A stretch of 35,400 nucleotides of DNA. Source: Endomicrobium sp. (GTDB lineage Bacteria > Elusimicrobiota > Endomicrobiia > Endomicrobiales > Endomicrobiaceae). The DNA lies in the NCBI GenBank assembly GCA_031264325.1, contig JAISEE010000029.1, positions 1 through 35,400 of the forward strand, read 5' to 3'. The stretch's first letter is position 1, and the number at the start of each line of letters is the position of its first letter. The position numbers and the translations under genes are program-made. The notes under the pieces are model-generated. The model saw only the letters and a program-made list of their open reading frames with translations, searched no databases and was not told the origin of the DNA. Positions 1-35,400 of the stretch are shown here, one piece after another.

Positions 1-1
1 A

Positions 2-30
2 CTGAAATTTTGGAATAATTTTGATATAAT
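2..30 (+). promoter_or_regulatory. Sigma-70 type promoter upstream of rpmG
   Basis: A -10 element TATAAT at 25-30 lies 17 bp after CTGAAA at 2-7, which resembles the -35 consensus TTGACA in four of six positions. Transcription would start near 37, about 90 bases before rpmG, and could serve rpmG, tRNA-Trp, secE and nusG. The -10 is perfect and the spacing ideal, but the -35 is imperfect and the window begins here, so other upstream promoters cannot be excluded. Confidence 0.5.
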
Positions 31-35
31 AACAG

Positions 36-83
36 AATCAACAGAGCGGAGAGGTATTTTTCTATTTCTTCACTCTGTTGATT
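36..83 (+). promoter_or_regulatory. Leader hairpin before rpmG
   Basis: AATCAACAGAG at 36-46 and CTCTGTTGATT at 73-83 are exact reverse complements, giving an 11-bp stem around a 26-nt loop in the rpmG 5' leader, just after the predicted transcription start. No T-run follows the second arm, so it does not look like a normal intrinsic terminator. It could be a protein-binding or attenuation structure. It might also be the terminator of a gene upstream of the window, though the -10 element lies just before it. Confidence 0.5.
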
Positions 84-128
84 TAGAAAATATGTTATTT
101 GACGGAATAAAGAAATAGGAGAATTTAA

Positions 129-281
129 ATGGCAGAAAGAGTTATTATAACCATGGCGTGTGACGTGTGCAAAAATAGAAATTATTATTTTGATAGAGGA
201 AAAAAGCAGGAAGGTAAACTTGTTTTTAAAAAATTTTGCAAGAACTGTGAAAAACATACAGAACATAAAGAAACAAAATAA
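129..281 (+). CDS. rpmG: 50S ribosomal protein L33
   Basis: A 50-residue protein of the large ribosomal subunit. Residues 1-10 (MAERVIITMA) and the pattern C11-x2-C14 with C37-x2-C40 mark the zinc-binding (C+) form of L33. Length is normal for the family. The ATG is preceded by AGGAG at 118-122. It lies downstream of the promoter and hairpin at 2-83 and is followed by tRNA-Trp, secE and nusG, a very common bacterial order that supports the assignment. It was too short to stand out by length alone, but sequence and context agree. Confidence 0.93.
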   Translation: MAERVIITMACDVCKNRNYYFDRGKKQEGKLVFKKFCKNCEKHTEHKETK

Positions 282-312
282 TTAAAGTAAGTTAAAGTAA
301 TATTATTGGATT

Positions 313-383
313 GGGGGCATAAGCTAACGGTAAACTGTCGGTCTCCAAAACCGATTTCGGTGGTTCAAATCCATCTGCCCCCG
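313..383 (+). tRNA. trnW: tRNA-Trp (anticodon CCA)
   Basis: The acceptor stem GGGGGCA (313-319) pairs with TGCCCCC (376-382), with discriminator G383. The anticodon stem TCGGT/ACCGA (338-342/350-354) encloses loop CTCCAAA with anticodon CCA at 345-347. The T arm contains GGTTCAAATCC. The D stem has one mismatch. The terminal CCA is not encoded and must be added. Its place between rpmG and secE is the standard position for tRNA-Trp in many bacteria. Confidence 0.95.
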
Positions 384-410
384 TTTTGAAAAATATGCGA
401 AGGGAAACAA

Positions 411-599
411 GTGAATTTAATTAAAGTAACTATACAGTTTTTTAAGGATGCCTATTATGAACTTACCAAGTCAATATGGCTTGACAAAAAAGAAGTTGTA
501 GCAACTACTGTTGTGGTAATTATTTTTGTTATTATCATGTCTATTTTCGTAAGCATTATTGATATGTTTTTAGGTACAATAATAGGTGTTATATTATAA
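411..599 (+). CDS. secE: Preprotein translocase subunit SecE
   Basis: A 62-residue single-span membrane protein. A short amphipathic N-terminal part (residues 1-28, with FFKDAYYELTK) is followed by a hydrophobic helix of about 25 residues from around residue 29. This is the size and layout of the minimal bacterial SecE that clamps SecY in the Sec translocon at the inner membrane. The GTG start at 411 has GAAGGGA (399-405) upstream. It sits between tRNA-Trp and nusG as in most bacteria. The sequence itself is poorly conserved, so context carries much of the call. Confidence 0.88.
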   Translation: MNLIKVTIQFFKDAYYELTKSIWLDKKEVVATTVVVIIFVIIMSIFVSIIDMFLGTIIGVIL

Positions 600-612
600 T
601 CCGGAGCAGAAA

Positions 613-1143
613 ATGGTAAATCAATGGTACGTTATTCATACATATTCAGGCCATGAGGATAAAGTTAAAAAAAGCCTGGAGATGGCTGTAGATAATTTAA
701 ATATGAGGAACGTTATTTTTAAAATTCTTGTACCTACTGAAGAAATTGTTGAAATAAAACAGAACAAAAAAAGGATAAAGAAAAGAAAGTTTTATCCGGG
801 ATATGTTTTTGTTGAGATGATTGTAAATAATACGACTTACTGGCTTATAAGGAATACAGCTGGCGTAACAGGTTTTTTGGGTGGGATTAAACCCGCACCG
901 ATGGCACAAGATGAAGTAGATAATCTTCTCAATATTATTATAAACCCAAGTGTTTCCAAACCTAGGCCTGCGATATCTTTTAAAAAAGAAGAAAATGTGC
1001 GTATTGTTGAAGGACCGTTTAAACATTTTATTGGCACAGTTGAAGAAATAAACCAAGAGAAAGGGAAGTTAAGAGTTATGGTTACAATATTTGGCAGACC
1101 TACACCTGTTGAACTTGATTTTTTACAGGTTGAAAAGATTTAA
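613..1143 (+). CDS. nusG: Transcription termination/antitermination factor NusG
   Basis: A 176-residue NusG. The N-terminal NGN domain opens with WYVIHTYSGHE and contains KRKFYPGYVFVEM. The C-terminal KOW domain contains GPFKHFIGTVEEI and FGRPTPVELDF. The protein binds RNA polymerase and links it to Rho or ribosomes. I chose ATG613, which has CCGGAG at 601-606 and gives the usual N-terminus, rather than the in-frame GTG at 586, which would overlap secE and add nine atypical residues. The 110-bp gap to rplK has a TATAAT at 1169-1174 without a convincing -35 element. Confidence 0.96.
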   Translation: MVNQWYVIHTYSGHEDKVKKSLEMAVDNLNMRNVIFKILVPTEEIVEIKQNKKRIKKRKFYPGYVFVEMIVNNTTYWLIRNTAGVTGFLGGIKPAPMAQDEVDNLLNIIINPSVSKPRPAISFKKEENVRIVEGPFKHFIGTVEEINQEKGKLRVMVTIFGRPTPVELDFLQVEKI

Positions 1144-1253
1144 AATATCGCATAGTACCTGTATCCTGTATAATACTGTTAAGAATACTGTTTTAATATT
1201 TTATAAACTTTAAACTTTATAGATTAAATGGAACAGATAGGAGTAATACTAAG

Positions 1254-1697
1254 ATGGCACCAATAAAAAAAATAAAAGCAATAATCAAATTACAGATTTC
1301 TGCAGGATTAGCTAATTCAGCCCCTCCAGTAGGCACTTCTCTTGGGCCTCAGGGTGTAAATATTATGGATTTTTGCAAACAGTTTAATGAAAGAACAAAA
1401 AGTATGGAAAAAGGCATGATAATACCTGTTGTTATGACTGTTTTTGAGGATAGATCTTTTGTATTTATAACAAAAGTATCCCCAGTGTCTGTATTGATTA
1501 AAAAAGCAGCTAAAATTACAAAAGCTTCTGGAGTGCCCAATAGAAGCAAGGTAGGGAAAATAACATCAGCTCAAGTTGAAGAAATAGCAAAACAAAAAAT
1601 GTCTGATTTGAATGCTAACGGAGACATTATCGCGGCAAAGCGTATGATTGAAGGAACTGCAAGAAGTATGGGAATTGATGTAGTTAAAGCAATATAA
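1254..1697 (+). CDS. rplK: 50S ribosomal protein L11
   Basis: A 147-residue L11, which with 23S rRNA forms the GTPase-associated centre of the large subunit. The proline-rich signature [20 protein letters not shown] (residues 22-41) and the C-terminal stretch [10 protein letters not shown] are diagnostic, and length is typical. A Shine-Dalgarno ATAGGAG lies at 1237-1243. Followed 105 bp later by rplA, as in the universal L11-L1 pair. The spacer from 1698 to 1802 is almost pure A/T and contains a tandem 7-bp duplication, ATAGTTT twice at 1741-1754. Confidence 0.97.
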
Positions 1698-1802
1698 ATA
1701 ATATATAAATATAAAAATATATTATAATAATTAATATATAATAGTTTATAGTTTAGAAATTATGGGAGTCGAGTTTTCAACATTTAACCACAAGGAGAGA
1801 AA

Positions 1803-2480
1803 GTGGGAAGAAGATTAAATGAGGTTGTTAAGTTAGCAGATAAGAGTAAGATTTATACTCTTGATGAGGCTGTTTCTTTTGTAAAAGAAACAGCAAAGGC
1901 AAAATTTAATGAGACTGTTGAAGTTCATGTCAGATTGGGTATAGATCCTAAACAGAGTGATCAAATGGTTAGAGGCACTGTCTTTTTACCTCATGGTATA
2001 GGAAAGATTAGAAAGGTTGCAGTTTTAGCAAAAGGCGAAAAGCAGAGAGAGGCTAAAAAGGCAGGGGTTGATATTGTAGGTTTTGACGATTTAATTGAAA
2101 ACATATCAAATGGTAGATTTGATTTTGATATCTTGGTTGCTACGCCTGACACTATGAAGGATTTAAGTAAAGTTGCTAAAATTTTAGGACCTAAAGGGCT
2201 TATGCCAAATCCTAAGTCGGGAACAGTAACTTTTGACATAGGAGTAGCTGTAAAGGAATTTAAAAAAGGAAGAGTTGAATATAAGAATGATTCTTTTGGT
2301 ATAATTCATGTGCCTGTAGGAAAAGTTTCTTTTGATAAAGAAAAACTTATTGAAAATATAAAAGTTTTGGTTGAAGCTATATTGAAAGCCAAATCTTCAA
2401 GTTCAAAGGGTCAGTATATAAAAAGTATTTCTATATCTTCAACGATGGGACATGGAGTTTATATTGAGCAAAAGATATAA
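1803..2480 (+). CDS. rplA: 50S ribosomal protein L1
   Basis: A 225-residue L1, part of the L1 stalk that helps release deacylated tRNA; in many bacteria it also represses its own operon. The segment around residues 120-150 with KVAKILGPKGLMPNPKSGTV is the family signature. The GTG start at 1803 has a strong AAGGAGAG (1791-1798). In most bacteria rplJ and rplL follow, but here a strong terminator ends the unit and a different operon begins. Confidence 0.97.
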   Translation: MGRRLNEVVKLADKSKIYTLDEAVSFVKETAKAKFNETVEVHVRLGIDPKQSDQMVRGTVFLPHGIGKIRKVAVLAKGEKQREAKKAGVDIVGFDDLIENISNGRFDFDILVATPDTMKDLSKVAKILGPKGLMPNPKSGTVTFDIGVAVKEFKKGRVEYKNDSFGIIHVPVGKVSFDKEKLIENIKVLVEAILKAKSSSSKGQYIKSISISSTMGHGVYIEQKI

Positions 2481-2505
2481 AGTTGTTTAGTAATTTGTGA
2501 TATAT

Positions 2506-2532
2506 AAAAGACGGCTGTGATAGCCGTCTTTT
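2506..2532 (+). terminator. Rho-independent terminator after rplA
   Basis: AAAAGACGGCT (2506-2516) and AGCCGTCTTTT (2522-2532) form a perfect 11-bp stem with a 5-nt loop GTGAT, followed by ACTTTT. The six inner G/C-rich pairs flanked by A's and T's make a classic intrinsic terminator that ends the secE-nusG-rplK-rplA transcription unit. It overlaps the 5' extension of the rimP reading frame, which supports a rimP start downstream of it. Confidence 0.92.
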
Positions 2533-2558
2533 ACTTTTGCAAAGATGTGATTATTAAA

Positions 2559-3017
2559 ATGATTAAAACCAAAAAAATAGAAAATTTGCTTGAATCTATA
2601 GCAATCAAAAAAGGCTACGAAATAGTAGATGTTCAGTATGTTAAAGAAAGTTGCGATTGGATTGTAAGAGTTTTTATTGATAAAAAAAATGGTGGTGTAA
2701 CAGTGAGTGACTGTGAAAAAATGAGTATGTTTTTTGGTGTGGTTTTAGATGAGAGCGATATATTGAAAAATCCCTATACCTTGGAAATATCTTCCCCAGG
2801 TCTTAATAGAGTTTTAAAAAAAGAAGAAAATTTTAAACGTTTTATAGGGTCAAAAATAAAACTTCAAACTGTAGATCCGATTAGCAATCAGAAGAATTTT
2901 TTGGGAAATCTTTTGGACTGCAAAGATGGAAAAATAAAGATTGATGATGTTAGTAATGGGATTTTTGAAATAAATTTTTTAGATATAAAAAAAGCTAGCG
3001 TGGAAACTGAATTTTAG
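2559..3017 (+). CDS. rimP: Ribosome maturation factor RimP
   Basis: About 152 residues. The segment IKKGYEIVDVQYVKES, the stretch VTVSDCEKMS and YTLEISSPGLNRVLKKEENF are RimP hallmarks; the last is the SSPGldRpL motif. RimP helps late assembly of the 30S subunit. The reading frame stays open back to 2517 inside the terminator loop, but the family N-terminus matches ATG2559; a GTG at 2547 is a possible alternative, and neither has a strong Shine-Dalgarno. First gene of the rimP-nusA-infB operon; the next gene starts 10 bp later. Confidence 0.92.
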   Translation: MIKTKKIENLLESIAIKKGYEIVDVQYVKESCDWIVRVFIDKKNGGVTVSDCEKMSMFFGVVLDESDILKNPYTLEISSPGLNRVLKKEENFKRFIGSKIKLQTVDPISNQKNFLGNLLDCKDGKIKIDDVSNGIFEINFLDIKKASVETEF

Positions 3018-3026
3018 GAGGGATAA

Positions 3027-4145
3027 ATGTCAGAAAGAGGTGAACTTTTGATGGTTCTTGAGCAAATTGAAAAAGATAAGAAAATTAAGAAAGAAGAGAT
3101 TTTGGCTGTTATAGAAAATGCCCTTGCATCGGCATATAAAAAACATGTTGGTAAAAATGTAAATGTTGAAGCTAAAGTAAATCAAGATACGGGCGAAATG
3201 ATGGCAAGTGTTGTAAAAGTTGTAGTAAAAGGTGTAACTAATTCTTTATTGGAAATATCTTTTAAAGATGCAAAAAAAATAAATAAAAAAGTAAAAATAG
3301 ATGAGGAAATAAAAATCCCATTGGATATTCAGGATTTTTCTCGTATAGCTGCTCAGACGGCAAAGCAGGTTATTGTTCAAAAGATTAGAGAATCTGAAAG
3401 ATGGTCTTTGTTTGAAGAGATGAAAAAAAAAATAAAGCAAATAGTAAGTGGAGTTGTATATCGTACAGTAGGGAGAAACCTTATAATTGATTTAGGAAAA
3501 ACTGAAGCAATTCTTCCTAGTAGCGAGCAAGTTTTTAAGGAAAAGTTTAGTATAGGTCAACATATAAAAGCTGTTATAATAAAAGTTGAGAAAAGTTCAA
3601 AGGGATCGGGGGTTGTTTTATCTCGTATAAGTGTTGAGCTTGTAAAGAGATTATTTGAGCTTGAAGTACCGGAAATTTATGAAAAAGTTGTTGAGATTGT
3701 AAATGTCGTAAGAGACCCTGGAATGAGAACCAAAGTAGCAGTTTTATCACATAATCCTAAAGTTGATCCTATAGGGGCTTGTATTGGCATAAAAGGCGTC
3801 AGAATAAAACCAATTATAGATGAATTAAGAGGAGATAAAATAGATTTAGTTTCCTATTCCGTGGAGCCTGTTAAATATATAGCTGGATCGTTATCTCCGG
3901 CAAAAGTTATTTCTGTAGGCATTGTTTCCGAAAATGAAAAACAGGCCGAAGTCTTAGTAAGCGATGATATGCTTTCTTTGGCTATAGGTAAAAATGGACA
4001 TAATGTTAGACTTGCGGCAAAACTTACTGGTTGGCATATAGATGTAAAATCTGAAAAACAAAAAAAAGAAGAAATTGATGCTAAAATAGAACAGCATACA
4101 GAAAATTTTTTCGCACCTGAAGGACTTAATGAAAAAAATGACTGA
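3027..4145 (+). CDS. nusA: Transcription termination/antitermination factor NusA
   Basis: A 372-residue NusA in the usual order: N-terminal RNA polymerase-binding domain (about 1-125), S1 domain (about 135-200, VSGVVYRTVGRNLIIDLGK), KH1 (DPIGACIGIKGVRIKPI) and KH2 (LAIGKNGHNVRLAAKLTGW). The lysine/glutamate-rich tail is short and the acidic repeats of the long proteobacterial form are absent. NusA modulates pausing, termination and antitermination. GGAGGGATAAATG gives a strong start. It lies between rimP and infB, the canonical neighbours; no ylxR or L7Ae-like gene intervenes, only a 94-bp gap. Confidence 0.97.
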   Translation: MSERGELLMVLEQIEKDKKIKKEEILAVIENALASAYKKHVGKNVNVEAKVNQDTGEMMASVVKVVVKGVTNSLLEISFKDAKKINKKVKIDEEIKIPLDIQDFSRIAAQTAKQVIVQKIRESERWSLFEEMKKKIKQIVSGVVYRTVGRNLIIDLGKTEAILPSSEQVFKEKFSIGQHIKAVIIKVEKSSKGSGVVLSRISVELVKRLFELEVPEIYEKVVEIVNVVRDPGMRTKVAVLSHNPKVDPIGACIGIKGVRIKPIIDELRGDKIDLVSYSVEPVKYIAGSLSPAKVISVGIVSENEKQAEVLVSDDMLSLAIGKNGHNVRLAAKLTGWHIDVKSEKQKKEEIDAKIEQHTENFFAPEGLNEKND

Positions 4146-4239
4146 AAAATTATAAAGCAATTAAAAAGAATTTGGTTAAATTAAGTTTAAATGAGATAAC
4201 ATCTATTAGTTAATAAATGAACATGGGAGCACATATATT

Positions 4240-6501
4240 ATGCCTATAAAACAAAAAGATAATAAAGAGAAGGCTATAAAAAAGAAAGCAGTTTCTGCTG
4301 TGTCAAAAATCAAAAATTCTTCTGCAAAAAAGACTATAAAAAAAACTTTAGCAACAACAGCTAAAAAGACACTTAAAATTAAAACTTCTGTAAAAAAGAC
4401 AGAATCAAAAACTGAAAGTAAAGCTGCTAAAAATAAAACTGTAAAAAAAATAGTTTTGCATAAAAAAAAGCAAGCTGAACAAAATGCAACAGCTAAAGTT
4501 GTTAAAAAAAGGGGAGGTGGAGTTATAAAAAATACTCCTAAGAAAAAAGAGTTAGTAAAAATTAAACAAGTGGTAGTTAAGCGGAGCCATGATATAGATG
4601 GACAAAGTGAGAAAAATAATTCTGTTGATAATAATGTAAAAATCGAATCTTCAAATAAATATGAGCAAAAACATGATGAACAGAAAGTTTTTATTTCAGC
4701 AAAAACTAAAAAAGTTAATGAGGCAAACAAGACAGAATATACGGAACATAAAGATGTAATTTTAATAAATGAACTTATAACTGTAAGAGAACTTGCTGAT
4801 AAAATGAGACTTAGACCTGGTGATGTTTTAAAGAAACTTATGTCAATGGGAAGCCTTGCCACAATAAACCAGAGGTTGGATGTAGATACTGCCACTCTTT
4901 TAGCAAATGAGTTTGGTTATGATGTTAAAATGGAATTTATTTATTTGGAAGAGAAAATTGGAATTGTCGATCAGCATGAAGATCCATCTAAGTTAAAACC
5001 TCGTTCGCCTATTGTTACAATTATGGGGCACGTTGACCATGGCAAAACGTCGCTTTTAGATGCTATAAGAAGCAGTAATATTGCAGGTGGTGAACATGGT
5101 GGAATAACTCAACATATAGGTGCATATAAAGTGCAAGTTTCATGTGGCGGTTATATAACATTTTTAGACACTCCTGGACATAAAGTTTTTACAGCTATGC
5201 GTTTAAGGGGATCGCAAGCTACTGATATAGTCGTGCTTGTAGTTTCAGCCACTGATGGAGTTATGCCTCAGACTGTTGAGTCTATAAATCACGCTAAATC
5301 TGCAAATGTTCCTATAATTGTTGCTGTAAATAAAATAGATATGCCTGCTGCTGATCCTCAGAAAATAAGACAAGAGTTAAGTAATTATGGACTTATTTCA
5401 GAAGAGTGGGGTGGTGATACTATAATGGTTGATATTTCTGCTAAGCAGAAAACGAATATAAATTTATTATTAGAAATGATTTTGCTCAAAGCTGAAATGA
5501 TGGAGCTTAAAGCAAATCCTGATAAAAATGCAGAAGGTATAGTTATAGAAGCAAGGCTTGACTCTAGAAAGGGAGTAGTCGCTACTCTATTGATTCAAAC
5601 TGGAACTTTAAAAATTGGTGATAATATTGTAATTGGAACAGTGTACGGAAAAATCAGAGCTTTGGTTGATGAAAATGGTAAAAGAGTTGGTTTTGCTGGG
5701 CCAAGTGCCTCAGTAAGCGTTTTAGGTATAAATGAGACTCCTCAGGCAGGTGATAAATTTGTGGTAGTTAAGTACGAATCCAAAGCTAGGGAAATTGCTC
5801 AGTTTAGAAGAGAAAAAGTTAAAGAAGCTTCATTGAGACCTGTGCATCATTTGTCGCTTGCAGATATCAGTGCAGGAAAGACAAAAGATTTAAGAATAAT
5901 ACTTAAAGCCGACGCTCAAGGCTCTTTAGGAGCTTTAAGCGATGCGCTGGAGAGGCTTTCTACTTCTGAGATTAACTTGAAAATAATACATAGTGGTGCT
6001 GGGGCCATTACTGAATCAGACGTTGCTTTAGCAGTAGCATCAGACGCTTTAATAATAGGATTTAGTTTGCGTCCTGATAGTGTTGTTGAAAGACTTGCCG
6101 AAACAGAGAAAGTAAGTATAAATGTTTATAGAATAATTTATGATTTAATTGCTGATGTAAAATCTGCTATGGAAGGTTTGCTTGATCCTGACATGAAAGA
6201 AAAAATACTTGGTAAGGCTGTAGTGAAACAAGTATTTAAAATCTCAAGCTTTGGAACTATTTCTGGTTGTTCGGTAATGGATGGAAAAATTCAAAGAGGT
6301 TCTAAAGTAAGGCTTTTAAGAGATAATGTAATTGTTTTTGAAGGAAATATTTTTTCACTAAAGAGATTTAAAAATGATGTTAAAGAAGCTGAGAAGGGTT
6401 ATGAATGTGGTATAGGTCTTGAGAATTTTTCAGATGTTAAACCTGGTGATATAATGGAAAGTTTTATTACAGAAAAGGTTGCTAGAAAGTTTGAAAACTG
6501 A
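4240..6501 (+). CDS. infB: Translation initiation factor IF-2
   Basis: A 753-residue GTPase that brings initiator tRNA to the 30S subunit and promotes subunit joining. Residues 1-165 are a very lysine/alanine/serine-rich low-complexity arm, then an IF2-N domain (about 177-235, [19 protein letters not shown]). The G domain has GHVDHGKT (263-270), DTPGH (310-314) and NKID (364-367), followed by domains II-IV. Start ATG4240 has GGGAGC upstream. All GTPase motifs are intact. Between infB and rbfA a 9-bp inverted repeat (6502-6510/6556-6564) could fold the leader of rbfA. Confidence 0.98.
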
Positions 6502-6583
6502 GCTTATATTATCTTCATAGCTGATAAAATTTTAAGTAGTATCTCAAGTAGTAAGAATATAAGCAAAGTAAAGGAAAATCATA

Positions 6584-6934
6584 ATGCCATTATCGCATAA
6601 AAGATCTGTCAGAGTAGGGAGGCTTATACAGCAAACAGTTTCTAAGATTGTTAGGGAAATAAGAGATTTAGATTTTGGATTAGTTACTGTTATGGGTGTT
6701 AAAGTTAGTGATGATTTACTGAGTTGTAGAATTTATTACTCTGTTTTTGGATCTAGTGAAGATAAAAAAAAGATTGATATAGTCTTAAAGAAAAATAATA
6801 AAAAAATTAGATATCAACTTGCAGTGCGCTTAAATTTAAGACGAACACCAGAAATTGTTTTTATCTATGATGACACTAATGAGAACGCTGACAAAGTGTT
6901 TAGTTTGTTAAAGAAAATAGAAGAAGAGAAGTAG
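6584..6934 (+). CDS. rbfA: Ribosome-binding factor A
   Basis: A 116-residue RbfA, a cold-shock-related 30S maturation factor that binds near the 16S rRNA 5' end. The N-terminal RSVRVGRLIQQTVSKIVRE and the C-terminal VRLNLRRTPEIVFIYDDT are typical of the KH-like family, and length is normal. AAGGAAAATC precedes the ATG. It sits in the conserved infB-rbfA order. Confidence 0.94.
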   Translation: MPLSHKRSVRVGRLIQQTVSKIVREIRDLDFGLVTVMGVKVSDDLLSCRIYYSVFGSSEDKKKIDIVLKKNNKKIRYQLAVRLNLRRTPEIVFIYDDTNENADKVFSLLKKIEEEK

Positions 6935-7001
6935 TGTTTGTAAGGAATGTTATTTAAAATTTTATTCTTCTATATACTGATGTTTTGAGGTTTAATTAAT
7001 A

Positions 7002-7988
7002 ATGAATATTTCTAAAAGCGATATCAATAAAATTTCAAAAATTTCAAAAATAATCAAACAGTCTAAAACATTTTTTATAGCAGGGCATATAAAACCTGAT
7101 GGAGATAGCATAGGCTCTGCCTTAGCTTTCGCATCTGTTTTAAATAGAATAGGCAGAAAAGCCTGTATTTATAGTGTTGACGAATTGCCTAAATTTGTCA
7201 AATTTTTGAAAGGGGCAAATAAAATAAAAAAAGTTGCAAAAAAAACTGATAAGTTTGACTGTGCAATAATTTTAGAGTCGCTTAATTTTTCAAGAACGGG
7301 TGGTATTATAACGCTTTCTCAGGTAAAAAAAATAATAAATATAGACCATCATTTGACTTATACAGATTTTGGCAACGTAAATTATATTGTTCCTTCGTCA
7401 TCTTCAACCGCAGAATTGGTTTTAAATATTTTTGAATATATGAAGATAAAACTTTTAAAACATGAAGCTGAGTGTCTGTATACAGGGATTATTACAGATA
7501 CGGGATGTTTTCAACAAGTAAACACGACGCTTAATTCCCATATTTCCAGTGCAAAGCTTATGGAGTGCGGAGTTGATGTAAATAAAGTTTACAAAAAAAT
7601 TTATGAAAATGGGTCAATGAATACATTGAAGCTTCAAGGCCTGGCTCTTTACAACATAAAAACGATCTTGAATAATAAAGTCTCTTATATACTTTTAACC
7701 AAAAGTATATTTAAAAAAACTGGCACTTCTGAAGGAGATTCCGAAGGTGTTGTGAATTATACGCTTAGAATAGCTGGGGTTATAGTTGGTTGTGTTTTTA
7801 AAGAAATTGACAGAAGGACAACTGAAGTGAGTTTACGCTCGATAAGAAATTTTGATTTATTAAAAGTTGTTCATGAATTTGGCGGTGGTGGACACAAAAA
7901 TGCGGCTGGTTGTACTATAAATGCTGGAATTAAAAAGGCAGTGGAGATCGTTGCGGATGTTTTGAGAAAAAAAATAAAAATAAATTAA
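7002..7988 (+). CDS. nrnA: DHH/DHHA1 nanoRNase and pAp phosphatase
   Basis: A 328-residue DHH-superfamily phosphoesterase. The N-terminal catalytic domain has PDGDS (32-36), the DHH triad at 115-117 and GIITDTGCF; the C-terminal DHHA1 domain has FGGGGHKNAAGC (about 293-304). NrnA enzymes degrade very short oligoribonucleotides and hydrolyse 3'-phosphoadenosine 5'-phosphate using Mn2+, in the cytoplasm. The position between rbfA and truB is usual for this family. The exact substrate balance cannot be read from sequence. Confidence 0.9.
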   Translation: MNISKSDINKISKISKIIKQSKTFFIAGHIKPDGDSIGSALAFASVLNRIGRKACIYSVDELPKFVKFLKGANKIKKVAKKTDKFDCAIILESLNFSRTGGIITLSQVKKIINIDHHLTYTDFGNVNYIVPSSSSTAELVLNIFEYMKIKLLKHEAECLYTGIITDTGCFQQVNTTLNSHISSAKLMECGVDVNKVYKKIYENGSMNTLKLQGLALYNIKTILNNKVSYILLTKSIFKKTGTSEGDSEGVVNYTLRIAGVIVGCVFKEIDRRTTEVSLRSIRNFDLLKVVHEFGGGGHKNAAGCTINAGIKKAVEIVADVLRKKIKIN

Positions 7989-7995
7989 CTTAGAT

Positions 7996-8709
7996 ATGGC
8001 TAAGATTTATAATGATATATCAGGAATGTTGCTTTTGGATAAACCTTCAGGAATTACGTCATTTAAAGTTGTTCATAAAATAAAAAAAATGTTAAAAGTA
8101 AAGAAAGTCGGTCATTGTGGGACTTTGGATCCTGCAGCTACTGGGCTTTTGATTGTTTTGGTAGGAAAGGCAACAAAAATTCAAGATAAGTTTATGAAAA
8201 AAGATAAAGTTTACATCAGTTCTTTTCTTTTGGGAACCGTCACAAATACAGGAGATTTAGAAGGAAATATAGTTTATCAAAAATATTTTTTGGATATTTT
8301 AGATATAGATATTAAAAAAATAAAAAATGCAGCTAAAAATTTTACAGGAGAACTTTATCAAGTTCCTCCTATGTATTCTGCTTTAAAACATAAAGGTAAA
8401 AAACTTTATGAGTTTGCAAGACGTGGCATAGAAGTTGAGAGAAAATCAAAAAAAATTGTAATAAACGAGTTTGAAGTAATTTCTTACTTCAATGACATTG
8501 TAAACGTCAGAGTTTCCTGTTCCAGTGGAACATACATAAGGGCTTTGGCTCAAGATTTTGGGAATTTTTTAGGATGTGGAGCAACGGTTAAAACCTTAAG
8601 AAGAGAATATATAGATACTTTTGACGTCAAAAACGCTTTGAAATATGAAGATTGCGATGATGTAAATAAAATAATAGAAAATATGATATCTTTAGACATA
8701 TATAAATGA
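7996..8709 (+). CDS. truB: tRNA pseudouridine-55 synthase
   Basis: A 237-residue TruB that converts U55 of the tRNA T loop to pseudouridine. It begins GMLLLDKPSGITSF and has VKKVGHCGTLDPAATGLL with catalytic Asp45, and later YSALKHKGKKLYEFARRG and SCSSGTYIRALAQD. It is shorter than E. coli TruB and ends without the C-terminal PUA domain, which many bacterial TruB proteins also lack. It lies 7 bp after nrnA and overlaps ribF by 4 bp (ATGA), pointing to coupled translation. Confidence 0.95.
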   Translation: MAKIYNDISGMLLLDKPSGITSFKVVHKIKKMLKVKKVGHCGTLDPAATGLLIVLVGKATKIQDKFMKKDKVYISSFLLGTVTNTGDLEGNIVYQKYFLDILDIDIKKIKNAAKNFTGELYQVPPMYSALKHKGKKLYEFARRGIEVERKSKKIVINEFEVISYFNDIVNVRVSCSSGTYIRALAQDFGNFLGCGATVKTLRREYIDTFDVKNALKYEDCDDVNKIIENMISLDIYK

Positions 8710-9590
8710 ATAAAAAATCAGTTGTAACCATTGGAACATTTGATGGAGTGCATAAAGGACACAGTCTGCTTATAGATAAAACTGTGTCGTTAGCTGGAAA
8801 GAATAATTTAAAAAGTATAGTAATATCGCTTGAAAGACCTGTAAAAAAGGTTAAAGGGTTACTTACAACTTGCGATGAGAAGCTTGAAGAAATAAAGACT
8901 TTGGGTGTTGATGAAATTATTTTGATAAATGTGTCTTCTAAAATTTTAACCTACACCGCAGATAAATTTTTTGATGAATTTTTGCTTGATGGTCTAAATG
9001 TTTCAGAAATAGTATGTGGCTCCGATTTCGCTTTTGGCAAAGCCAGGAAAGGTGATATGAGCTGGCTTAAAAAAAAAGCAAAAAATAATAATGTTAAACT
9101 AAGTATAGTTAAACATTTAAAGAGTTCTTCAAAACAAATATCTTCGTCTTATATAAGAACATTGCTTGAAAAAGGTGATGTAAAAAACGTTGCAAAATTA
9201 TTGGGCAGATTTTACTCTTTTTCAGGAATTCCGTTTAAAGATAAAGGTTTTGGTAAAAAGTTAGGGTTTCCTACTGTAAATTTAAAAATAAATAGTGATA
9301 AACTTATTCCAAAAGGTGTATATATAAGTCTAATAACACAAAAAAATAAAACATATACGTCCGTTACAAGCATAGGAACTCGATTTACTTTTAACAGGGG
9401 CGGTAAGATTGTTCCTGAAACTCATATTTTAAATTTTGACGGTACATGGAAAAAAGCTTTGACGAAAGTAATATTGTTGAAAAAAATAAGAGATGAAAAG
9501 AAATTTAAGAATGAGCAAGCCCTAAAGTTTCAGATTTCAAGAGATATAGTAAAATCTTTAAGATTTTTTAAATTTGGTGAAATAGCCTGA
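8706..9590 (+). CDS. ribF: Bifunctional riboflavin kinase/FAD synthetase
   Basis: A 294-residue RibF that makes FMN from riboflavin and then FAD. The N-terminal nucleotidyltransferase half has GTFDGVHKGH (10-19) and ISSSYIRTLLEKGDV. The C-terminal riboflavin kinase half has KKLGFPTVNL and ETHILNFDGTW. The start codon overlaps the truB stop. Truncated or missing domains are not seen, so the organism can make flavin cofactors from riboflavin, needed for example by the NadB enzyme at the end of the window. Confidence 0.95.
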   Translation: MNKKSVVTIGTFDGVHKGHSLLIDKTVSLAGKNNLKSIVISLERPVKKVKGLLTTCDEKLEEIKTLGVDEIILINVSSKILTYTADKFFDEFLLDGLNVSEIVCGSDFAFGKARKGDMSWLKKKAKNNNVKLSIVKHLKSSSKQISSSYIRTLLEKGDVKNVAKLLGRFYSFSGIPFKDKGFGKKLGFPTVNLKINSDKLIPKGVYISLITQKNKTYTSVTSIGTRFTFNRGGKIVPETHILNFDGTWKKALTKVILLKKIRDEKKFKNEQALKFQISRDIVKSLRFFKFGEIA

Positions 9591-9594
9591 AAAT

Positions 9595-9623
9595 TTGATA
9601 TTTTTTTGGAGTTTTGGTAAAAT
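9595..9623 (+). promoter_or_regulatory. Sigma-70 type promoter before the HIT gene
   Basis: TTGATA at 9595-9600 is separated by exactly 17 bp from TAAAAT at 9618-9623. Transcription would begin near 9630, about 27 bases before the HIT start codon. It probably drives the HIT-rpsU-nif3-dnaG-rpoD unit independently of the rimP operon. Confidence 0.6.
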
Positions 9624-9656
9624 TTAATATAAATATTTTTAATTAAGTGAAATTTA

Positions 9657-10004
9657 ATGTCTTACGATTGTCTTTTTTGCAAAATAGCTGAAGGAAAAAT
9701 TTCATCGTATAAAATTTATGAAGATGAAGAAGTTTTTGCTTTTATGGATATAAATCCTCAAGCTCCTGTTCATATAGTGATTATACCAAAAAAACATATA
9801 AACGGATTGGATAATGTTTTTTATGAGGATGAGCAAGTACTTGGTCACATTCAAGTTGTGGCTGCAAAAATAGCAAAACAGTTTCCTGAGATGAAAAATG
9901 GTTTTCGTGTTATAAATAATTGCGGAGAAAACGGTGGTCAGACTATTTTTCATATTCATTACCATCTTCTTGGGGGAAGAGTTTTTAGTTGGCCCCCAGG
10001 GTGA
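9657..10004 (+). CDS. HIT-family nucleotide-binding hydrolase (HinT-like)
   Basis: A 115-residue histidine-triad protein. It starts CLFCKIAEGKI, has HIVIIPKKHI and ends with the triad H99-I-H101-Y-H103 followed by LLGGR and WPPG, the features of the HinT branch. Such proteins hydrolyse purine nucleoside phosphoramidates and aminoacyl-adenylates; the physiological role is usually unclear. Length is complete. It lies right after a good promoter and before rpsU. The start has no strong Shine-Dalgarno. Confidence 0.92.
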   Translation: MSYDCLFCKIAEGKISSYKIYEDEEVFAFMDINPQAPVHIVIIPKKHINGLDNVFYEDEQVLGHIQVVAAKIAKQFPEMKNGFRVINNCGENGGQTIFHIHYHLLGGRVFSWPPG

Positions 10005-10054
10005 TTTATGATGAAAATAAACTTTTTTAAGAAAGGCGGTGTTTGAGATATAGT

Positions 10055-10261
10055 ATGGTAGATATTAAAGTTCGTGAAGGAGAGTCTATTGAAGAGGCTA
10101 TTAGACGTTTTAAGAGAGAATGCGAAAGGAACGGAGTTATGCAAGAAATTAAGAAGCGTGAATTTTATAAAGCTCCAAGCATTTTAAAGAAAGAAAAGCT
10201 TGCTGAAACAAAGAGAAAAATTCGTCGAAAAATGTTTAAAGATAGCAGATGGTCCAGATAA
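10055..10261 (+). CDS. rpsU: 30S ribosomal protein S21
   Basis: A 68-residue S21. The motifs EGESIEEAIRRFKREC and EIKKREFYKAPSILKKEK match the family, and the C-terminus is strongly basic. S21 helps base-pairing between the mRNA and 16S 3' end. I chose ATG10055, giving the standard MVDIKV start; an in-frame TTG at 10043 would add four residues. An AAAGGCGG at 10032-10039 lies farther upstream than ideal. It begins the classic rpsU-dnaG-rpoD group. Confidence 0.93.
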   Translation: MVDIKVREGESIEEAIRRFKRECERNGVMQEIKKREFYKAPSILKKEKLAETKRKIRRKMFKDSRWSR

Positions 10262-10314
10262 AGAATGCATAAAAAAGGGGAAAATTGTTCCTTGGGGGGG
10301 GTAAGACAGTAAAA

Positions 10315-11271
10315 ATGAAATTGAAAGATATTCAGGATATATTTGTAAAAGAGGGAATCAACGAAGATCCTAGAGGATTAGATATTGTAGAAGCAGATTT
10401 ATTGAAACGCAAAGAAGAATATGATGCTCTTTCGTTTAAAAAAAAAGAAAGCTATGATATAGAAAGTCTTAGTAATCCATACTATGATTCAAGAATTATT
10501 TACGGAGATCCAGATATCCATGTAAAAATCATTTTAGTTGGCATAGACATAGAAACACAGGAACTTTTGTTAGCTAAAAGTCTTATGGATTCAGGAATAA
10601 AAATAGATTTAGTTATAGCGCATCATCCAGAAGGATATGCTTGTTCAACATTTCACAGTGTTATGAACATGCAGATCGATATTTTAAATAATCAGGGGGT
10701 ACCTATAAATATTACAGAAAAAATTGTTTCAGAAAGAATTAGAGAAGTTCAAAAAAACATTTTTTCTAAAAATAATGAAAGAATTTACGATGCCACAAAA
10801 CTTCTAAAGATTCCTTTTATGACTGCCCATTCTGTAGCTGATAACCACGTTGCGTCGTTTTTAGAGAAAAATATAACTGAATTAAAACCTGTTTATTTAA
10901 AAGAAATCGTAGAATTGTTGAATAGATATTCAGAATATCAACACGCAATCACAATAGGACAAGCGCCTTTTATTTTATGCGGAAATGACTTTTCAAGATG
11001 TGGAAAGGTTTTTGTTGATATGACAGGTGGCACTGAAGGACCGTTGGAGTCTTTTGGTAAACTTGCGGCAGCTGGAGTAGGGACTATAGTTGGAATGCAC
11101 TTAAGTTCTAAAGCCGTTAAAGAAGCTGAAAAATATCACTTAAATGTTATTTTAGCTGGACATATTTCATCTGACAATTTGGGTCTTAATCTTTTGTTTG
11201 ATAAACTCGAAAATAAAGCTGGTAAACTTGAATTTATAGAATGTTCAGGATTTAGAAGGTTCAGAAGATAA
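10315..11271 (+). CDS. NIF3-family protein (NGG1p-interacting factor 3 type)
   Basis: About 318 residues. It has GDPDIHVKIILVGIDIET near the start, the metal-ligand segment IAHHPEG and a C-terminal ILAGHISSDNLGLN, resembling NIF3/DUF34 metal-binding proteins. The family is widespread, but its biochemical role is not settled; old GTP cyclohydrolase labels are doubtful. ATG10315 gives the expected MKLKDI opening and GI..DPRG. An in-frame TTG at 10285, with AAGGGG upstream, would read through a run of eight Gs (10294-10301) and add ten residues. It lies between rpsU and dnaG, 4 bp before dnaG; NIF3 genes often neighbour rpoD. Confidence 0.75.
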   Translation: MKLKDIQDIFVKEGINEDPRGLDIVEADLLKRKEEYDALSFKKKESYDIESLSNPYYDSRIIYGDPDIHVKIILVGIDIETQELLLAKSLMDSGIKIDLVIAHHPEGYACSTFHSVMNMQIDILNNQGVPINITEKIVSERIREVQKNIFSKNNERIYDATKLLKIPFMTAHSVADNHVASFLEKNITELKPVYLKEIVELLNRYSEYQHAITIGQAPFILCGNDFSRCGKVFVDMTGGTEGPLESFGKLAAAGVGTIVGMHLSSKAVKEAEKYHLNVILAGHISSDNLGLNLLFDKLENKAGKLEFIECSGFRRFRR

Positions 11272-11275
11272 TAAA

Positions 11276-13039
11276 ATGACTATACCTGAAGATATAATAG
11301 AAAGAATAAGGCTTTCAAACAACATAGAGTCTGTTGTAAGAGAGTATCTTCCGGATTTGAAAAAAGCAGGGCGTAATTGGAAAGCTTGTTGTCCTTTTCA
11401 TAATGATAAAACTCCGTCTTTTATTGTAAGTCCTGAGAAAGATATTTTTAGATGTTTCGGATGTAATACGGCGGGAGATGTTTTTAAGTTTGTTATGCTT
11501 ATCGATAATGTATCTTGGCCTGAAGCTGTAAGAAAATTAGCTCAAAAATCAGGAATAACAATTCAAGAAATTAAGAAAAATATAGCAAAAACGTCAGAAA
11601 AATCTAAAATATTTGATATTTTGGAAAATTCAGCTATATTTTATCATAAATGTTTGCTTGAAAGTTTAAGGGCAAGTAAGGCTAGAGATTATTTAAAAAG
11701 TCGTGGCATAACAGGTAATACTATAAATAAATTCAATCTTGGTTTTGCCCCTAAAGGTCAAAATTTACAGTTGGCTTTGAAAAAAGGATATACTGTTGAT
11801 GAACTTGCAAAAGCTGGTTTAATAATCAAAGACGAGAGAGGGGTTTTTTTTGAATATATGTCAGGACGTATTGTATTTCCGATTTATGATGTACAGGGAA
11901 GGGTCGTTGCATTTGGGGGAAGAACTATTGAAAATCAAGAACCTAAATACTTGAATACTCCTGAGACAATTGTTTATTCTAAATCGTCAAATTTTTACGG
12001 CTTGTATCAAACTTTGCCAGAACTTAGAAAAGAAAGAAAAATGATTATTCTTGAAGGGTATATGGACGTTGTTATTCCACAGCAGTATGGTATAGTTGGA
12101 GCAGTAGCGACACTGGGTACGGCGTTTACTCAAAATCATGCAAAATTAATTATAAGATATTCTGATGAAGTAACATTGCTTTTTGACGCTGATAATGCTG
12201 GAAGAATGGGTATTCAGAAAGCACTAAAAATTTTGGTGGAGAATGACGTGGAGGCTAAAGTTTCTTCTTTACCAGAACATGTTGACGCTGATGAATATTT
12301 GAATCAGTATGGAAAAGAGAAGTTTTTAAAATTGTTGTCAGATAGCTCTAAAAATACTATAGATTTTATGATTGACAGAGTTTATAGGAGTAAATTATCG
12401 TCTGGAAAAATTATTTCTCTTGAAGTTAAAGCTAAAGCAATATCAGTTCTTTTAGATTTTGTATTAAAAAGTTCAAATGCAATAATTCAAAGTGAGTGGA
12501 TAAAAAAAATAGCTCAATATATAAATGTAGATGAAGAAGCTGTTTGGCGAGAGTTTAAAAAGAGACAAGGTTTAAAAGTAAAGAGTTGTTTTAACGACGA
12601 TATTAAAAATTTAACTTCTAAGCCACCTGTCAAAAATAGAAAGGTTACAATGTCTTTGGAAGAAAATCTTTTAAATTTAATTTTAAATAATAGAGATTAT
12701 ATTGAAAGAGTTGGGGCAGATTTTTTTCAGGATGTAAGGTGTCGAAAAATTTATGGTTTGTTGGCTTTCGGCTTAAGCGATGCGGAAATATTAAGCGTTT
12801 TGCCACATGAAGAAATTGTGTGGTTTTCGGAGCTTACTTTAAATCCAGTTGAGTATAATGATGTAAATGAAGCCTTTTCAATTATTTTAAAAGACATGAA
12901 AGGATATAATTATAAAATAAGAAGGCAACAGCTTGAGAAAGAAATTCTTTTGATGACAGAAGGTAAAAAAGAAAAAAATAGTGTTTTATTTGAAGAATAT
13001 AAAAAACTAACAACCATTTTGAAGGGGTCGGGGAATTAA
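11276..13039 (+). CDS. dnaG: DNA primase
   Basis: A 587-residue primase that makes RNA primers at the fork. The N-terminal CHC2 zinc finger uses C39, H42, C60 and C63 (CCPFHNDKTPSF and FRCFGC). The TOPRIM core has EGYMD starting at residue 260 and DAD at 304-306. The C-terminal region, which binds the helicase in other primases, is present and ends with basic/acidic helices. All catalytic motifs are intact. The stop codon directly abuts the rpoD start, consistent with a single transcript. Confidence 0.97.
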   Translation: MTIPEDIIERIRLSNNIESVVREYLPDLKKAGRNWKACCPFHNDKTPSFIVSPEKDIFRCFGCNTAGDVFKFVMLIDNVSWPEAVRKLAQKSGITIQEIKKNIAKTSEKSKIFDILENSAIFYHKCLLESLRASKARDYLKSRGITGNTINKFNLGFAPKGQNLQLALKKGYTVDELAKAGLIIKDERGVFFEYMSGRIVFPIYDVQGRVVAFGGRTIENQEPKYLNTPETIVYSKSSNFYGLYQTLPELRKERKMIILEGYMDVVIPQQYGIVGAVATLGTAFTQNHAKLIIRYSDEVTLLFDADNAGRMGIQKALKILVENDVEAKVSSLPEHVDADEYLNQYGKEKFLKLLSDSSKNTIDFMIDRVYRSKLSSGKIISLEVKAKAISVLLDFVLKSSNAIIQSEWIKKIAQYINVDEEAVWREFKKRQGLKVKSCFNDDIKNLTSKPPVKNRKVTMSLEENLLNLILNNRDYIERVGADFFQDVRCRKIYGLLAFGLSDAEILSVLPHEEIVWFSELTLNPVEYNDVNEAFSIILKDMKGYNYKIRRQQLEKEILLMTEGKKEKNSVLFEEYKKLTTILKGSGN

Positions 13040-14758
13040 GTGGCAAAAAGAGATTTATTCCAAGATTTAATTGATGTTGGTAAAGAACAGGGATATCTTA
13101 CATATGAGGATATAGGTAGTAATTTGCCACAAAAATATATGGTTGCTGAAAAAATTGACAGTTTTTTTGTCACTTTGGAAAACTATGGTATTCATGTTTT
13201 GCATGACAAGGACGTTGAAAAAGAAAAAAAGAATACGGCAGAGATTGTTGAACAGCCTGTAAAGGTATTAGAAGAAAAAGAAGATATAAATCCTGTAAGA
13301 ATGTATTTAAGTGAGATGTCAAAAGTTCCTTTGCTTGAAAGATCCGTTGAACTTGAGTTGGCAAAGAACATAAGAGAAAATGAAAAAAAGCTTAAATTGA
13401 TAGTTTTAGAATCTCCTCTTATAATAAAAGAAATAAGAAATTGGGAAACTCTTATAAGTCAACAGGAAATGACAACTAAAGAGTTGATGCCAAGAGGACG
13501 AAAGTCTCAAGCTCAATTAAGGGGAATGGGCATAAAAATAAAAACAGCTGTAAAAAAAATAAATCTTATAGAAAAAAGGATAAACTTTCATGACGAAAGA
13601 CTGAAGTCTAAATCTGTATCTCAAAAAGACAGAGAACATCACTTAAATAAAGTTAAACAATTTCGTGGTGAAATAATAAATCTCATTGTAAATCTTAATT
13701 TGAATCAAGATAAGGTTAAAAGACTTATAAATAAAATTAAAACTATAGCCCATAAGCTTAATGAAATAAAAGACAATATTAGAAGATTTGAACGAAAATA
13801 TAAAAATAATTTTTCAAAAGTTCAGACTTTATTTAAACAATATGAAACAAACAAGATTTCAACTGTTGATTTTAAAAAATTTACAGGAGTGTCTGTGAAA
13901 AACGCAAGTGAAGATTTAAAAAATCTTAAAAGTTTATTTGAAAAACAAGCGAGTATACAGGAAGGTTCTGTTGTGACTGTTGAAGAAATGATAGATACTG
14001 ACAGAAAAATAAGAGAACTTGAGGAGGTTATTCATAGAGATAAAATAAAACTCACTGAAGCTAACTTTAGACTTGTTATTTCTATAGCAAAAAAATATAT
14101 GGGTGTAAGTAACTTGGAATTATCTGATCTTATACAGGAAGGAAATCTTGGACTCTCTAAGGCGGTTGAGAAGTTTGAGTGGAAGAGGGGTTTTAAGTTT
14201 TCAACTTACGCTACTTGGTGGATAAGACAGTCTATAAACAGAGCCATTGCTGATCAAGCAAGAACTATAAGGATTCCTGTTCATATGAAAGAACTTATAT
14301 CAAAACTTACAAAAACCAAAAAAAAATTTCAACAGGATATAGGTAGAGAACCGACAATAAAAGAATATGGCAAATCTTTAAGGCTTTCTACTGATAGAGT
14401 AAGAAGGATTTTGAAAATGATGCAAGAGCCAGTTTCTTTGGCAATACCTATAGGCGAAGAAGAGGACTCAAGGTTAGAAGATTTTATAGAAGATAATAAT
14501 AGTCCAAGTCCTATAGTTAAGATGCAGCAATATAGACTGCAGCTTGAACTTAAAAAAGTGTTAAGTACTTTAACCTCTAGAGAAGCTGAAATAATAAGTT
14601 TAAGGTATGGAATAGGCGTAGGATATCCAAGTACTCTTGAAGAAGTTGGTAAGAGGTTTGGAGTTACTAGAGAGAGAGTGAGGCAGATAGAAGCAAAAGC
14701 TATAAGAAAATTGAGACATCCAAGTAGGAGCAAATTACTTCGTGAATATTTGGACTAG
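13040..14758 (+). CDS. rpoD: Primary RNA polymerase sigma factor
   Basis: A 572-residue sigma-70. An N-terminal region 1.1 (residues 1-80) is followed by region 1.2 ([18 protein letters not shown]), a lysine-rich non-conserved region, region 2 ([24 protein letters not shown] from residue 363, [17 protein letters not shown]), region 3 and region 4 ([20 protein letters not shown]) for -35 recognition. It uses a GTG start with GAAGGGG upstream and begins at the base after the dnaG stop. This factor should recognise the TTGACA/TATAAT promoters seen elsewhere in the window. It ends 142 bp from the convergent nrdG gene. Confidence 0.98.
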
Positions 14759-14900
14759 ATGAGATAAACTGATAAGAACGTTAAAATAGTTTTAAGTTGG
14801 TATTGTGAAAAGTTTTTTATAAAATTGCTATTCATGTTATAATTAAAAATACCCAAAGCTCTAAAAAAGGTTTGGATTTGGAAAGTTTGTTTCAGTTTAA

Positions 14901-15476
14901 TTATTTTCTGCATTTTTGGACGATATATGTTGAAGTTGTTACTAATTTTTTAATTGTTGATAAATCTATTTCGTTTAAAATAGATTTATCATAAGTAGTT
15001 CTAAAGAGATGTTGAATTCCTGAAGATTGAATTATATTAAGTGACTGTTTTATCATATTTAAGTCACCTTTAAAAAATAGGCTGTACTTATCTTCAGATG
15101 ACTTTATATCCATAGCAATAAAATCTAAAAAGTTTTTATCAATTAAATCTTTTAAAATTTTAGGATTTGTTCCATTAGTGTCAAGTTTTACAAAGAAGTT
15201 TAATCTTTTTATTTTTTTTATAAACTTCACTAAATCTTTCTGAAGAGTAGGTTCTCCGCCAGTTATAACAATACCTTTAAGAAGTTTTTGTCTTTTTTTT
15301 AAAAAATTGAAAACTTCATCATTGTTCATATTTGTTTCAAATAAGTGAGGATAGACTAGCTGGGGGTTGTGGCAATATGGACATCTCATATTGCATCCTT
15401 GCGTAAAGATAACAGCTGCAGGAACCCCAGGGTAATCTATCAATGATAATTTTTGCAATCCGCCAATTTGTATCAT
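14901..15476 (-). CDS. nrdG: Anaerobic ribonucleotide reductase activating enzyme (radical SAM)
   Basis: A 191-residue radical-SAM protein that uses S-adenosylmethionine and a [4Fe-4S] cluster to place the glycyl radical on class III ribonucleotide reductase. The cluster motif C28-x3-C32-x2-C35 (CNMRCPYC) and GGEP (73-76) are clear, as is the opening GGLQKLSLIDYPG. The start overlaps the stop of the upstream small nrdD gene by 4 bp. The C-terminus ends YIVQKCRK, where relatives tend to have Y-x-L-Q-x-F-R-P and about 30 more residues, so the tail may be truncated. The core is intact. Confidence 0.9.
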   Translation of the reverse strand: MIQIGGLQKLSLIDYPGVPAAVIFTQGCNMRCPYCHNPQLVYPHLFETNMNNDEVFNFLKKRQKLLKGIVITGGEPTLQKDLVKFIKKIKRLNFFVKLDTNGTNPKILKDLIDKNFLDFIAMDIKSSEDKYSLFFKGDLNMIKQSLNIIQSSGIQHLFRTTYDKSILNEIDLSTIKKLVTTSTYIVQKCRK

Positions 15477-15655
15477 TGTTTACAATGACAATATGTATTA
15501 CGTATTTTAAATTCTTCCTGTTTGCCTTCATTCCATAAAGAAACAGGTCTCAAGTAACCAACAACTCTTGAGTAAACTTCGCATTTTGTACCCTCAACAC
15601 AATTCTTCTTCATTTTTAACTCGTTGATTTTTTTTTGAATTTCGTTAACAGTCAT
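15473..15655 (-). CDS. Separate glycyl-radical domain of class III ribonucleotide reductase
   Basis: A 60-residue protein matching the extreme C-terminus of NrdD: CEVYSRVVGYLRPVSLWNEG (25-44) with KQEEFK following. Gly33 in RVVGY is the expected radical-carrying glycine. The 685-residue NrdD encoded just upstream lacks this motif, so the two should work together, the short protein docking on the barrel and being activated by NrdG. ATG15655 follows a GGGGGA on this strand; the frame remains open farther upstream to 15715, but those residues overlap nrdD and look atypical. It starts 25 bp after the nrdD stop and overlaps nrdG by 4 bp. The function of the split is inferred. Confidence 0.85.
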   Translation of the reverse strand: MTVNEIQKKINELKMKKNCVEGTKCEVYSRVVGYLRPVSLWNEGKQEEFKIRNTYCHCKQ

Positions 15656-15678
15656 GTTATGTGTTCCCCCATTTTTTA

Positions 15679-15706
15679 TGTTATATACTAGTGTTTGTAT
15701 ATAACA
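15679..15706 (-). promoter_or_regulatory. Perfect hairpin at the nrdD split point
   Basis: TGTTATATAC (15679-15688) and GTATATAACA (15697-15706) are exact reverse complements around an 8-nt loop. In the transcript the hairpin would contain the last codons and stop of nrdD and lie just before the Shine-Dalgarno of the glycyl-radical gene. No T-run follows, so it is not an obvious terminator. It may influence mRNA stability or relative translation of the two parts. Confidence 0.5.
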
Positions 15707-17738
15707 TATTTTCAAGCGATTTTATTTTTTGGTCTATCTCCTTATATTTTTTATTTTTGCAATTTGGGCACTCGTGTTGTTCTCCTTCAAGATATCCACA
15801 CTTTGGACAAACACTAAAAGTTGGCGTTATTGAAAAATACGGCAAACTATAGTTTTCGCATATCGTTTTTATAAAAATTTTTAGAGCTTCAGTGTCTTTA
15901 ATTTTTTCGCCCATGAATATATGCATAACTGTTCCACCTGTGTACTTGGATTGCATAGAGTCCTGTAAATTTAAGTTTTCAAAAATATCATCAGTATAAT
16001 TCACAGGCAACTGACTTGAATTTGTATAAAAGGGAATATCGGCTTTTTTGTTTGCTGAAATAATATCCGGATATTTTTTTAAATCAAGCTTTGCAAGCCT
16101 ATAAGAAGTACCTTCGGCAGGTGTTGCTTCAAGATTATAGTTATTCCCAGTTTCTTGCTGATACTGAATTAGAGTTTTTCTCATAAAATCTAATACTTCT
16201 TCACCAAAAGTTTTTCCTTTTTTGCTGCCGACCCCTTCACCAAATAGATTTACGCAAGCTTCGTTAAGTCCAATTATGCCTATTGTTGAGAAGTGGTTTT
16301 TCCAATATTTGTCAAAACGTTGTTTTATGCTTCTTAAATAAAAGCTCATATACGGATATAAATTATTTGAAGTTAACTTTTCCAAAATATCTCTCTTTAT
16401 TTCTAAACTCTGCTTAGCCGTGTCCATCATATTTTTGAGTCTTTCCATAAAGTCGGATTTATTTTTAGATAAGTATCCGATTCTTGGTAGATTTATAGTT
16501 ACAACTCCTATAGAGCCAGTAAGAGGAGCAGCACCAAAAAGTCCTCCCCCTTTTTTCTGTAATTCTCGATTATCTATCCTGAGGCGACAACACATGCTTC
16601 TTGCGTCTTCAGGCTTCATATCGGAGTTTATAAAATTTGCGAAATACGGAACACCATATTTCGCCGTAATATCCCACAAAGCTTTTATATTAGGATTATG
16701 CCAATTAAAGTTTTGTGTTATATTATATGTTGGTATGGGAAATGTAAAAACCCTTCCTTTGGCGTCACCTTCAAGCATAAGTTCTAAAAAAGCTTGATTT
16801 AAAATGTCAATTTCTTTTTGGAATTCGCCGTATTTTTTGTCTTGGCGTTCTCCGCCAATAACAACAGGTTCATCTTTATAATATGGAGCTACTGTTAAAT
16901 CTAAAGTTAAATTTGTAAAAGGTGTTTGAAAACCAACCCTTGTCGGTACGTTTATGTTAAAAAGAAATTCTTGCAAAGCCTGTTTTACTTCTTTATATGT
17001 AAGCTTATCATAATAAATAAAAGGAGCAATGAGAGTGTCAAAGTTAGAAAATGCTTGAGCGCCTGCACTTTCCCCTTGAAGAGTATAAAAAAAGTTTACA
17101 ATTTGTCCCAAGGCTGTTCTAAAGTGCTTTGCGGGTTTGGCTTCAGATTTACCTAAGGCACCTTTAAAGCCACTTACTAGCAAATCTTGCAAATCCCATC
17201 CAACGCAATAGGCTCCTAAAAGTCCTAAATCATGTATGTGAAGGTCTCCTTCAGAATGAGTTTTTTTTATATTTTCAGGATAGACTTTATTTAGCCAATA
17301 TATTTTGCTTACTTCAGAAGAAATATAATTATTTAACCCTTGTAATGAATAAGACATGTTGCTATTTTCGTTTACCTGCCAGTCCAATTTTTTCAAATAT
17401 TGATCAACCAAGTCTACATTAAATGCTGAAGTTATTTCTCTGATTTTAGCGTGTTGATCGCGGTATAATATATAAGCTTTGGCGGTTTTTTTATACAAAG
17501 AGGAAAGTAAAACTTCTTCAACAATATCTTGAACTTCTTCCACTGAAGGTTTCCTATTTTTTATAGAGTTTTTAAGTATGAATAAAGCTTTTATAGTAAG
17601 CCTTTCTGCAGTATCTTGCCTAAATTCTTTAGTAGCTTTTCCTGCCTTTGTTATTGCTGCAACAATTTTTTTAGAGTTAAAAAATTCTTCAGTTCCATCT
17701 CTTTTTACAATTGAACTGAAAATCTTTTCATTTTTCAT
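15681..17738 (-). CDS. nrdD: Class III (anaerobic) ribonucleoside-triphosphate reductase, catalytic part
   Basis: A 685-residue enzyme that reduces ribonucleotides to deoxyribonucleotides without oxygen. An N-terminal ATP-cone (about 5-95, VKRDGTEEFFNSKKIVAAI) senses nucleotides. The barrel has YCVGWDL (C178) and MCCRLRID (392-399). Near the end C644-x2-C647 and C657-x2-C660 form the zinc site. Normally the zinc site is closely followed by the R-V-x-G-Y glycyl-radical loop; here the protein instead ends with about 25 unrelated residues, and that loop is in the next gene. Upstream lie a consensus promoter and tandem NrdR-like boxes. Confidence 0.95.
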   Translation of the reverse strand: MKNEKIFSSIVKRDGTEEFFNSKKIVAAITKAGKATKEFRQDTAERLTIKALFILKNSIKNRKPSVEEVQDIVEEVLLSSLYKKTAKAYILYRDQHAKIREITSAFNVDLVDQYLKKLDWQVNENSNMSYSLQGLNNYISSEVSKIYWLNKVYPENIKKTHSEGDLHIHDLGLLGAYCVGWDLQDLLVSGFKGALGKSEAKPAKHFRTALGQIVNFFYTLQGESAGAQAFSNFDTLIAPFIYYDKLTYKEVKQALQEFLFNINVPTRVGFQTPFTNLTLDLTVAPYYKDEPVVIGGERQDKKYGEFQKEIDILNQAFLELMLEGDAKGRVFTFPIPTYNITQNFNWHNPNIKALWDITAKYGVPYFANFINSDMKPEDARSMCCRLRIDNRELQKKGGGLFGAAPLTGSIGVVTINLPRIGYLSKNKSDFMERLKNMMDTAKQSLEIKRDILEKLTSNNLYPYMSFYLRSIKQRFDKYWKNHFSTIGIIGLNEACVNLFGEGVGSKKGKTFGEEVLDFMRKTLIQYQQETGNNYNLEATPAEGTSYRLAKLDLKKYPDIISANKKADIPFYTNSSQLPVNYTDDIFENLNLQDSMQSKYTGGTVMHIFMGEKIKDTEALKIFIKTICENYSLPYFSITPTFSVCPKCGYLEGEQHECPNCKNKKYKEIDQKIKSLENMLYTNTSI

Positions 17739-17899
17739 AAAACTTTACCCTCAATGATACAATTTATTTTCGCTATTTATAAAAGTTTTTAATATTTTGC
17801 TTAAATAATCAAATCCTTAAATTGATTATAGTATAAAAAATATTTTTTGAACTTTTCTGTTAATCCGATTAAAATCTAAAAGTTTATAATTTTTTTACA

Positions 17900-17947
17900 A
17901 CACTATATGTAGCGTGAGTAGTCTTTAGTTGACACAACATATATTAC
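17900..17947 (-). promoter_or_regulatory. Candidate tandem NrdR operator of the nrdD operon
   Basis: ACACTATATGTAGCGT at 17900-17915 matches the NrdR box consensus ACACWATATWTWGTGT at 14 of 16 positions, and ACACAACATATATTAC at 17932-17947 matches at 12 of 16. Their starts are 32 bp apart; NrdR boxes are known to occur as pairs spaced by an integral number of helical turns, about 31-32 bp, before nrd genes. The second box covers the -10 element of the nrdD promoter and the first lies just past the predicted start site. The match counts are mine by eye; nrdR itself is not in the window. Confidence 0.68.
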
Positions 17948-17969
17948 ATTAGTAAAAAATAAATGTCAA
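17941..17969 (-). promoter_or_regulatory. Consensus sigma-70 promoter for the nrdD operon
   Basis: Read on the minus strand, TTGACA (17969-17964) is followed after exactly 17 bp by TAATAT (17946-17941). The -35 is perfect and the -10 matches TATAAT in four of six positions. Transcription would start near 17934, leaving a leader of about 195 bases before nrdD. Another TATAAT lies at 17830-17825 on the same strand, without a good -35, and could be a secondary promoter. Confidence 0.72.
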
Positions 17970-17983
17970 GCGTTTCAAGCGTT
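17966..17983. repeat. Tandem 9-bp duplication at the end of nadA
   Basis: TCAAGCGTT occurs twice in direct succession (17966-17974 and 17975-17983). The copy farther into nadA contains its stop codon; the other copy lies outside and supplies part of the -35 element of the nrdD promoter. Confidence 0.8.
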
Positions 17984-18898
17984 TATTTTCAACATTTTTA
18001 AAATTGGAGAATAGGCTCTTTTTCTGATGTTGTCCTGCACAAAAATAATATTTTTCATGTTGACAAGAACATCATAGACTTTTGCCAATGTTATTTTTTT
18101 CATATTTGGACATACGCTAAGTTCAGTTGCAGGATAAAAATTTCCACTAGGATTATCTTTTTTCAGTTTATGTAGTATACCTGTTTCTGTGCATATAATG
18201 AATTCTTCAGAAGGACTTTTTTTAATGTGTTCGCACATGCCTCCTGTAGATAATGTATAGTCTGCTAAGTCAAGAACTTCAGGACGACATTCAGGGTGCG
18301 CTAAAACCTCTGCTTTAGGGTATTTATTTTTAGCTGTTTTTACATATTCAGGTAAGATAAAATTGTTGTGTGTGGGGCAAAAACCATTCCAAATATTTAT
18401 TTTTATGCCTGATACTTTTTGGATGTATCTGCCTAAATTTCTATCAGGTGTAAAAATAATGTCAGTATTCTTATCAAAATTCTCAACTACTTTTTTTACG
18501 ACATTTACTGCATTTGAAGATGTACAGCATATGTCACTTTCTGCTTTTACTGCTGCAGAAGTATTCACGTAAGATACAACTATGGGTTTTTTAAACTTTG
18601 ATTTAAACTCTTTTAGTTTTTCTACAGTTATCATATCTGCCATAGGACAACCCGCTTTCAAGTCAGGTATTAAAATTTTTTTTTGAGGATTAAGAATAGA
18701 AGCAGTTTCAGCCATAAAATACACACCGCAAAGCACAATAATGTCATTTTTTGCCTGAGTTGCTTGCTTGCTTAATTCTAAAGAATCGCCGACGAAATCG
18801 GCTATATCGTATATTTCTGGGCGTTGGTATGTATGAGCTAAAACTAACGCTTTTTTTTCTTTTTTTAAAATGTTTATCTTTTGAACAATATCGCTCAT
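17975..18898 (-). CDS. nadA: Quinolinate synthase A
   Basis: A 307-residue [4Fe-4S] enzyme that condenses iminoaspartate with dihydroxyacetone phosphate to quinolinate, the second step of de novo NAD synthesis. It opens with LVLAHTYQRPEIYDIADFVGDS; the likely cluster ligands are C84 (KAGCPMAD), C174 (NGFCPTH) and C263 (SVCPNMKKIT). Length is typical. Its partner enzyme gene nadB lies far away at 34111. ATG18898 is preceded by AGGAT and, 20-45 bp upstream, by a perfect tandem 13-bp repeat. The 3' end is a tandem 9-bp duplication. Confidence 0.96.
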   Translation of the reverse strand: MSDIVQKINILKKEKKALVLAHTYQRPEIYDIADFVGDSLELSKQATQAKNDIIVLCGVYFMAETASILNPQKKILIPDLKAGCPMADMITVEKLKEFKSKFKKPIVVSYVNTSAAVKAESDICCTSSNAVNVVKKVVENFDKNTDIIFTPDRNLGRYIQKVSGIKINIWNGFCPTHNNFILPEYVKTAKNKYPKAEVLAHPECRPEVLDLADYTLSTGGMCEHIKKSPSEEFIICTETGILHKLKKDNPSGNFYPATELSVCPNMKKITLAKVYDVLVNMKNIIFVQDNIRKRAYSPILKMLKINA

Positions 18899-20277
18899 TT
18901 AATCTTTTTTTTATCCTATGTGTTGAGTAAATGTGTTGAGTAAAAAAATTATTTAACGGTTGTTATTTTAATTTTTTCAAAATCTTTTATAACCAAAAAT
19001 TTTAGATTAGGCGAATTATATACTTATTGACAAAGAAGATTTTTGTAACTTGACACATGAGTAAGTTCCCAAAAAAATCTACCCTGACTGCGTGATATCG
19101 TGATATATGTAAAATTAAGAAAACTTGCAACATTGTTTTTCTCAACCCAAAACATACTTAATTACTAAGACCTATCTTTTCTTATTGTAAGTTTATGTTA
19201 AGATTTGTGTCATAGAATTTATATAGTTAAAGCTTTTTTTTGGAGAATATGCCTCTATTTTACTCTCTATGTTCGAGCTAAAAACTGTCAATCTTTTTTT
19301 GGCACAATAAGTATATCAAGCTGTCATTTAATTTTATACTTTTAGACATTTTATGTCTTTTGCATTTTGAAAGAATTAAAAATTTTTTTATGCGGCCTTA
19401 TCATGTTACTCCATTAGCTCGATTTTGTCCCATGTTCATAAAACAATACAGTGTGAGAAAATATTTCCAGAAAGTTTATACTGCATAATAAGTACGATAT
19501 TGTTTTTAGTGTGCCGTAAGTTTCATATGCTATTGTAACATTTTTAAGTTATTTTTCAGATTTAAGAATAATATTTCAAATTTTATAAAATTTGGGATGG
19601 TGACTAAGTGTAAAAAAATGAACTTTCAGAATGTTTAGCCACCACATTATCTTTAAGTCAATACTTTAATACTAAATATTATAACATATTACAGCGAGAG
19701 GGATGTTTATATGCATTTATGGCATTAATTATATTTATTTAAGCTTTTTTTCTATAAAATAACACAAGTGGATACAAGGGTGTGAGGCCAGCTTTGTCTA
19801 TCCTTAATAGTTGAAGAATTTGTACATATGGTTTATATGGGTATCAAGCTGTGTTCAGAATTTTTTGCGAGCAGTATAGCAATTATAATATGTAATAATT
19901 GTAATATTTTTAGCTCTTTCCTTGTCTTTACGATCAATGAATTTTTATGATTCTTTCTGGGACCTGATATTAGAAATGTCGTTTAATCTTATTTTTATTT
20001 TGTGCTTTTGTCTTCTTCATTAAATAAAATATTTTATGACTATATATCTCGCACTATCTTCTGCAAATTTTATACATATTCTTTGAATCTATATATGCTT
20101 AGTAGTTATTTACAAAAGAGCTTTATCCTTAAAACTGTGGGTGTATAAAACTCAGATATAAATGTTAAATAGTCGTTAGTTATCATTAGCTACAACCATT
20201 GTTGTGTTGTGTCTTATTTCTAACTATGTGTTACTATAATTTTTCACAGTTCAATCTTTCTATTTATATCTTTTATA
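18899..20277. other. Gene-poor region between nadA and the MATE gene
   Basis: No intact gene found on either strand. The stretch is AT-rich with frequent stops in all frames. Short protein-like pieces occur on the minus strand around 19850-20060, for example KFIDRKDKERAKNI and, in the same frame beyond one stop, RLNDISNIRSQKES, which suggests a decayed gene; I cannot name it. CGTGATAT is duplicated in tandem at 19091-19106. No tRNA, CRISPR or IS end is recognisable. Confidence 0.55.
18918..18943. repeat. Perfect tandem 13-bp repeat upstream of nadA
   Basis: ATGTGTTGAGTAA occurs twice back to back (18918-18930 and 18931-18943), 20 to 45 bp before the nadA start codon. It could be a pair of regulator sites in the leader or promoter region, or simply a slippage duplication like others in this window. 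Confidence 0.85.
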
Positions 20278-21627
20278 TCATTCCATTTTGCTTAAGTTTT
20301 TATGTTCGTAATTCATTAAAATAGCAGTTGATATGAACGCGATTAAATCAGACACAGGTATAGTAATCCATACACCTGTAACTCCAAGATATTTTGGTAA
20401 TATAAGAAGTAGAGGGATTGAAAGTATAAATTGCTTTGTTGCAGATAAAATTATTGAAAGGTTAGCTTTTCCTATACTTTGGAAAAATACTATAGATACT
20501 GTTTGATAGCCGACTAAACAGTAAGTTATAAGTATATAACGCATTCCTTCGACGGTTACTTTAATAAGCTCTTTGTCTGTGGTAAACAAAGAAACTATAG
20601 CGTGAGGAAATATTCCAGCAATCAAAGAGCCTAGTGCCATCACGACTACTGCTATAAAAATTGTTTTTTTTAACACTTCGTTAACCCTTTTGTATAATCC
20701 AGCTCCATAATTATATCCTGATATTGGTTGCATTCCCTGAGTTAATCCCAAAACAATCATAGCAAAGACAAATAAGATCCGAACTACTATTCCGTACGCT
20801 CCTACGGCAGTATCTCCTCCATAAATAGAGAGGTTTTTATTTATAAGTACTATGATTATACACGTAGTGACATTAATAAGAAAAGGAGATAAACCAATTG
20901 AAAATATTTTTTTTACAGTATTTTTATTTAAAGCGAAAAATTTTTTTTGAAAATGTATAAAATTTGTTTTATTACTAAAAAATTTTATCTGCCATGCCAG
21001 TGCCAAAGTTTGAGAAATAATCGTTGCAAAAGCACTTCCACGTATGCCCCAACCAAACTTAAATATAAATAAAGGATTAAGAATAAAATTTACAATTATG
21101 GTTGCAAAAGTTGCAGTCATAGCTTTTTTAGGATATCCTTGAGAGCGCAACAAAGAATTAATTCCCATATACATGTGCGTAACAACGTTGCCTATTAAAA
21201 TGATAACTATGAAGTCATGAGCATGTGGGAGCGTTTGTTGACTTGCTCCAAAAAAAAGAAGTATCGGATCTAGAAAAAACAATAGTATTACAGAAAAAAG
21301 AGTTCCTATTATTGTATTTAAAACAATAACATTCCCTAAAATATAATTTGCTGCTTCATAGTCCTTTTGTCCAAGTCTTATTGAAAGCATTGTGCCTGCG
21401 CCGATGCCAATTAGTTGACCGAATGCAATTCCTAAATTAATTATGGGGAGAGTTATAGATAAACCTGATAGGGCATCTATTCCTACGCCGTGTCCTATAA
21501 ATATACTGTCTGTAACATTGCAGAGTGATGTGGCAAACATCGCCATAGTTGCCGGGAGTGCATATTGCGTTAATAATTTTCCTATATTTGCAGTTCCAAG
21601 CGTAAGATGAGCAACATTTTTTTCCAA
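20278..21627 (-). CDS. MATE-family multidrug/metabolite exporter
   Basis: A 449-residue integral membrane protein with about 12 hydrophobic segments in two similar halves. Motifs such as LLTQYALPATMAMFATSLCN, TDSIFIGHGVG, GINSLLRSQGYPKKAM and QPISGYNYGAG are typical of the MATE family, MepA-like branch. These proteins export drugs or metabolites in exchange for Na+ or H+; the substrate is unknown. The start is TTG at 21627-21625, supported by AAGGAAT seven bases upstream. It stands alone between two gene-poor stretches, so it appears to be actively retained. TATAAT-like sequences lie just upstream, without a clear -35 element. Confidence 0.93.
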   Translation of the reverse strand: MEKNVAHLTLGTANIGKLLTQYALPATMAMFATSLCNVTDSIFIGHGVGIDALSGLSITLPIINLGIAFGQLIGIGAGTMLSIRLGQKDYEAANYILGNVIVLNTIIGTLFSVILLFFLDPILLFFGASQQTLPHAHDFIVIILIGNVVTHMYMGINSLLRSQGYPKKAMTATFATIIVNFILNPLFIFKFGWGIRGSAFATIISQTLALAWQIKFFSNKTNFIHFQKKFFALNKNTVKKIFSIGLSPFLINVTTCIIIVLINKNLSIYGGDTAVGAYGIVVRILFVFAMIVLGLTQGMQPISGYNYGAGLYKRVNEVLKKTIFIAVVVMALGSLIAGIFPHAIVSLFTTDKELIKVTVEGMRYILITYCLVGYQTVSIVFFQSIGKANLSIILSATKQFILSIPLLLILPKYLGVTGVWITIPVSDLIAFISTAILMNYEHKNLSKME

Positions 21628-21719
21628 TTTTTATTCCTTAAATATCAATAAAATTAATCATATATTATAATTATACAAAGAAAGATTTATATTGTATTGA
21701 AAAACAATTGCGTTTTAAC

Positions 21720-21860
21720 ATGGGAGATAAAAGTGAAAATATTAGTTTAGAAGCTATACTTGGAGTGCTTGTGTTTTTATTGAGATAAAGCGATAATATA
21801 TATAATTTGTTGCGATCAAAAAAGGGGCTTTGGGGGTTTGTTATTAAAAAGAGTAGTTAG
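21720..21860 (+). pseudogene. Small reading frame broken by one in-frame stop
   Basis: From ATG21720 the frame reads MGDKSENISLEAILGVLVFL and two more residues, then a single TAA at codon 23, then continues in the same frame for 23 more protein-like codons including NLLRSKKGLWGFVIKK to a TAG at 21858-21860. The part before the stop contains a possible membrane segment. This looks like a small gene killed by one nonsense mutation, or two small peptides. I do not recognise the family. Confidence 0.35.
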
Positions 21861-22004
21861 ATAAAAACAGATTTGAAAATATATAAAATTAATCTTAATT
21901 AGAGAGATAAATTTGATGATTTCTATTATTTATGATTATATTAAAATGTAGATGCCCTAGTACTAGTTTAAAATATAACAAATTTTGGTCATTATGGTTC
22001 TTCG

Positions 22005-22184
22005 ATGAAAACGGGTATTTCAATCTTTAAATATATCTCTGATTATAGCTTTGCTCCGCATGGTAAGTTTAACTATAATTATGTTTTTCAAAAATTAAAA
22101 TGTAAATTTTTGGAGTCTAATGTTAAGCTTTTTGTTTATAAAGTATCTAAATGGTGGTATCAAATAAAGACCTGGAATCTATAA
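22005..22184 (+). pseudogene. Unrecognised 59-codon open frame, probable fragment
   Basis: ATG22005 opens a 59-residue frame rich in aromatic and lysine residues (KFNYNYVFQKLKCKF, SKWWYQIKTWNL). The frame is open a little farther upstream with protein-like NITNFGHYGSS before the ATG. The alternating pattern could be part of a beta-barrel protein, but nothing is recognisable and no Shine-Dalgarno precedes it. I regard it as a remnant of a longer gene rather than a functional one. Confidence 0.3.
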
Positions 22185-22404
22185 TTTTGCAAGCTATGGG
22201 TTGTGTGTGGTCCTAGAAAATTATAAATAAGATAAATATATCCTATTAGATTTGTAGTTATGAGGATTATTGATTTGGGTGAATATTTTACAACTTTAGG
22301 AATACAGAAATAATTGTTTCAAATATTTCGTCATTTCTTTTGTAAATCTATTCTTGTTTCGTTCGTTTCTGTCTTTTTTGGCAGTTTGGAATTATTATAA
22401 TATT

Positions 22405-22433
22405 CAAGTCTGACAAGTCTGATTCAAGTCTGA
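22405..22433. repeat. Three copies of CAAGTCTGA
   Basis: CAAGTCTGA occurs at 22405-22413, 22414-22422 and 22425-22433. The first two are directly adjacent and the third is two bases farther. They resemble iterated binding sites or slippage products; no gene lies closer than 22765. Confidence 0.8.
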
Positions 22434-22712
22434 ATTTGTGTAGAATCTTTAATAATAATTGTCAACATACACCCCAGCAACATACTAGCATATATTTTTA
22501 ACCATGGATGCAAAGGCATAACTATAGCACAAATTGTATGAGATAAGTTCCATTTTTGCTTTCCTTCAGTTTTTTCTTGTTATATAAAGCTTTAACTTTT
22601 TATATTTAATTTATAATATCTGTTTGATTATATAAATTTTTGTATTATTTTATTTATGATGGATGTATGATGTTATGGGGATGTAAAAGAATTTGTATAA
22701 TTTTGTATCAAT

Positions 22713-22736
22713 ATTAATATCATAATTAATATCATA
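22713..22736. repeat. Perfect tandem 12-bp repeat upstream of the barrel gene
   Basis: ATTAATATCATA is repeated exactly at 22713-22724 and 22725-22736, then partly again as AATCATA. It ends 28 bp before the start codon at 22765, in what should be the transcribed leader or promoter region. Confidence 0.8.
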
Positions 22737-22764
22737 AATCATAACATTTTTAGGAATTTTAAAA

Positions 22765-24162
22765 ATGAACAATTGTTTAATTAATTCTAAAGAATATTTT
22801 TTAACACTTTTATTTGTTTTTTTGTTGTATATATTTTTTACAGGAAAGACATACGCAACTGAAATTAATTATGATTTTGCCCAATGTGTTACTGCGAGTG
22901 TTGCTTTTTTGAATCAAGGCGCTGACGCTGTGGCAGATAAAGGAGCTATGACAGCAGTTTCGTCTGTAGCCCTAAATAGTATTGGAAACCTTTCTTTATT
23001 TGGCACGACTTTTATTGGAAAATCAAAATGTAAGATGGGGTCTCAAGGTAATCACATCGATTTAATCGTGACATTTTTAGTTGTAGGATTAGTAAAAAGT
23101 TTTAATACTGATTTTGGAAAACTAACACTTGGTCCATTTTTTGAACATGGCATAAGTTCTTGTGATGGATATAGAGACTTATCAATCACTGGGCTAGGAA
23201 ATCTTGGTTATAGTGGCGGTGGATTGTTGGGGCATATTGATTTTAGTAAAAATTTTTACAGTGAATTATCAGGTAAAGTGGGTTTTAATCAAACAGATTT
23301 TGCAATGGAATTTAGTAAGATAAAAAAATATGATTATAGGGCATTATATATGAACTGTCATGTAGGTTCTGGCTATGTGTTCAAAATAAACAATATTTTA
23401 AAATTTGACACTTACAGTAAATATTTTTTCACACACAAATTTAGCAAAAATGTTTATTTAAAGGATGACACGTTTTTTAGGTTTTTAGATATTAACTCTC
23501 AACGTATACGAATTGGAACAAGAATATCTTATATATTTAACAAACATGCAGTTGCTTATTGTGGAGCGGCATATGAGTATATTACTACAGAAACTATTGG
23601 CATTAAAAAAGGCTTAGCTGATAGTTTTTATACATTGAAAGGAGGAAGATGGATAGGAGAAATAGGCGTTTTTGAAAGCTTTAAGGATTTTTATTTTGGT
23701 TTAAGTGGTCAGTGTTATATCTGTGAACAAAGCGGTGTATTGCTAATGCTTGGAACTTCTTTTGATTTATTTAGCAGGATAGAAAAATTTTTAGGGTATT
23801 CTTCTGGAAAATTTTATTCAAAAAAAACCAAAAGATTTAGCAAAAATTTTAAGATGTCAAAGAAAAAATGTTTTGATAAAACTCTTGAAATAATAAAAAA
23901 ACTGAAAGCAAGAGTAACTCACAAGAGTTTTGATAAAGGTTATATCATAGCTTTTAATTTTGCCAAGAATTTTGACGGTTGTTGTTTGGATTCAACAGAA
24001 GTAGGAATTTTTATAACGGGAACAAGTTCTGAGAGCATAATTGTTGAAGTTTGTTCAGAAAATAATATACTTTGTAAAAAATTTTCTGTTAAATTTTTTG
24101 AAATGTTGATTGAAAAGTTTGATGATTTAAGCAAAGAAGACAACAATAAAAACAATGGGTAG
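22765..24162 (+). CDS. Secreted autotransporter-type beta-barrel protein with C-terminal extension
   Basis: A 465-residue protein. Residues 11-27 are a hydrophobic signal peptide with a likely cleavage after TYA (about 31). Residues about 95-335 resemble an autotransporter outer-membrane barrel: [77 protein letters not shown] and LMLGTSF as the presumed last strand. There is almost no passenger domain. Unusually, about 130 residues follow the barrel: a lysine-rich linker (about 336-370) and a cysteine-containing alpha/beta-looking segment (about 371-465) that I do not recognise. AGGAAT lies upstream of the ATG. It ends 10 bp before enolase. Confidence 0.7.
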
Positions 24163-24172
24163 GGAGGCATTT

Positions 24173-25477
24173 ATGGCAAAGATTAAAAAAATTAAAGGAA
24201 GAGAAATTGTTGATTCACGAGGAAATCCTACTGTTGAGGTGGATATTTTATTGGATGATGGAACTTTAGGAAGAGCGGCTGTTCCTTCCGGTGCCTCAAC
24301 TGGATCCAGAGAGGCTCTTGAACTTAGAGATGGAGACAAAAAAAGATTTGATGGTAAGGGTGTTTTAAAAGCTGTATCAAATGTTAATAAGGAAATAGCC
24401 TCAAAAATTGTTGGATTTGATGTAATCGAACAACAAAAAATAGATGAAACAATGATAAAACTTGATGGCACGGATTTTAAGAGTAATTTAGGGGCTAACG
24501 CTATACTTGGAGTATCTCTTGCGTGCGCTAAAGCCGGAGCTATTTCAAGTAGACTTCCTGTGTATGAGTATGTAAGAAAGACTTATGAAATCAAAAGCGA
24601 TAAATATATTTTGCCTGTTCCGTTGATGAATATTATAAACGGCGGCGAACATGCTGATAATAATGTTGATTTACAGGAGTTCATGATTGCTCCTATAAAT
24701 ATTTCTAGCTTTCATGAAGCTTTAAGGGTAGGCTGTGAAGTTTTTCATAGTTTAAAAAAAGTATTAAATAACAGAGGCTTTTCAACAGGTGTTGGCGATG
24801 AAGGTGGATTTGCCCCAAATTTAATATCTAATGAACAAGCCTTGGAAGTAATATGTGAAGCTGTTAAAACTGCAGGCTATGAAGTTGGAAAAGACATAGT
24901 TTTTGCTTTAGACGTAGCTGCAAGCGAGCTTTATAACAATGGCAAATATAAGCTTGATGGTGAAGTAAAAGACAAAGTAAAAACCTCGCAAGACATGATT
25001 GCTTTTTATGACAATCTTTTGAAGAAATATCCTATAATGTCTATAGAAGATGGTTTAAGCGAATCGGATTGGGATGGCTGGAAAACTCTTACTCAAGAGT
25101 TAAAATCTAAGTTACAACTTGTAGGTGACGATCTTTTTGTAACAAACACGAAAATATTTAAAGATGGCATAGACAAGCATATTGCAAATTCTATTCTTAT
25201 AAAAGTCAATCAAATAGGTTCTCTTTCAGAGACTGTTGCTGCTATTCAAATGGCTTATAAGGCTGGTTATACTGCTATTATGTCACACCGTTCGGGAGAA
25301 ACAGAAGATAGTATAATTGCAGATTTAGCTGTTGCTTTAAATACAGGGCAGATTAAAACAGGTTCTGCGTCAAGGACTGATAGAATGTGTAAATATAATC
25401 AGCTTTTAAGAATAGAGGAAGAGTTAGGTCCAGAGTCAAACTATTTGGGAATGGCCGTTTTTTCAAGCATAAAATAA
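24173..25477 (+). CDS. eno: Enolase
   Basis: A 434-residue enolase that interconverts 2-phosphoglycerate and phosphoenolpyruvate in glycolysis. It has [67 protein letters not shown], the catalytic-lysine region [15 protein letters not shown] and [17 protein letters not shown]. Residues and length are normal. ATG24173 follows AGGGAGG (24161-24167); a GTG-free earlier start at 24155 would add six residues and overlap the upstream gene. The barrel gene ends 10 bp before it, so the two may share a transcript. Confidence 0.98.
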
Positions 25478-25491
25478 TAGCGATCTCAAAA

Positions 25492-26508
25492 ATGTCTATT
25501 TTAAAAATTCAAGATTTTAGCAAGTTGATACAGTCAAAAAAAACTTCGCCTGTGTATTTATTTGCAGGCGAAGAAATTTATCTTATTGATTTATGTCTTA
25601 ATAAGATAGAAAAATTGCTTGTTGTAGATGATTTAAATAGAGAAGTTTTTTATGTATTCGACTCAAATTTAGAAGATATTTTAAATGCTGCTTTTACTCT
25701 TCCTTTTTTAAGCAATAAAAGGTTGATAATAGTAAAAGATGTAAATAAGATGAGGGCTATAGATGCCGAACGTGTTATGAGATATTTAACAAACACCTCA
25801 GATACTTCTTGTCTTGTTCTTTTATATTATGGTAATTATAAAAAAGAAAATGTTGTGAAGAGAAAAGAACTTGTAAACGCCTGCATATCTTCAAAAAATT
25901 GTGTTGTTGTGGACTGTAGAAAACAGTATGAAAGTGAAGTAAAAAACTTTATAAAATTTATTTTAACTGATAAAGGTAAAAATGCTTCTTGCGATGTTAT
26001 TTCAAGAATTATTGAAGAAAACGGTACTGATTTATTAAATATTTCAACTGAGATAGAAAAGTTGTTATTGTATGTTGGAAAAAATAATAAAGAAATCACA
26101 AAAAACGATTTGGAAAAAGTCGGGGGGTATACAAAAGAAGTAAATATTTATACTTTATCTTCGAATATAGAATCTAAAAATTTAAAACAGGCGATATTTG
26201 TGTTGGAAAAATTGTTAAACGATGGTGAAGATCCTGTAAAGATACTTTCGGCAATATCTTTTTCAATCAGAAAAATGCTCAATGTTAAGAGTATGTTAGA
26301 AGAACAAAATATGTCTGTTTCTGAGGTTGCATCGGTTTTTAAAATGCATGGTTTTTACGCGAAGGCATTTTTTTCAAATCTCAAAAAACACAATACAAAG
26401 ATTTTAAAGGAAAGTTTAAAGATTATATTAGAGACTGATACGGCTATTAAAACTGGTGGCAACGATATTGTATTAGCTTTAGAAAAAGTTGTATTATTTA
26501 TATGTTAA
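25492..26508 (+). CDS. holA: DNA polymerase III subunit delta
   Basis: A 338-residue protein resembling HolA, the clamp-loader delta subunit that opens the sliding clamp. SPVYLFAGEEIYLIDLCLNKI near the start, FLSNKRLIIVKDVNKM, ISTEIEKLLLYVGKN and a C-terminal helical domain with DPVKILSAISFSIRKML match the family layout (AAA+-like domains without a Walker A, then a collar helix domain). Length is typical. It starts 14 bp after enolase with a weak Shine-Dalgarno. It converges with rpsT, and holA-rpsT adjacency is common in bacteria, which supports the call. Confidence 0.85.
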   Translation: MSILKIQDFSKLIQSKKTSPVYLFAGEEIYLIDLCLNKIEKLLVVDDLNREVFYVFDSNLEDILNAAFTLPFLSNKRLIIVKDVNKMRAIDAERVMRYLTNTSDTSCLVLLYYGNYKKENVVKRKELVNACISSKNCVVVDCRKQYESEVKNFIKFILTDKGKNASCDVISRIIEENGTDLLNISTEIEKLLLYVGKNNKEITKNDLEKVGGYTKEVNIYTLSSNIESKNLKQAIFVLEKLLNDGEDPVKILSAISFSIRKMLNVKSMLEEQNMSVSEVASVFKMHGFYAKAFFSNLKKHNTKILKESLKIILETDTAIKTGGNDIVLALEKVVLFIC

Positions 26509-26527
26509 ATAAAATAGCTGTTTATTT
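26507..26527. terminator. Possible bidirectional terminator between holA and rpsT
   Basis: AAATAAA (26507-26513) pairs with TTTATTT (26521-26527) around a 7-nt loop, followed by more T's on the plus strand and A's/T's on the minus side. It contains only A/T pairs, so it would be a weak hairpin, but its position between two convergent genes, overlapping both ends, fits a shared terminator. Confidence 0.35.
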
Positions 26528-26803
26528 TTTTAGTTTAGCAACAAGTTTTGATAGTCTTGCTTTTTGACTTGAAGCGACTTTGGAGTGGACAATGTTTTTT
26601 TTTGCAGCCTTATCCAATTCTGAAAAAGCTATTGTCAACTGTTCTATGGCAACTTTAACATCATTTTTCTTTATAGCATCTTCAACTTTTTTTATTGTGT
26701 TTTTTATTTTGCTTTTAATGCTTGAGTTTCTTTCAGTTTTTTTTTCTGCTTTTCTTGCTTCCTTAAGAGCAGATGTATGCCTGCCTGTTTTAAGTTTTGT
26801 CAT
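26522..26803 (-). CDS. rpsT: 30S ribosomal protein S20
   Basis: A 93-residue strongly basic protein with the S20 pattern: an N-terminal lysine-rich helix (TGRHTSALKEARKAEKKTER), IKSKIKNTIKKVEDAI and the C-terminal AAKKNIVHSKVASSQKARLSK, matching the conserved GxiHkNtAarkKSrLa region in altered form. S20 binds the 5' domain of 16S rRNA. GAGGGAT precedes the ATG and a near-consensus promoter lies about 50 bp upstream on the same strand. Confidence 0.93.
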   Translation of the reverse strand: MTKLKTGRHTSALKEARKAEKKTERNSSIKSKIKNTIKKVEDAIKKNDVKVAIEQLTIAFSELDKAAKKNIVHSKVASSQKARLSKLVAKLKK

Positions 26804-26849
26804 TTTTTATAATATCCCTCTCATCCGAAACTTATATAACTTAGTGTCA

Positions 26850-26878
26850 ATTATACATAAAATTGGCAAATTGATCAA
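26850..26878 (-). promoter_or_regulatory. Sigma-70 promoter of rpsT
   Basis: On the minus strand TTGATC (26878-26873) is followed after exactly 17 bp by a perfect TATAAT (26855-26850). Transcription would start near 26843, 40 bp before the rpsT start codon. Confidence 0.75.
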
Positions 26879-27399
26879 GAATAGATAAATATTAAGGAAG
26901 GTTTACTAGGTTACTGTTAAAACACTGTTAATCGTATATTACTTGTTAGAAGACAAGCGTCATGTAAGTGTTATATAGTGCTCTTTGTTGGAGAAAACTT
27001 AAATCAGCAAAACATTGATACATCAATTAAAGTTTATGGGATAGATGAAAAAAATCCTGCAAGTTTTTTATCTGTTTAAGTACTAAAATATTAAATGACT
27101 TTAAACTCTACTCAGTCTTACTGATTGATGAATTATAAGATTTATTTTATTTGTCACTGTGATATTAAATCAATGTCAAAATTAGTATATTCTAAATCTT
27201 TAAATGTTTTAAAAGTGTTGTATGTCCAAATTATATTATCAAGATTAATATTTTAAAACATATACTTCTTGCGATGTGGTATTTTATATGTATGCATGTA
27301 TATTATATCAATGTAATGAGCATAAAATAAGGGCTTATTTTTTCATAGTTTTAGTTTTAAACTGTATTTAGCAATAATATTAAACTAAGTGTACCACAA

Positions 27400-27423
27400 A
27401 CACTTACAATTAATTGTAAGTGT
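27400..27423. repeat. Perfect 24-bp palindrome
   Basis: The half-site ACACTTACAATT (27400-27411) is followed with no spacer by its exact reverse complement (27412-27423). It could extrude as a cruciform, be an operator for a dimeric protein or be a remnant of a terminator. No gene is adjacent. Confidence 0.85.
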
Positions 27424-29406
27424 GCGTACAAATGAACTGTTTTGTGTTTTACGTTAGATTTAGAACACGTTGCCCGCAAAGTTGAGAGTATGTGCATAAT
27501 AAGTGTGTAGTTTATAGTTTATGCGTTTAAATAAAAAGTACATTTAGAAGTGTTGCCTTCTTAAATCAATCAAATGGTGCCATAACTTTTGTTTGCGAAT
27601 TGGACTGTTACGTGTATGTATTTTACTCCACATCAAAATATAGTTAAGGGTAGATTTATGTTTTCAAGGGTTGGGGCGCTTATTTAAAGCAAATTTATTT
27701 TTCTGTGTTTTCTTTTGTTTATATATTTACACTAATTTTAGAAACGGATTTTATAACTTTCTCGGAGTCTGTAAATGAATTTTGTGTTATTAATAAAAAG
27801 AAGTACTTGATATATATGAGTTTAAAATTTTGATAATCTCAATTATTTAAGAAAGATTTTTTTGACCGTTTTTAAAAGATATGTTATCAGTATATGTCTA
27901 CCTTGAATTTTGAATTATTTTTTGTGTAACTTTTGTACAAAATTGCTTTTAGAGAGCAAGGCAGAGTTGTTTTGTTAGTCAATTATAGGTATTTAAGATT
28001 TGTTTTTTTACTGTACTTTGATAGCGTTGAGAAACATTGAATTTGTCTTAATTTTTAGGAAAACCAATTATTAAATTAATTTTGTGGGATACTGTTCTTC
28101 TAAAATCCTTGCAATAAAAATAAAAAAGTAAACGTTATTTAGTATTATTCATAACTATTTTTATTTAAGAGTATGCAAATATCATATTTATTTGCAACGA
28201 TGAAAAAAGTTTTATTAATCATAATTATTTGCCGTATAATATACGAAACAATGTTTATTGTAAAAATAACCTGCCTATAGAAATTTGCTTACTATCGTAT
28301 TGTTATTGCCATACGGTTTATATGTGTTATATATGACAAACAGTTAAGGAATCTAATTTTTCTTTTTTTTAAAGCGACATAATTTCGAAGCGATGTTAAT
28401 AAAGTCGTCTAATTTGAGTAGAGAGATAATTAATTTTTATACCCCACATTAAAAAAGCTTTACAATTTCATTAATCAAAATTTGTTTGGTTGTTAATTAT
28501 CAAAGGCAAATATCTTTAGCAAAATGTAAATATAATGGTTGATGATTTGAGAATTAAGCGTCTTTTGGTTCTTTGTGATTTTTCCGAAAACATAAGTCTG
28601 TTTGATGTCGTTATATATTAATGGTATCATATAAAATTTATAATAATTCTTTTCTATAAAAAAAGAGCCATTGTTTCATCTGTATCCTGAAGTCGTTGAA
28701 TATATATAATTAATATGTAAAGAAGTAGGCACTTTTACGATTTTTTCTATGTGACAAAACTGTATAAAGAACAGATTAATATATAAAGTTCGTATATGAC
28801 ACATATTATATTGATTGTTTGAGTTTTATTGATATTGAGTGGAAATATTTTATTTAATAATATTTTTTATAAAAACTGAAATAAAAAAAACAATTAAAGT
28901 TGTTGTAATATTCAAAGTCGCTTTTAAATATTTTAAACAACTATGACTTTTGATTTGCATTTTGAAATAAAATTTCGAAGTGTAAAATTTGTTCTTAAGT
29001 CTCATAAAGAAAGACAGTCAGTTAAATATAGTCACATATACAGCGTATCTTTTATTTGAAAATAAAGAGCAAAAAGTTTTGGATATTTATTAATAATGTT
29101 TTGGTAGATGTTAAAACGAATCACAAATACAAAGTATTATTTATTTTCACATTGTATATTTGCGTTTTTTGTCAATTCAAGTATTTTTTATGCTTTTTTA
29201 ATAATTTATTGGTGAATTTCAGTATATAATTTTTAGAGTGGAATTGTCTATTATCTTCTATAAAAATTTTATTGAAAAAACTGTGAAAGTAAAAAAGAAG
29301 GTGCAAGTTATCATATGCTACACATTGCGCTAATTAATATTAACGATTTAAGTTTTGCTGTGCTTTTCCTGTACTTGAAAGCATGATAGAGATGTTAAAG
29401 ACTTAA

Positions 29407-29735
29407 GGACTTATAATTATTTTTTATCCTTTAAACTCTACGGTAACAATTCAAAATAAATGCATCAAAAATGAAGAGTTATTTAGAAACTTATTAGTAC
29501 TTGGGCTTGATGAGATAAATATAGAGATAGAAAGTATTGAAAGTTTCAGTTTGTTAAAACATATTTTTGATAAATTTATAATAACGTCTAAAGTAAATTC
29601 AATAGTTGAATTTACTTTAATTAGTGAACATCGATCTATGAAGCAATAAAACTTTTGGGTTATGAAAAAGACAGAAATGTCATAGAACAGAAAGTTAGTG
29701 TGGATAATGTTATAAACATTATAATGATTTATTGA
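29407..29735 (+). pseudogene. Frameshifted remnant of an unidentified gene
   Basis: A frame open from 29407 to 29649 contains NEELFRNLLVLGLDEINIEI and KHIFDKFIITSKVNSIVEFT; it has no usable start codon. Near 29630 good protein texture passes to another frame (SIYEAIKLLGYEKDRNVIEQ, then KVSVDNVINIIMIY) that ends at 29735. One frameshift therefore joins two parts of what was one protein. The opposite-strand frame here is less protein-like. I do not recognise the family. Confidence 0.45.
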
Positions 29736-30136
29736 ACTATAATTATGCAAATTATGCACATACATAATATTTCGTTAACAATTTTAGCAGATGAAGTATG
29801 TAAGTTTATAAACTATAGAAAATGTAGTGATAAGTGCAAGTGCCACACACTACAAACATATTTTGAATTATATTAAATGGCGAAAGATATAGGTAGTTTT
29901 AACAGAACAAGTACAAAAGTACTAGATATTTAGCAGGAAGCTTATAGATATAAAAATATATATTATAAAACATTTTCAATAATCATTTGAAATGTTTTAA
30001 ATGCAAATGGTTTGAATGAAATAAAAGTTTTATGTGTTTTATTGATAACTTTTTAATTATATAGTAGATAATATAGCAAGGTAGAGATAATAATTCTTTA
30101 AAAGAAATTTTAAGATTATCTTAATAAGCCAAATAG

Positions 30137-30259
30137 TTGTGGAATTATCAACAAAAGGTAGTTTGTCAGATTTTAAAAACACAGATTGCATTATTTGTTA
30201 ATTTAATTGTTGTGTTGGAAGTGTCTGTTGAAGAATTTTTTAAAAAAGAGTGTTTGTGA
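30137..30259 (+). pseudogene. Short remnant resembling the end of an XRE-type regulator
   Basis: An open frame of 40 codons without a start ends VVLEVSVEEFFKKECL. The pattern (aliphatic-L-x-V-S-V-E-E-F-F) resembles the last helices of an XRE-type helix-turn-helix domain, where L-x-V-S-x-D/E-E-L/F-F is common. The recognition-helix region upstream is degraded or missing. The resemblance is by eye only. Confidence 0.25.
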
Positions 30260-31932
30260 ATATAAAATTTATATAATAGCGACTCTTTTTAAAAATTTTA
30301 TCTGAACTTAAGCTGTATTATTAATCTGTACTTGATGATTTTAATAAAAAATATCATTTAGCAAAATATAGTTGACAATGCTAATCCAAGAGAAGAATTT
30401 TAGATCTACAAAACAACAAACAAGAAAGTATCTTGGGGAGTTGCATATGCGTTTGAATTATTTAGAAGATGAGCGGATGTTAAATTTATTGTATTCTTCA
30501 GCCATTCATTGCGAAGTCTGAGTCTACCTAAAATGTCTCTAAATAAGTAATTTAATATTTTTAAATGTTGTTTGTTTGACATAATGCAAGATAAGCGGTT
30601 TTTGTGGTGCATTGTCTGTAAATTTTATACAAGGCATGGTGGTGGTGGATAACCCATACACGATTTTGCGTTTTATAGACTGTACTTTTATCATAAGTAT
30701 TATAGCTTTGTAATCTTATTTTATTACACATCTTACACACCTTCCAAATATGGCTTGTTGTTCTGAAAAAGAAAGGTTAGTTAATTTCTACAAAATTACT
30801 TTCTCTTTTATATTTTTCATGTTTTCAAATTTATTTGTCAATTTTTTCATATACATTGTAAGATGAAACATAAAACTGTAATATTAATCATTTTTTCATA
30901 AAATAATAGTTTTTGAATAATTTTTTTGAAAGGGTAAGAATTCATTATCTGTAGGGTTACAGTAAAAAATATAGTTGTAAAATGGGGTTGTCGTAGGCAT
31001 AGAACAATGCACTTTATAAGTGCAATTAATATAGAAATAAAAATTATGTGAAGCCATACAACATACTTAAAATTTTTTTGTATTGTTAATGTTTGTGACA
31101 GTTATTGTCATTGATCTCGTAGTTGGGATTCTGTCAAATTACGATAGAGCATATTTTTGCTATTTCTTGAGTTGTGTTTTATATTTATCTATGGTTTTGG
31201 ATTTTGCCTAAGCTTAATTATAATACCTGATGGCATAGAGACAAGGCTGAGTCCCAAAGAAACTATTGATTTAGAATTGAAATAAAACGATTGTAATTCT
31301 GTTTGCAAAACTCATTGTTACATGGATTTGGAGGAGCGTATTTGTTTTTTAAGCTTTAAAAACTTGTTACTATTAAAATGCTTTAGCCATTTGCAGTTTG
31401 TGGTTATAAATCTGTTTGCTATATATTTTTGTATTGTTCTATAAACTATAACTACAAAAGTTACAAAAAGTTCTAGGTTCTAGAGTATAACTTTTGAGAG
31501 TAATTTCAAATTGTTATAGGAATCCAGAATATCAGAATAACTATAAAAGATACTATAAGCCAGAAGCCAGGAGTTATATCTATGATTATATGATTATTTG
31601 GAATGCTGTATAAATTCTTACGATTTATTTTTATTAGAACAAATTTTTGGTTTAATATTTTTAACTAGCTTAATTTTATTAAAACTATTTTCAGCTGATG
31701 ATAACTTGGAAATTTTTATTATTTTTTATATATTCTCTTGCACTATATCAATTCTATGTAACAAAAAAATGTTTTCATTGAATTTTTGTTTATAATATAA
31801 AATTCGAAAAATTTGAAACTTTTTAATTTAAATAAAAATAAATGAAACACCATATTATATTAAATTTTGATATTTGATATGATAACCTTAAGTTTATACA
31901 AAAAAATTGTGGTGTTTGTATTTACATTATAA

Positions 31933-32433
31933 ATGAATAACGTAATATATTTAGGATTGGGCTCAAATATTGGCAATAGGATTGAAAATATAATTTTTGC
32001 TTTGTCTGTTTTGCAAAGTAGTAGTTTTGTTAACATAAAAAAAATTTCATCTTTTTACGAAACGCATCCAATAGGCCCAAAACAAAGAAAATTTTATAAT
32101 ATTGTAGCCAAAGTAAACACGTCTTTAAATCCACACGATTTGCTTTCTATTATAAAACAAACCGAAGAGCTTATGGGACGAAAAAAAAATTTACACTGGG
32201 GGCCGCGTATAATAGATATAGATATTTTGTTTTTTAACCGTGTTGTTATTGCTGAAAAAAAATTGATAGTTCCTCATAAAGAAATACAAAATAGACTTTT
32301 TGTGCTGTCTCCACTTAATGAAATTTCTAAAAGTTTTATATGTCCGATTATAAATAAAAAAATAGGCACTATTTTGAGTGAAAAATTGTTGACACTAAGT
32401 TGTCAAAAGGTTAAAATTTTATATGTTAAATAA
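31933..32433 (+). CDS. folK: 2-amino-4-hydroxy-6-hydroxymethyldihydropteridine pyrophosphokinase
   Basis: A 166-residue HPPK that transfers pyrophosphate from ATP to the pterin in folate synthesis. It has YLGLGSNIGNRIENI, SSFYETHPIGPKQRKFYN, the signature WGPRIIDIDILFF and VPHKEIQNRLFVLSPLNEI. Length is typical of a stand-alone FolK. No Shine-Dalgarno is evident before ATG31933. Upstream is an 8-bp inverted repeat AAACACCA/TGGTGTTT (31845-31852, 31910-31917) and a TTTGATA tandem duplication (31866-31879). It heads a cluster with panB, panC and nadB. Confidence 0.95.
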   Translation: MNNVIYLGLGSNIGNRIENIIFALSVLQSSSFVNIKKISSFYETHPIGPKQRKFYNIVAKVNTSLNPHDLLSIIKQTEELMGRKKNLHWGPRIIDIDILFFNRVVIAEKKLIVPHKEIQNRLFVLSPLNEISKSFICPIINKKIGTILSEKLLTLSCQKVKILYVK

Positions 32434-32452
32434 TGTTTAAAAAAGGTAAAAA

Positions 32453-33253
32453 ATGAACAAAAAGACTGTTATGACAATTTTAGATAAAAAATGTAAATCC
32501 GAAAAAATAACAATGCTTACATGTTATGACTATGTTATGGCAAAACTTATTTCTTATCAGGATATAGATATGTTGCTTGTCGGAGACTCTTTAGGAAACG
32601 TAAAGCTTGGTTATGAAAATACTCTTTCTGTAACTATTGACGATATGATTTATCATACGAAGCCAGTAAAAAGAGGCAATTTTGGTGCCATGCTTGTCAC
32701 TGACATGCCGTTTATGTCATACGAATCAAGTATTGAAGAGGCTGTTAAAAATGCTGGGAGGATTATCAAAGAAGGTGGGGCTGAAGCAATAAAGATTGAA
32801 GGTGGGGCAGAGATTGAGGGGCAGATCAAAGCGATAGTAAACGCAAAAATTCCCGTAGTCGGTCATTTAGGATTAACTCCTCAGGCAATAAATAAATTTG
32901 GTGGATTCAAAGTTCAAGGAAGAACTCAGGAAACTTACGATAAACTTATATCAGATGCGAAAATTATTGAAAGCGCAGGGGCATTTGCAGTTATTCTTGA
33001 AGCTATACCAGAACATCTTGCTAAAGAAGTAACTGAGATTTTAAATATTCCAACAATAGGGATAGGTGCTGGGCGTTATTGCGATGGACAAGTTTTGGTT
33101 GTTGATGATATGGTTGGAATGTTTGATGATTTTGTGCCGAAGTTTGTTAAAAAATACGCCAATGTCAGCCAGATTATAAAAACTGCGGTAAAAGAATATA
33201 TAAACGAAGTTAAAGATGGTAAGTTTCCAAAGGAAGAAAACATTTACAAATGA
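32453..33253 (+). CDS. panB: 3-methyl-2-oxobutanoate hydroxymethyltransferase
   Basis: A 266-residue PanB that makes ketopantoate from alpha-ketoisovalerate and 5,10-methylene-tetrahydrofolate, the first step toward pantothenate and CoA. Diagnostic segments are [51 protein letters not shown] and [24 protein letters not shown] lies before the ATG. It overlaps panC by 4 bp (ATGA), indicating coupled translation. The folate link to folK just upstream is fitting since the reaction needs a folate cofactor. Confidence 0.97.
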
Positions 33254-34089
33254 AAGTTATAAAAGATGTTTTACAGCTACAAAAAATTGCTTTTAAACAT
33301 TTAAGAGAAGGAGATGAAGTTGGTCTTGTTCCTACCATGGGAGCGCTACATAACGGACATGTTTCATTAATAGAAAAATCTGTAAAAAATGATGATATCA
33401 CAATAGTTTCAATTTTTGTAAACCCTATTCAGTTTAGTCCAGATGAGGATTATCTAAAATATTTGCGTCCTGTAAAAAAAGATTTGGAAATCTGTAAGAA
33501 AAATCACGTTGATTACGTGTTTATGCCTTCTGCAAATGACATGTTTCCTCAAGCTTATAAAACTTTTGTTGAAGTAGAGGCATTACAAAGCATAATGTGT
33601 GGTGTGTTTAGACCTATTCATTTTAGAGGTGTAGCCACAGTAGTTTCAAAGTTATTTAATATATCTTGTGCTGATAGGGCTTATTTTGGTATGAAAGACT
33701 TCCAGCAGCTTAAAATAATAGAAAAAATGAGTAAGGAGTTGAATTTTAGAACAAAAATAGTTCCGTGTCCCATAGTCAGGGAGAAAAGCGGATTGGCTTT
33801 TTCAAGCAGAAATTTTTATTTGACCAACGAAGAAAAATCGTTGAGTTTAAATATTTCTAAAATTTTAAAAGAAGCCGCTAAAGAGTTTAAAAATAAATCT
33901 TTAAGTGTTGTTAAGAAAAAAGCTATAAATAAGCTCAAAAAAATTCCAAACAGTAAAATTGATTATGCAGAAATTGTTTCAATAAAAGATTTATCGCTTG
34001 CTGATAAAAATATGAAAAAAGTTGTTTTTGCAGTTGCAATTTGGATAGGTAAAGTAAGACTTATAGATAATACAGAAATGACAAAGTAA
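33250..34089 (+). CDS. panC: Pantothenate synthetase
   Basis: A 279-residue PanC that ligates pantoate and beta-alanine with ATP. The class I nucleotidyltransferase motif is [15 protein letters not shown]; also present are [46 protein letters not shown] and [15 protein letters not shown]. Length is typical. The start overlaps the panB stop. panD, for beta-alanine, is not in the window. Followed 21 bp later by nadB. Confidence 0.97.
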
Positions 34090-34110
34090 GAGTATATTTA
34101 AGAGGCTAAA

Positions 34111-35400
34111 ATGATAAAATCAGATTATTTAGTTATGGGAAGTGGTATAGCTGGTCTTAGTTTTGCATTAAAGGCGGCAAAATGTGGGACAGTTTCTTTA
34201 ATAACAAAAAGGAGACTGTTTGACTCTTCTACTGGTAGAGCTCAGGGTGGTGTTGCTTGCGTTACCGATAAAATGGATACTTTTGAAGAACATGTGTGTG
34301 ATACTCTAGCTTCAGGTGCTGGTCTTTGCAATAAAGAGATGGTTGAAAGGATGGTAAAGGAAGCTCCAAGTAGAATAAAAGAACTTGTGGATATTGGTCT
34401 TAAATTTACAAAAAGAGACGAGTTTTCTTTTGAATTTGATTTGGGGTTAGAAGGTGGACATAGCAAGAGAAGAGTTCTTCATGCAGGAGATGTCACGGGC
34501 GCTGAGATAGAAAAAGTTTTGATAAGTAATATTTGTAGATTTGAGAATATAACTGCTTACGAAGAGCATGCTGCAATTGATTTGATACTAGTCGATAATA
34601 ATCTTTGCTCTGGAGCGTATGTTTTAAATAATGAAAATAATGAAATTAAAGTATTTCAAGCAAAAGTTGTTATTTTAGCTTGTGGTGGTTCGGGAAAAAT
34701 TTATCTGTACACTTCGAATCCTGATGTTGCGACTGGTGACGGTATAGCTATGGCTTACAGAGCTGGGGCTGACATTGCAAATATGGAGTTTGTTCAGTTT
34801 CATCCTACATGTTTATACAACAGTGAAGCTAAGTCTTTTTTGATATCTGAGGCTGTTAGAGGCGAAGGGGCTATTTTAAGACTTAAAAATGGTGAACAGT
34901 TTATGGATAAGTATAGTTCTCAAAAAGAGCTTGCGCCCAGAGATATAATTTCAAGAGCTATAGACACAGAGCTAAAAGCAAGAAGGGAAAATTTTGTTTA
35001 TTTGGACATTACGTCAAAAAGCAGAGGTTTCCTTATCAGAAGATTTCCTAATATTTACGCAAAATGTCTTGAGTATGGCATAGACATGGCTAAAGATATG
35101 ATCCCAGTAACTCCAGCCGCTCATTTTTTTTGCGGAGGGATAAGTATTGATGAACACGGAAGAACAAGTATAGAAAATCTTTACGCTATAGGCGAAACTG
35201 CTTGTTCTGGTGTGCATGGAGCCAATAGACTTGCGTCTAATTCTTTGCTTGAAGGGATAGTTTATGCCGATAGAGCCTATAAAGATTCTTTAAAACTTTT
35301 AAAGAGAGAACATTCTAAAATTAACGGCAGGGAAAATAAAATCAACAATTCTAAAAAGCCGTCACAGATTGTATTCATGCAGGAATGGGAAGAAATTAGG
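34111..35400 (+). CDS. nadB: L-aspartate oxidase (partial, runs off the window)
   Basis: 430 codons are visible without a stop, about four fifths of the usual length. NadB oxidises L-aspartate to iminoaspartate, the substrate of NadA. The FAD-binding G10-x-G12-x2-G15 motif (MGSGIAGLSFALKAA) is followed by STGRAQGGVACV, HAGDVTGAEIE, MEFVQFHPTCLY, PRDIISRAID and HGANRLASNSLLEG. These resemble succinate dehydrogenase flavoproteins too, but the overall motif set and a nadA gene in the same window favour NadB. In anaerobes the electron acceptor would be fumarate (known for the family). AAGAGGC precedes the ATG. Confidence 0.93.
   Translation, partial: MIKSDYLVMGSGIAGLSFALKAAKCGTVSLITKRRLFDSSTGRAQGGVACVTDKMDTFEEHVCDTLASGAGLCNKEMVERMVKEAPSRIKELVDIGLKFTKRDEFSFEFDLGLEGGHSKRRVLHAGDVTGAEIEKVLISNICRFENITAYEEHAAIDLILVDNNLCSGAYVLNNENNEIKVFQAKVVILACGGSGKIYLYTSNPDVATGDGIAMAYRAGADIANMEFVQFHPTCLYNSEAKSFLISEAVRGEGAILRLKNGEQFMDKYSSQKELAPRDIISRAIDTELKARRENFVYLDITSKSRGFLIRRFPNIYAKCLEYGIDMAKDMIPVTPAAHFFCGGISIDEHGRTSIENLYAIGETACSGVHGANRLASNSLLEGIVYADRAYKDSLKLLKREHSKINGRENKINNSKKPSQIVFMQEWEEIR

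Follow-up and report, generated by a model that had tools for sequence, protein, structure and literature searches.

An open reading frame upstream of eno in an Endomicrobiellum genome, likely combining an autotransporter-type barrel with a domain of lipoprotein descent

The locus and its open reading frames

The window analyzed here, a stretch of 35,400 nucleotides, is contig C24 of an 802-kb MAG that is 75% complete and comes from an Endomicrobiellum termite flagellate endosymbiont of the Elusimicrobiota; among named genomes, MAGs of Candidatus Endomicrobiellum and Endomicrobium sp. are the closest to it. Endomicrobiellum consists of termite-gut flagellate endosymbionts within the Endomicrobiaceae (PMC11257099, Mies et al. 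2024). The features of the locus, with the basis on which each was delimited, are as follows.

22765-24162, forward strand: fused open reading frame, 465 aa in a single open frame
22765..22857, forward strand: signal peptide, residues 1 to ~31, cleavage near TYA-TE (hydrophobic stretch then TYA, read from the sequence)
22873..23034, forward strand: linker region retained from the autotransporter, residues ~37-90 (alignment with the passenger-barrel segment of the fused proteins of G020 and G007)
23035..23769, forward strand: autotransporter-type beta-barrel, residues ~91-335, last strand ~324-335 (barrel profile, PF03797, PDB, paralogue ends)
23770..24114, forward strand: C-terminal domain, residues 336 to ~450, matching the mature Endomicrobiaceae lipoprotein from ~+4 (stand-alone genes in congeners and other genera)
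24115..24162, forward strand: charged tail, residues 451-465, and stop codon (poorly conserved; length and sequence vary among close relatives)
24161..24167, forward strand: probable Shine-Dalgarno of eno, AGGGAGG (overlaps the fused-gene stop; read from the sequence)
24173..25477, forward strand: eno (enolase), likely start ATG 24173 (sequence; order common to most fused relatives)

The original prediction had described a signal peptide, the lack of a large N-terminal passenger, a barrel end at LMLGTSF near residue 333, some 130 further residues and a position abutting enolase, and all of these were borne out: the hydrophobic stretch and TYA were read from the sequence of the 465-aa ORF, only about 60 residues lie between signal peptide and barrel, the last strand stops at about L335 (judged by paralogue ends and the barrel profile), about 130 residues follow where most paralogues finish, and the stop codon of the fused gene (24160-24162) overlaps the AGGGAGG (24161-24167) of eno. 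We thus confirmed the observation of a barrel with an extra C-terminal domain before eno. The ORF finder places the eno start at 24155, which is probably too far upstream; ATG 24173, with AGGGAGG 5 bases before it, is likelier. Elsewhere in the window, between rpsT and a folK-like gene (26889-31932), about 5 kb have no convincing ORF (longest 104 aa), as either a gene desert or a decayed region in a reduced genome.

Conservation of the fused frame and family of the barrel

When 60 related genomes were searched with the window protein, three kinds of match were found, namely near full-length homologues (37-74% identity, stop-free in most cases), larger ORFs (in many cases about 750-1100 aa) matching only residues ~38-335, and small ORFs matching only residues ~326-450, which is the pattern expected of a two-part fusion. 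Pfam and NCBIfam searches of the window protein gave no real match, and no conserved family of full-length homologues with a known function was found, so the reading as a fusion was not refuted. Full-length conservation in congeners (74, 72, 65, 64, 65, 55 and 55% identity, no stops), together with the separate recovery of the fused ORF from named Endomicrobiellum MAGs, indicates that it is neither a chance product nor an assembly artefact. An assembly or frameshift artefact joining two adjacent genes might be suspected from the fact that the window derives from a MAG and that the related bin G063 is demonstrably mixed, but the same in-frame arrangement is present in more than 20 genomes and dN/dS is <1 on both sides for nearly all pairs; such an origin is extremely improbable, and the conservation already refutes it.

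The bin G063 (contig C11, locus L098) holds both the fused and the stand-alone form of the locus. We rejected it as a genome with both forms because the bin was judged a mixture: it has two dxr genes, and the dxr copy next to the fusion shares 85-86% identity with the G010/G012/G032 clade, which makes a mixture of two strains probable.

We aligned 37 fused and unfused barrels, 19 of which matched PF03797 (best 5.9e-23), and the fused homologue L131 matched it at 7.5e-13. The window's own barrel does not reach this model; it is 40-72% identical to fused homologues, one PF03797-matching protein among them, and its assignment therefore relies on homology to the matching relatives. A PDB search with the barrel profile (E<=1) returned only autotransporter barrels, BrkA (0.0029) and EspP (about 0.07), as weak matches, and no intimin-type barrel was matched among the barrel-profile searches. 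The predicted barrel survived this attempt at refutation, as the evidence from PF03797 in the relatives and from BrkA and EspP supports it, and the putative assignment of the window barrel to the type Va family (PF03797-type) held up.

Both halves of the protein are under purifying selection. Pairwise dN/dS of the barrel (Nei-Gojobori) was 0.17-0.40 in all pairs but G010/G012 (0.59, a very close pair), and that of the C-terminal domain was lower than the barrel's in most pairs. For pairs with the window protein the barrel gave 0.32-0.40, versus 0.17-0.25 among near relatives, which leaves room for relaxed constraint in the window's lineage. Two barrel paralogues, L163 (G019) and L165 (G004), have about 60-70 charged residues (DRKDITLTKIRRKAEKLLVKKVERRVNDLK...) after their last strand MLKAKFYF, a second kind of C-terminally extended barrel that is unrelated to the lipoprotein domain.

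A lipoprotein family and the history of the fusion

In congeners without the fusion, the counterpart of residues 336-450 is a separate ORF, often directly before eno (L099, L100, L122-L125), so that the small gene upstream of eno, proposed for search in relatives, does exist and encodes a lipoprotein with a lipobox. G071, probably the genome of the cultured, free-living Endomicrobium proavitum, likewise has the stand-alone form. The stand-alone ORFs are mostly 140-185 aa measured stop to stop (the lipoprotein about 140 aa), and the proteins have a signal peptide with a lipobox at its end (LMSC, LTSC, LTGC, FTSC) and, after it, a conserved mature start, C-[SA]-VLDYPxRxLGFSIEKF. A lipobox was present in 23 of 26 stand-alone-type ORFs (LTSCS in L120, LMSCA in L099), and none of the 26 had Asp at +2, the residue which in E. 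coli signals inner-membrane retention. The stand-alone protein of G065 (L100:3984-4412, reverse strand) carries Tyr where the lipobox cysteine would be (LMSY), and its lipid anchor was therefore probably lost without the gain of a barrel.

The family profile found one copy per genome across Endomicrobiaceae and in one sister-family genome, and no match in the other genomes among the 286 Elusimicrobiota searched; the family is absent from Pfam. The window protein matched the profile at E = 3.0e-54 over a 115-residue domain with a CLDSTE motif. Compared with the stand-alone lipoprotein, window residues 336-450 are about 44-57% identical within the genus and share the position upstream of eno, whereas the fused form lacks the lipoprotein signal peptide and the lipid-bearing cysteine and has an autotransporter barrel instead, the barrel end standing in place of the lipobox cysteine. 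By these alignments, the C-terminal domain of the window protein is taken to be a descendant of the lipoprotein that is itself no longer a lipoprotein.

Two details of the original prediction have to be revised in this light. The supposed lysine-rich linker is not a separate linker, since the segment is the N-terminal part of the lipoprotein domain; and the five cysteines after residue 335 are indeed present (369, 406, 407, 430, 437), with only C407 (CLDSTE) nearly invariant in the family, so that we ruled them out as a functional disulphide or metal signature. A PDB profile search with the C-terminal domain gave nothing convincing (best 2op5, E 0.034), and weak matches to GNT-I (0.015) and MDD_C (0.028) were inconsistent across members and taken as chance. 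None of 40 C-terminal domains matched the Pfam OmpA peptidoglycan-binding domain, and no relative of the domain was found in viral contigs. With seven close relatives as input sequences, AlphaFold gave no confident structure (pLDDT 26.8 for the full protein and 40.2 for the C-terminal domain); the pattern of the domain might resemble a BamC-like or DUF3568-like fold.

At loci where no eno was found (e.g. L116, L117, L127, L106, L108), the lipoprotein gene still adjoins a DivIC/FtsB gene (PF04977 matches for those tested), and this persistence argues that the lipoprotein is not an enolase accessory; enolase loss has been reported in several Endomicrobiaceae lineages (PMC11257099). DivIC and the fused gene are on different contigs in the window genome. 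The conservation beside DivIC weakly suggests an envelope or division role for the domain. Beside the window genome's DivIC gene (G000 contig C21) is an LptE-family lipoprotein gene (L201:1661-2245, reverse strand; PF04390, 6.1e-10), and LptD has been reported absent from all Endomicrobiaceae (PMC11257099). The small, reduced genome G034 has only a broken remnant of the lipoprotein domain (L115:2692-2760, reverse strand), next to an intact DivIC gene.

Most unfused barrel paralogues stop at the last strand (...GVEGMLKAKLTI and stop in L162), while fused proteins run on in frame past it (...GFSGMLRFSFAF followed directly by FNYANRCLGYSLEKF in L128, and likewise in the window protein), and what follows the strand can be aligned with the lipoprotein starting near mature residue +4. 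This position of the junction indicates that a whole translocator was joined to a nearly whole mature lipoprotein, and that the joining removed the stop along with the signal peptide of the lipoprotein and its lipid-bearing cysteine. The proposal of a barrel gene fused with the 3' part of a gene that once preceded eno is supported, as congeners without the fusion encode the separate lipoprotein, many of them directly upstream of eno. An in-frame deletion is plausible as the simplest DNA route; a DNA scar of the deletion was not found.

The fused barrels formed one clade against 20 paralogues (SH-aLRT 96), and the fused and eroded C-terminal domains fell on one side of a single branch (93). Since the infB tree leaves the deep order in the genus without resolution, a single fusion in the ancestor of part of Endomicrobiellum appears well supported and not proven. 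Fused relatives L128, L097 and L129 keep homologous passengers, that of L128 passing the NCBIfam LOFI repeat model, and we therefore place the loss of the passenger after the fusion. In the window and 17 other genomes the passenger is gone and the linker region kept, and L118, L126 and probably L127 have lost nearly all of the barrel and keep an intact C-terminal domain. Among the 42 genomes of the genus, 18 have the fused form without passenger, 3 the fused form with passenger, 3 an eroded form, 13 the stand-alone form (including G017, divergent and without lipobox) and 1 a pseudogene (G034), and in 4 the locus was not found (including G033, whose contig breaks off just before eno, and G022, half complete); G064, cut by a contig end, was counted by its close relatives. 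The passenger was lost one to three times, a range that follows from the unsure position of G007 (long branch). The most economical explanation would be a chance deletion fixed in small endosymbiont populations, after which the passenger would have been useless inside the host cell.

The barrel as an anchor, alternative readings and comparison with known systems

The C-terminal strand of type Va barrels ends on the periplasmic side. We consider it probable that an autotransporter, complete through its last strand, and the mature eno-upstream lipoprotein were combined so that the barrel replaces the lipid as an OmpA-like anchor. The signal peptide would direct the protein to the periplasm, BamA would insert the 12-strand-type barrel into the outer membrane via the last strand, now internal, and the C-terminal domain would hang from the barrel in the periplasm, the barrel taking over from the lipid as its outer-membrane anchor. 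Membrane insertion, topology and the periplasmic side of the domain are thus predictions, and a barrel with a periplasmic C-terminal domain, the first of the two alternatives originally offered, is the most likely present-day topology. In type Va autotransporters BAM inserts the barrel, whose pore is plugged by a helical linker (PMC3297439); no member of the Endomicrobiaceae is reported to have BamB, BamC or BamD (PMC11257099). Omp85/BamA, Lgt and LspA are all still encoded in the window genome.

We ruled out the fusion as compensation for lost lipoprotein maturation, since lgt and lspA occur both in the window genome and in each of the 15 best-quality genomes of the genus, and the persistence of Lgt and LspA indicates that the exchange of anchors was not forced. 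Barrel erosion as a consequence of BamA loss was not supported, since BamA is present in G011 and G029; in G003, a genome 34% complete, it was not found. The near absence of the barrel in L118, L126 and probably L127 implies that it is not indispensable as an anchor.

These eroded forms also bear on the reading of the window barrel as a decay intermediate, a vestige of a former autotransporter in which nothing but the C-terminal domain counts and a signal peptide with any membrane contact is enough. The loss of the passenger in 18 genomes, the window's included, the eroded barrels with intact C-terminal domains, the higher barrel dN/dS in the window's lineage than in relatives and the reduced genome are all consistent with decay, but barrel dN/dS is <0.41 in all pairs but one and both the frame and the last strand are kept in the 18 passengerless genomes, and we regard this reading as unlikely. 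Conservation of the barrel without a passenger, and the reported loss of OmpA and other outer-membrane proteins in many Endomicrobiellum (PMC11257099), would also suit a pore, with the barrel as a channel for host-cell nutrients and the C-terminal domain as its periplasmic gate or binding part. Retention of the linker region, the pore plug in type Va autotransporters, speaks against such a channel, nothing specific points to transport, and we hold it to be quite improbable. The extra domain follows the barrel, as it does in type Ve proteins, which suggests that the C-terminal domain might be a new passenger exported by the barrel to the surface in the manner of intimin/invasin; this arrangement is very improbable, since barrels of the classical family, to which this one belongs, have a periplasmic C-terminus, the searches matched no intimin-type barrel, and the ancestor of the domain was a lipoprotein whose sorting residues are of the outer-membrane type.

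The anchor reading, in which the barrel holds the lipoprotein-derived domain, has a stronger form: the translocator would have given up secretion for good and would serve in the outer membrane as the anchor of a conserved periplasmic envelope domain, with the lipid anchor replaced in one step. We see this stronger form as evenly balanced. If it is true, the stages of the process survive in the lineage (forms with a passenger, without one, and with an eroded barrel), and BAM can make do with an internal last strand in bacteria from which BamB, BamC and BamD are reported missing. The anchor reading itself, if true, means that, between orthologous genes at a single locus, a beta-barrel has naturally taken the place of a lipid as the anchor. 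For autotransporter evolution it would be a case in which the passenger, usually the functional part, was lost and the translocator kept, the translocator staying because something useful is attached to its other end. It makes accessible to testing how well BAM inserts a type Va barrel with a non-terminal last strand, and reveals an uncharacterised, nearly universal Endomicrobiaceae lipoprotein that is kept even where enolase is lost.

Compared with classical (type Va) autotransporters such as EspP and BrkA, the window protein has the signal peptide, the linker and a barrel of the same family, and Endomicrobium paralogues and three fused relatives carry N-terminal passengers; it differs in being without a passenger and in having an extension of the size of a folded domain after the last strand, normally the protein end. 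Type Ve proteins (intimin/invasin) likewise have a barrel and then C-terminal sequence; these inverse autotransporters export the C-terminal part and have a small periplasmic domain at the N-terminus (PMC3297439), whereas the window barrel is of the classical family and its extra domain is derived from a lipoprotein. The likeness to OmpA and Pal lies in a periplasmic domain held by a barrel (OmpA) or by a lipid (Pal), the same alternative as is found here between orthologues. In contrast to OmpA, the window barrel is autotransporter-type and not 8-strand, and no Pfam OmpA domain was detected, so the protein would follow the OmpA principle, working like OmpA and not being a member of its family. 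Taken with these comparisons, the window protein is likely a barrel-anchored periplasmic domain built from an autotransporter and a lipoprotein.

Follow-up and report, generated by a model that had tools for sequence, protein, structure and literature searches.

Genome erosion in symbiont lineages is well known, and the loss of accessory genes by decay as a genome shrinks is an ordinary event of a known kind. For the group considered here, erosion has been published in Endomicrobium and Endomicrobiellum (Mies et al. 2024, PMC11257099), Endomicrobiellum being, in the part of that account available to us, the name for the flagellate endosymbionts characterised so far, and the Trichonympha symbiont Rs-D17 is described as having pseudogenes (as cited in the part of PMC8809381 that we draw on). 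The locus presented here is like those genomes in its genus-level group, in its erosion and in the loss of envelope functions. It is unlike the accounts of them in that the accessible portions of PMC11257099 and PMC8809381 treat losses in terms of which pathways are present or absent, or of how many pseudogenes there are, and describe neither the locus, nor the giant gene, nor the series of remnants reported below. Elusimicrobiota are also named among the phyla rich in proteins of more than 5,000 residues (Amaral and Devos 2024, PMC11573180, in excerpt), although the giant family of this locus, its zincin-like modules and its loss are not described in the sections of that paper at hand.

The window, by which we mean the whole stretch of 35,400 nucleotides that was analysed, is one entire contig of an 802-kb draft genome (G000) of 34 contigs and about 75% completeness. 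A sequence-only reading had held that no intact gene lies between rpsT and folK, and the open-frame list agrees; the right limit that it gave, 31932, also stands, but the gap starts at 26804, 77 bases further left than that reading had it. The G+C content of the gap is 24.7%, against 30.6% in positions 1-26803. Its longest open frame has 104 residues, a length matched or exceeded in 8 of 200 dinucleotide shuffles, and frames of at least 50 residues number eight, where the 200 dinucleotide shuffles give 4.05 on average (range 0-9); in five equally long pieces from other parts of the window the longest frames have 328-685 residues. The 104-residue frame (29451-29765, minus strand) is antisense to the giant gene remnant and is most likely a chance frame. 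The case for decay from the gap sequence alone is thin, and comparison with relatives is the proof: the broken protein-like pieces that had been noticed are barely above chance as open frames, yet real coding traces are present, and five of seven genes of a relative could be aligned with them.

That relative, a close one used as the reference, is Candidatus Endomicrobiellum devescovinae (G041, whose folK contig, C9, matches JAIRYK010000011.1). Its contig C12 carries rpsT (minus strand), genes for glycosyltransferases of types GT4 (plus), GT9 (minus) and GT2 (minus), a Wzx-like flippase (minus) and rlmI (plus), and ends 219 bases after rlmI. Contig C9 starts inside a giant gene (plus strand, at least 2,456 codons), which is followed by a SulP gene (minus) and folK (plus). 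The window and the contiguous locus of G012, our only grounds for joining C12 to C9, suggest that the two contigs are neighbours; in G012, rpsT, rlmI, SulP and folK follow one another on a single contig. An Endomicrobium sp. (G022, folK contig matching JAISDY010000065.1) has rpsT, GT4, GT9 and a methyltransferase gene on one contig, and on another the giant gene, SulP with its frame split near the start, a nucleotidyltransferase/HEPN-like pair and folK. The death of several accessory genes, as the sequence-only reading had proposed, is thus borne out by intact orthologues standing at the same place, in G041 and in part in G022 and G012.

The intact GT4 gene of G041 (L135:1969-3102), also intact at the same place in G022, has a Pfam Glycos_transf_1 match and the GT2 gene a Glycos_transf_2 match; the Wzx-like gene falls just below the Polysacc_synt cut-off (28.0 against 28.2 bits). 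SulP is intact beside folK in both G041 and G012, and the intact orthologue L030:15025-16734 has the Sulfate_transp and STAS domains of the SulP anion transporters, of which the window keeps only a broken copy; the intact protein scores below the curated NCBIfam cut-offs of sulP, DauA and BicA.

Other genes are seen in the same neighbourhood in some relatives. The pair inserted between SulP and folK in G022 (L031:6358-7070, minus strand) consists of an MNT-like nucleotidyltransferase and a substrate-binding/HEPN-like protein, which we take to be a typical toxin-antitoxin arrangement. In G005 a ClpX-like ATPase with a hydrophobic N-terminus (L029:133-1431, minus strand), below the NCBIfam ClpX cut-off, lies beside SulP. 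Of the other genes tried as former occupants of the gap, TypA and the ClpX-like gene had scores within those of six shuffles, and of the two small proteins of the G022 pair one scored 7 above six shuffles and the other just below.

The block genes of G041 were compared with the whole gap on both strands by means of our own protein-to-DNA aligner, which has a frame-change penalty, with 120 dinucleotide shuffles as the null; a second set of scores, for GT4, GT9, GT2 and Wzx, used 100 shuffles and is the one given for those four genes here:

26522-26803, minus strand: rpsT, intact left flank, an open frame of 93 residues, 83.9% identical to rpsT of G041
26910-27105, plus strand: GT4-type glycosyltransferase remnant, residues 18-81 of 362 (134 against a null maximum of 58, 0 of 100 shuffles)
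27939-28436, minus strand: probable but weak GT9 (heptosyltransferase-like) gene remnant, correct in strand and location (84 against 80, 0 of 100)
28474-28708, minus strand: GT2 glycosyltransferase remnant, residues 211-286 of 344 (122 against 72, 0 of 100)
28755-29093, minus strand: Wzx-like polysaccharide flippase remnant, residues 36-154 of 444 (178 against 77, 0 of 100)
29242-30441, plus strand: remnant of the giant orphan protein, its C-terminal 400 or so residues, reaching the last residues of the protein
30461-31643, minus strand: SulP-family anion transporter remnant in two blocks, 30461-31169 and 31213-31643 (scores 231 and 111)
31933-32433, plus strand: folK, intact right flank, an open frame of 166 residues, 89.0% identical to folK of G041

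In this frameshift-tolerant search, five of the seven block genes score well beyond every one of the 120 shuffles, with strands and order as in G041, GT9 is weak and rlmI is absent. The whole-gap scores against their null maxima were 127 against 62 for GT4, 67 against 62 for GT9, 133 against 80 for GT2, 158 against 76 for Wzx, 338 against 60 for the giant C-terminus (stiffer penalty), and 231 and 111 against 69 for SulP. The whole-gap GT2 alignment ran into the Wzx remnant, and the listed value comes from rescoring GT2 within 27106-28754; this remnant may extend down to 28281. Identical residues amount to 37 of 60 aligned in GT4 and 53 of 109 in Wzx. Under looser settings the giant remnant scores 412, with 181 of 356 residues identical, 5 stops and 20 frame changes (no shuffles), and SulP, aligned over residues 7-566, has 7 stops, 17 frame changes and identity at 182 of 368 residues. 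The stretch at 27939-28436 is probably what is left of GT9, going by alignment, although the match is marginal, since the G022 protein with a stiffer penalty scored 58 against a null maximum of 59 (1 of 100 shuffles). For rlmI there is no trace in the gap by three alignment tests (57 against 62, 120 shuffles).

All six recognised remnants keep the strand and the order of G041, and the SulP remnant begins about 20 bases past the giant remnant on the opposite strand, the same tail-to-tail junction as in G041. The pieces are therefore not mostly on one strand, as had been thought, GT4 and the giant gene being on the plus strand and GT9, GT2, Wzx and SulP on the minus strand. We consider it very nearly certain that the gap holds the eroded remains of the arrangement rpsT, GT4, GT9, GT2, Wzx-like flippase, rlmI, giant gene, SulP, folK, the remnants of five of the seven genes being collinear with the intact block of the relative and carrying stops, frame changes and deletions. 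Against erosion of this block count the marginal GT9, the rlmI without a trace, the stretches without a recognised remnant (27106-27938, 29094-29241 and 31644-31932, about 1.3 kb) and the inferred contig join in G041.

Other searches of the gap brought little. There was no match in a phage nucleotide search, and a DNA search of the organism's own genome with the gap gave, besides itself, short AT-rich matches only. A screen of 26889-29264 against 436 protein pieces, the G041 cluster not among them, reached at best 88 against a null maximum of 86, which we took as nothing, and other parts of giant proteins gave no signal above shuffles in the same interval save one G022 piece (46 against 45). 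Elsewhere in the genome of the window there is no further match to the giant or SulP proteins, and rlmI and Wzx have no match in it at all, although copies of lost genes could be missed because this draft genome is only about 75% complete.

The sequence-only reading had allowed that part of the gap might be a structured non-coding element, an alternative for which we find no support and which we hold to be very improbable. The stretches without an assigned remnant would leave room for a functional RNA or similar element, and the largest of them contains a perfect 24-base palindrome (27400-27423), which may be chance in AT-rich DNA. However, even at E up to 1 Rfam matches nothing in 26804-31932, and ARAGORN finds no tRNA there (at the gathering score, the only Rfam match in the window is a tRNA at 313-383), and almost the whole interval has been lost in the related genome G014. 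Nor is the gap conserved non-coding DNA, because genes occupy the interval in relatives.

Erosion of the block is also seen in the substitution pattern, for which we counted mismatches with G041 at codon positions 1, 2 and 3. These are 31.5, 29.2 and 31.8% in the giant remnant, 34.1, 26.0 and 35.1% and 43.1, 27.7 and 38.5% in the two SulP halves, 33.7, 26.0 and 32.7% in Wzx, 45.7, 40.9 and 54.3% in GT2 and 27.6, 22.4 and 41.4% in GT4 (58 codons), as against 5-9, 4-11 and 14-20% in five flanking genes (folK, panB, panC, holA and rpsT). Positions 1 and 2 thus differ by 22-46% in the remnants and by 4-11% in the flanks. The third-position ratio runs from 0.82 to 2.00 for the flanks and from 0.84 to 3.58 where intact copies are compared, and is 0.52-0.63 for all but one of the six remnant comparisons, but it is an imperfect separator, as holA in the flanks (0.82) and the GT4 remnant (0.83, 58 codons) are not set apart. 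Change is near-even over the codon positions of the remnants, as in neutral DNA, and the flanks are conserved. Between G022 and G041 the intact copies of the giant gene and of SulP have mismatches at only 1-5% of first and second codon positions, so that selection appears to act on these genes wherever they persist.

These figures bear on two further alternatives, both of which we regard as exceedingly improbable. As one contig of a draft assembly, the window might hold genes that are really intact and look broken through sequencing or assembly errors; however, remnant residues are 38-62% identical to G041 against 82-91% in the five flanking genes, and large parts of each gene are gone. The same region is broken and deleted in G014, and error does not fit because the recognised breaks lie in this gap and two others, the neighbouring genes are open, and substitutions, not indels alone, are in excess. 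That the cell still produces the fragments as short functional proteins, for instance a split SulP or a free giant C-terminal domain, might be read into the few open frames of 30-65 residues, but it is at odds with the near-even change over codon positions and with the number of stops and frame changes.

The two other gaps in the window with gene remnants lie upstream. At 21979-22564 (minus strand) is a lactate/malate dehydrogenase-like remnant (196 against a null maximum of 45), between what we take to be a MatE-type transporter and an outer-membrane-like protein, with an intact counterpart at the same place in G012 (L030:8501-9448, Pfam Ldh_1_N and Ldh_1_C). A cytidylate-kinase-like remnant (19734-20033, minus strand; 94 against 51) lies between nadA and the MatE-type transporter, and has its intact counterpart in G012 at L030:6517-7119.

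In a tree built from FolK, PanB and PanC, the nearest sampled genome to that of the window is G014 (support for G000 with G014 is 0.856, for G041 with G052 0.818 and for all four 0.982, followed by G005 with G012). The interval from rpsT to folK measures at least 15.8 kb in G041 (6,376 bases of C12 after rpsT and 9,444 of C9, if the contigs are neighbours), 5.1 kb in the window and 319 bp in G014. G014 retains a GT4 stub (103 against a null maximum of 46), and the four further genes that were tested have left no trace there. In G052 the neighbours of rpsT are different genes, and of SulP only the first 67 codons can be recognised in the 853 bases available upstream of its folK. On a separate branch, G050 carries rlmI and SulP, both in broken form. 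The loss is thus a repeated one. We infer that the block genes would no longer have been needed in a symbiont of termite-gut flagellates and that purifying selection on them would have ended, after which point changes and small indels would have broken them and deletions would have removed at least 10.7 kb, a process that may be nearly completed in the sister genome G014.

The one fresh element here is the giant family, which is an orphan family. Matches were found in 14 of the 39 genomes searched and none in the other 25; nine genomes have an open frame of at least 900 codons (G004, G009, G015, G018, G021, G022, G040, G041 and G045), and five have broken pieces only (G000, G005, G017, G019 and G050). 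The open frames reach 8,358 codons, some of them truncated where a contig stops. Of 12 genomes of at least 1.2 Mb, 7 have intact frames, against 2 of the 27 smaller genomes (Fisher p 0.0014); among genomes at least 75% complete the counts are 7 of 12 against 0 of 18 (p 0.0004). This association is a hint and not a test, because genome sizes were rounded and vary with completeness, and because the genomes share ancestry. In a scan with one short motif, 12 of 13 named giant loci belong to Endomicrobium or Endomicrobiellum, and the other is on a contig that was assigned, perhaps wrongly, to a Lachnospiraceae bin. The only Pfam match above cut-off in the family is a Listeria-Bacteroides repeat, carried by a single protein; no match exceeds an NCBIfam cut-off, and there is no PDB sequence match below E 0.1. 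We found no description of it in the partly accessible literature on giant or huge proteins or on Endomicrobi- metalloproteases, which does not prove its absence from print.

The giant proteins have hydrophobic segments (by simple hydropathy, the starts being judged by eye), and HExxH occurs 21 times in 34,727 residues of 11 giant frames, against a mean of 0.3 and a maximum of 3 after shuffling. The loci L098, L099, L100 and L111 have frames of thousands of codons, most with repeated HExxH of two classes, HELxH...LEEF and HELGH...HExFAD. Twelve module sequences were selected because they carry HExxH. The best matches to the model of a module around one class (pLDDT 83.9) are weak and mostly zincins, headed in VIA by a predicted zincin-like metalloprotease (Z 5.4, rmsd 3.8, 98 aligned); the best Foldseek E is 0.074. 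The HExxH modules may be zincin-like and are putative peptidases. The remnant in the window is of the C-terminal part only and is without these modules. The last 600 residues were modelled with a mean pLDDT of 66.6, and residues 184-337 of that model resemble TIM-barrel enzymes (in VIA, GH84 O-GlcNAcase with Z 11.2, rmsd 3.2 and 9% identity over 150 aligned residues; in Foldseek, E 0.027 at best); we do not call the giant protein a glycosidase, because the match covers part of the barrel only. By inference, the giant proteins may act at the symbiont surface. It is possible, if rather doubtful, that these almost genus-restricted proteins are envelope-anchored, with zincin-like modules, and were tools of the symbiosis in its early form, when reduction had gone less far, which larger genomes have retained and shrinking genomes have repeatedly lost.

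The locus provides a gene-by-gene record of decay, with the block intact, half-eroded and nearly deleted in three close relatives and with flanking genes that calibrate the clock. Such a series allows the speed and the deletion steps of the loss of a locus in a symbiont genome to be measured, and the loss of the giant family may track genome reduction.
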